The position numbers and the translations under genes were made by a program. A stretch of DNA of 44,847 nucleotides from an uncultured Ruminococcus sp. (GTDB lineage: Bacteria > Bacillota > Clostridia > Oscillospirales > Acutalibacteraceae): the NCBI GenBank assembly GCA_902768825.1, contig CACXMR010000011.1, positions 1 to 44,847 of the forward strand, in the 5' to 3' direction. Positions 1 to 44,847 of this stretch are shown here, piece by piece; the first letter of the stretch is position 1, and each line of letters begins with the position of its first letter. The notes beneath the pieces were generated by a model, which was not told where the DNA came from, ran no database searches, and saw only the letters and a list, made by a program, of their open reading frames with translations.

Positions 1-141
1 CTTTTGTGTTGTCGTTCTTGGTTAGACTATCAGCCGCGAGCAGCCAACTAACAAGTCATTTTCTCTGCCCCCGCGAACACGGGTGCGGCAGCTTGCCGCT
101 GAAAAAGCTTGAGCAAAACTTTTCTGTTGTCGTTTTCGGAG
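1..141. repeat. Mosaic intergenic repeat, copy A
   Basis: This segment shares long near-identical stretches with 19931-20040. Positions 1-52 match the 'gttgtcgttcttgg...cgagcagcc' part, 60-85 match the cccccgcgaacacggg part, and 98-135 repeat the 'aaaaagcttgagc...ttgtcgtt' part. It is therefore a rearranged, partly duplicated copy. An open reading frame can be drawn from 109 through it, but that reading belongs to the repeat and not to the downstream gene, whose promoter and ribosome binding site lie after it. Confidence 0.75.
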
Positions 142-216
142 TTATCTGGGGGCGGGATTATCCGACATTATTCTGAGGGGGTGCTCACTTTTACGACTTT
201 TTTGCTTGTTTTGCTG

Positions 217-245
217 TTGCCTATTTTCGGGAATTGGTATATAAT
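217..245 (+). promoter_or_regulatory. Sigma-A type promoter of first membrane protein gene
   Basis: A -35 TTGCCT (217-222) and a -10 TATAAT (240-245) are separated by 17 bases. The expected start of transcription, near 252, coincides with a perfect 7-bp inverted repeat (AGACGGT-t-ACCGTCT, 252-266). That repeat could be an operator or a 5' stem-loop. The promoter position argues that the gene starts at 298 rather than 109. Confidence 0.6.
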
Positions 246-297
246 TTTTTCAGACGGTTACCGTCTAAATAATTTTCACAGAAAGGTGGTCATTGCT

Positions 298-1395
298 ATG
301 AACAACACTGTAAGAACCAATTCTCCCGCCAGGGTGCTGCTCTCCAAAACTATGGTCGTTACTCTTGGCGTTACCCTCTTCGTACTTGCCGGTACTATCC
401 TCGGTCGCGGAATCTATGCTATGATCAATAACCAGAGACTCACTGTCTGCAACTCCCTCTATCAGATTTTTGGTGTGGGATCTGTGCCTGTCGTTAACCT
501 GATTATTTCCATCATTACTTCCGCTATCATTGTAATGCTCGCACTTGGACTGTTTTTTGCACGCATAGGCGCCAAAAGCGATCCGCCTTCTGTGGCAGGT
601 CTTGCTTTTCTTAAGCTTTCCCTTGTGATCGCTGCAATCTATACCGCTCTTGCTGTTGTCGTTTCCTTTGCATCGGTCAGTGTTATTAACTATAATGATA
701 TAGAAGGCTATACCGGTCCTATTAATTTCTCTGCTACTGCACTTTTTATTTTCACATTCCTTATCGGTCTTTCTCTTCTTTGCTGTGAGATCGGCTTCAT
801 CCGTTTCTGCGGCTCTCTCATGACTAACCTCACACAGGGTCAGATCGCAAAGAAGGGCCCCGGCCTTGTATTCGTTTTTGGTGGTATCGGCATCCTTACA
901 TCAATTGTAGCATTCTGCATCAAGCTCTTCCATCTCGTGGCACCCCCCAAGGATTACATCGCCAACATAAACGCAGACAAAGGCGCTGCAGGACTTAACA
1001 ATGCCGAGCTCCTTATTAACTGCTTTAATGTTATCCTCTTTGGAGGACTTATCTTTGTGTTCATCTGCACGGCTATGATGGCCGGCTCTTACGCTATCAG
1101 CGCCGACACTGTCCTCAGGTCCGCAAGAATGTCCTCTTATAACATGGGACACACTGTGTCTGATCCCCAAAACATTCCGGACTTTGCCAACAACCAGAAT
1201 TATAACTACAATCAGTCCGCAGACTTTACACCCTACTATAACCAGAAGGCAGCATTCCACTCCGTTAACGAAAATGTATATAACGGTGAGGTTCCGCCGA
1301 TTCCCCCGGCTCCCGAAATGCCCTTCAAACCCAAGACCATATATCCTCAGCAGAACAATGCTTCCAATAGCACACCCCCTGCTGCAAAACAATAA
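298..1395 (+). CDS. Six-TM membrane protein with Asn/Tyr/Pro-rich C-terminal tail
   Basis: Unrecognised integral membrane protein of 365 residues. ATG 298 is chosen because AGAAAGGTGG (280-289) sits just upstream and a promoter lies at 217-245. An in-frame upstream TTG at 109 falls inside a repeat. About six hydrophobic segments are visible, near residues 18-40, 63-90, 103-130, 145-168, 188-213 and 240-265. From about residue 285 a low-complexity tail follows, rich in Asn, Tyr, Gln and Pro, ending in proline-rich stretches (PPIPPAPEMP). The next gene, 126 bases downstream, encodes a protein of the same overall design, so the two may be distant paralogs or work together. No catalytic motif is evident. 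Function is unknown; a membrane scaffold or a clostridial membrane protein of unknown family are both possible. Confidence 0.8.
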   Translation: MNNTVRTNSPARVLLSKTMVVTLGVTLFVLAGTILGRGIYAMINNQRLTVCNSLYQIFGVGSVPVVNLIISIITSAIIVMLALGLFFARIGAKSDPPSVAGLAFLKLSLVIAAIYTALAVVVSFASVSVINYNDIEGYTGPINFSATALFIFTFLIGLSLLCCEIGFIRFCGSLMTNLTQGQIAKKGPGLVFVFGGIGILTSIVAFCIKLFHLVAPPKDYIANINADKGAAGLNNAELLINCFNVILFGGLIFVFICTAMMAGSYAISADTVLRSARMSSYNMGHTVSDPQNIPDFANNQNYNYNQSADFTPYYNQKAAFHSVNENVYNGEVPPIPPAPEMPFKPKTIYPQQNNASNSTPPAAKQ

Positions 1396-1521
1396 CAACA
1401 TAGAATAGGCTCATCAGCATGGTCAAAAGCCCTGCTGATGGCCTTTGCATTGAAGGAAGGGTCAGGATGATCCGGCTGCTTCAGACCCGAAAAAGGGAAA
1501 GATCCTACAGATTGGAGAGAT

Positions 1522-2844
1522 ATGATGAACAACCCATACGCTTCGGATAACAATAGCAGAACAAACAATATAAAGAAGGAAGCCACCCTGGATGACAAGC
1601 ACCAGGTTATCCGTGACCTCGGAAAAAGCGGTTATCTGCTCAAGCTGATAATAGGTTCCAGCCTTTTGCTGATATTTTTTATCTGGGAGTCCTTCCAGAT
1701 CTTTTCTACAAAGCTGCAGCTGACTGATACCAGCCTGACAAACACCGCTTCCTACTCTCTCGGATTCTCTGCCGTTCTCGGACAGCTTGTGACCCAGCTT
1801 GACATAGCTCTGATTATGTTTATAATTATCACGCTATTCAGAGCACTGCCGGTCATTTCCTTCACTGCAATATTCGTCAAGAGCAAAAAGTATCATTCCG
1901 CCGAGTCAATGCTTCCCTTTATGACTGTTATGCAGGTGTTTGGGATATTTGAGGCCCTTTTATGGGGCGGCCTGTTTATATATGATATCATCAATTTCAT
2001 AAAGTATCAGATACCCATTTTTTCAAGCAACGGCATTTATACTATGATAATCGTAGTTTTACTGCTGATGATGGTATTCAAGGCTGTTCAGGGTGTTTTT
2101 ATGCAGTTCTTTATCATCTACATAAAGAACTACATCCGCTCAGGGGATTGCCCTAAAAAGCCATTTACCGGCATGAAGCTGTCCCTTGTCATGCTCTCTA
2201 CACTGAACGCTATCGTACTTGCTTTTACTGTAGGGTCAATTATTTTCACCCAGGGCATGGACCTTTTCTTCAAAACATTCCCACAGCTCTGGCCCATATA
2301 TCTCTTCTTCTTCGGCGGTATGTTTACAAATATGTGTGCGATTAGTTTCCTCAATGCTTTCAGAAGCAGGACCCGCCGCCTGGAATACGGTGCCGCACCT
2401 GCTCCCACAGCCTTCAATTCCCGACCCTTAAACACACCTTATCCCAATAGTCAGAGCACTATGAATAACCCATCTCCTCAAAACAGGCAGGGCTTCGGCG
2501 GTTACCAGCAGAACAACCAGACCTATCAGAATAACCAGGGCTTCGGCGGCTATCAGCAGAACAGCCAGCCCTATCAGAATAACCGGGGCTTCGGCGGCTA
2601 TCAGCAGAACAGCCAGCCCTATCAGAATAACCAGGGCTTCGGCGGCTATCAGCAGAACAACCAGCCCTATCAGAACGATCAGGGCTTTATCGGATACGGG
2701 CAAAACAACTCCCCCTTCCAGGATATTCCCTTCAGCGATCCTGTCAATACCGACCCCTATGCCGGACAGCCCCAATCCTCCGGAAGAAACAAGCCTTCAA
2801 AGCCCTTTGAGGATCTGTTTGAATATAACAACCACGACCAATGA
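1522..2844 (+). CDS. Six-TM membrane protein with 16-residue GFGGYQQN tandem repeats
   Basis: Unrecognised membrane protein of 440 residues starting at ATG 1522 (second ATG at 1525) behind TTGGAGAG (1512-1519). Hydrophobic segments lie near residues 38-60, 90-115, 133-158, 172-200, 222-244 and 256-280. The C-terminal third is hydrophilic and contains about five tandem copies of a 16-residue unit of the type GFGGYQQNxQPYQNNQ (residues about 322-402), encoded by a 48-bp DNA repeat. The last unit is diverged (GFIGYGQNNSPFQD). The design matches the preceding gene: a six-TM core plus a Gln/Asn/Tyr/Pro tail. The tail may be an intrinsically disordered cytoplasmic or surface segment. Repeat number is likely to vary between strains. 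No enzymatic function can be assigned. A terminator hairpin follows directly. Confidence 0.82.
   Translation: MMNNPYASDNNSRTNNIKKEATLDDKHQVIRDLGKSGYLLKLIIGSSLLLIFFIWESFQIFSTKLQLTDTSLTNTASYSLGFSAVLGQLVTQLDIALIMFIIITLFRALPVISFTAIFVKSKKYHSAESMLPFMTVMQVFGIFEALLWGGLFIYDIINFIKYQIPIFSSNGIYTMIIVVLLLMMVFKAVQGVFMQFFIIYIKNYIRSGDCPKKPFTGMKLSLVMLSTLNAIVLAFTVGSIIFTQGMDLFFKTFPQLWPIYLFFFGGMFTNMCAISFLNAFRSRTRRLEYGAAPAPTAFNSRPLNTPYPNSQSTMNNPSPQNRQGFGGYQQNNQTYQNNQGFGGYQQNSQPYQNNRGFGGYQQNSQPYQNNQGFGGYQQNNQPYQNDQGFIGYGQNNSPFQDIPFSDPVNTDPYAGQPQSSGRNKPSKPFEDLFEYNNHDQ
2485..2724 (+). repeat. 48-bp in-frame tandem repeat (5 units)
   Basis: Five successive 48-base units, each encoding a GFGGYQQN-type 16-mer, lie inside the gene at 1522-2844. 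The three middle units are nearly identical at the DNA level, while the outer units have diverged. This pattern suggests recent expansion by slippage or unequal recombination. Confidence 0.85.
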
Positions 2845-2850
2845 TGTTCT

Positions 2851-2886
2851 GAGTCCCGAAGTCATCTTCTTCGGGGCTCATTTTAT
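2851..2886 (+). terminator. Rho-independent terminator
   Basis: An 11-bp stem (GAGTCCCGAAG at 2851-2861 with CTTCGGGGCTC at 2869-2879, one G-T pair) with a 7-base loop is followed by ATTTTATT. It lies 7 bases after the stop of the upstream membrane protein gene. Confidence 0.8.
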
Positions 2887-2947
2887 TACCAATACCTTTC
2901 TCTGATTAAAAATCATCCAAATACACCGGTTACACCAATAATTATAC

Positions 2948-2976
2948 TTGAATTAGCTGAACAAATGAGTTATAAT
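2948..2976 (+). promoter_or_regulatory. Sigma-A type promoter of lipoprotein gene
   Basis: TTGAAT (2948-2953), a 17-base spacer and TATAAT (2971-2976) lie about 50 bases upstream of the lipoprotein start codon. This is a near-consensus housekeeping promoter. Confidence 0.75.
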
Positions 2977-3025
2977 AGGCTTATTGTTAATTTGATGCTT
3001 TACTTGTATTTTACGGAGGACTCTT

Positions 3026-3670
3026 ATGAAAAAGTTTTTGCTTACGATTCTTTGCGTGATTCTTGCACTGTCCATGGGCGGATGCTTCCAGCAGGGACCA
3101 CAGTATGAAAACCTGGACACGAATGTCGCACCGGACCCCGACAGCATTAAGCAGACGGACTATGCAAATGATCTCGACGGACTTGTCGGCTATCTGAAGG
3201 CACTGGGCTATCTGCCCACAAAGACGGATCCCACAGTGATGCTCGCTGAGGTCATCGGAGCCAAAAAGGGCTACAGATATATCTTCAATGTTGATAATTC
3301 CACTGTTATAGCCGAGCTTTATGAATATGACACATCCTATTCCGACCCGAATGCCGCAAGAGTGATCGGTGAGATAAAGGAAACAGGCTCATTCCACCTT
3401 TTCGGTCAGGAGAATGTTGACGGCGATACCGTTTACGCTGCCACTCTCTCCGATAACGGCAAATACATGATGATCTACAACGACGGCTCCTCAAATCAAA
3501 ACAACGTGGTGCGCAGGGAGCTGATTAAAAACGCTGTCAAGGGATACTATTCAGACAGTGCGAATACTTCTGAGACCTCCGGCGGCACAGAGACTTCAAA
3601 GCCTGCTGAGACTTCTCAGACCTCAGAAGCTTCAAAAGCCTCAGACACATCCAAGGCTTCCGCAGCATAA
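3026..3670 (+). CDS. Small secreted lipoprotein, unknown function
   Basis: Protein of 214 residues beginning at ATG 3026 behind ACGGAGGA (3012-3019). The N-terminus is a lipoprotein signal peptide: two Lys, then a hydrophobic stretch, then a lipobox ending LSMGGC with Cys20 as the predicted lipidated residue. The mature part (about residues 50-165) is a globular region of mixed composition with no motif I recognise. The last 40 residues are a Ser/Thr/Glu/Ala/Lys-rich linker-like tail (TSETSGGTETSKPAETS type), typical of extracellular disordered segments. It has its own promoter (2948-2976) and is bounded by terminators on both sides, so it is probably monocistronic. It is likely anchored to the outer face of the cytoplasmic membrane. 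Confidence 0.8.
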   Translation: MKKFLLTILCVILALSMGGCFQQGPQYENLDTNVAPDPDSIKQTDYANDLDGLVGYLKALGYLPTKTDPTVMLAEVIGAKKGYRYIFNVDNSTVIAELYEYDTSYSDPNAARVIGEIKETGSFHLFGQENVDGDTVYAATLSDNGKYMMIYNDGSSNQNNVVRRELIKNAVKGYYSDSANTSETSGGTETSKPAETSQTSEASKASDTSKASAA

Positions 3671-3725
3671 GGCGGATTAAGCTTTAGCCCATAGACCCAA
3701 CGACAGACTATTCTTTCAGACAAAA

Positions 3726-3776
3726 ACCGATGGGACATTCTGACATAACATCAGAATGACTCATCGGTCTTTTTCG
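3726..3776. terminator. Bidirectional terminator between convergent genes
   Basis: A long hairpin has outer arms ACCGATG (3726-3732) and CATCGGT (3762-3768) and inner arms CATTCTGA and TCAGAATG. It is followed by CTTTTTCG on the + strand and by a T-run on the - strand (from the A-run at 3722-3726). It separates the + strand lipoprotein gene from the - strand alarmone synthetase gene. Confidence 0.8.
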
Positions 3777-3780
3777 TTCT

Positions 3781-4572
3781 TCACATTCCCTGACTGCCGA
3801 GAATCTCGTTCATGATGTCCTCAGCACTCGGTGCCTGCTCGGATTTATCCTTCATTATCGAATCCCTTACCTTTTGCATACGATCATCGAGAGAAGCACT
3901 TACGTTTGCACAGTCGATAAGCTCTCTTGAAAGATCCTCTAACTTCCTGGGATCAATATTTTTCTTATACTTGAGCTTATGCTCCAGATTTGCCCAGAAA
4001 TCCATGGCTATTGTGCGAAGCTGTACCTCCACAAGCACGTCCTTTTTGCCCTGCTCCAAAAAAACAGGTATAGACACTATGAGATGCAGACTTCTATAGC
4101 CGCTGGGCTTCGGATTTTCGATATAATCCTTCCTATCTATAAGAGTCACATCGTCCTGACTCAGCAGACACCTTTCCAGCCTGTATATATCCTCCTTGAA
4201 GGAACACACTACCCGCACACCTGCAATATCACGGATGTTTTTTTCGATGGATTCAAGACTGCGGGGAAGATTCTTGCGGATGAGCTTCCTCATGATGCTG
4301 TAGATATCCTTTACTCTGGAAACGATATAGACAATGGGATTGCCGTCATAGATGAGAGAAAACTGATTGTTCAGCACGTTGAACTTTGTCTCGATCTCCA
4401 TGATCGCACAGGAATAGGTGTCCAGAAAGCTTTCAAAGGGTATCGTGTGCTCCTCCACAAGATCAAGTATCCTCTCGTCATCCACAAAAAGTCCGCGTCT
4501 GCTTTTTACCATATCCAGCGCTAATTTTTCAGCTCCGTCACTAAGAACCAGCTTCTTTTCATTGTTGTTCAT
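3781..4572 (-). CDS. relQ: RelA/SpoT-domain small alarmone synthetase (RelQ/YjbM type)
   Basis: GTP/GDP pyrophosphokinase that would make (p)ppGpp from ATP and GTP or GDP in the cytosol; it lacks the HD hydrolase, TGS and ACT domains of long RelA. It has 263 residues. The ATG at 4572 is preferred because GTGGAGG lies 5-12 bases before it; an in-frame GTG at 4584 overlaps that site. The synthetase domain spans about residues 55-215: RSLESIEKNIRDIAGVRVVC (substrate pocket, 104-123), NPKPSGYRSLH (153-163), EVQLRT (182-187) and DFWANLEHKLKYK (191-203). These match the RelQ/YjbM group better than RelP. The first ~45 residues and the last ~35 are variable. It lies 25 bases after copA on the same strand and may be cotranscribed with it. 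The symbol is by family and not by proven orthology. Confidence 0.88.
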   Translation of the reverse strand: MNNNEKKLVLSDGAEKLALDMVKSRRGLFVDDERILDLVEEHTIPFESFLDTYSCAIMEIETKFNVLNNQFSLIYDGNPIVYIVSRVKDIYSIMRKLIRKNLPRSLESIEKNIRDIAGVRVVCSFKEDIYRLERCLLSQDDVTLIDRKDYIENPKPSGYRSLHLIVSIPVFLEQGKKDVLVEVQLRTIAMDFWANLEHKLKYKKNIDPRKLEDLSRELIDCANVSASLDDRMQKVRDSIMKDKSEQAPSAEDIMNEILGSQGM

Positions 4573-4597
4573 TTGTGCCTCCACTTCCTTTTTTGGC

Positions 4598-4807
4598 TTA
4601 CTCTATGGAGCATACCTTGTAATCCTTGTCCTCTACCGCCTTCCTGAGAACCTCATCCGGCACTTCCTCACAAAGGGTCACTATCGCATTCTTCTCAGTG
4701 TGACTCACTGCGGCACTCTCCACACCCTTAACGGCTTCAAGAGCCTTTTTTACTGCAGCCTCACAGTGGGGACACATCATCCCCTCGATGATCATTGTTT
4801 TTTTCAT
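4598..4807 (-). CDS. copZ: Possible separately initiated CopZ-like copper chaperone inside copA
   Basis: The last 69 codons of copA form a complete heavy-metal-associated domain of normal CopZ length. It begins MKKTMIIEG, has MxCxxC as MMCPHC (residues 10-15) and ends at the copA stop. An in-frame ATG (4807-4805) has an excellent Shine-Dalgarno, GGAGGAA (4814-4820), 6 bases upstream, all within copA coding sequence. Seen: the motif, the start and its ribosome binding site. Inferred: that ribosomes initiate here to release a free chaperone alongside the fused form. Alternatively the site is a relic of an earlier separate copZ gene that became fused by loss of the copA stop codon. Confidence 0.5.
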   Translation of the reverse strand: MKKTMIIEGMMCPHCEAAVKKALEAVKGVESAAVSHTEKNAIVTLCEEVPDEVLRKAVEDKDYKVCSIE

Positions 4808-7150
4808 GGCACGTTCCTCCGTTTCTTCTATGTTGATGTTTATCTGTTCAAGCTCTGAGCTTGTGATCCTCTTTCTTTTTGGTCTGTCGTGCTTTGGTGA
4901 ATACAGTCTGAAAAGGTTGAGCCTCAACGCATTGGAAATAACAAAAACACTGGACATACTCATCGCAGCAGCGCCCAGCATGGGACTCATACTGATGCCG
5001 ATGGAATAATATGCACCTGCAGCCACAGGAATCAGCAAAACATTATAAAACAGTGCCCAGAACAGGTTTTCCTTGATGTTCCTGTAGGTCTTTGACGAAA
5101 GCCTCACAGCTGCCGCTGCATCCGAAAGCCGGCTTTTCATCAGTACTACATCCGCTGCATCAACAGCTACATCAGCACCTGCGCCGATAGCCATGCCCAC
5201 ATCTGCCGCTGTCAGTGCCGGAGCGTCGTTTATGCCGTCTCCCACCATTATGACCCTGCCCTTTTCAGAGAGCATACTTACTATGCTGCCCTTCTCCGCA
5301 GGTCTGACTCCGGATATGACCTTGTCCACACCCGCCTGCCTACCGATAACGGCAGCCGTCCTTTTGTTGTCTCCTGTCAGCATGACTACATACAGTCCAC
5401 GGCTTTTAAGCTGGGATATTGCTGCTGCGGAATCCTCCTTTATCACATCTGCCACAGCAATGATACCGAGGAGTCTCCCGGCCCTTGCAAAGAGCAGGGG
5501 AGTTTTTCCCTCATCGGACAGCGCATCCGCCCTATCCCTTATGTCACGACTCACCGCTATCCGTCCCGAAACAAATCTCAGACTTCCGCCGATGATCTCC
5601 TCACCCGCCTGCACGGCGCTGACGCCGTTGCCGGAAAGCTCACGGAAATCACTGGTTTCAAAGGGCATCACGCCCCTCTCATCAGTGCAATCGTTTATGG
5701 CCGCAGCAAGGGGATGATCGCTCTTTTTCTCAAGGGAGCAGGCAGTTTTGAGCAGAGTCGTTTCATCCGACCCTTCGGCGGGTATGATGTCCGTCACCAC
5801 AGGTCTGCCCTGGGTAATGGTGCCCGTTTTGTCAAGCACAATAATATCAGCCCGTCCCGTCTCCTGAAGTGCCTCCGCTGTCTTAAACAGTATTCCGTTT
5901 TTTGCCCCGACCCCGTTGCCAACCATTATTGCCACAGGTGTTGCAAGGCCAAGGGCACATGGGCAGGACACCACCAAAACACAGATTCCTCTTGCAAGCG
6001 CCATGCCCACAGAAGCTCCTGTCACCAGCCAGATGATCGTCACTATCAGTGCAAGCCCCATTACCGCCGGCACAAAAAAGAGGGATATACTGTCTGCGAG
6101 CCTTGCCACGGGAGCCTTAGTCGCAGCCGCATCGCTGACCATAGCTATTATCTCCGAGAGAGTAGTATCCTCACCGACTCTGGTTGCCCTGCATTTCAGA
6201 TAACCGGAACGGTTGATGGTGGCTGAATATACGCTGCTGCCTTCCGATTTGTCCACCGGTATGCTCTCACCGGTAAGAGCCGATTCATCTACCGCACTCA
6301 TGCCCTCTATGACAACACCGTCCACAGGCACGCTGTCTCCCGCCCTCAGGACAAAAACATCTCCCTGCCTTACCTCCTCCACGGGAACACAAAGCTCCTC
6401 GCCGTCACGAATAAGCCTTGCGGTCTTTGGTGCCAGACTCATAAGTCCTCTCAGCGCATCCGTCGTCCTGCCCTTGGAGTAGGCCTCCAGGGTCTTGCCC
6501 AGAGTGATAAGGGTCAGGATCATCGCCGCAGATTCAAAATATAGCTCCTTCATCAGTCCGGCAGCATATTCGCTCTCGCCTCTGCGCAGCGCATCGGTCA
6601 TGATAAAAAGCACCACTGTACTGTAAACGAAGGACACGCCCGCTCCCATGGCAATCAGAGTATCCATATTGGGCGAGAGATGCATAAGCCCACGGAAGCC
6701 GCTGACAAAGAATTTCCTGTTGATTACGATTATTATTCCGGACAGAATGAGCTGCAAAAGACCCATAGCCACGCAGTTTCCGTCAAGCAGCGGAGGCACC
6801 GGAAAACCCAGCATACCGACCCCCATGGAAAAATACATGAGTATCAGCAAAAACACTGCTGACGCCGCCAGACGTCTTTTCATCTTAGGTGTCTCATTAT
6901 CCCTGAGCAGCTCCTCATCACTCGCTGAGCGGGAGCCTTCTTTTTTTCTGTCCGACTTGGGGGCAGCGCCATAGCCGGCTTTTTCCACCGCCCTGATTAT
7001 CTCGCTATCATCGGCACTTCCCTCGACACCCATCGAGTTTGTCAACAGGCTGACCGCACATTCCGTCACGCCCTCAACACCTCTGACCGCCTTTTCTACT
7101 CTTGCCTGACAGGCAGCACAGCTCATCCCTGTAACATTGAACTGCTTCAT
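4598..7150 (-). CDS. copA: Copper-exporting P1B-type ATPase with C-terminal CopZ-like domain
   Basis: Membrane ATPase expected to export Cu(I). It has 850 residues. ATG 7150 is chosen because GAGGGG lies 10 bases upstream and it starts directly at the metal-binding domain; a start at 7180 would add 10 residues. Domain order: N-terminal HMA domain with GMSCAAC (8-14); membrane helices; actuator TGES (293-296); CPC metal site (396-398) in SCPCALGLATP; phosphorylation motif DKTGT (440-444); HP (479-480); GDGINDAPAL hinge; a YN pair and MSMSSV in the last helices, characteristic of the Cu(I) class. Unusually, a second HMA domain (GMMCPHC) occupies the last 69 residues after a linker, and looks like a complete CopZ chaperone. 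No copper regulator gene is adjacent. Confidence 0.95.
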   Translation of the reverse strand: MKQFNVTGMSCAACQARVEKAVRGVEGVTECAVSLLTNSMGVEGSADDSEIIRAVEKAGYGAAPKSDRKKEGSRSASDEELLRDNETPKMKRRLAASAVFLLILMYFSMGVGMLGFPVPPLLDGNCVAMGLLQLILSGIIIVINRKFFVSGFRGLMHLSPNMDTLIAMGAGVSFVYSTVVLFIMTDALRRGESEYAAGLMKELYFESAAMILTLITLGKTLEAYSKGRTTDALRGLMSLAPKTARLIRDGEELCVPVEEVRQGDVFVLRAGDSVPVDGVVIEGMSAVDESALTGESIPVDKSEGSSVYSATINRSGYLKCRATRVGEDTTLSEIIAMVSDAAATKAPVARLADSISLFFVPAVMGLALIVTIIWLVTGASVGMALARGICVLVVSCPCALGLATPVAIMVGNGVGAKNGILFKTAEALQETGRADIIVLDKTGTITQGRPVVTDIIPAEGSDETTLLKTACSLEKKSDHPLAAAINDCTDERGVMPFETSDFRELSGNGVSAVQAGEEIIGGSLRFVSGRIAVSRDIRDRADALSDEGKTPLLFARAGRLLGIIAVADVIKEDSAAAISQLKSRGLYVVMLTGDNKRTAAVIGRQAGVDKVISGVRPAEKGSIVSMLSEKGRVIMVGDGINDAPALTAADVGMAIGAGADVAVDAADVVLMKSRLSDAAAAVRLSSKTYRNIKENLFWALFYNVLLIPVAAGAYYSIGISMSPMLGAAAMSMSSVFVISNALRLNLFRLYSPKHDRPKRKRITSSELEQININIEETEERAMKKTMIIEGMMCPHCEAAVKKALEAVKGVESAAVSHTEKNAIVTLCEEVPDEVLRKAVEDKDYKVCSIE

Positions 7151-7207
7151 TGCAAAACCCCTCAATGATATTACTGTCACAGCTCAGGTAATCCCCTACT
7201 TTTCGTA

Positions 7208-7240
7208 CAGGTCAATACTCCTTTTGAGAGCATTGACCTG
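7208..7240 (-). promoter_or_regulatory. Strong stem-loop between foldase gene and copA
   Basis: A perfect 9-bp inverted repeat (CAGGTCAAT / ATTGACCTG) extends with G-T pairs to about 14 bp around a short CAAAA loop (read on the - strand). It lies 16 bases past the foldase stop and 57 bases before the copA start. There is no strong T-run, so it could be a weak terminator or an operator or attenuator for copA. The right arm contains a TTGACC that could serve as a -35, but no good -10 follows. Confidence 0.45.
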
Positions 7241-7255
7241 CAAAGATTAGATTAT

Positions 7256-8857
7256 TCAGCTTTCCTGATATTCAATAGCCGAGGATTCCTGAGACTCCTT
7301 TTCCTTCATGGTCATAAGAGCCTCATCATTGAATTCCACCGTATACTTCTCCGAGATAGTCTCATAAAGAGCGTTGAAGCTGTCCTGGCGCATAAGCGTA
7401 TCCATAGACTTCTTCCACGCCGGAGTATCATCTGATCCGATATAATACATTATGTGATAGCCAAACTCGGTCTTTACTATTCCGCTGTCGCCGGGCTTCC
7501 TTGTATCAAGGAACAGCCAGTTATTAAACTCCGTAACCATGTCGCCTTCCTTGACATTCGTATAGAGTCCGCCGTTTTCCTTTGAACCGCCGTCATCGCT
7601 GTACTGCTTGGCAAGCTCTGCAAAGGATTCCTCTGTGGGGTTGTTTTCCTTCCAGCTCTTGTAGACCTCGTTTGCCCTTTCAAGAGTTACCTGCAGGCTC
7701 TGGGACTCTCCGCCATAGGATTTGGGAGTAAAGAGAATATGGCGCAGGCTCCTTGCCACGCCCTCGTCACGATAGGCCGGCTTGAGCAGCACAAAAGCTG
7801 TGTAGGAATTGGTGTTCTTAATTACTGTGGAATCCTTTTCTTTTCTTGCCGGGTCAAATATCCACTTTCCGCCGGCAGAGGTCACCTCATAGGGATACTT
7901 CTTCATAAGCGTTCCGTCTACGGCATTGTCTATTGCCTCTTTGATGTCAGCCTCAGACATGGAGGATTCGGAGCTTGATGTTATCACCTGAGGATTGTCA
8001 GTCAGATACTTTTTGACATATTTCTTGAATTCCTTTTCCGTCTTGCACTTTGCGAGATCCTCAGCATAAGCCCTTGCCTTTTCCTCGGCCTCGGTGTTAG
8101 CCTTTACCGTTGATGCATCAGAGCTTTCCGCATCCGTGGGGAACACAAAATTGAACTTGAGGAAATCCGCATACTGATAGCTTGTCTTGTTTTCCTCAAA
8201 GCACTTCTCATAATCCTCGTCCGTATATGTAAAGCCATTATACACCTTGTTATAGTATTTATTTGCAAGCGCTGTGAGCTGGAGATAATTCTCTATATCC
8301 TCGCCTGTGACGCCCTCGCCAAACTGCTTTACGAGATACTCCTCATAGCTCATTCCCTCTGCCTTGGCCGCAGAATGGATAGACTCAGTGGTGGTCTTTA
8401 CCGACTCAAGATCCTCGGTCTCAAGCTCCAGACCATCGTCTCTTGCAGCCTCGCACATAACGAGCACCTGACTAAGATACTTCTTTGTCTCGTTCATAAA
8501 GAAGTCAAACCAAGTAGTGCCTTCCGCTTCATTATAATACTGCTCCTTGAGGCTCTTGGTGACATCCAGACCCTGATAGGCATAGGCGTCCCTGCGGTTT
8601 TCATAGTAGCTGTTAAACAGGAAGTTTGCAATAGGCGTTGAGATCTGGAAATGCTCGGTCTTTGCGCCCCACTCTGTTGAAACGGATTTCTTGCCCTTTT
8701 CGGAGCCTGAGTTGTCCGCAACCGGAGTGGTTGACTCACTGCTGGCTTCCGGGGTTTTGTTAAATGCACCGCAGCCCGATGCAAGGGTGACAAAGGCAAT
8801 AGCACCTGCTGCCATCGCCGCAATTATTTTCTTTTTAAGTGAAACTGAATTATTCAT
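7256..8857 (-). CDS. Lipoprotein PpiC/PrsA-type peptidyl-prolyl isomerase (foldase)
   Basis: Extracytoplasmic folding factor expected to be lipid-anchored and to assist folding of exported proteins. It has 533 residues from ATG 8857, which has CAGGAGA 9 bases upstream; longer starts up to 8893 lack such a site. The signal peptide carries lysines (residues 8-10), a hydrophobic core and LASGC with Cys29 lipidated, followed by a Ser/Thr/Glu linker. The middle region (about 50-350) is helical and charged, resembling the SurA/PrsA N-terminal chaperone region. A parvulin domain follows at about 372-475: RHILFT, FAELAKQYSDD..S..NGG, GDMVTEFNNWLF and KTEFGYHIMY. It is longer than PrsA (about 290 residues). 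The promoter at 9001-9029 gives a leader of about 140 nt. Confidence 0.85.
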   Translation of the reverse strand: MNNSVSLKKKIIAAMAAGAIAFVTLASGCGAFNKTPEASSESTTPVADNSGSEKGKKSVSTEWGAKTEHFQISTPIANFLFNSYYENRRDAYAYQGLDVTKSLKEQYYNEAEGTTWFDFFMNETKKYLSQVLVMCEAARDDGLELETEDLESVKTTTESIHSAAKAEGMSYEEYLVKQFGEGVTGEDIENYLQLTALANKYYNKVYNGFTYTDEDYEKCFEENKTSYQYADFLKFNFVFPTDAESSDASTVKANTEAEEKARAYAEDLAKCKTEKEFKKYVKKYLTDNPQVITSSSESSMSEADIKEAIDNAVDGTLMKKYPYEVTSAGGKWIFDPARKEKDSTVIKNTNSYTAFVLLKPAYRDEGVARSLRHILFTPKSYGGESQSLQVTLERANEVYKSWKENNPTEESFAELAKQYSDDGGSKENGGLYTNVKEGDMVTEFNNWLFLDTRKPGDSGIVKTEFGYHIMYYIGSDDTPAWKKSMDTLMRQDSFNALYETISEKYTVEFNDEALMTMKEKESQESSAIEYQES

Positions 8858-9000
8858 TAATAACATCTCCTGACTGATGAACCTGTCCGGCAAATCACCG
8901 GAAAGCGGATCGCATGAAGATCATTCTGACAAAGCGCTGTCACAAGCTCTGACCTGACAGCCGCAGCTCTTATCCGGGACATACAATTGCCCTGATAGTA

Positions 9001-9029
9001 ATGATATCAAAAAATCTCCCATTTAACAA
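9001..9029 (-). promoter_or_regulatory. Promoter of foldase gene
   Basis: On the - strand, TTGTTA (9029-9024), a 17-base spacer and TATCAT (9006-9001) form a reasonable sigma-A promoter directed at the foldase gene. Confidence 0.5.
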
Positions 9030-9151
9030 TACTTTTTCTAAAAAAATACTCAAAACACACCTATTCGGGCAATTTTTCGGCCAATTTACGATTATTTGCC
9101 GAAATTTCCTGTTTTTTTGCTTCAATTTCTGTATATCATAATCTACAGGTA

Positions 9152-9180
9152 TTGACGATTCGGGCTGTGTCGGATAAAAT
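9152..9180 (+). promoter_or_regulatory. Promoter of MBL-fold gene
   Basis: TTGACG (9152-9157), a 17-base spacer and TAAAAT (9175-9180) lie about 60 bases before the start codons at 9239-9245. The longest possible reading frame begins inside this -35 box and is therefore unlikely to be the real start. Confidence 0.65.
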
Positions 9181-9244
9181 AGTAGAAGGAAAATTGTGTC
9201 CGTTAGGGGATAGAGTGCCTCGGGACACTTGCGGAGAGATGATG

Positions 9245-10042
9245 ATGAATAAAATAATATCCATAAGAGCCATTCCCTGCGGCAGAGAGAGCTTTAATTT
9301 TTCAGAGCTGTTCATTAATTCAAAGGGCAAGGAGGAGACTCTTCCGATAAACGTGCTTCTGCTTGAGCACAGGAAGCTTGGCAACATCCTTGTCAATACA
9401 GGCTGCAGCGAGCTGCTCAAAAAAAATGTCACCGTATTTTTCAAATACAAGCAAAAGCATAAGCTGAGCTTTGACAGCTCCGACTGTATCGCTGACCGGC
9501 TGGAAGCCGAGGGCTCTGACCCGATGATAATTAAAAAGGTAATACTCACCCACTGCAGCCCCGAATGCTGCGGCGCCCTGCCTCTGCTGCCGAAATATGA
9601 GATCGTCTCCAACGCTCAGGTGCTTTGCCTTATCAAAACAAGGGACCTTGATGATGACATGATGAAGAGCACCATGCCGGAAATGAAGATTCCGGTCAGG
9701 GCGGCAGGAATATATAACGGGCAGACGCCTCTCAAAAGCTACTTTAAGTGGATCTATGATATCCTGGGTGACGGGTCGGTGCTTGGCTTTGATATCCGCG
9801 GACACCGCAAGGAAATGATGGGTCTGTATTTTCCCGAAAGCAAGCTGCTCTACGCTGCCGATGCCGCTGTAGACGAAAGAGTCCTGGATCATGAGCTGGT
9901 GCCCTCTGAAAAGCTGCTGGAGCTCCAGTCTTATCCCGAAGATTACCTCGTCACCCTGTCCACTCTGCGCAGGCTCCACAGAGAATGCCCCGATATCTGC
10001 ATTCGTTTCCTTCATTCAAAGGATATACCCTCATTCAGATGA
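9245..10042 (+). CDS. Metallo-beta-lactamase-fold protein with degenerate metal site
   Basis: Protein of 265 residues. Three consecutive ATGs (9239, 9242, 9245) follow GGAG (9233-9236); the third has the best spacing. The layout follows the MBL fold of the N-acyl homoserine lactonase / glyoxalase II type: NILVNTGCSE (47-56) where these proteins have an I(L/I)xDTG strand, ILTHCSPECCGALP (100-113) where HxHxDH is expected, GHRKEMMGLYFPESKLL (186-202) where GHTPGHxxL is usual, and AADAAVD (204-210) where GD(A/C) is usual. Only the first His of HxHxDH remains; the other ligands are Ser, Glu and Cys. The protein is probably not a normal dinuclear hydrolase: it may bind metal through Cys/Glu, act as a pseudoenzyme, or have another role. 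It stands upstream of the FHA-SEDS gene with a 30-base gap. Confidence 0.72.
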   Translation: MNKIISIRAIPCGRESFNFSELFINSKGKEETLPINVLLLEHRKLGNILVNTGCSELLKKNVTVFFKYKQKHKLSFDSSDCIADRLEAEGSDPMIIKKVILTHCSPECCGALPLLPKYEIVSNAQVLCLIKTRDLDDDMMKSTMPEMKIPVRAAGIYNGQTPLKSYFKWIYDILGDGSVLGFDIRGHRKEMMGLYFPESKLLYAADAAVDERVLDHELVPSEKLLELQSYPEDYLVTLSTLRRLHRECPDICIRFLHSKDIPSFR

Positions 10043-10072
10043 CACACATTTTTTCAAAAGAGGTGATAATCC

Positions 10073-11773
10073 GTGTCTGATACCATAGCGATGATAAACC
10101 TTGTTCTGAGGATCGCTACTCCAGCAGTCATGCTCATTTCTGTAGTTCTATGCTTTCTGTCCCTCAGCTTCGGGCGCCGTGACGAACACGCTCTGATAGC
10201 CCTTGATGACGAGGACAACAATATAAGATATCCCGTTCTTTTCTGGGAAAACACCCTTGGCAGGAGCCGCAATTCCGATATCAGGGTTCCGGACGCCACA
10301 GTCTCCAGAGATCATGCCGTGCTGCTGAGACGTGAGGAAGGATGGTTCATTACCGATACCGACTCCAAATCGGGAGTTTTTGTCAATGGCGAAAAGACCC
10401 AGGGCAGGCACCCTGTCTTTGTAGGCGACAGGATAAAGGTAGGCATGACCACTCTCACCCTCAGACGTGCCGACGATCCCACAGAAGCTAACCAGCGTCT
10501 GAAGGTCAGCCCTCCTAAACAGCGCAATACTGTCTCCTGCAGCCTCATTCTTACCATAATAACAATACTTATAGGTATTCTTTCCGCTGAGGGACTATTG
10601 TGCTCAGGCAGCTTCTCAGCCCTTCCCCATGCTGTCATTTTCTGCGTTCTGATGTGGCTGTTCTATACCATATCCGTCAGGTTATTCCAGAGAAGGAGCT
10701 TTGAGCTTGAGGCGCTGGCTCTCATGCTTTCCGGCACAGGGATAATGCTCAATGCCTTCCACGACCAGAAACAGGCGTATATGCAGCTTATTGCCCTGGT
10801 CCTCGGAATAATGGTCTACTGCTTTATGCTGTGGTTTATGGAGATACCCGACCGGGTCATGAAATGGCGCATAATCATCGCCATTCTTGCCATCGGCGCT
10901 CTACTGCTGACCCTTGCCATCGGTAAATCCCTGAACGGTGCAAAAAACTGGATAATAATAGGACCAATTTCTGTCCAGCCCTCAGAATTTGCAAAAATAG
11001 CGCTGATATTCGTTGGCGCTTCCACCCTTGACTATTTGCAGACCAGGAAAAACCTCTTCGGGTTCATTCTCTTTATAGGCGTGTGCATAGGCATATTCTT
11101 CCTGATGAGTGATTTTGGTACGGCTCTGATCTTCTTCGTGACCTTCCTTGTGATATCATTTATGCGTTCAGGTGACTTCAAAACGGTCATTCTCGCCATT
11201 GCGGCTGCCCTGTTGGGAGTATTCCTGATACTCACCTTCAAGCCTTATATAGCAGAACGCTTCCAGGCATGGACCCATGTTTGGGAGTTTGCCGACTCCG
11301 CAGGCTATCAGCAGGTCAGGACCTTCATTTACAGCGCAAGCGGAGGGCTCTTCGGTGTCGGGCTTACAAGAGGATACCTTCAGTATGTCTTTGCTTCTGA
11401 AAGCGACCTGGTTTTCGGTCTTGCCAGTGAAGAAATGGGGCTTATCACCGCTCTGCTTATGAGCATTACCATCGGCGGATTTATGATCTATGCCCGTGCT
11501 GTGACCACAAGAAGCAGGTCAGCCTTTTACTCCATTGCTGCCTGTACCTCAGGCGGACTGCTGGTTTGCCAGGCGGCACTTAATATTTTCGGCGTTACGG
11601 ATATACTTCCGCTCACCGGTGTGACCCTCCCCTTTGTAAGCTATGGAGGTACGAGCATGATCGCCTGCTGGGGACTGCTCTCCTTCATCAAGGCAGCCGA
11701 CGAGAGGACCTACTCCCAAAAGAAAGCCAAAATTCCTGCAAACGCCCTGCCCCGTGACCCTGTGAAGCAATAG
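10073..11773 (+). CDS. FHA domain fused to SEDS (RodA/FtsW/SpoVE) glycan polymerase
   Basis: Peptidoglycan glycosyltransferase of the SEDS family with an N-terminal phosphothreonine-binding FHA domain. It has 566 residues. The GTG start at 10073 is supported by AGAGGTGAT just upstream. Order: one N-terminal TM segment (8-31); FHA domain (about 58-130) with GRS (63-65), SRDHA (78-82), DSKSG (97-101) and VNG (104-106); linker; then a multi-TM SEDS domain (about 155-555) with GAKNWIIIGP..QPSEF, DFGTALIFF, YQQVRTFIYSASGGLFGVGL, SDLVFGLASEEMG and LPFVSYGGTS. The next gene is a class B PBP, the usual SEDS partner. The FHA domain implies control by a Ser/Thr kinase such as PknB, which is not in this window. 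Whether it serves elongation (RodA) or division (FtsW) cannot be decided. Confidence 0.93.
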   Translation: MSDTIAMINLVLRIATPAVMLISVVLCFLSLSFGRRDEHALIALDDEDNNIRYPVLFWENTLGRSRNSDIRVPDATVSRDHAVLLRREEGWFITDTDSKSGVFVNGEKTQGRHPVFVGDRIKVGMTTLTLRRADDPTEANQRLKVSPPKQRNTVSCSLILTIITILIGILSAEGLLCSGSFSALPHAVIFCVLMWLFYTISVRLFQRRSFELEALALMLSGTGIMLNAFHDQKQAYMQLIALVLGIMVYCFMLWFMEIPDRVMKWRIIIAILAIGALLLTLAIGKSLNGAKNWIIIGPISVQPSEFAKIALIFVGASTLDYLQTRKNLFGFILFIGVCIGIFFLMSDFGTALIFFVTFLVISFMRSGDFKTVILAIAAALLGVFLILTFKPYIAERFQAWTHVWEFADSAGYQQVRTFIYSASGGLFGVGLTRGYLQYVFASESDLVFGLASEEMGLITALLMSITIGGFMIYARAVTTRSRSAFYSIAACTSGGLLVCQAALNIFGVTDILPLTGVTLPFVSYGGTSMIACWGLLSFIKAADERTYSQKKAKIPANALPRDPVKQ

Positions 11774-11812
11774 TCTCCTACAGATAGCGGACGCCCCAAA
11801 GGAGGTTATCTC

Positions 11813-13186
11813 TTGAGAAAGATCAATTCCCGATCCTTTATGATATTACTGATGACACTTGCATTTTTTGCAGGTCTTACCTATCACACCGTAAATCTTG
11901 TCCTTCACGCCTCGCAGTGGGTAGCGGAGCCGACAAATTCACACCTTACTGACGTGGACGGACTGGAATTTGCAGGAAAGATATTTGACCGTAACGGCGT
12001 TGTCCTTGCACAGAGCATAGACAAACAGAGGGTCTACAACGATGACGAGGAGATAAGGAGGGCCTGTCTCCACATAGTCGGAGACAATTCGGTGAATATC
12101 GCCACGGCTGTACAGACAGTCTACCGTTCTGAGCTGACAAAATATAATTTTACCTTCGGTCTTGGTTTGCCGGATATTCTTAAAAAGGGCAACAACATGA
12201 CCCTGACAATAGATACTCGTCTGCAGAGGGCAGCATTGAGGGCTCTGGGAGATTACAAGGGCGCAATGCTCTTCTACAATTATAAGACAGGAGAGATACT
12301 CTGCATGGTGAGCACGCCCACCTATGACCCCCAGGACGTCCCTGAGGATATCGAAACCAACGAACTGTATGATGGTGCCTATCTCAACAGGGCGCTCTCC
12401 GCATCATATCCCCCCGGATCTACCTTCAAGCTGGTCACGGCTGCTGCGGCTCTCAAAGAAGTGCCGGGCATAGAAAACAGCACCTATGACTGCCACGGTG
12501 CTGATTATGTGGGAGATAAGCAGGTCACCTGCTATGAAGCAAACGGCATTGTTGATATCAAGGAAGCTCTTGCTCAGTCCTGCAATATCTTCTTTGCAAA
12601 ATTAGCAGTGGCTCTCGGCAAGGATAAGATGACAAGCTACGCCGAACAAATGGGCTTTAACTCAAGATGGAGCTTTGACGGCATAACCACATCCTCCAGC
12701 AGATACGACGTGACACAGGCGGATGAAAACGAACTGGGATGGTCAGGCGTTGGTCAATACACTGTGCTTGAAACCCCTGTCAACATGGCGATCATCAGTG
12801 CAGCCATCGCAAACGGCGGCACTCCGGTCATGCCTTACTTTATCAGCACCATAGACGGCAAGCAGAAAAACAAGACGACCCTTGGCAACCGCATGATGGA
12901 AAAGGATATTGCGGACAAGCTCTATGAAATGATGGACTATACTGTATACTCAAACTACGGAAAGAGCTATGTTTCAGAAAAGCTGGATGTCTGTGCAAAG
13001 ACCGGAACCGCAGAGGTAAGCAGCGATGGACTTGCCCATGCATGGGTAACCGGCTTCTGCAAGGATGAGGATTGCCCCATCGCCTTTGCCGCCGTGGTGG
13101 AATATGGAAACTACGCTTACTCTGTGGCAATTCCCATGGTTAGGCAGGTGCTGGATACCGCCGCAGATATCTACAAAAAATACTGA
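11813..13186 (+). CDS. Class B penicillin-binding protein (PbpA-like transpeptidase)
   Basis: D,D-transpeptidase that would crosslink peptidoglycan outside the membrane, paired with the preceding SEDS polymerase. It has 457 residues; TTG start at 11813 with AAAGGAGG (11798-11805) 7 bases upstream. There is one N-terminal TM anchor (about 8-30), then a short non-catalytic region and the transpeptidase domain from about 145: active-site STFK (203-206), SCN (256-258) and KTGTA (396-400). The short N-terminal module, without the large dimerisation and PASTA domains of PBP2x, resembles actinobacterial PbpA (about 490 residues). It sits 39 bases after the SEDS gene, probably one operon, and ends in a clear terminator. 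Confidence 0.93.
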   Translation: MRKINSRSFMILLMTLAFFAGLTYHTVNLVLHASQWVAEPTNSHLTDVDGLEFAGKIFDRNGVVLAQSIDKQRVYNDDEEIRRACLHIVGDNSVNIATAVQTVYRSELTKYNFTFGLGLPDILKKGNNMTLTIDTRLQRAALRALGDYKGAMLFYNYKTGEILCMVSTPTYDPQDVPEDIETNELYDGAYLNRALSASYPPGSTFKLVTAAAALKEVPGIENSTYDCHGADYVGDKQVTCYEANGIVDIKEALAQSCNIFFAKLAVALGKDKMTSYAEQMGFNSRWSFDGITTSSSRYDVTQADENELGWSGVGQYTVLETPVNMAIISAAIANGGTPVMPYFISTIDGKQKNKTTLGNRMMEKDIADKLYEMMDYTVYSNYGKSYVSEKLDVCAKTGTAEVSSDGLAHAWVTGFCKDEDCPIAFAAVVEYGNYAYSVAIPMVRQVLDTAADIYKKY

Positions 13187-13202
13187 TAACGAAAAACGAT
13201 AT

Positions 13203-13234
13203 GAGCCCCGTACATCTGTACGAGGCTCTTTTTT
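13203..13234 (+). terminator. Rho-independent terminator of the SEDS-PBP operon
   Basis: GAGCCCCGTACA (13203-13214) pairs with TGTACGAGGCTC (13217-13228) with one mismatch, followed by six T residues (13229-13234). It lies 16 bases after the PBP stop. Confidence 0.88.
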
Positions 13235-13350
13235 GATCTATCTCAGTGATGAGTTTTTATGAATTGAGAATAATGCAGATTAAACCACCTGTGCGCAACT
13301 ATATACTCTTTTCTGACCGGCAGCTTTTCTGTTTAGTGAATAAAGAAAAA

Positions 13351-13457
13351 TGAATAGTGAATAACGAATAATACAGAAACGCCCCTCGGAGCATCACTAT
13401 TAACTATTCTCTATTCACTATTCACTGAGCCCCCGAACATAGTGAGGGAGCGTTTCT
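13351..13457. repeat. Interleaved inverted repeats beside tRNA-Glu
   Basis: A perfect 13-bp inverted repeat (TGAATAGTGAATA at 13351-13363, TATTCACTATTCA at 13412-13424) is interleaved with a second pair (GAAACGCCCCTC at 13377-13388; a near complement, GAGGGAGCGTTTC, ending about 13456). The order left1-left2-right1-right2 is that of a pseudoknot rather than nested hairpins. The region just before it has further partial copies of the GTGAATA motif. There is no coding potential. It may be a small mobile-repeat relic. Confidence 0.55.
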
Positions 13458-13528
13458 GACCCGGACGGGAATCGAACCCGTGTTACCGCCGTGAAAGGGC
13501 GGTGTCTTAGCCGCTTGACCACCGGGCC
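13457..13528 (-). tRNA. tRNA-Glu (anticodon UUC)
   Basis: Read on the - strand: acceptor GGCCCGG pairs with CCGGGTC (one G-T), the D arm has GGTCAAGCGGCTAAGAC, the anticodon stem CCGCC/GGCGG holds a loop with TTC, and the T arm has the GTTCGAATC motif. It is 72 nt long with discriminator A; CCA is not encoded. It is probably transcribed together with the upstream tRNA-Met from the promoter at 13695-13723. Confidence 0.95.
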
Positions 13529-13546
13529 ATATTGACTTGGTAAAAT

Positions 13547-13581
13547 TTAAGTAATATCGGCAACGAGCCGATATTACTTAA
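13547..13581 (-). terminator. Perfect 15-bp hairpin between the two tRNA genes
   Basis: TTAAGTAATATCGGC (13547-13561) and its exact complement (13567-13581) flank a 5-base loop. On the - strand it follows tRNA-Met and is trailed by ATTTTACC. It could be a partial terminator that lowers tRNA-Glu output or an RNA-processing signal between the two tRNAs. Confidence 0.55.
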
Positions 13582-13584
13582 CTA

Positions 13585-13661
13585 TGGTAGCGGCAGTGGG
13601 ACTTGAACCTACGACACTGCGGGTATGAACCGCATGCTCTAGCCAGCTGAGCTATGCCGCC
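13585..13661 (-). tRNA. tRNA-Met (anticodon CAU), elongator type
   Basis: Read on the - strand: acceptor GGCGGCA pairs with TGCCGCT (one G-T), the D arm has AGCTCAGCTGGCTAGAGC, the anticodon loop is TTCATAC, and the T arm has GTAGG..TTCAAGT..CCTAC. Discriminator A is followed by an encoded CCA. It lacks the initiator features (no mismatched first pair, no GGG/CCC anticodon stem). A tRNA-Ile(CAU) to be modified with lysidine cannot be fully excluded, but the body looks like elongator Met. Confidence 0.9.
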
Positions 13662-13694
13662 ATATATATTGTGCTGAAATCAATCAGCTTCATT

Positions 13695-13723
13695 ATTATA
13701 TCGTAATAAACAGGGTTTGTCAA
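13695..13723 (-). promoter_or_regulatory. Consensus promoter of the tRNA-Met/tRNA-Glu unit
   Basis: On the - strand TTGACA (13723-13718), a 17-base spacer and TATAAT (13700-13695) match the sigma-A consensus perfectly, 34 bases upstream of tRNA-Met. This strength suits a stable-RNA gene. Confidence 0.85.
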
Positions 13724-13739
13724 GCTATATTTGCTTTTT

Positions 13740-14105
13740 TAGATTAAAACATTTATACTATTCGTAAACAATAAAATTATATATACCTATTGTATATTTT
13801 TGATCGCCTTGTTTTTGTTTGTCAAGTCTTTATTACACATTGTAAACAAATACCAATTCTTAATTCTAAACCGGAAATCTCAAGTTTTCAACATCATAAT
13901 GTTGAGTAAGTTGAAAACTTATCAACACACGCCTTTAGGCACATATATTGTTTTTTTGTAAAAAAACGTCGTTCTTACCACAATATATAGGGTTTTTTAA
14001 AAAATCAAGCCATATTTTTCTGTAATATTCCGTTCATATTTTACGTTCTGTAAATCAGTTATTAACTTTCTCAACATCGAGGTGTTGAAAACTCAGTTTT
14101 CAACT
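13740..14105. other. A/T-rich region with nested inverted repeats and DnaA-box-like 9-mers
   Basis: No gene is seen. The region holds TTTTCAACA (13885-13893), TTATCAACA (13919-13927, one base from the DnaA consensus TTATCCACA), TGTTGAAAA on the other strand (14083-14091), and GTTGAAAAC-tca-GTTTTCAAC (about 14084-14104). It also holds GCCTTTAGGC (13931-13940), the 18-bp palindrome GTTTTTTTgtAAAAAAAC (13950-13967) and an enclosing pair ATATATTG/CAATATAT (13943-13950, 13981-13988). A role in DnaA binding or as upstream regulatory DNA is inference. Confidence 0.5.
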
Positions 14106-14656
14106 TTACGAATGGTATAATATTCGTCTTTTAATATGGAAAGTCTGTCTAAATCATAAAATATTCCGTCTTTATAGAGGTCCTGCCGCAGTGTGCCCTC
14201 ATACTTCATACCCAGCTTTTCCATGACACGGCGTGATGCGGCGTTAATGCTCATACACACTCCGTTTATCTTGTGGAATCCCAGATCATAAAAGCCATAG
14301 TCCAGCATTGCCATGGAAGCCTCAGTTGCATAGCCACAGCTGGTTTTGGAGCTGTCGATATAATATGAGATATCGCAATGTGCATGGTTACTGTCAATGT
14401 TGATAAGTCCCACGTTACCTATATATTCGCCGCTGTCCCTGAGTATTACTGCATATTCAAATGCCGAGCCCTCCCGGCGGTTTTGCTTGATGACACGCAT
14501 CCACCATTTTGCCCTCAATAGCGAGTAATCCCTGGGAATGCCGTATGTAGTCGGATATATCTCCGGCTGACGTATTACCCTCAGAAAATCCCTGATATCA
14601 TCCTTGACATATTCCCTGATGATCAGCCTCTGAGTCAAAAATTCACTCTTATACAT
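14093..14656 (-). CDS. GNAT family N-acetyltransferase (RimJ/RimL/SpeG-like)
   Basis: Predicted cytosolic acetyl-CoA-dependent N-acetyltransferase of 187 residues; ATG 14656 follows GAGGTGAAGGA. The start TQRLIIREYVKDDIRDFLRV (8-27) is the usual opening of RimJ/RimL-type proteins. The core carries YIGNVGLINID, DISYYIDSSKTSCGYATEA (acetyl-CoA-binding helix region, near 95-114), NAASRRVMEKLGMKYEGTLRQD (138-159) and a C-terminal DLDRLSIL strand. The substrate is unknown: ribosomal protein N-termini, polyamines, antibiotics or peptides are all possible for this family. It lies downstream of guaB, separated by the guaB terminator, so it probably has its own promoter in the short gap or receives readthrough. 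Confidence 0.88.
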   Translation of the reverse strand: MYKSEFLTQRLIIREYVKDDIRDFLRVIRQPEIYPTTYGIPRDYSLLRAKWWMRVIKQNRREGSAFEYAVILRDSGEYIGNVGLINIDSNHAHCDISYYIDSSKTSCGYATEASMAMLDYGFYDLGFHKINGVCMSINAASRRVMEKLGMKYEGTLRQDLYKDGIFYDLDRLSILKDEYYTIRKVEN

Positions 14657-14687
14657 ATTCCTTCACCTCGATTATCCTTCAGCATAA

Positions 14688-14724
14688 CAAAAAGGTACGG
14701 TATTCCATGAGGGTACCGTACCTT
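14688..14724 (-). terminator. Rho-independent terminator of guaB
   Basis: A perfect 11-bp stem, AAGGTACGGTA (14692-14702) with TACCGTACCTT (14714-14724), is followed on the - strand by a T-run. It lies 19 bases after the guaB stop. Confidence 0.9.
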
Positions 14725-14742
14725 GTATTCTGCATAGTTATA

Positions 14743-16242
<1,500 letters not shown>

Positions 16243-16269
16243 TTATTTTTTTAGTGTTATTAAGTTTTC

Positions 16270-16278
16270 ATTATACCA
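16270..16278 (-). promoter_or_regulatory. Extended -10 promoter of guaB
   Basis: On the - strand TGGTATAAT is an extended -10 (TGnTATAAT), predicting a leader of about 40 nt for guaB. No clear -35, PurBox pair or riboswitch was recognised upstream. Confidence 0.6.
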
Positions 16279-16490
16279 TAATATGATAAATTATAATTCT
16301 ATATTAGAAATATAATTATCTCTTGTTCGTAAATTTTCTTTCAAAATTCTTTTAAAAAAATGTGCACATCATCTAATGAAATCCTTTAATACTCTGGAAG
16401 TTTTTGGTTATAATAAACTGTGTTTCGAGTTGCTTTTTATTCACCGGAAATTATATCATCGACGCTGACCGAAGTTACTTTCATGCAAAT

Positions 16491-16520
16491 AAGGACTGAC
16501 CCCTGACGGGATCAGTCCTT
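16491..16520 (-). terminator. Probable terminator hairpin of serS
   Basis: AAGGACTGAccc pairs with gggaTCAGTCCTT around a CTGAC loop with one bulged base. On the - strand it is followed by ATTTGC, a weak T-tract. The mosaic repeat fragment lies between it and serS. Confidence 0.55.
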
Positions 16521-16528
16521 CCGGCAAA

Positions 16529-16587
16529 CTGCCAACTATGAAATCAGTCATTCTGCCCCCGCAAACACGGAAGCGGCGGCTTGCCGG
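16529..16587. repeat. Mosaic intergenic repeat, copy C (fragment)
   Basis: Contains the 'gccaact.tgaaatcag.catt' and 'ctgcccccgcaaacacgg' pieces in the same order as in copies A and B, with several base changes, and a GGCGGCTTGCCGG end. It abuts the serS stop codon. Confidence 0.6.
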
Positions 16588-17868
16588 TCAGGGTTTGATG
16601 ACATCGATGCCCATGTAGGGTCTGAGTACCTCCGGAACAGTCACACTGCCGTCCTCGTTCTGGTACTGCTCAACAATCGCAGGAATTACACGGCTGGTGG
16701 CAAGACCGGATGCGTTGAGAGTGTGCGCAAAGTGCATCTTCTTGTCCTCGCCTCTGTAACGGACATTGCCTCTCCTTGCCTGATAGTCCCTTGCATTGGA
16801 TGCGGAACTGACTTCCTTATAGATCTCCATGCTGGGGATCCATACCTCGATATCATAGGTCCTTGCCATCGAGAATGAACAGTCGCCCGCTGCAAGCTTG
16901 CTCAGACGATAGTGAAGTCCAAGCTCCTGAACAAGCCTCTCTGCCTTTTCAACAAGCTCCTTGAACGCAATGTCAGACTTGTCGTCCTCAGTGTACTGTA
17001 CCATCTCAACCTTGTTGAACTGATGACCTCTGATCATGCCTCTCTCCTCGCTGCGATAGCTGCCTGCTTCACGGCGGTAGCAGGGAGTGTAGGCTATGTA
17101 CTTCTTGGGAAGCTCCTCAATGGGAATGATCTCATCCCTGTGAAGATTGACAAGAGCAGTCTCAGCAGTAGGCAGCATAAATCTCTTTTCATTGGTGGTG
17201 GGATTCTCTATCCAATATACCTCATCGGTAAACTTCGGGAACTGACCTGCCACATATCCGCACTGATAGCCCAGCATGTGAGGAGGAAGAATAAACTCAA
17301 AACCGTCGTTGATGTGCTCATTGATAAAGAAGTTGAGCAGTGCCCACTCCATTCTTGCGCCCCAGCCTCTATATACCCAGCTGCCGGCACCGCCAAGCTT
17401 TGCACCTCTCTGATAGTCGATAAGACCAAGGCTCTCGCAAAGCTCCACATGGTTCTTCATTGGGAATGAAAACTCCGGCTTCTCGCCGAAATAACGTACA
17501 GGCTCGTTCTGCTCCTTGCCGCCTGCAGCAACATCCTCATCAGGAAGGTTTGGCAGTGACAGGAGAAGTGAGGTCTGCTTTTCATCAAGCTCAGCGATCT
17601 TTGCATCGCCCTCCTTGATCTCTACGACCAGCTCCTTCATCTTTGCCATGATCTCAGAAGCATCTCCGCCTGCCTTCTTGATCTGGGGGATCTGCTTGCT
17701 GGCTGCGTTCTGCTCTGCCTTCATAGCTTCTATCTTGCCCATCTGCTCACGCTTCTGCGCATCAACCACAAGGATCTCATCCACGATGCTGTCGAGATCC
17801 ATCTCTCTTTTTTTGATCCTCGCCTTTATTTCTTCCGGCTTTTCTCTGAGGTATTTAATGTCGATCAT
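16588..17868 (-). CDS. serS: Seryl-tRNA synthetase
   Basis: Class II aminoacyl-tRNA synthetase that charges tRNA-Ser and tRNA-Sec type tRNAs in the cytosol. It has 426 residues; ATG 17868 with AAAGGAGAAAG upstream. The N-terminal long coiled-coil tRNA-binding arm spans about residues 25-105 (Lys/Glu/Ala rich, MGKIEAMKAEQNAASKQIP). The catalytic core carries motif 2, TPCYRREAGSYRSEERGMIRGHQF (near 256-279), and motif 3, LNASGLATSRVIPAIVEQYQ (near 387-406). Length is typical. It lies 93 bases downstream of parB on the same strand. That gap is too short for a T-box and instead holds short hairpins, so serS may be read from the parA promoter. Confidence 0.98.
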   Translation of the reverse strand: MIDIKYLREKPEEIKARIKKREMDLDSIVDEILVVDAQKREQMGKIEAMKAEQNAASKQIPQIKKAGGDASEIMAKMKELVVEIKEGDAKIAELDEKQTSLLLSLPNLPDEDVAAGGKEQNEPVRYFGEKPEFSFPMKNHVELCESLGLIDYQRGAKLGGAGSWVYRGWGARMEWALLNFFINEHINDGFEFILPPHMLGYQCGYVAGQFPKFTDEVYWIENPTTNEKRFMLPTAETALVNLHRDEIIPIEELPKKYIAYTPCYRREAGSYRSEERGMIRGHQFNKVEMVQYTEDDKSDIAFKELVEKAERLVQELGLHYRLSKLAAGDCSFSMARTYDIEVWIPSMEIYKEVSSASNARDYQARRGNVRYRGEDKKMHFAHTLNASGLATSRVIPAIVEQYQNEDGSVTVPEVLRPYMGIDVIKP

Positions 17869-17961
17869 TTTTCTTTCTCCTTTTGCAGAAATAGTTTATT
17901 CAGGGATGCCTGCAGGCTCTCCCCTGTTTATTCCGTCTTTGACGGATCACTGCCTAAATTA
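17869..17961 (-). other. parB-serS spacer with nested hairpin
   Basis: On the - strand CCGTCaaaGACGG is followed by CAGGGgaga-GCCTGCAGGC-atCCCTG, a self-complementary core inside an outer stem (about 17910-17935). No T-run follows it, so it looks more like an RNA-processing or attenuation element than a terminator. Confidence 0.4.
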
Positions 17962-18822
17962 TCAGCCCTTGTCAAAGAGCTTTGCAAGCTCACCAAGGTC
18001 CTCTTCACTATAAAACTCTATCTCAATGACTCCTGAATTATCCTTGCCGTTGACCACCTTGACCCTACGGCTGAGGTGCTCATTAAGAGCCAGCTCCACC
18101 TCATCAAAGAAGGATGCTCTCGTATGTCTAATCTCCTTTTTTGCAGGTGAGCTATCCACATTAAGCTTTTTTGCAGCCTTTTCAATATCCCTGACTGTCA
18201 GGTCATTCTTTTCTATCTGTTCAGCCATGCGCAGCTGATCCTCCTCATCATTGATGCTGAGCAGTGCCCTTGCATGACCTGTAGTTATTTTGCCATCCCT
18301 CAGCATATCGAGGATTGGCTGTGCGAGATTAAGCAGACGCAGGGCGTTTGCCACCACCGGGCGGCTCTTTCCCACAGTGCGTGAAATCTCCTCCTGAGTA
18401 AGGCCGTAATTATCCTGTAATGCCTTATAACCCAGGGCTTCTTCAACGGGGTTAAGGTTTTCTCTCTGGAGGTTTTCTATCATTGATATCTGCATCATCT
18501 CAGAATCTGACATTTCCCTGATGATAACAGGCACCTCAAAAAGACCTGCCATACGGCTTGCTCTCCAGCGCCTTTCGCCTGCCACAAGCTGATATCCACC
18601 GTCTGGCAGCGGACGGACAAGAAGCGGCTGCAGTACACCGTGGATTGCAATAGAATCCGCCAGCTCCCTGAGGCTTTCCTCGTTAAAGTCCCTTCTGGGC
18701 TGATCCCTGTTAGGCTCTATATCAGATATCTTCAGCGTAACCGCAGATTCAGCATCCTCGGAATCATTCTCAAGAAAGATAGCGTCCAGACCCTTACCGA
18801 GTCCACCTTTTTTTAATGCCAT
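17962..18822 (-). CDS. parB: Chromosome partitioning protein ParB (Spo0J)
   Basis: Binds parS sites and slides on DNA as a CTP-dependent clamp, loading condensin and organising origins. It has 286 residues. The N-terminus LGKGLDAIF (7-16) is the typical ParA-stimulating segment. The CTP-binding domain carries QPRRDF, LQPLLVRP, GERRWRA (about 82-88) and ENLQRENLNPVEEA (about 115-128). A helix-turn-helix parS-recognition domain spans about 138-200 (LTQEEISRTVGKSRPVVANALRLL, TTGHARALL), and a C-terminal dimerisation domain ends it. AAGGAGGATGAGAT gives a strong ribosome binding site overlapping the parA stop; the gap to parA is 12 bases. Three parS-like sites are in this window, one of them just upstream of parA. 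Confidence 0.97.
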   Translation of the reverse strand: MALKKGGLGKGLDAIFLENDSEDAESAVTLKISDIEPNRDQPRRDFNEESLRELADSIAIHGVLQPLLVRPLPDGGYQLVAGERRWRASRMAGLFEVPVIIREMSDSEMMQISMIENLQRENLNPVEEALGYKALQDNYGLTQEEISRTVGKSRPVVANALRLLNLAQPILDMLRDGKITTGHARALLSINDEEDQLRMAEQIEKNDLTVRDIEKAAKKLNVDSSPAKKEIRHTRASFFDEVELALNEHLSRRVKVVNGKDNSGVIEIEFYSEEDLGELAKLFDKG

Positions 18823-18834
18823 ATCTCATCCTCC

Positions 18835-19599
18835 TTATTCGTTGTTTTTGATTATCTCCTCACAAAGCTCCATATATGAAGCCGTACCTTTACAGGATTT
18901 GTCAAAGTACATGATCGGCATACCGAAGCTGGGCGCCTCAGACAATCTTACTCCTCTCGGGATAACTGCCGAGAAAACCTTCCTCGGGAAGAATTTCTTA
19001 ACTTCCTCCACGACCTGCTGAGTAAGGTTAAGTCTGCCGTCATACATAGTAAGCAAAACGCCCTCAATGTCAAGATACTCATTATAGCGTCTCTTGACCT
19101 TTCTCACTGTACCCATAAGCTGGGACAGACCCTCCAATGCGTAGTATTCCGGCTGGATCGGCACAAGCAATGTATCTGCCGCACAGAAGGCATTCGTAGT
19201 TATAAGTCCGAGTGACGGCGGGCAGTCAATGAAGATAAAGTCATAATCCGGTTTTACGAGAGCCAGAGCGTTTTTCAGCTTTGCCTCTCTCCTCTCCACA
19301 TCCACCAGCTCTATCTCTGCCGCAGCCAATTCCATACTTGAAGGCATTATGTCAAGGTTTGCAAACTTCGTATGCACTATTGCATCCGCAGCCTTTACAT
19401 CATTTATCATAACGCTGTAGGACGAAAACCTGACGGACCTCTTATCCACACCAACTCCGCTGGTTGCGTTTCCCTGTGGGTCAACATCGATCAGCAGAAC
19501 CTTCTTGCCAAGCTTTGCGATGCCGGCCGCCGTATTTACAGCAGTTGTTGTCTTGCCGACTCCGCCCTTCTGATTCGTGACCGCAATTATCTTTCCCAA
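18835..19599 (-). CDS. parA: Chromosome partitioning ATPase ParA (Soj)
   Basis: Deviant Walker-type ATPase that works with ParB in origin segregation and, in relatives, in control of DnaA. It has 254 residues. The start is TTG at 19599 with GGAGGG 6 bases upstream, giving a protein that begins directly with GKIIAVTNQKGGVGKTTT (deviant Walker A, residues 10-18). The Walker B-like segment FIFIDCPPSLGLIT (about 122-135) and SEAPSFGMPI near the C-terminus are typical. It shares a promoter (19642-19670) with parB. A perfect parS lies 28 bases upstream of that promoter's -35, so ParB spreading may influence its own expression. Confidence 0.97.
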   Translation of the reverse strand: MGKIIAVTNQKGGVGKTTTAVNTAAGIAKLGKKVLLIDVDPQGNATSGVGVDKRSVRFSSYSVMINDVKAADAIVHTKFANLDIMPSSMELAAAEIELVDVERREAKLKNALALVKPDYDFIFIDCPPSLGLITTNAFCAADTLLVPIQPEYYALEGLSQLMGTVRKVKRRYNEYLDIEGVLLTMYDGRLNLTQQVVEEVKKFFPRKVFSAVIPRGVRLSEAPSFGMPIMYFDKSCKGTASYMELCEEIIKNNE

Positions 19600-19641
19600 A
19601 TCTTTCCCTCCATTTTATCCTTTCCATTTCATACCTCAGCT

Positions 19642-19670
19642 ATTATAACACATTTTTTCCGGAATATCAA
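19642..19670 (-). promoter_or_regulatory. Promoter of parA-parB
   Basis: On the - strand TTGATA (19670-19665), a 17-base spacer and TATAAT (19647-19642) lie about 43 bases before the parA TTG start. Confidence 0.75.
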
Positions 19671-19698
19671 TATTCAGAGTGCCCTGAAACAACATTAT

Positions 19699-19714
19699 TG
19701 TTTCACGTGAAACA
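19699..19714. promoter_or_regulatory. parS: parS site 1 (perfect)
   Basis: TGTTTCACGTGAAACA is a perfect 16-bp palindrome identical to the B. subtilis parS consensus, upstream of parA. It is the expected loading site for the ParB encoded at 17962-18822. Confidence 0.93.
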
Positions 19715-19789
19715 TTTACAAGGTTCTAAATGCATGGAATTTTTCTTGCCTGATTCCTCACGGAATAGGACCGAAGTATTAAGATGTCA

Positions 19790-20106
19790 GAGAGCTTGAT
19801 CTCGCCTTTCGGCTCGCCGGCGCTTCTGCTTCGCAGAGGTGTCCACCGGACACCCGCACCCCTCCGAACCACCCAAATCTTTTCGCTCTCTGCGGAGAGC
19901 GAGCAGGGACTCTGTCCCTGCACCCTGCAAGCTTTTGAAAAAGCTTGAGCAAAACTTTTCTGTTGTCGTTCTTGGTTAGACTATCAGCCGCGAGCAGCCA
20001 ACTTAGAAATCAGATTTTCTACCCCCGCGAACACGGGAGCGCAGGCTCTGCGCCGCGAATCGGGAGCGCAGGCTCTGCGCCGGCAGCTTGAAAAGGCAAG
20101 GCTAAT
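19790..20106. repeat. Mosaic intergenic repeat, copy B
   Basis: Longest copy in the window. The left half (19797-19925) is a string of short hairpins, such as GGTGTCC/GGACACC, CTCTGC/GCAGAG and CAGGGAC/GTCCCTG. The right half (19931-20040) contains the stretch shared with copy A. It ends with two direct copies of CGGGAGCGCAGGCTCTGCGCCG (20034-20055 and 20061-20082), stated here only as a 22-base unit 27 bases apart, and a GCTTGAAAAGGCAAGGCT end related to copies D and E. No coding potential was found. Confidence 0.75.
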
Positions 20107-20116
20107 GTGTTATAAT
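20088..20116 (+). promoter_or_regulatory. Promoter of mnmE, -35 inside the mosaic repeat
   Basis: TTGAAA (20088-20093), a 17-base spacer and TATAAT (20111-20116) are near consensus and lie 32 bases before the mnmE ATG. The -35 box is within the conserved CTTGAAAA end of the repeat. Confidence 0.8.
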
Positions 20117-20147
20117 CATTACAATAAATACTGAACGGAGTAATACT

Positions 20148-21512
20148 ATGGAAAAGACAATAGCAGCTATTTCTACGGCTAACGGTCAGGGTGGAATCGG
20201 CGTTATCAGAATATCCGGCGAAAATGCCCTTGATGTGGCTGAGCGAGTATTCGTTTCTGTAAACGATAAGAGAATAACTGAAATGAAAGGCTATACCGCA
20301 GCATACGGGCGCATCGTTGATGACGGCGAAGTGCTGGACGAGGCAGTAGCTCTCGTTTTCAGAGCACCGCACAGCTATACGGGTGAAAATGTCGTTGAGC
20401 TAAGCTGTCACGGCGGCTTGTATGTTACAAAACGAGTGCTCAGAGCCGTACTCAAAAACGGAGCTGTCCCGGCAGAAGCAGGAGAATTTACCAAAAGAGC
20501 ATTCCTCAACGGCAAAATGGGGCTCACTGAGGCCGAGGCTGTAATGGACATAATCTCTGCAAGAGGTGCGCAATCAGCAAGGGCTGCTCTCTCCTGTATG
20601 GAGGGCAGGCTTCGTATGAGAATAGACAGAGTGCGGGATACTCTGGTCAATACCGCCGCACACCTTTCCGCCTGGGCTGATTACCCTGAGGAGGACATTC
20701 CTGAGGTTGACGGCGACCATCTGAGCAGCAGTCTTAACGAGTGCCGCAATGAACTGAACTCCCTTCTCAATAGCTATGACGCAGGCAAAATCATGCGTGA
20801 GGGAGTTGACACGGTAATCGCCGGCAGACCCAACGTAGGCAAGTCTACCATAATGAACCTGCTCTCAGGCTGTGAGCGTTCCATCGTAACAAGCATCCCT
20901 GGCACTACAAGAGACGTTATTGAGGAAACCGTTATCCTTGGTGAGATACCGCTGAGACTATCCGATACTGCAGGCATACGCAACACTAACGACCCTGTAG
21001 AGAGGATCGGTGTAGAAAAGGCAAGAGACAGGATACTCAAAGCAGGTCTTGTGCTGGCAGTATTTGATTCATCCCAGCCGTTATCAGACGACGACAAGGA
21101 GCTGATCGACCTGCTGACCGATGCCCCTGCACTGGCAGTAATAAACAAAACAGACCTACCCCAACAGCTTGAAACAGATTATATCAGAAGCAGGATAAAG
21201 CACCTTGTATTTATTTCAGCCTTAGAGGGCATCGGTGCATACGAGCTGGAAAAACAGGTTTCGGAGATCATCGGCACCTCAAAGCTTGACGCTTCTCAGG
21301 GAATACTTGCCACAGAAAGACAAAGAGCCGCCGCAGACAATGCTCTGCACTCAATAGATGAGGCAATGCAGGCACTAACCGCAGGGATAACCCTTGACGC
21401 AGTTACAGTAATAATCGAGGAAGCCATAAATAACCTTTTGGAGCTAACAGGAGAGCGTGTGACCGAAGCAGTGGTAGACACGGTATTTTCTCATTTCTGT
21501 GTCGGTAAATAA
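20148..21512 (+). CDS. mnmE: tRNA modification GTPase MnmE (TrmE)
   Basis: Works with MnmG to install the carboxymethylaminomethyl group on U34 of certain tRNAs. It has 454 residues; ATG 20148 with CGGAG 7 bases upstream. The N-terminal tetrahydrofolate-binding domain starts TIAAISTANGQGGIGVIRISG. The helical domain is split by the G domain (about 215-375): GRPNVGKST (P-loop, 226-234), GTTRDV, DTAGI and NKTD. The C-terminal CVGK motif (451-454) with its essential Cys is intact. It is followed by its own terminator and so is not an operon with mnmG, unlike the usual arrangement. It is on the + strand, opposite to parA and jag. Confidence 0.97.
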   Translation: MEKTIAAISTANGQGGIGVIRISGENALDVAERVFVSVNDKRITEMKGYTAAYGRIVDDGEVLDEAVALVFRAPHSYTGENVVELSCHGGLYVTKRVLRAVLKNGAVPAEAGEFTKRAFLNGKMGLTEAEAVMDIISARGAQSARAALSCMEGRLRMRIDRVRDTLVNTAAHLSAWADYPEEDIPEVDGDHLSSSLNECRNELNSLLNSYDAGKIMREGVDTVIAGRPNVGKSTIMNLLSGCERSIVTSIPGTTRDVIEETVILGEIPLRLSDTAGIRNTNDPVERIGVEKARDRILKAGLVLAVFDSSQPLSDDDKELIDLLTDAPALAVINKTDLPQQLETDYIRSRIKHLVFISALEGIGAYELEKQVSEIIGTSKLDASQGILATERQRAAADNALHSIDEAMQALTAGITLDAVTVIIEEAINNLLELTGERVTEAVVDTVFSHFCVGK

Positions 21513-21523
21513 AGCATATCAGA

Positions 21524-21563
21524 CCCGGATCGTATTATGTCTGCGATCCGGGAAAATTTTTTT
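21524..21563 (+). terminator. Rho-independent terminator of mnmE
   Basis: CCCGGATCG (21524-21532) and CGATCCGGG (21544-21552) form a perfect 9-bp stem with an 11-base loop, followed by AAAATTTTTTT. Confidence 0.92.
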
Positions 21564-21639
21564 ATTCTTTTGCACCCAAATCAGATCAATGACTGTTATT
21601 ATATACAGAAGCTTCAATTCGACAGGGGAGGTCAAAAAC

Positions 21640-22185
21640 GTGGACGACATAAAGCTGGCTATGGGACTCCGAAATAAAAAAGAAAAAGCTCTGGAGGAGA
21701 TAATACTCAAATATACTCCCCTTGTTGCAGCAATAATCTATAATGTAGGAAAAGGCAATCTAAGCAAGGAGGATATCGAAGAGGTCACCTCGGACGTATT
21801 CATGACCCTGTGGAAAAACTCCGATAAGGTGCTCCCGGATAAGCTGAAGGGCTACATCTGCTGTATAGCAAGGACAAGAGCACTTAACAAGCTTTCAGGG
21901 CTCAAAAACAATAATGTTATCAGTCTTGAGGAATGGAATCCGGAGGACAATTTTTCCATTGACGACCATACAGAAAAACAGGAGCTAAAAAACGAGCTTA
22001 AAACGATTATCGATGAAATCGGAGAGCCTGACAAGGAAATTATGATAAGGTATTATATGTATTATCAAAAAACCTCCAAGATTTCAGAGGTAATGAAGCT
22101 CAACCTTGAAACGGTAAAATCAAAACTCAGGCGCACGAGAGAAAAAATCAGGTCAAAGCTTATGGAAAGGGGTTATGAGGTATGA
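21640..22185 (+). CDS. ECF-type RNA polymerase sigma factor
   Basis: Small sigma-70 family factor of 181 residues, expected to direct transcription in response to an extracytoplasmic signal. The GTG at 21640 is chosen because AGGGGAGG (21624-21631) lies 8 bases upstream. Longer readings start inside mnmE and cross its terminator. Region 2 is seen as ILKYTPLVAAIIYNVGKGNLSKEDIEEVTSDVFMTLW. Region 4 is EPDKEIMIRYYMYYQKTSKISEVMKLNLETVKSKLRRTREKIRSKL, including a helix-turn-helix. The stop overlaps the next start codon (ATGA), which indicates translational coupling to a probable anti-sigma factor. This pair interrupts the mnmE-mnmG neighbourhood. Confidence 0.9.
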   Translation: MDDIKLAMGLRNKKEKALEEIILKYTPLVAAIIYNVGKGNLSKEDIEEVTSDVFMTLWKNSDKVLPDKLKGYICCIARTRALNKLSGLKNNNVISLEEWNPEDNFSIDDHTEKQELKNELKTIIDEIGEPDKEIMIRYYMYYQKTSKISEVMKLNLETVKSKLRRTREKIRSKLMERGYEV

Positions 22186-24152
22186 AAACTGATCTCAGAC
22201 GAGAGCTCAACGAGCTTGAGGAAAACTTCGATATAGATGAAATGACAATTTACGACGGTCCGGAAATAGACCCTGAGAAGATAAGGAGAACAGTCATGCA
22301 GAATATAAAAGCAGAAAAGCCAAGGAATATCAGGAAAAAGGTCACTATCTGTCTGATAGCAGCCGCATTAGCCACAGCAGTGATAGGCAGTACAGTTCTT
22401 GCGGCAACAGGTGTTTTCAAGCCAAAGCTCAGCGATGTTTACAAGGGAGACACCAGCTTCCTTGAGATTCAGGACACCGAGGAATTCACCTTTACCTCGT
22501 ACAATGACGACATCAGCGCAGAATTCATGGGCATAGTCTCCACCGAGGACGAAACCATCGCATCTGTTCTGCTCACCAAAAAGGACGGCACAGCCTTCAC
22601 AGAGGCCGAGGATATCGAGGTCGATGAAAACAAGCTCGCAGACGATATTATCGACATCGACTGGGACTCAGACACAAAGGACTTTGCAGAGAGATTAAAA
22701 GCAAACCCGAAAAACATTGATTATGCCTATGCCTTCTACAAGGACAATAATGAAGGCAAACTGCTGGAGCTCAGCAATATGGCTCTCACCTACGTTCTGA
22801 GTGAGGACAAAAAATCTATAAGGCTTTATGTCGTTACATCCCCGGTATCACCCGATGAGCCTGAGGTATATATCAACGTGGTCTCCAGGGACGCAGAGGC
22901 TTTCCATTTCAAGGAGAAGGTCAACAGCTATGATCTGAATGACGGCAATGACGGTCCCTCTCTCATTCAGGATTATATTCGTCTGTACGGCAGCGACGAA
23001 AAAAAATACAGGATCAAGGAAAGCAAGAACGTCGTATCCGTCTATTCAACAAAGACAGAAAAGCTCTCTCTCCCCTACTATCTGCGCATTAAGTTAGACT
23101 ATACTCCTGAATCCCAGGACCTCACCCTTCGCACCAAGGTCAGCTCCGAAACAGCTCCCCATGTAATGAAGAAGGACTTGTCCGCAGAGATGACCATAAC
23201 ACCCACAAGGATACTCCTTGAAACAGAGAACAACTACACCATTGACCAGATCAACGAGATGCAGTCCGTAGGCGGCTACTTCAACGAGGAGGACAAGTAC
23301 ACTATCGAGAATCCTGAGATAAACTTCCCCTTCAGGGTCTCAGCCTTCGTTGATAATTTCTTCGGCGGCGAAAACGCATGGACTGACTTTGACGAACAGA
23401 GAACAAAGATCGTCATGACTGACGGAACCGTATATTACCTCATCGGCACCAGCTCCATGGGCTGTGATTACGACCCCGACACAGATATGTGCTCTCTCAT
23501 TGAAGAAAAGGAGTTTTACTATTCAACCTATCCGGAATTTACCCGCCCGAGCATCGTCAACGTTACCACAGGCATACACAAGAAAACCATTATCAACCCC
23601 AACGATATCGCAAAATTTGTCCTCAACGGTGATACAGTATATACCAAGAAAGGCTATGAGGATCTTGTAGTTTCAGTACCGGGTAACAATATTATTGCCG
23701 AACCCTCAACAGTCGTGCCGGAAGAGTCGGAATCCCCGGTTCTCAGCGGATTGAACTTCAACGCTATTGTAGAGCTGAGAGAGACAATCAAGAATAAGTA
23801 TTCCTCAAGCGGCGTAGAGCTGAGCGAAATGATGAGTGCATCAATGGATGAAAAGACAGAAAACAGCTCAGTATCAAAGATGGTCATTGAGATTTGTTTA
23901 AACGGCAAGAAGGATGATCTTAAGGCCATGATCACAGACCTGGCTGAAGAAACAAAGAGTATGTATCTGTTTATTACTGAAATGAAGCTGGTTAAGTCTG
24001 AAGAATCCTCCGATTATTCCCTTATGCTAAAAATGGAAAATCCCCATATGGCTGAGAACGCTGACATCTCAGAGAAAGAACTCATGGACTATATCAACAC
24101 AAAATATGCAAGCATTGATAGAGACAAAATGATCGAGAATACCTTCAATTAA
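22182..24152 (+). CDS. Probable membrane-bound anti-sigma factor with large extracellular domain
   Basis: Protein of 656 residues coupled to the ECF sigma gene by an ATGA overlap. Residues 1-52 are charged and cytoplasmic (DPEKIRRTVMQNIK), suited to binding the sigma factor. One TM segment follows (about 53-75, ending TVLAATG), then about 580 residues predicted outside the cell. The beginning of the external part (VFKPKLSDVYKGDTSFLEI...YNDDISAEFMGI) resembles the sensor-type domains in clostridial ECF-linked anti-sigma proteins of the DUF4179 kind, but I cannot confirm the family. There is no enzymatic motif. A terminator follows at 24169. The inferred role is to hold the sigma factor at the membrane until an envelope signal arrives. 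Confidence 0.75.
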   Translation: MKTDLRRELNELEENFDIDEMTIYDGPEIDPEKIRRTVMQNIKAEKPRNIRKKVTICLIAAALATAVIGSTVLAATGVFKPKLSDVYKGDTSFLEIQDTEEFTFTSYNDDISAEFMGIVSTEDETIASVLLTKKDGTAFTEAEDIEVDENKLADDIIDIDWDSDTKDFAERLKANPKNIDYAYAFYKDNNEGKLLELSNMALTYVLSEDKKSIRLYVVTSPVSPDEPEVYINVVSRDAEAFHFKEKVNSYDLNDGNDGPSLIQDYIRLYGSDEKKYRIKESKNVVSVYSTKTEKLSLPYYLRIKLDYTPESQDLTLRTKVSSETAPHVMKKDLSAEMTITPTRILLETENNYTIDQINEMQSVGGYFNEEDKYTIENPEINFPFRVSAFVDNFFGGENAWTDFDEQRTKIVMTDGTVYYLIGTSSMGCDYDPDTDMCSLIEEKEFYYSTYPEFTRPSIVNVTTGIHKKTIINPNDIAKFVLNGDTVYTKKGYEDLVVSVPGNNIIAEPSTVVPEESESPVLSGLNFNAIVELRETIKNKYSSSGVELSEMMSASMDEKTENSSVSKMVIEICLNGKKDDLKAMITDLAEETKSMYLFITEMKLVKSEESSDYSLMLKMENPHMAENADISEKELMDYINTKYASIDRDKMIENTFN

Positions 24153-24168
24153 TGATAAATTACCTCGT

Positions 24169-24202
24169 AAAACCGGTACGGCTCACCTGCTGTGCCGGTT
24201 TT
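24169..24202 (+). terminator. Terminator after anti-sigma gene
   Basis: A 14-bp stem with two G-T pairs (AAAACCGGTACGGC with GCTGTGCCGGTTTT) has a 6-base loop and ends in TTTT. It directly abuts parS site 2. Confidence 0.82.
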
Positions 24203-24203
24203 A

Positions 24204-24219
24204 TGTTTCACGTGAAACA
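24204..24219. promoter_or_regulatory. parS: parS site 2 (perfect)
   Basis: TGTTTCACGTGAAACA, identical to parS site 1, lies between the anti-sigma terminator and the mnmG promoter. Confidence 0.93.
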
Positions 24220-24239
24220 TTTTTTATAGGGACAGGAAT

Positions 24240-24255
24240 TGTTTCATGTGAAACA
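24240..24255. promoter_or_regulatory. parS: parS site 3 (one mismatch)
   Basis: TGTTTCATGTGAAACA differs from the parS consensus at a single central base. It begins 36 bases after site 2 and ends next to the -35 of the mnmG promoter, so ParB binding could affect mnmG transcription. Confidence 0.8.
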
Positions 24256-24256
24256 C

Positions 24257-24285
24257 TGTACAAAAAGGAAGCTTTGTATTATAAT
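24257..24285 (+). promoter_or_regulatory. Promoter of mnmG-rsmG
   Basis: TGTACA (24257-24262, 4 of 6 matches to TTGACA), a 17-base spacer and TATAAT (24280-24285) lie about 60 bases upstream of the mnmG ATG. Confidence 0.6.
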
Positions 24286-24346
24286 AATATAGAAAAAGGA
24301 ACATGACCAAGGGTCAGCTATTCAGTAAAGATGGAGAAGGATAGGT

Positions 24347-26242
24347 ATGAGATTTTTTGCAGGAAAATATGATATTGCAGTGATCGGCGCCGGTCATGCA
24401 GGCATCGAGGCCGGACTTGCCGGGGCAAGGCTTGGCTGCAAAACCGCAGTTTTTACTATCAATATGGACGCAGTAGGCAACTGCCCCTGTAACCCTTCTA
24501 TCGGAGGAACTGCAAAGGGTCACCTCGTCAGAGAGATAGACGCACTTGGCGGAGAGATGGGCAAGGCTGCGGATGAGTGTTTTTTGCAGATGAGGATGCT
24601 CAACCGTGGAAAGGGTCCGGCGGTACACTCACTGAGAGCACAGATAGACAGACGAGCCTACAGCACGAGGATGAAGCACACCCTGGAGCTGCAGGAAAAC
24701 TTAGAGCTGCACCAGGCGGAGATAACCGAGCTTGAAAAAACAGAAGGCGGCTGGCTGCTGACCACAAGGCTTGAAGCACAATATGAAGCCAAGGCGGTTA
24801 TTCTGGCTACCGGCACTTACCTGGGCGGAAAGATCTATGTGGGTGACGTATCCTACGAAAGCGGCCCTGACGGTATGTTCCCTTCAAAGTACCTTCCTGA
24901 TTCCCTGGAAAAGTTAGGCATGAGCATCAGGCGCTTCAAAACAGGTACTCCGGCAAGGGTGCTCAGATCAAGCATTGACTTCACTGACCTTGAGGAACAA
25001 TGCGGTGACGAACCGGTCACTCCATTTTCCTATGATACGTTAAACCCCGGTGAAAACAAGGTCAAGTGCCACATAAGCTGGACAAATGAAACCACCAAGC
25101 AGATCATCCTTGACAATATACACCGCTCCCCCATGTACAGCGGAAAGATTGAGGGTATCGGTCCCAGATACTGTCCCAGTCTTGAGGATAAGATTGTCCG
25201 TTTTGCAGACAAAAAACGACACCAGCTGTTCATTGAGCCCTGCGGACTTGATACCGAGGAGATGTACCTTCAGGGAATGTCCTCTTCACTGCCGGAGGAC
25301 GTGCAGATAAAGTTCTATCATTCCATAAAGGGACTTGAACACTGTGTTGTAATGAGACCTGCCTATGCCATAGAATATTTCTGTGCCGACCCTGTACAGA
25401 TGAACAGCACACTGGAATTTAAGGACTATGAGGGGCTTTACGGAGCAGGACAATTCAACGGCAGCTCAGGCTATGAGGAAGCTGCTGCTCAGGGCCTTGT
25501 GGCAGGCATAAACGCCGCACTGAAGATATTGAACAAAAAGCCGCTTATCCTTGACCGGGCCAGCTCATATATAGGCACTCTCATCGATGACCTTGTTACA
25601 AAGGGCTGCAACGATCCCTACAGGATGATGACCTCCCGGAGTGAATATCGACTTATCCTCAGACAGGACAACGCCGATACCAGGCTTACTCCCATTGGCA
25701 GAGAGATCGGACTCATAAATGATGAGCGTTGGGAGAGGTTCCAGATAAAGCAGGAAAAGCTGCAAAAGGAGCTTGAGAGAATTTCAAAGACCACCATCTC
25801 CCCCACCGATCAGGTCAACAGTATCCTGAAGGCTCACAACACTACAGAAATCAGCACCGGAGTCCGGCTTATTGATCTTCTTAAACGCCCGGAGCTGAGC
25901 TATGAGATTCTTAAAGAGATAGACATCACCCGTCCGGAGCTGGAGCCGAATATTCTGGAGCAGGCAGAAATAGAGATCAAATACGAGGGCTATATAAAGC
26001 GACAGCTGATAATCATAGACCAGGTGCGCAGACTTGAAAAAAAGCTGCTGCCGAGGGATACCGATTACTCAAAGATAGAAGGTCTGCGCCTTGAGGCCCG
26101 TGAAAAGCTGAACAAGGTCAGACCGGAAAATATCGGTCAGGCAAGCAGGATATCAGGTGTCAGCCCAGCTGATATCTCTGTGCTTGTGATATACCTTGCC
26201 TCATTGAAAAACAACAGGACGGTGGGCAGCGATGATAACTGA
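24347..26242 (+). CDS. mnmG: tRNA uridine 5-carboxymethylaminomethyl modification enzyme MnmG (GidA)
   Basis: FAD-dependent partner of MnmE in wobble-uridine modification. It has 631 residues; ATG 24347 with GGAGAAGG 6 bases upstream. The N-terminal Rossmann fold is GAGHAGIEAGLAGARLG (about 14-30). NCPCNPSIGGTAKGHLVREIDALGG (near 45-69) holds the conserved Cys pair. MLNRGKGPAVHSLRAQIDR, ATGTYLGG, FKTGTPARV and the later G(A/L)(Y)GAGQFNGSSGYEEAAAQG are all family signatures. The C-terminal helical domain binds tRNA and MnmE. Length is typical. It overlaps rsmG by 11 bases, indicating an operon. Confidence 0.98.
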   Translation: MRFFAGKYDIAVIGAGHAGIEAGLAGARLGCKTAVFTINMDAVGNCPCNPSIGGTAKGHLVREIDALGGEMGKAADECFLQMRMLNRGKGPAVHSLRAQIDRRAYSTRMKHTLELQENLELHQAEITELEKTEGGWLLTTRLEAQYEAKAVILATGTYLGGKIYVGDVSYESGPDGMFPSKYLPDSLEKLGMSIRRFKTGTPARVLRSSIDFTDLEEQCGDEPVTPFSYDTLNPGENKVKCHISWTNETTKQIILDNIHRSPMYSGKIEGIGPRYCPSLEDKIVRFADKKRHQLFIEPCGLDTEEMYLQGMSSSLPEDVQIKFYHSIKGLEHCVVMRPAYAIEYFCADPVQMNSTLEFKDYEGLYGAGQFNGSSGYEEAAAQGLVAGINAALKILNKKPLILDRASSYIGTLIDDLVTKGCNDPYRMMTSRSEYRLILRQDNADTRLTPIGREIGLINDERWERFQIKQEKLQKELERISKTTISPTDQVNSILKAHNTTEISTGVRLIDLLKRPELSYEILKEIDITRPELEPNILEQAEIEIKYEGYIKRQLIIIDQVRRLEKKLLPRDTDYSKIEGLRLEAREKLNKVRPENIGQASRISGVSPADISVLVIYLASLKNNRTVGSDDN

Positions 26243-26942
26243 GCTTCTAAAAAACTGGTGCGCTGATAACTGCATAACCATTAATGAATCCCAGACAGGC
26301 GCCTTTGAAACCTACGCTTCCCTTCTTGTGGAATGGAACGAAAAAATGAACCTCACTGCCATTACCGAGGAAAGCGGAATTGCGGTTAAGCACTTCATCG
26401 ACAGTATCTCATTGCTTAATGCAGTGAATATCCCCCAAGGTGCTTCAATCATAGACATAGGCACGGGAGCGGGCTTTCCGGGGATACCTCTCAGGATAAT
26501 GCGTCCGGACATTAATCTGACCCTGCTGGACAGTCTGAATAAACGCCTGATATTCCTTCAGGAGGTCTGCAATAAGCTCGGGATTAATGCAGAGCTTATC
26601 CACGGACGGGCGGAGGACTTTTCAAGAAATGATAAATACCGGGAGCAATTTGACTATGCAGTATCAAGGGCAGTGGCAAATCTTCCTGCTCTGTGCGAAT
26701 ATTGTATCCCCTATGTCAAGGTCGGCGGAAGCTTCATAGCGATGAAGGGACCTGACGGAGAGGCAGAGCTTGAGGATGCCGCAAAAGCAATAAAGGCACT
26801 GGGCTGCATTGTGGAAAAAATAAGCTCCTTTACTCTTCCGGACAACAATTCAAGAACGATCATAGAGCTGAGGAAGGTTTCCCCTACCCCGTCAGCCTAT
26901 CCCCGCAGGAGCACAAAGATAAACAAAAATCCCATCAGATAA
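26232..26942 (+). CDS. rsmG: 16S rRNA (guanine-527-N7)-methyltransferase RsmG (GidB)
   Basis: AdoMet-dependent methyltransferase acting on 16S rRNA. It has 236 residues, starts inside the end of mnmG and has the standard gidB layout: EWNEKMNLTAIT (34-45) and HFIDSISLL (55-63) in the N-terminal helices; SAM-binding DIGTGAGFPGIPL (about 75-87); LLDSLNKRLIFLQEV; and SRAVANLPALCEYC (about 148-161). The C-terminal ~20 residues are basic and variable. Loss of this gene confers low-level streptomycin resistance in other bacteria. The reading frame here is intact. Terminator at 26961. Confidence 0.97.
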   Translation: MITELLKNWCADNCITINESQTGAFETYASLLVEWNEKMNLTAITEESGIAVKHFIDSISLLNAVNIPQGASIIDIGTGAGFPGIPLRIMRPDINLTLLDSLNKRLIFLQEVCNKLGINAELIHGRAEDFSRNDKYREQFDYAVSRAVANLPALCEYCIPYVKVGGSFIAMKGPDGEAELEDAAKAIKALGCIVEKISSFTLPDNNSRTIIELRKVSPTPSAYPRRSTKINKNPIR

Positions 26943-26960
26943 ATATTCAACACTTTAAGA

Positions 26961-26991
26961 GGAATGATCCCTTTGGATTGTTCCTTTTTTT
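26961..26991 (+). terminator. Terminator of mnmG-rsmG
   Basis: GGAATGATCC (26961-26970) pairs with GGATTGTTCC (26975-26984), including two G-T pairs, with a CTTT loop and a run of seven T. Confidence 0.88.
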
Positions 26992-27360
26992 CAACCGTTT
27001 TTGAAATGTTTGTTGACACAAATAATGAGTAAAAACCAGACAAATAATAAAGTTTCGCTCAAGCCTTTTCAAAGGCTTGCGGTTTCCAAAGGCAGAGCCT
27101 TTGGTCAGGGGTTCGAGGGCTGAAAGCCCCTGATTGATATGGCTTTTGGCCTGTCCTTGAAAAGGGCAGGCTAATATATTCTACTTGTTTATATAATAGT
27201 AGAAAAAGAAGAATGATACTTCACTGGTCCTTCCTCTTTTCAACCGTTTTTGAAATATTGGTTGAAAACTTTTTCTTTTCTCCTGTTTTCGATATAATAT
27301 TCCGTAAATAATGTAAAAGCCTGGGACTTTTTCAACCATCGGGTATAAAACGGTTGAAAA
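26988..27360. promoter_or_regulatory. Three equal-geometry TTTTCAACC / GGTTGAAAA inverted repeats
   Basis: Copy 1: TTTTCAACC at 26988-26996 with a degenerate right arm TGTTGACAC at 27011-27019. Copy 2: 27237-27245 with GGTTGAAAA at 27260-27268. Copy 3: 27329-27337 with GGTTGAAAA at 27352-27360. In all three the arm-to-arm distance is exactly 23 bases (14-base spacer). Copies 1 and 2 also share the CCGTTTTTGAAAT spacer start. The arms resemble the TTTTCAACA DnaA-box-like 9-mers seen near dnaA. They lie upstream of the second parB gene and may bind DnaA, the Noc-like protein or a repressor. Confidence 0.65.
27056..27175. repeat. Mosaic intergenic repeat, copy D
   Basis: Shares with copy E the pieces 'gcttgcggtttccaaagg', 'ggggttcg.gggc' and the terminal hairpin GCCTGTCC-ttgaaaa-GGGCAGGC (27149-27171). 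It also contains CCAAAGGC/GCCTTTGG and CAGGGG..CCCCTG stems. It lies in the gap between rsmG and the second parB gene, between inverted repeats 1 and 2 listed above. Confidence 0.7.
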
Positions 27361-27418
27361 CTTTTTGCCCAGGGCAGATATAATAACAATTATTATGACA
27401 AAAACAACATATCCCTTA

Positions 27419-27427
27419 TGTTATAAT
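27419..27427 (+). promoter_or_regulatory. Extended -10 promoter of second parB gene
   Basis: TGTTATAAT (TGnTATAAT) lies 28 bases before the ATG. Two further TATAAT sequences (27293-27298, 27379-27384) lie upstream, the second preceded by the TTGAAA of inverted repeat 3 at a 19-base spacing, so several start points are possible. Confidence 0.6.
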
Positions 27428-27455
27428 CTGAAACACAAGAAAGGAGTAATGCAAT

Positions 27456-28283
27456 ATGATCCTCAGCATCAGGACGAACAATAAGGTAGTGGAAATCCCT
27501 ATCATTCAGATCAGACCATGCCGTACAGGAGCGAGAAAATACTACAGCAGTGAAAAGCTTCAGGAGCTTGCCAACAGCATAAGGAACAACGGATTACTGC
27601 AGCCCGTCATGGTCAGGAAGGTCACCTCTATGGAGTATGAGCTTATCGCAGGGGAACGCAGACTCCGTGCCTGTGTGATCTGCGGCAAAACCCATATCCC
27701 CTGCATTGTTATTTCCTGCAGTGACGATGAAGCAAAGGTATATTCCCTTGAAGAAAATATACAGCGGACAGACCTTAATTTTATCGAGGCTGCCCAGGGG
27801 GTCAGCAGCTACATCCGCTCAGAAAGAATCTCACAAAATGAAGCTGCTCGCCAGCTGGGAAAGGAGCCTGCAGAAATATCTGAAATGCTTGATATCCTGA
27901 GGCTTGAGGATCCGGAACGTGATCTGATACTGAGGCACCATCTGTCACTGGGACACGCAAAGGCACTGCTGCGCATTGACGACAGACTGGAGCGGAGACT
28001 TGTCCTCAGTGAGATAATCGAAAACTGCATGAACGTATCACAAACCGAATCCTACATAAACGAGCTTCTGTCACAGACAAGACTGGAAAAATGCCGGACC
28101 CGGCGCCAGAGAGGGGTTTTGCGGGATATCAGAATGTTTGACAACACCATAAAAAAATCTGTTTTCGCCCTAAACACCTCAGGGATTGACGCACAGGCTG
28201 AGTTTTGTGAAGATGCGGATTATGTAGAATATACCATACGCATACCAAAGGAACGAACGCTTCAGAATACAATGACTGCATAA
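27456..28283 (+). CDS. Second ParB-family protein at the Noc position
   Basis: ParB/Spo0J/Noc family DNA-binding protein of 275 residues; ATG 27456 with AAAGGAG upstream. CTP-domain motifs are retained: VEIPIIQIRPCR (12-23), LLQPVMVR (47-54), GERRLRA (about 67-73) and EENIQRTDLNFIEAA (about 99-113). The helix-turn-helix is RISQNEAARQLGKEPAEISEMLDILRL and SLGHAKALLRI. Its place beside rsmG is that of noc in Bacillus. However, the short N-terminal membrane-binding helix of Bacillus Noc is absent, and the QPR(K/R)xF motif of ParB has become TGARKYY. It may be a nucleoid-occlusion factor or a ParB paralog with another site. No Noc consensus site (ATTTCCCGGGAAAT) was noticed. Confidence 0.85.
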   Translation: MILSIRTNNKVVEIPIIQIRPCRTGARKYYSSEKLQELANSIRNNGLLQPVMVRKVTSMEYELIAGERRLRACVICGKTHIPCIVISCSDDEAKVYSLEENIQRTDLNFIEAAQGVSSYIRSERISQNEAARQLGKEPAEISEMLDILRLEDPERDLILRHHLSLGHAKALLRIDDRLERRLVLSEIIENCMNVSQTESYINELLSQTRLEKCRTRRQRGVLRDIRMFDNTIKKSVFALNTSGIDAQAEFCEDADYVEYTIRIPKERTLQNTMTA

Positions 28284-28289
28284 CAAAAA

Positions 28290-28330
28290 ACTGCTGCATC
28301 CGGAATGAATGCAGCAGTCTTGCTTTTTAT
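28290..28330. terminator. Bidirectional terminator between second parB and jag
   Basis: ACTGCTGCAT (28290-28299) and ATGCAGCAGT (28309-28318) form a perfect 10-bp stem. CTTGCTTTTT follows on the + strand and a T6 run on the - strand (from the A-run at 28285-28290). Confidence 0.88.
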
Positions 28331-28390
28331 TCTGTTTTGTTGATGTAAAATGTGAATAATATTCAAACTAAGCAACTCACCAAAATCAGT

Positions 28391-29281
28391 TTAATTATCC
28401 TTCTTCTTTACCTCGATCTTGCCATAAAGGGAAGTATCAGGTCTTTCGTTGATGCTCTCTCTTACGGCACTTGATGAGCTGTCATCCTCAAAGCTGCTGA
28501 AGATGCTGTCCTGGGGATGATATTCGCCCTCTGAATACTGTCTCCTCTGATAACCGCCGGAGCGCTGTCTCTTGTTATATGTACCGTCCTTGTTAAAATT
28601 GCTGGATCTGTCTCTGTCCCCTCTGCGGTAGCCTCTGTTATATGAGGGCTTATATTCCGGATCAGGACCAACTACCACATGGCGGTGCATATTCTCTCCC
28701 TCACTCCAGGAGGTGGCACCCTTTACCTTCTGTACTGCTGTGTGGATTATCCTTCTCTCATAGGGGTTCATCGGCTCAAGAGAAGTCTTGACACCGGTTT
28801 TAACTGCCTTAAAAGCAAGCTTGCGGCCCAGTATTTCAAGGGTCTTTTCTCTTTTTTCTCTGTAATTTCCGATATTGATTGAAATTCTGTAATAGCTGTC
28901 ATCCACATGATTAGCAACAAGACCTGCAAGATACTGCAAAGCGTCCAGGGTCTCTCCCCTGTGTCCGATAATGAAGCCTACATCCTCACCCTCGATGTTG
29001 ATGATGGCTCCTCCTTCAACTTCCTCTGCGTTCATCTCAACATCCGTAATGCCCATCTTTGAAAGCACATCGGCAAGATACGCCTTTGCACTTTCAAGCG
29101 GTGTGACCTCCACATAAGCTCTCACCTTGGCGGGGCTGCCGCCAAAAAGCCCGAACTTTTTCTTTTCAGGCTGCTGCAGCACCTCATACTGGGTGCTGTC
29201 AGGATTTGTCCCAAGCTGACTGCAGGCCTGACTCAGTGCCTCCTCTATGGTGTCAGCTGTTGCGATAAATTCACGGATCAT
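28391..29281 (-). CDS. jag: RNA-binding protein Jag/KhpB (SpoIIIJ-associated)
   Basis: Cytosolic KH/R3H RNA-binding protein linked to YidC and, in several Firmicutes, to control of cell elongation. It has 296 residues from ATG 29281, with CAGGGGGAAG upstream; a longer reading from 29344 overlaps yidC. Order: Jag_N domain (about 1-50, REFIATADTIEEALSQAC), linker with the KKKFGLFGG motif, KH domain with IGHRGETLDALQYL (about 109-122), and R3H domain with NPYERRIIH (about 171-179). The extra C-terminal tail (about 210-296) is basic, rich in Arg/Gly/Tyr/Ser (RGYRRGDRDRSSN...QRSGGYQRRQY) and then acidic. This tail is uncommon in Bacillus Jag and suggests extra RNA contacts. It is the last gene of the rpmH operon. 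Confidence 0.95.
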   Translation of the reverse strand: MIREFIATADTIEEALSQACSQLGTNPDSTQYEVLQQPEKKKFGLFGGSPAKVRAYVEVTPLESAKAYLADVLSKMGITDVEMNAEEVEGGAIINIEGEDVGFIIGHRGETLDALQYLAGLVANHVDDSYYRISINIGNYREKREKTLEILGRKLAFKAVKTGVKTSLEPMNPYERRIIHTAVQKVKGATSWSEGENMHRHVVVGPDPEYKPSYNRGYRRGDRDRSSNFNKDGTYNKRQRSGGYQRRQYSEGEYHPQDSIFSSFEDDSSSSAVRESINERPDTSLYGKIEVKKKDN

Positions 29282-29300
29282 TTCTCTTCCCCCTGTTTCC

Positions 29301-30344
29301 TTACCTTCGTTTTTTAGGCTTTTTTTGTTTGTATTGTACTTCATCCGTTACCGTTTTCTTTTTTGCTATCTGTGACGGTGCTACATAGCCAGGAACCTCA
29401 ATATACTGCAACTGTGCCTCCTGATTACGCCGCAAAACGACTCTGTGGGCTTCGTCACGTGCCTCGATAATACTTGCATTATAATAAACGTTGAGGATAA
29501 AAGACTGAACAAATCCGAGAACTGTAGAAGCGATCCAGTAGAAACCAACAGCACCCGGTACGTTGAAGGCGATCCATGCCGAGAAAAGGGGCATGAGCAG
29601 AATGAAAATGAACATACAGCCCTTCATGGGAGTACCGTTCATCTTCTGCATAACTATCATACTGCCTACCGATGTAATAAAGCAGAGCACAGGGATGAGC
29701 CACATCATTGAAACGAAGGAGCTTGAATTAGGTGTAGCAAGGAGATCCCAGCCAAGGAAGTTAAAGCCTCCGGCAAACTCATTTATACGGTTTGCCTCAT
29801 CACCTGTAAAGAGTGTGCCGCCTGCAGCATCCCTGAAGTTATCTCTGAGCAGGCCAAAATATTTAAGAATATAGATCTGTCCATAGTTGTTGCTGCCGAA
29901 GCTTGTTCCGAGGCCCGGAAGGGCTCCAAGAGTGTTAAGTGCCGTATTGACCTTGTCAGCAGCTATATGAAGGGTATTTGTAAGAGGGTTGATAACAGAA
30001 TAATAAACGCCCAGCATAACGAACATAGGCGCTATCATGGGCAGACAGCCTGCACTCATGCTCACGTTATCCTTCTGCATGAGCTTCTGGATCTCCATCT
30101 GTGCGCCAAGTCTGTCCTTGCCGTATCTTTCCATTATTTCCTTCTGTTTTTTCTGGAACCTTGCATTTGCAGCCATTGATCTCTGCTGCTTGATAGAAAA
30201 CGGAAGAAGCAGCAGCTTTACTATGATGGTGAATAATATAATAGCGATACCGAAATTCTTTACGATATAGAAGGCTGCAAACAAAATATATCCAAACAGA
30301 CTTCCTATCAGATTAAAAATTTGCATCATTGTTCTAAAAACCAT
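29301..30344 (-). CDS. yidC: Membrane protein insertase YidC (SpoIIIJ/OxaA type)
   Basis: Inserts and folds proteins in the cytoplasmic membrane. The start is uncertain. ATG 30344 gives 347 residues; a GTG at 30365 gives 354; an ATG-ATG at 30329 begins nearest the first helix (MQIFNLIGSLFGYILFAAFYIVKNFGIAIILF). Shine-Dalgarno matches are weak for all. The core has KLLLLPFSIKQQRSM (with the conserved hydrophilic-groove Arg region), a cytoplasmic hairpin QKKQKEIMERYGKDRLGAQMEIQKLM, and the later helices MFVMLGVYYSVI, GWDLLATP, FILLMPLFSAWIAFNVPGAVGFYWIASTVLGFVQ. A large loop (about residues 135-200) lies between TM2 and TM3. There is no clear lipobox. The stop lies 19 bases before jag. Confidence 0.95.
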   Translation of the reverse strand: MVFRTMMQIFNLIGSLFGYILFAAFYIVKNFGIAIILFTIIVKLLLLPFSIKQQRSMAANARFQKKQKEIMERYGKDRLGAQMEIQKLMQKDNVSMSAGCLPMIAPMFVMLGVYYSVINPLTNTLHIAADKVNTALNTLGALPGLGTSFGSNNYGQIYILKYFGLLRDNFRDAAGGTLFTGDEANRINEFAGGFNFLGWDLLATPNSSSFVSMMWLIPVLCFITSVGSMIVMQKMNGTPMKGCMFIFILLMPLFSAWIAFNVPGAVGFYWIASTVLGFVQSFILNVYYNASIIEARDEAHRVVLRRNQEAQLQYIEVPGYVAPSQIAKKKTVTDEVQYKQKKPKKRR

Positions 30345-30498
30345 TCCTTTCAATGCCTTCCGCACCTGAAATATCCTGTCGGAATAGGCTTCATCGATAT
30401 TTTAGGAATAAAATATATTTATTCAGTCCGTGCAGGGACGGAGCTGTTGATTTCAAAGCCGGAAGGTATAACTGCTCCATGCTTTTCCTTTTTAGAGA

Positions 30499-30783
30499 TC
30501 ATTCCTTTTTGTCATTGTCTGAGGGAAATTTTATCCTTTTCGGTGTCTTTTTGTATCTTGTCCTTTTTTTCTTTTCGGGCACAGGATCATATCCGCCCCT
30601 TGAAAAGGGATTGCATCGGAGTATTCTCCATACAGTCAGCGCAGTCCCCTTGATCGCACCGAAACGCTCAATAGCCTGTATCCCATACACCGAGCATACG
30701 GGATAATACTTGCAGGATGGGGGAGTATATGCGGAGATACACCTCTGATATAGCCTAATAAGCCAAATAAGCGGGCGCTTCAT
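30499..30783 (-). CDS. yidD: Membrane protein insertion efficiency factor YidD
   Basis: Small peripheral membrane protein of 94 residues that assists YidC-dependent insertion. The diagnostic core is [39 protein letters not shown] (8-46), with its three conserved cysteines, followed by [17 protein letters not shown] (53-69). The C-terminal tail is strongly basic ([13 protein letters not shown]). The ATG overlaps the rnpA stop by 4 bases, so translation is coupled. It stands between rnpA and yidC as in most bacteria. Confidence 0.95.
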
Positions 30784-31115
30784 CTCAAAACACCCGCATC
30801 CTTCAGCTCTTTTTTCATAGCCTTGAGAACATCATAGCTTTTGACAAAGGGAGTCTTGCTCCTTGCCACAAAGACCAGATCAAAGCCCGGTCTGATATCA
30901 TCAGACAGAGCTCTATATGCTTCTCTTATCACTCTTCTGGCTCTGCTGCGCAAAACTGCCTTGCCCACCTTTTTTCCTGTTGTTATGCCTGTTCTTACCG
31001 TTCCTGTACGGTTCCTCAAAACGTAAGTAACGAGCAGGGGAGACGCATATGCTTTTCCCCGGCTATAAAGACGGCGAAAGTCCTTGTTTTCCTTCAGGGT
31101 GATCATTTCATTCAT
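30780..31115 (-). CDS. rnpA: Ribonuclease P protein component
   Basis: Basic protein subunit of RNase P, which trims the 5' ends of tRNA precursors. It has 111 residues; the start at 31115 or at the second Met (31106) cannot be separated, because the upstream Shine-Dalgarno is weak. Typical features: [29 protein letters not shown] at the N-terminus, then [26 protein letters not shown] (the conserved RNR-type motif appears here as RSRARR), and [11 protein letters not shown]. It lies in the rpmH-rnpA-yidD-yidC-jag operon. Confidence 0.95.
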
Positions 31116-31187
31116 AGCTTCATCATCCCATAATCATATTATCCTGACTCTCCACCTGCGCGCTCAAACATTCCGTGAAAAAGCAGA

Positions 31188-31322
31188 TCAATAGGAAAGT
31201 CTCTTTCTTCCCTTAGCTCTTCTGCGGGAAAGGACCTTACGACCGTTAGATGTTGACATTCTCTTTCTGAAGCCATGCTCCTTTTTTCTGTGGAGCTTCT
31301 TCGGCTGATACGTTCTCAGCAT
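31188..31322 (-). CDS. rpmH: 50S ribosomal protein L34
   Basis: Ribosomal protein of 44 residues, normal length for the family. It starts [20 protein letters not shown] and ends GRKRLSY, with the usual Arg/Lys-rich composition. The ATG at 31322 has AAAGGAGGAA upstream. It is the first gene of the leftward operon from the origin, under a near-consensus promoter (31396-31425), and points away from dnaA as in most bacteria. Confidence 0.97.
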
Positions 31323-31395
31323 GAGAAATTCCTCCTTTCACGAAGGCGCAGACGCACCCATCATTAGTATCCAAGATATAAACTTGCACCTTAGA

Positions 31396-31425
31396 ATTAT
31401 AAACCAAAACATAGTCTTCTGTCAA
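31396..31425 (-). promoter_or_regulatory. Promoter of rpmH operon
   Basis: On the - strand TTGACA (31425-31420), an 18-base spacer and TATAAT (31401-31396), with both hexamers perfect, lie 74 bases before rpmH. Confidence 0.85.
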
Positions 31426-31613
31426 CTAAATATTTAAAAATTTTGCTTTACACCCCAGTCATACATACATTTTGCCTTTATATATCCATAATGCTTCACA
31501 TATCCAGATATAAAACAAAAGGACAGTGTCCATGACCCACAGTAAAAAAATAACCTACCACTACCGCTGTTTTCATTTTTCCACCGTGAAAATGACGAAT
31601 GTTGAAAAATCAT

Positions 31614-31642
31614 TTGAAATATAGATTTGATTGTGTTATAAT
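31614..31642 (+). promoter_or_regulatory. Promoter of dnaA
   Basis: TTGAAA (31614-31619), a 17-base spacer and TATAAT (31637-31642). A DnaA-box-like 9-mer is immediately upstream (31600-31608), consistent with autoregulation by DnaA, which is inference. The leader would be about 110 nt. Confidence 0.8.
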
Positions 31643-31758
31643 TAATCTCGTATAAGTGTTTGTTAGCGATAAAAGCTCTGATGAGCAATGAGCCTTTATC
31701 ATGAGAATGTTGCGGCGGCAAGGACCGCAAAATAAATATCAGGAGGAAGTAAAAGTCT

Positions 31759-33072
31759 ATGGATTCATTCAATGAGGCATGGGAAATAATCTGCGAATAC
31801 TGCAAAGAAAGAATCACCGATGTTGCCTACAAGACATGGATAAGCAAGATCGAACCGGTAAATCTTGACTTTACACAGGGCAAGGCTATACTGATGGTTC
31901 CCGGCGATTTTCACCGCCAGACCCTGATCAGGGGCTATCTCAAGCTCCTGAATGACGCCTTTGCAAGTGTTTTTGGAGAGGGACTGGAGATAATCTTCAC
32001 AATACCGGATGAAGAGCCGGCTAAGGAGCAGGATAATCAGGACGTCATAATTGACGCCGATTATGAATATACCTTTGACACATTTATTGTAGGCTCTTCA
32101 AATAAGTTTGCTCATGCGGCTTCTCTTGCCGTAGCGACAAATCCCGGAAAAGCATACAACCCTCTTTTTATATATGGTAACTCAGGACTGGGAAAGACTC
32201 ACCTGCTCTATGCGATCCGCAACGAGATCATAAAGAACGATCCCAATAAGATCATTACCTATGTAAAGGGCGATGATTTTACCAACGAGTTCATCGAATC
32301 CCTGCAGAACGCTACCACCAGTGAGTTCCGCCAGAAATACAGAAAATCCAATGTGCTGCTGGTAGACGATATCCAGTTCATCGGCGGCAAGGAGCGCACT
32401 CAGGAAGAGTTCTTCCATACCTTCAATACCCTGAGAGAAGCCAATTGTCAGATAGTATTGACATCTGACCGCCCGCCCAAGGAGATCAAGACCCTTGAGG
32501 ACAGACTCCGCAGCCGTTTTGAATCAGGCCTGCTTGCCGACATCCAGCCGCCGGACTATGAAACCAGAATGGCCATCATCAAAAGGAAAGCCGAGCTCCT
32601 GGAGTTTATGCTGCCTGACGACGTCACGGAATATATCGCCACAAGGCTCAAATCAAATATCAGACAGCTTGAGGGCGTGGTGAAGAAGCTCAAGGCAAAG
32701 AACCAGCTCTACGGAGAGAAGATAACCATCAACGTAGCTCAAAAAACCATTTCAGATATACTCAACAACGACCAGCCGCCACCGCTTACAGTAGAAAAGA
32801 TAATTGACGAGGTAGCCCATACCTACGGAGTAACAGGGGACGATATCAGATCCCAGAAGAGAAACTCCACCATTTCCAATGCCCGTCAGATAGCCATCTA
32901 CGCCGTAAGAGAAATAACCTCCCTCTCAATGAAGAGCATAGGAGAAGAGTTTGGCGGAAGGGATCACTCTACTATAGTATATGCTATCAATCAGATAGAA
33001 AAGAATATGAGCAAGGATCCCACGCTGAAGTCAACTGTCGAGGATATAATCAAGAACATCAGGGACAGATAA
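31759..33072 (+). CDS. dnaA: Chromosomal replication initiator protein DnaA
   Basis: AAA+ initiator that binds DnaA boxes and opens the origin. It has 437 residues; ATG 31759 with AGGAGGAAG upstream. Domain I (about 1-85): WEIICEYCKERITDVAYKTWISKIEP. Domain II is a short linker. Domain III AAA+ (about 105-320): NPLFIYGNSGLGKTHLLYAI (Walker A), VLLVDDIQFIGGKERTQEEFFHTFN (Walker B) and LRSRFESGLLADIQPPDYETR. Domain IV DNA binding: EEFGGRDHSTIVYAINQIE (about 394-412), the signature helix-turn-helix. Everything needed for function is present. It is first of the rightward replication gene series. Confidence 0.99.
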   Translation: MDSFNEAWEIICEYCKERITDVAYKTWISKIEPVNLDFTQGKAILMVPGDFHRQTLIRGYLKLLNDAFASVFGEGLEIIFTIPDEEPAKEQDNQDVIIDADYEYTFDTFIVGSSNKFAHAASLAVATNPGKAYNPLFIYGNSGLGKTHLLYAIRNEIIKNDPNKIITYVKGDDFTNEFIESLQNATTSEFRQKYRKSNVLLVDDIQFIGGKERTQEEFFHTFNTLREANCQIVLTSDRPPKEIKTLEDRLRSRFESGLLADIQPPDYETRMAIIKRKAELLEFMLPDDVTEYIATRLKSNIRQLEGVVKKLKAKNQLYGEKITINVAQKTISDILNNDQPPPLTVEKIIDEVAHTYGVTGDDIRSQKRNSTISNARQIAIYAVREITSLSMKSIGEEFGGRDHSTIVYAINQIEKNMSKDPTLKSTVEDIIKNIRDR

Positions 33073-33391
33073 AAATTATTCCACAGTCTGTTGAGACAAA
33101 ATCAACTTGTCAACAAAAGCTGTTAGATTAACACTTTCCACATTTTTCAACACAAGGAAAGTATTCAACAATTACTCCACAATCCACCAACACCAATCAA
33201 CAACGATGTTGACAAAAAATTTTTCCCCGATTATTTCCAACAGTCCCCCAACATATCCCAACAGACGAAAAAATTCCCAAACCCGCTGTTTAAAAGGCAG
33301 AGCGGTAACTATCAACAAATAAACAGCCACTACTACTACAACTGAAATATATATAATAAGATAAAACCAAAAACCGAAAAGGAAGGATAAA
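33073..33391. other. oriC: dnaA-dnaN intergenic region with DnaA-box-like cluster (probable oriC)
   Basis: About 319 A/T- and C-rich, G-poor bases. Candidate DnaA boxes of the form T(T/A)(T/G)TC(C/A)ACA: TATTCCACA (33077-33085), TTGTCAACA (33107-33115), CTTTCCACA (33134-33142), TTTTCAACA (33144-33152), TATTCAACA (33162-33170), TACTCCACA (33173-33181), and TTGTCAACA on the other strand (33207-33215). None is the exact TTATCCACA. Further CCAAC/CAACA repeats run to about 33320. The dense, regularly spaced cluster directly after dnaA is typical of Firmicute oriC. A TATAAT at 33352-33357 lacks a good -35. Confidence 0.75.
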
Positions 33392-34498
33392 ATGAAATTC
33401 TCCTGCAGCAAGCAAAAACTCAACGAGGCAGTGTTGAATGTACAAAGAGCAGTGTCCCAGAAATCAACAATGCCTGCCCTTGAGGGAATACTCATCAGGA
33501 CGATCAACGGGAAACTGGTACTGACAGGCTATGACCTGGAAATAGGTATAACCACCTCCATAGACGCAATGATATATGAAGACGGCGGAGTAGTCGCCAG
33601 TGCAAGACTGTTTTCGGAGATCATAAGAAGGATGCCCGAAGAACAGATCGAGATAGAGACTGACAGCAAGCTCACTATATATATCACCAGCGGAAAGTCG
33701 GATTACAAGATCATAGGATTGCCTGACAAGGATTTTCCAGAGCTACCCTCTGTCACAGCAGGCGAATCAATGACCATCAAGGGAGATACTCTCAAAAGCA
33801 TGATAAGACAGACCATATATGCAATATCCGATAAGGATATCAAGCCTGCTCACAAGGGTTCACTCTTTGAGATAGAAAACAAGAGCCTTAAAATAGTTTC
33901 CGTAGACGGCTACAGACTGGCAGTCAGAAAGGAACCGATTGATTTTGAAGGCGACAAAAAATTCATAGTTCCAGGCAAATCTCTCGCTGAGGTAGAAAAG
34001 CTCATAACCGACAATACCTCTGAGGTCACCATCAACGTAGGAAGCAGACATATCATATTCAAGATAGACGAGTATTCTATCATAACAAGACTCATCGAAG
34101 ATGAATTTATGAACTACAAGTCTGCAATCCCCACCGCACACTCCACCGAGATCAAGGTCAACACCAGAAAATTTATCAACACCATAGACAGAATGTCTCT
34201 CCTTCTTAACGAAAGGATGAAAAACCCCATCAGATGCAGCATTGACAGCAGCCTGATAAAGACATCCTGCAACACGCCTCTCGGACAGGCCTATGATGAG
34301 CTTGACGCAGAAATAACAGGCGAGGATCTGGAAATAGGCTTTGACAACAGATATATGATGGATGCACTGAAAAATACGGATACGGATGAGGTAAAAATCC
34401 ACATGAACGGCCCCCTGAGCCCTATCGTAATAATGCCGGGAGAGGGAGACAGTTTTATATTCCTGGTGCTTCCAGTGAGGTTGAGAAATGACAAGTGA
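33392..34498 (+). CDS. dnaN: DNA polymerase III subunit beta (sliding clamp)
   Basis: Ring-shaped processivity clamp, 368 residues, ATG 33392 with AAAAGGAAGGA upstream. Start MKFSCSKQKLNEAVLNVQRAVSQKSTMPALEGILI is typical. Three similar clamp domains follow: about 1-120, 125-245 and 246-368. LMPVRL is here LVLPVRL(R) at the C-terminus, which forms the peptide-binding pocket region. It overlaps yaaA by 11 bases. This is the standard dnaA-dnaN-yaaA-recF series. Confidence 0.98.
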   Translation: MKFSCSKQKLNEAVLNVQRAVSQKSTMPALEGILIRTINGKLVLTGYDLEIGITTSIDAMIYEDGGVVASARLFSEIIRRMPEEQIEIETDSKLTIYITSGKSDYKIIGLPDKDFPELPSVTAGESMTIKGDTLKSMIRQTIYAISDKDIKPAHKGSLFEIENKSLKIVSVDGYRLAVRKEPIDFEGDKKFIVPGKSLAEVEKLITDNTSEVTINVGSRHIIFKIDEYSIITRLIEDEFMNYKSAIPTAHSTEIKVNTRKFINTIDRMSLLLNERMKNPIRCSIDSSLIKTSCNTPLGQAYDELDAEITGEDLEIGFDNRYMMDALKNTDTDEVKIHMNGPLSPIVIMPGEGDSFIFLVLPVRLRNDK

Positions 34499-34706
34499 GA
34501 AATTTTTCCTGAAGGAAACAGAAGAATATATAAGACTGTGCGATCTTCTGAAGATGACAGGAGATTTTGACACAGGAGGAATGGCAAAGCTTTCCATCCA
34601 GAGCGGGGAGGTCCTCGTCAACGGAGAGGTCTGCACCCAGAGGGGAAAAAAAATGCGCAGGGGAGACCAGGCTCTCTGCAACGGCAGGATCATTGAGGTG
34701 TGCTGA
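34488..34706 (+). CDS. yaaA: S4-domain RNA-binding protein YaaA
   Basis: Small S4-like RNA-binding protein of 72 residues, associated in Bacillus with late ribosome assembly. It has LCDLLKMTGDFDTGGMAKLSIQSGEVLVNGEVCTQRGKKMRRGD, the S4 pattern with the conserved GEVLVNGE..tqRGKKlR.GD. The start ATG lies inside the end of dnaN, and the stop is 1 base before the recF start. This tight packing implies translational coupling. Confidence 0.93.
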   Translation: MTSEKFFLKETEEYIRLCDLLKMTGDFDTGGMAKLSIQSGEVLVNGEVCTQRGKKMRRGDQALCNGRIIEVC

Positions 34707-34707
34707 C

Positions 34708-35805
34708 TTGTTCATAAAGAGTATTGCCTTTGAAAATTTTAGAAACCTTGAAAAGGATGTTTTTATCCCGTCGGAGGGAATAAATGTCATCTGTGGTGAC
34801 AATGCTCAGGGTAAGACAAATCTGATTGAATGTATCTGGCTATTTACAGGAGGAAGATCCTTCAGGGGATCAAAGGAAAACGAGCTGATAGCTTTCGGTC
34901 AGAAGTTTGCGAGGATATCACTGTGCTTTGTCTCCGAGGGAAGGGAACAGAATATCGAAATCACCATCAGCGGCGGCAAGAGAGCTGCGGTTCTCAATGA
35001 TGTGCCAAAAAAGCTCATGTCACAGGTGATCGGAAGCTTCTGTTCCGTAGTATTCTCTCCGAATCATCTCACTCTGATAAAAAACGGCCCTGAAGAACGC
35101 AGAAATTTCATTGATGCGGCACTTTGCCAGATAAAACCTTCCTATGCAGTGCTGCTGACCAGGTATAAAAGAGCGCTGAACGAAAGAAATGCACTGCTGA
35201 AGGATATTCCCAGGCACAGAGAGCTTGAGGATATGCTGGATATCTGGGATGAAAAGCTTGCTGAGGAAGGGGTAAAGATTTCCATAGCAAGGAACAGTTA
35301 TGTAGAAAAGCTTTCAGGGCCTGCGCTTATATTCTATGAGGGAATATCTTCAGGAAGGGAAAGCTTCGGTCTTGAATACAGATCAAGCGTAAACAATGAG
35401 GAAAAAACAAACCCTCAGGCACTGAAGGTCTCAATGCTCACTTCATTAAATCAGAAAAGAGCGGAGGACATACTTTGCGGATATACAACGGTGGGAGTGC
35501 ACCGTGATGATCTTTCCGTTATAATAAACGGCAGAGAAGCAAGAAAATTCGGCTCACAGGGACAGCAGCGCAGCGCTGTGCTCGCTATGAAGCTTGCTGA
35601 GGCAAATGTTCTCGGCACGGAAAGGGGAGAGGCGCCTGTGGTGCTGCTTGACGATGTGCTGAGTGAGCTTGACCCTGCAAGACAGGATTATCTCCTTAAC
35701 AGGCTTGACGGGATGCAGGTTTTCATTACCTGCTGCGAAAGAATAAAAGGCGCCGGAAATGCGGTGCGCATAGAAAACGGTAAAATATTTTCTCTGGAGG
35801 AATAA
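34708..35805 (+). CDS. recF: DNA replication and repair protein RecF
   Basis: SMC-like ATPase that helps RecR/RecO load RecA at gaps. It has 365 residues from a TTG at 34708 with GAGGTG 7 bases upstream; longer readings overlap yaaA in another frame and are unlikely. IKSIAFENFRNLEKDVFIPSEGINVICGDNAQGKTNLIECIWLFTGGRSFRGS contains Walker A (GDNAQGKTN, about 33-41) and the Arg-Ser-Phe-Arg signature. VFSPNHLTLIKNGPEERRNFID is conserved. The signature motif GSQGQQRSAVLAMKLAE precedes Walker B VVLLDDVLSELD. Length is typical. Confidence 0.97.
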   Translation: MFIKSIAFENFRNLEKDVFIPSEGINVICGDNAQGKTNLIECIWLFTGGRSFRGSKENELIAFGQKFARISLCFVSEGREQNIEITISGGKRAAVLNDVPKKLMSQVIGSFCSVVFSPNHLTLIKNGPEERRNFIDAALCQIKPSYAVLLTRYKRALNERNALLKDIPRHRELEDMLDIWDEKLAEEGVKISIARNSYVEKLSGPALIFYEGISSGRESFGLEYRSSVNNEEKTNPQALKVSMLTSLNQKRAEDILCGYTTVGVHRDDLSVIINGREARKFGSQGQQRSAVLAMKLAEANVLGTERGEAPVVLLDDVLSELDPARQDYLLNRLDGMQVFITCCERIKGAGNAVRIENGKIFSLEE

Positions 35806-35808
35806 ACC

Positions 35809-36075
35809 TTGTATCTTCATCTGGGAAACGACACGGTCATCCGGAAGGATGATATCATAGGGATATTTGATATAGAAGGCTCCACCGTTTCACGAAAGAC
35901 AAGAGATTTTTTGGCCAATGCCGAAAAGAGCGGGATCATAGTGAATGTATCGACGGAGCTGCCCAAGTCCTTTGTGCTCTGTCGTGAAAAAGATGGATAC
36001 AGGATATATATATGCCAGCTTTCGCCTGTGACTCTTATAAAGAGAGCCTCACAGATGAATATAAGTGCACAATAG
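35809..36075 (+). CDS. remB: RemB/YaaB family (DUF370) regulator
   Basis: Protein of 88 residues. TTG start at 35809 with TGGAGGAA overlapping the recF end. YLHLGNDTVIRKDDIIGIFDIEGSTVSRKTRDFL matches the DUF370 family (extracellular matrix regulatory protein B / YaaB), which in Bacillus sits between recF and gyrB, as here. The relative RemA is a DNA-binding matrix regulator; the role of YaaB/RemB is less clear. It is probably part of the dnaN-recF operon. Confidence 0.85.
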   Translation: MYLHLGNDTVIRKDDIIGIFDIEGSTVSRKTRDFLANAEKSGIIVNVSTELPKSFVLCREKDGYRIYICQLSPVTLIKRASQMNISAQ

Positions 36076-36105
36076 CACAAAGATAAGGAAAGGAATGATA
36101 CTGCG

Positions 36106-36921
36106 GTGTCAAAATCATTTAAACTGCCGAGATGTCCTTATTGTCATAAAAAAATATCCTACATAGGATCAATGTTCATGAAAACCAAGGGCGAGCACAA
36201 CTGCGGATCATGCAAGTGCATTTCAAACGTGGTTATCAGCAGGGGAGCCTATGCCCTTGCCAGCGCCGTGTGTGTGTTAGGTCTGCTGACGGTAGTGCTC
36301 TACACTCTGGGAGGAGATCACGGGAGCTATATGGGGATTGCCTGTGTGCTTGCGCCATTCCTGATATTTTATATCACAATTCCCTTCTTCGTGAGGCTTG
36401 TGCCCTGCAAGGATAAGTCCGCAGTGAACAAGCTGCTTGAAAAGAGAGCCTCAGCCATGCCAAACGAGACGGCGTTTCAGGCTATACAAAACGCTTCAAA
36501 GCCTGTCACTCTGGACGTGGAGGATGATTTTTCGGCAAGGTTTATGATGGCAAAAAAGAACAATATCGAGAAGAACGCCGCAGACCTTGCAGAGCAGGGA
36601 TATGAGCAGAGTGAGGGAGAGCCGGAGGATATCGGAAACACTAAGATCGCCTTTGAGATAAGCGAGGACGGTTTTACTGAGAATGAGGATTTCAAGCCGG
36701 ATGTGCCCGAAAACAGAGATGAATTTGCGGATCAGTTTGTATATGCTGATTCTGTTGCTCCGGAGCAGTACGGTGAGGATGAATCTCCCATGGGTTATGA
36801 AGAAACCTTAGGAGAATATGATGAGTCTCCGTATGATGAGGGTCCCATGAGATATGAGCAGGATGCTGAGACTGAGAACGGTGCTGCTGAGGAAGAGAAC
36901 AACAAGTATTCCGAGGAATGA
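36106..36921 (+). CDS. Zinc-ribbon two-TM membrane protein with acidic C-terminal domain
   Basis: Unrecognised protein of 271 residues. GTG start at 36106 with AAGGAAAGGAA upstream. N-terminal zinc ribbon: CPYC (10-13) and CGSC (33-36, with another Cys at 38), 19 residues between pairs, with Phe/Met/Lys-Thr-Lys between them. Two TM helices (about 47-70 and 78-100, ending IPFFVRLVPC) follow, then about 170 residues rich in Glu/Asp/Tyr/Pro without a fold I recognise. The next gene encodes a short protein with the same ribbon-plus-two-TM design. It lies between remB and gyrB, where Bacillus has nothing. A membrane-linked regulator or chaperone for metal or redox is possible but not shown. Confidence 0.75.
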   Translation: MSKSFKLPRCPYCHKKISYIGSMFMKTKGEHNCGSCKCISNVVISRGAYALASAVCVLGLLTVVLYTLGGDHGSYMGIACVLAPFLIFYITIPFFVRLVPCKDKSAVNKLLEKRASAMPNETAFQAIQNASKPVTLDVEDDFSARFMMAKKNNIEKNAADLAEQGYEQSEGEPEDIGNTKIAFEISEDGFTENEDFKPDVPENRDEFADQFVYADSVAPEQYGEDESPMGYEETLGEYDESPYDEGPMRYEQDAETENGAAEEENNKYSEE

Positions 36922-36984
36922 TATTTCCTGACATACAGATGAGTGCTCAATAATATCGGTTCTGAATAGGAAAAGGGGAAAAAT

Positions 36985-37332
36985 ATGCCTAAGTATCAGG
37001 TTTGTCCTTATTGCAGGACTGTGTACAGATATAAGGACATTGTATTTATGAAGGGAAAAAAACAGGAATGCTATCACTGTAAAAAACAGTTTGCGGCAAA
37101 AAAAATATATAAGGCTATCCCCATAGCCATTGCCTGCATAGTGATGATAATAGTCAATCTGATCCTGTTTCACACTACAGCCGATATCAGTAAGGGGACC
37201 TTTGCTATGATAGTCATGACTGATGCGGCAGTCATACTGACAGCTTTTGTTATCTCACCCCTCTTTGTGAGACTAAAAAAGCTGCCAGGACAGGTTAATG
37301 AGAATAAAAGAAAACGAAGGAAAGACAGATAG
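36985..37332 (+). CDS. Zinc-ribbon two-TM membrane protein, short paralog
   Basis: Unrecognised protein of 115 residues; ATG 36985 with AGGAAAAGGGG upstream. N-terminal ribbon CPYC (7-10) and CYHC (29-32), with 18 residues between pairs, then helices at about 45-65 and 72-92 ending in SPLFVRLKKLPG, and a strongly basic tail (KRKRRKDR). Comparison with the preceding protein: both have CPYC-x(18-19)-CxxC, FMK between them, two close TM helices and an (P)xFVRL motif at the end of TM2. It lacks the long acidic domain. The opposite charge of the two tails (acidic versus basic) suggests the two could interact. Confidence 0.75.
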   Translation: MPKYQVCPYCRTVYRYKDIVFMKGKKQECYHCKKQFAAKKIYKAIPIAIACIVMIIVNLILFHTTADISKGTFAMIVMTDAAVILTAFVISPLFVRLKKLPGQVNENKRKRRKDR

Positions 37333-37374
37333 CATATCCAGAGCGGGCTTTGACGCCCTCTTATGGGACTTTGA

Positions 37375-39345
<1,971 letters not shown>

Positions 39346-39379
39346 TCCATGACCGTAAAACAATGATGAAGGAGATAAT

Positions 39380-40033
39380 ATGAAAGAAATAGACGACAGT
39401 TTAAACAGCGATATTCATAAACAGGAAGCAGAAGAAATAGAAATAAACGAGGATAATCCCGAATGGGACGGAACTGAAAGCGAGCTTGTGGCGGATGATG
39501 ACGCTGAGGAATATGAGATACCGGAGACGGGCATCAAGCTTTCTTATGTGATGACCGAAAAGGAAATGTACAGATGTCTCTATAACAGTGATATTTATAA
39601 GACCAAGGGAGTGAGGGCTGCTTTTTCAACGGTAGTCTTTGCACTTGCTGCTGTGGCATTTTTTATAGCTTACTTTTACATGACGGGACAGTTTAAAGAA
39701 TATAACCTGTTTTTCGGTATTTTATGTGTCATAATGATAGCCGTTGTCTGGCTGGTGCCATATTTTCATATAAAAAGCATGGCAAAGCTTGCAGCCAACG
39801 GAAAAAAGATCGATGCTGAGATATATCCGGACCATATAGATATAGGCAGCGGCAGCGGAGCCTGGAGTATTGAGCTGGACGGTAACTGCTATCTGTCGGA
39901 GTTTGACAATATCTTTATGATAAGCGTAGGGGACAAGAGCTTTGCCATTCCGGAAAGAGTCATAGAACCGGAGGTCTATAACGAGGTAAAGGCTATACTC
40001 GTTTCCGGTACGAGACCCAAGGAAGAAAGGTAG
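39380..40033 (+). CDS. YcxB-like membrane protein
   Basis: Protein of 217 residues between gyrB and gyrA. Residues 1-55 are acidic. KLSYVMTEKEMYRCLY precedes two TM helices (about 82-102 and 109-128). The C-terminal part, DAEIYPDHIDI...LSEFDNIFMISVGDKSFAIPERV, resembles the YcxB-like C-terminal domain found in many clostridial membrane proteins of unknown function. ATG 39380 with AAGGAG upstream, 34 bases after gyrB. No catalytic residues are apparent. Confidence 0.75.
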   Translation: MKEIDDSLNSDIHKQEAEEIEINEDNPEWDGTESELVADDDAEEYEIPETGIKLSYVMTEKEMYRCLYNSDIYKTKGVRAAFSTVVFALAAVAFFIAYFYMTGQFKEYNLFFGILCVIMIAVVWLVPYFHIKSMAKLAANGKKIDAEIYPDHIDIGSGSGAWSIELDGNCYLSEFDNIFMISVGDKSFAIPERVIEPEVYNEVKAILVSGTRPKEER

Positions 40034-40058
40034 TTCTGTATTTACAGGAGTGATAGTT

Positions 40059-40475
40059 TTGAGATGTGAAACACATATAGTCGCAAGATATGCAGAGACT
40101 GACCAGATGGGAATAATACATCATTCCGTATATCCGGTGTGGTTTGAGGCTGCAAGGACAGAATATATCAAGACAGCAGGAATAACCTATACCCAGCTTG
40201 AAAAAATGGGTGTAATGCTGCCATTGTCAGAGCTTGGCTGTAAATATATGATGCCGGTGCACTATGAGGATGAGGTGACGATAGTAACCGAGACCGTAAG
40301 GCTGAGCGTTTCAAGGGTGACCTTCCGTTATCGTGTGGTGCTTGAGGGCAAAATAATGGCAGAGGGAACCACTACCCATGCCTTTGTCAGCACGGAGACC
40401 TTCCGTCCGATAAATCTTAAAAAGGTAATGCCGGAGCTGTATGAAAAGCTCAGGGAATCAGTGGTAGAGGAATGA
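40059..40475 (+). CDS. Hotdog-fold acyl-CoA thioesterase (4HBT / YbgC-FadM type)
   Basis: Predicted cytosolic thioesterase of 138 residues. The TTG at 40059 is favoured because CAGGAG (40045-40050) lies 8 bases upstream; the in-frame GTG at 40050 would overlap that site. The active-site motif RYAETDQMGIIHHSVYPVWFEAARTEYI (near 12-39), with the catalytic Asp and His region, is the 4-hydroxybenzoyl-CoA thioesterase pattern. YEDEVTIVTE and THAFVSTETFRPINL are also standard. The substrate is unknown. Its position between gyrB and gyrA appears incidental. Confidence 0.9.
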   Translation: MRCETHIVARYAETDQMGIIHHSVYPVWFEAARTEYIKTAGITYTQLEKMGVMLPLSELGCKYMMPVHYEDEVTIVTETVRLSVSRVTFRYRVVLEGKIMAEGTTTHAFVSTETFRPINLKKVMPELYEKLRESVVEE

Positions 40476-40609
40476 CCCTGACTAAATAATAACAGCATTG
40501 GCTTTTGAAATATAGAAAATAACAGTAATGCAAGGTTTTACCCTGCGGTGTCACAGGCGCAGAAGTGAAAAGCACAGGTCTGTGATACAAGGAAAGAGGT
40601 GCGTAGAGG

Positions 40610-43129
40610 TTGGATACTGAACAGAACGAGAGAGAATCAAAGATAATAGGCGTAGATATAGAGGGAGAGATGAAAAAATCCTTTCTTGACTATTCCATGT
40701 CTGTTATAGTGTCGAGAGCGCTGCCGGATGTAAGGGACGGTCTCAAGCCTGTTCACAGAAGGATACTTTACTCTCAGTATGAGGATAATCTGACGCCGGA
40801 CAAGCCCTACAAAAAATGCGCTACCACAGTCGGTAACGTGTTGGGCAGATATCACCCTCACGGTGACAGCTCGGTTTATGAGGCTCTTGTCAGGCTTGCA
40901 CAGGATTTTTCCATGAGATATACTCTTGTTGACGGTCATGGAAACTTCGGTTCTGTTGACGGAGACCCGCCTGCTGCTTATCGTTATACTGAGTCAAAGA
41001 TGAGCAAGATAAGCGTGGAGATGCTCACCGATATAGACAAGGAAACCGTGGATTTCGTGCCGAACTACGACGACAGCCGGAAGGAGCCCTCTGTTTTGCC
41101 CTCAAGGTTCCCGAACCTGCTGGTGAACGGCTCTACAGGTATCGCAGTGGGCATGGCGACGAATATCCCGCCCCACAACCTGAGAGAGGTAATAGATGCG
41201 GTAAACTATGTCATTGACAATCCTGATGCTACTCTTGACGGTATAATGCAGTTTATCAAAGGCCCTGATTTCCCCACAGCGGGCATCATCATGGGTCAGA
41301 GCGGCATTAAGGCAGCCTACGCCACCGGCAGGGCAAAGATCACGGTCCGTGCAAGAGCCGAGATAGTTGAGGACAAAAACGGCCGCTTCAAGATAATAGT
41401 GACCGAGCTGCCTTATCAGGTAAACAAGGCAAGACTCGTGGAAAGCATTGCCGATATGGTAAAGGATAAGAGGATAGAGGGTATATCCAATATTGACGAC
41501 CATTCCGACAGGAACGGTATGCACATAGAGATAACCCTCAAAAGAGAGGCTTCTCCCAATGTCGTCCTCAACAGTCTTTACAGGAACTCACAGATGCAGA
41601 TAACCTACGGCATCATCCTGCTTGCTATAGTCAACGGTGTGCCAAAGATACTCAATCTGAAGGATATTATTCAGAACTATATAGATTTCCAGGTAAATGT
41701 CATTACCCGCAGGACCATCTATGACCTCAGGAAGGCTGAGGAAAGAGCACACATCCTTGAGGGTCTGAAGGTAGCCATAGACTTTATTGATGAGGTAATA
41801 CGCATTATCCGTGCTTCAAAGGATCAGCCTACAGCAAGACTCAGACTGTCGGAGAGGTTCGGTCTGGATGACGCCCAGACTCAGGCTATCGTTGCCATGC
41901 GTCTCGGACAGCTCTCAGGACTGGAAAGAGAGAAGATAGAGGAGGAGCTGGCGGCTCTCGTGGAGAAGATAGCCGACTATAAGGACATACTCAGCAACGG
42001 CGAGAGGCTTTTGGGCATTATCAAAACAGAGCTGAATGCAATCCGTGCAAAGTATGGTGACGAAAGACGCACACAGATAGAGTCCATCAGCGGCGAGGTG
42101 GATATCGAGGACCTCATCCCCTATGAGGACTGCGTTATCACCATGACCAACTTTGGATATGTCAAGCGCCAGAAGGTAGATACCTACCGCACACAGCGCA
42201 GAGGCGGCAGGGGCATTTCAGGAATGAACCGCCGTGAAGAGGACGTAGCTACGGATATGTTTGTTGCGGGCACCCATGACTATGCGCTGTTCTTCTCAAA
42301 TCTTGGCAGGGTTTATCGTCTGAAGTGCTACATGATACCCGAAGGCTCAAGGACCTCAAAGGGTATGAATATAAACAATCTCCTTCCTCTTGCCCCTGAT
42401 GAGAAGGTCACCTCAATGATACGCATGCCTGAGGACGGCGGCAATGGTATGTACCTTGTAATGATAACAAAGAAGGGCATAATCAAGAGGACGGCAACAG
42501 AGGAATTTAACAGTGCACGAAAGGGAGGACTCATTGCCATCTCCCTGGATGAAGATGACGAGCTTGTATGGGTACGCCTTACAGACGGAGATTCTGAGCT
42601 GCTTGTGGCCACCAGAAACGGTATGGCTATACGCTTTAAGGAGACTGATATCCGTGATATGGGCAGATCTGCAAGGGGCGTCAAGGCTATTACCCTTCGT
42701 GGCGGAGACAGTGTCATAGGTATGTCCATTCTGAGAGAGAACGCCTATATACTTACGGTTTCAGAGAAGGGCTACGGCAGACTCTCACCCCAGGATGACT
42801 ATAGGCTGCAGTCAAGGGGCGGCACAGGACTTGTCAATTATCACACCGAGAAGTTAGGAGGAGTTGCAGCGATAAAGGCTGTCGATCTTGAGGATGATAT
42901 AATTCTCATCTCCGACAACGGTGTTATCATCAGGATAAAAGCTTCATCCATACCTGTCTATTCAAGGCACAGCAAGGGTGTTATCGTGATGAAGATGGAT
43001 GAAAACAGCAAGGTGGCGACTATTTCAAGAGCGCCTAACGATGACAGCGCTGAAAATGACGAAGATCCTGACGACCAGGAAGAGCAGGGAACTGTAAGAC
43101 CCTCAGAGGATGAGGTTGACGATATCTGA
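40610..43129 (+). CDS. gyrA: DNA gyrase subunit A
   Basis: DNA-cleaving subunit of gyrase, 839 residues. TTG start at 40610 with GAGGTGCGTAGAGG upstream. The winged-helix region has [20 protein letters not shown], where the equivalents of E. coli Ser83 and Asp87 are Ser and Glu, so no sequence sign of quinolone resistance at those two positions. The catalytic Tyr is in [15 protein letters not shown]. The C-terminal beta-pinwheel has the GyrA box QRRGGRGIS (distinguishing it from ParC) and repeated strands such as ARNGMAIRF and SDNGVIIRI. The tail is acidic ([22 protein letters not shown]). Separate from gyrB by two unrelated genes. Confidence 0.98.
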
Positions 43130-43140
43130 AAATAACAACA

Positions 43141-43355
43141 GGTCAGCGGTCAGGGGGACTTTTGCGAAAAAGTCCCCCCAACACCCCCGAAAACGCTGTT
43201 CGCGGGGGCAGAGTGTCTGATTTCTTAGTTGACCACTCGCGGTTCTTACAAAATACAAAAACACAAAAGCTTGCGGTTTCCAAAGGGGTTCGGGGGCGAA
43301 GCCCTTGATATATAATAAAAATTAGCCTGTCCTTGAAAAAGGGCAGGCTATAATT
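43141..43355. repeat. Mosaic intergenic repeat, copy E
   Basis: Holds a hairpin GGGGGACTTT/AAAGTCCCCC (43153-43178), then an inverted piece matching copies A and B (43200-43245: gttcgcgggggcag...tctgatttcttagttg is the complement of their segment). The copy D-like pieces 'gcttgcggtttccaaagg' and 'ggggttcggggg' follow, then the terminal hairpin. It joins both halves of the family in one copy. Confidence 0.7.
43324..43349 (-). terminator. Hairpin end of repeat E, probable terminator
   Basis: AGCCTGTCC (43324-43332) with GGGCAGGCT (43341-43349), one G-T pair. On the - strand it is followed by AATTTTTATT, and it lies 33 bases past the stop of the lipoprotein gene. On the + strand it may also end gyrA transcripts. 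Confidence 0.7.
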
Positions 43356-43381
43356 GTTTACACAGAAATAGTATTATTTTG

Positions 43382-44359
43382 CTACTGCTTTGTCCCTGCA
43401 AAGATCTCTCCCAGCTTTATTTTTGTGGAGCTGATGGAAAGCACCGAATGCTCCGTGTGATCCATCACAACGATCTTTCCGGTTTTGCTGTTATAGCCAA
43501 GCATGCTGACCATGGGATAAAGGGGTGTATAATATCCCGCATACTCTATGGCGCCGGATATGGTGGCTTCATTTGCAAGCCGGTCCCGCTCCTCCTGTGA
43601 CGCATCCTTTTCCGGCAGACGGTCGCCGGAGCGAGGCAGACTGACTGAGGAATCTATGGTTCCGTTTTTGATCCCGTAATAGTATTTTTTTATTGCGTTG
43701 TCGATCTCAGAGGCGGCAAAGCTCTGTGCGTTCTTTTCCACGTTATCCTTGTTTGCGCTTCTATAGATGAAATACAGTGCCTGATCAAATGAGGTAAGAT
43801 TGAGGACCTTGTTTAACGGCTTTTCTATAACGGCAAAAATGTCACCATCGCTGTCATAACAGAAATAGGGCAGACACCCGTTGTATATTTCATAATACTT
43901 CATATAGTTTTTGCAGTCTATGCCAAAATACTCAAGTGCTCCGCCCACAGTGCAATATCTTGCGGCACTGCGGCGTGACTCGGCATCGGAATCAGCAGAG
44001 GGCAGCTTGTCACCGGAATAACGGAAGCTCACTGAGTCGGAGTTTATTCTGCCGTTGAGCACACCGGAATAGTACAGATCCATCATGTTCTGAAGGAGAG
44101 AAGCATAGAGTCTTGGGTTAGTTTTGATATAGTCAGGTTCCTCAGGAAGCTTTGAGATGTATTCAAAGCTTTCAAGGGGATCAGATGACGGCTCCCATAT
44201 TTCAGGAGGCTCATCCTCAGAAACTATCTCTGACGGCTGTGATGAGGAGTATGTCAGCTCTATTTTTCTGTCTGACCGGTCATCATTTTTGTTTTGGGAG
44301 CAGGCGCATGAGCCTATGACCAGAAATGTACAGATAAATGAACAGATGATCCTTTTCAA
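43382..44359 (-). CDS. Lipoprotein with two tandem ~95-residue repeats
   Basis: Secreted lipoprotein of 325 residues; TTG start at 44359 with AAGGAGTG 9 bases upstream. The signal peptide ends IGSC with Cys18 the probable lipidated residue. An acidic Ser/Pro/Glu linker runs to about 75. Two similar units follow: 86-190 (MMDLYYSGVLNGRI..SV..RYSGDKLP...GGALEYFGI...YDSDGDIFAVIEKPLNKVLNL) and 217-308 (AIKKYYYGIKNGTI..SVSLPRSGDRLP...SGAIEYAGY...YNSKTGKIVVMDHTEHSVLSI). The equivalent positions line up over the whole unit. I do not recognise the fold. It faces away from gyrA and could be an operon with the upstream peptidoglycan-binding gene. Confidence 0.82.
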   Translation of the reverse strand: MKRIICSFICTFLVIGSCACSQNKNDDRSDRKIELTYSSSQPSEIVSEDEPPEIWEPSSDPLESFEYISKLPEEPDYIKTNPRLYASLLQNMMDLYYSGVLNGRINSDSVSFRYSGDKLPSADSDAESRRSAARYCTVGGALEYFGIDCKNYMKYYEIYNGCLPYFCYDSDGDIFAVIEKPLNKVLNLTSFDQALYFIYRSANKDNVEKNAQSFAASEIDNAIKKYYYGIKNGTIDSSVSLPRSGDRLPEKDASQEERDRLANEATISGAIEYAGYYTPLYPMVSMLGYNSKTGKIVVMDHTEHSVLSISSTKIKLGEIFAGTKQ

Positions 44360-44444
44360 TTATTTCACTCCTTGTGGGGGAAATTGCAAGCATAGAGCTA
44401 TTATTCTTTGCCAATAGTCAAAACGAGTGCTCGGCACCACGGAA

Positions 44445-44847
44445 TTATTGAGTGCCTGCCATTTTTGCATTTGATGAGAACAGAAGCCTCAGATCCTCAG
44501 TGGAAGCATAGCCGTCAACCGTAAGACCGTTGTTTTCCTCAAAGGCTGCAAAGCACTCACTGGTAGTGTTTCCGAAATAGCCTGTAGACACGGCATAGTA
44601 ATATCCAAGGGCGGCAAGTCTGTTTTGGATAAGAACGATGTCATCGCTGCTTTCGCCTACACCATAGGCAAGGCCGTCATAGATATTGAGGGAATTGTCC
44701 TCAGGCACCGAGGGTACGCTCTCTTGTGTGGTGCTTGATTCAGGTTTACTTTGTTCGGGTTTGCTTTGTTCGGGTTTGCTTTGTTCGGGTTTGCTTTGTT
44801 CGGGTTTGCTTTGTTCGGGTTTGCTTTGTTCGGGTTTGCTTTGTTCG
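44445..44847 (-). CDS. Peptidoglycan-binding domain protein, N-terminus beyond window
   Basis: Partial gene on the - strand: the stop is at 44445 and the frame is still open at the window end. From the window edge it reads a PEQSK pentapeptide repeat (7 copies, 44743-44847), a short linker [16 protein letters not shown], and then a C-terminal domain of about 75 residues ([15 protein letters not shown]...[37 protein letters not shown]). That domain is a clear PG_binding_1-type repeat that binds cell-wall peptide. An ATG-less reading from 44708 (GTG) is possible but would begin in the linker, so the true start is probably outside. The protein is probably secreted and cell-wall associated. Confidence 0.8.
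44743..44847 (-). repeat. 15-bp tandem repeat encoding PEQSK (7 units, continues past window)
   Basis: Seven consecutive 15-base units on the + strand; the first has one change (TTTACTTTG versus TTTGCTTTG) and the last six are identical. The unit keeps frame and encodes Pro-Glu-Gln-Ser-Lys. The array reaches the last base of the window, so its full length is unknown. Confidence 0.95.

Follow-up and report, generated by a model that had tools for sequence, protein, structure and literature searches.

A putative internal translation start in copA that may release a free CopZ-like chaperone in Clostridia

In E. coli, a single copA gene yields both the copper pump and a free CopZ-like chaperone, CopA(Z), by programmed frameshifting (PMC7558416; PMC9548414). 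CopZ in other systems is a chaperone of ~70 residues that is often encoded in the same operon as copA (PMC7558416). In the type I-B, I-C and I-D CRISPR systems, Cas11 is made from cas8 by internal in-frame translation, with a standalone gene as the alternative (PMC13199841). In-frame internal initiation of part of a protein (Cas11) and dual output from copA by frameshifting are already known, and in the open-licence literature, at the level of titles and abstract openings of the papers listed, we found no report of internal initiation in copA/copZ.

Here we analyze the copA gene of an uncultured Ruminococcus sp., located in a 44,847-nt stretch of DNA (the window), and compare it with copA loci from related genomes. 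An earlier note on this DNA had suggested that its copA message could give two products, a fused ATPase and a free chaperone. Our comparison points to the same reading: one copA mRNA would yield the fused ATPase and, through internal initiation, a free CopZ, to which we assign a probability of roughly 0.86.

The copA gene and its C-terminal domain

The copA gene lies on the minus strand at 7150..4598, with its TAA stop codon at 4600-4598, and encodes 850 aa: a P1B-type ATPase that exports Cu(I), with a CopZ-like domain fused to its C-terminus. Its product matches two models of Cu-translocating ATPases, TIGR01511 (554.8 bits, cut-off 397) and TIGR01525 (601.6 bits, cut-off 346.25), and does not reach the E. 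coli CopA equivalog NF007952 (609.6 against a cut-off of 1316). Pfam recognizes E1-E2_ATPase, Hydrolase and two stretches of HMA, one HMA domain at each end of the protein; the N-terminal one, with the motif GMSCAAC, is encoded at 6965..7144 (minus strand). A membrane segment carries the CPC metal motif, which is a mark of the Cu class of P-type ATPases and appears in the copA translation within VVSCPCALGLATP.

The C-terminal domain is encoded at 4598..4807 (minus strand; 69 codons plus stop), and no stop codon interrupts the copA frame across it. It matches Pfam PF00403 (HMA) with 51.4 bits (cut-off 24.8) over profile positions 1-62 of 62 and contains the MxCxxC motif as MMCPHC, in agreement with the earlier description of the last 69 codons of copA as a full-length CopZ. 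Its PDB relatives named CopZ include 2qif, 1k0v and 6ff2. Since the domain does not reach the curated NCBIfam cut-offs for CopZ (NF047957, 57.5 against 85; NF033795, 46.1 against 91; NF033794, 40.7 against 95), we describe it as an HMA domain working like CopZ.

A variable linker of 37 codons (4808..4918, minus strand) separates NALRL, with which the last membrane segment ends, from the putative internal start. Reading the minus strand directly, we find in the copA frame the Shine-Dalgarno (SD) sequence GGAGGAA (4814..4820), the 6-nt spacer CGTGCC (4813-4808) and an ATG (4805..4807), exactly as first noticed. The predicted second product, whose 69-codon translation begins MKKTMIIEGMMCPHC, would start at this ATG and end at the copA stop codon.

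In the host genome, a search at E<=10 found no further CopZ-like gene, its hits being both copA domains and a single weak match (E=0.65), and searches for CsoR (PF02583) and for a CopY-type repressor (PF03965) found neither. Two further features of the window were recorded. A RelA/SpoT-type (p)ppGpp synthetase gene (3781-4584, minus strand) starts ~25 nt or less from the copA stop codon on the same strand and is probably co-transcribed with copA. A 440-aa open reading frame contains in-frame GFGGYQQN(N/S)QPYQN repeats at 2480-2700 on the plus strand.

Conservation of the internal start and tests against chance

Genes resembling copA (E<=1e-100) were found in 60 of 64 genus genomes and, among the matches listed, in at least 167 of 200 family genomes and at least 275 of 299 phylum genomes. 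We read 299 copA loci (62 from the genus, 108 from the family set, 80 from a scan of named genomes and 49 from the phylum set), which are best matches rather than a random sample and come from a sampling that favours fused genes. A script called 277 of them fused, 14 separate, 5 without a recognized C-terminal HMA domain and 3 without the anchor motif; three duplicates were dropped to leave 274 distinct fused loci, and two of the loci scripted as lacking the C-terminal HMA (L137 and L138) prove fused by eye. The distance from NALRL to the HMA domain ranges from 20 to 118 codons in 238 relatives. At one locus (L038, genome G035), copA ends in NALRLNLKKI with no CopZ domain recognized, and its nearest relatives on the tree are fused.

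An SD sequence with an ATG or GTG occupies the site in 255 of the 274 distinct fused loci, under a rule that accepts either codon at a distance of 20 to 5 codons from the last HMA glycine, upstream of it, with an anti-SD energy <= -4.5; this count includes three loci (L100, L112 and L113) that are carriers by the energy rule only and two doubtful ones (L039 and L061) with a GTG five codons before the HMA, which are grouped as lacking the start in the genome comparison below. A stricter rule (anti-SD <= -6, narrower window) retains 225 of 274, and in 210 of 274 the eighth codon ahead of the HMA glycine is an ATG. By set, the site is present in 48/61 genus, 95/100 family and 36/37 phylum loci, and in 76/76 of the named set, which was gathered through an alignment beginning at the internal Met. 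Outside that set, carriers are found in all 20 family codes and in 89 of the 93 genus codes; within it they include Lachnospiraceae, Oscillospiraceae, Anaerovoracaceae, Clostridiaceae, Eubacteriaceae and one Solobacterium. The internal SD is about as strong as that of copA itself, with medians of -8.9 (n=274) and -7.7 (n=260), respectively.

We compared this signal with several expectations. In a matched control, with one ATG tested per place in an identical window, an anti-SD energy <= -6 kcal/mol precedes 182 of 210 ATGs at codon -8 versus 413 of the 6956 in-frame ATGs found elsewhere in these open reading frames. When the best start of 11 codons is taken, 224 of 274 loci reach <= -6; with this rule, random places do so in 297 of 5480 cases. 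Permuting the upstream codons predicts 27 of 274 such sites (maximum 38 in 50 replicates) and synonymous recoding predicts 108 (maximum 129 in 200 replicates), against the 224 observed; applied gene by gene, the synonymous test is weak, with p<0.05 in only 38 of 274. The synonymous expectation is this high because the linker residues (KE, EE, KG) favour SD-like codons, which shows that part of the SD signal sits in the choice of amino acids. Since the 12 residues preceding the site are only 16% identical and the SD core occurs in all three codon phases (179, 67 and 8 loci, with one locus lacking a core), what is kept is the nucleotide motif.

The 210 loci with an ATG at codon -8, unselected for SD, show an information peak at -15 to -9 of 0.5-1.6 bits, with mostly 0.2-0.5 bits elsewhere. 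The spacing between SD and ATG is 7.4 +/- 1.3 nt, a spread bounded by the 3-11 nt search window. The folding energy of 40-nt segments is -1.4 at the ATG versus -3.5 to -8.8 at other offsets, and relative to shuffled sequences, compared at two offsets only, it is +0.24 at the ATG (61 loci) and -1.19 at +90. The internal signal is more than chance, widespread in relatives, kept at the nucleotide level and tied to a start codon.

Other HMA domains served as controls. Among 19 second N-terminal HMA domains, none has a Met at codon -8 and two have one at codon -9, one of these with a strong SD; a start with an SD <= -6 precedes 2 of the 19. Three copA genes (L096, L244 and L348) carry two tandem C-terminal HMA domains. 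A strong start precedes only the last of these domains in L096 and L348, while L244 has SD-like signals ahead of both and, like the two N-terminal domains with a Met at codon -9, counts against the internal-start reading. Overall, the internal start is shown to belong to the last C-terminal HMA domain.

The conserved SD and ATG, the tight spacing, the use of all codon phases, the weak structure at the start and the controls, which mostly lack a start, are comparative evidence in support of a selected internal start giving two products, as the earlier note proposed. Under this reading, ribosomes that begin at the copA start codon would produce the full ATPase with its tethered CopZ-like domain, as the open frame predicts, and others would bind the SD within the linker and initiate at position 4807, giving a free, soluble CopZ of 69 residues. 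Judging from CopZ elsewhere, the free form would shuttle Cu(I) across the cytosol to the pump, and tethering would hold one chaperone domain in place there. Both products are probably useful, since the continuous frame and the internal start are both kept. Linkers shuffled at constant composition would remain free of stop codons with a mean probability of just 0.067 (264 linkers).

We also compared genomes lacking the start with genomes carrying it for a separate copZ. Among the matches listed, a standalone CopZ-like gene is present in 6 of 23 genomes without the start (G006, G149, G245, G154, G171 and G238) and in none of the 70 that carry it (Fisher p = 0.00013), or in 1 of 70 (p = 0.0008) if a doubtful protein of G030 (L289) is counted as CopZ. 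The 23 comprise 15 genus genomes plus G149, G064, G245, G190, G154, G488, G171 and G238; the 70 comprise 44 genus genomes plus 12 and 14 from two further searches. The HMA matches reached about E=3e-9 in the genus and 1e-8 in one further search, and weaker copies may escape. Because the comparison was designed after the first case, its classes were set by eye, and G171 and G238 belong to the same genus and probably represent one origin, we take it as supporting evidence only. No separate CopZ-like gene appears among the matches listed for 17 of the 23 start-less genomes, and free CopZ is therefore not indispensable.

Of 37 standalone HMA stretches that we read, one, L283 (G006), was counted as CopZ. 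Three others (L300, L311 and L313) are membrane-anchored CCG proteins, two (L308 and L316) are pieces of copA, and most of the rest belong to another family with the motif GMMCxMC and the tail PYEKK, to which a protein of G190 with the motif GMMCSHC (L395) was also assigned by eye. This second small HMA family, which takes in most of L284-L320 together with L446, L456 and L459, has a tail like PYEKK or YKKRG, is unlike CopZ and is common in the genus and the family. Eight short open reading frames, of G093 (two), G193, G237, G169, G098, G064 and G488 were likewise read, and none is CopZ-like.

Alternative readings and the history of the fusion

The SD-like sequence could instead cause a translational pause after the last membrane helix that aids insertion of the pump, with the ATG incidental and the fused protein as the only product. 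Ribosomes pause at SD-like sequences, and the signal does sit in the linker just past the last membrane segment of a membrane protein. However, the distance to the membrane segment is variable (middle half 58-103 nt), whereas the strongest SD of the linker stays near the ATG, with a middle half of 7-9 nt over 200 loci. In 163 of 200, the strongest 6-mer anywhere in the linker falls 4-11 nt upstream of the ATG, against 17.6 expected if evenly placed. A pause also needs no start codon, yet 202 of 285 strong SD 7-mers in the linker (71%) are followed by one 3-11 nt on, compared with 1140 of 4125 (28%) elsewhere in the open reading frame. Lastly, the strong signal of L096 and L348 precedes the last HMA domain and not the first one past the membrane. 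We consider a pause highly improbable as the explanation. An internal promoter, as an alternative to internal translation, seems less likely, since a search with a simple consensus yielded no sigma-70-like site from 5900 to 4800 on the minus strand.

The site could also be a relic of neighbouring copA and copZ genes that had lost the intervening stop codon many times and not long ago, with the former copZ start yet to decay. Fourteen of the 299 loci are indeed separate neighbours, and those inspected have an SD and ATG before copZ that could be inherited upon fusion. In a FastTree phylogeny built from the CopA core (293 rows), where several deep supports are low, the architecture nonetheless changes only 4 times, and the start state changes 14 times, with L096 scored as lacking the start before its second HMA domain was seen and L039 and L061 scored as carrying it. 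The signal persists while the residues before it are only 16% identical. The separate pairs L149, L337 and L172/L198/L202 branch from among fused loci in a sampling that favours fused genes and, from their position on the tree, look like secondary splits. A relic is thus slightly harder still to credit than a pause. Because the fusion seems old among the genes sampled and these separate pairs look like secondary splits, the idea raised earlier that the site may be a clue to how copA and copZ become fused is not supported.

The earlier note had named relatives that keep the fusion while the site is destroyed as evidence against two products. Such loci exist (19 of 274, plus L137 and L138). They are mostly scattered tips and pairs on the tree, together with one small Ruminococcus clade around L021-L065, and among the 23 such genomes searched are the 6 noted above with a separate CopZ-like gene, against 0 of 70 that have the site. 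Within that clade, five loci (L021, L023, L026, L037 and L065) have lost the ATG and retain GGAGAT, a few nt ahead of an ATT or ATC codon where the start once stood, which represents either decay or a non-standard start.

Least credible of all is that purine-rich, charged linkers simply yield SD-like sequence ahead of a structural Met without initiation, since A/G-rich linkers and the 108 of 274 strong sites from synonymous recoding alone fit this, but codon permutation gives 27 (maximum 38) against 224, the Met at codon -8 is missing from 19 of 19 second N-terminal HMA domains (2 have one at -9), and the position of the strongest SD, near the ATG in 163 of 200 loci against 17.6 expected, is left unexplained.

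Comparison with known systems

Taking internal initiation as the preferred reading, we think it fairly likely, with less assurance than for the two products themselves, that much of Clostridia has a free copper chaperone without a gene of its own, made inside copA and kept with the fusion since an early ancestor. The arrangement would parallel the E. coli frameshift by convergence, with the ratio of tethered to free chaperone set by competition between elongating and initiating ribosomes. If true, selection arrived at two unrelated ways of drawing both a pump and a chaperone from one copA gene during translation, by frameshifting in E. coli and by internal initiation in Clostridia, and annotation that stops at the long open reading frame would miss the chaperone in many gut species. 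The natural losses, double domains and secondary splits described above allow a direct test of how free and tethered chaperone are used.

Among described systems, E. coli copA is alike in that pump and free CopZ-like chaperone both come from a single copA gene, the free product being predicted in our case. CopA(Z) of E. coli is the N-terminal domain. It is released by -1 frameshifting, whereas here the C-terminal domain would be released from a putative second start in the same frame; an E. coli-type slippery site is unneeded, since the C-terminal domain is already in frame. Cas11 and cas8 share the logic of a larger protein one part of which is additionally produced by itself from an in-frame internal start, a standalone gene being the alternative, but concern an unrelated protein and pathway. 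Neighbouring copA and copZ genes provide the same two activities, and an SD and ATG precede copZ in the separate loci inspected; there, however, a stop codon lies between the genes, and no tethered chaperone is made.
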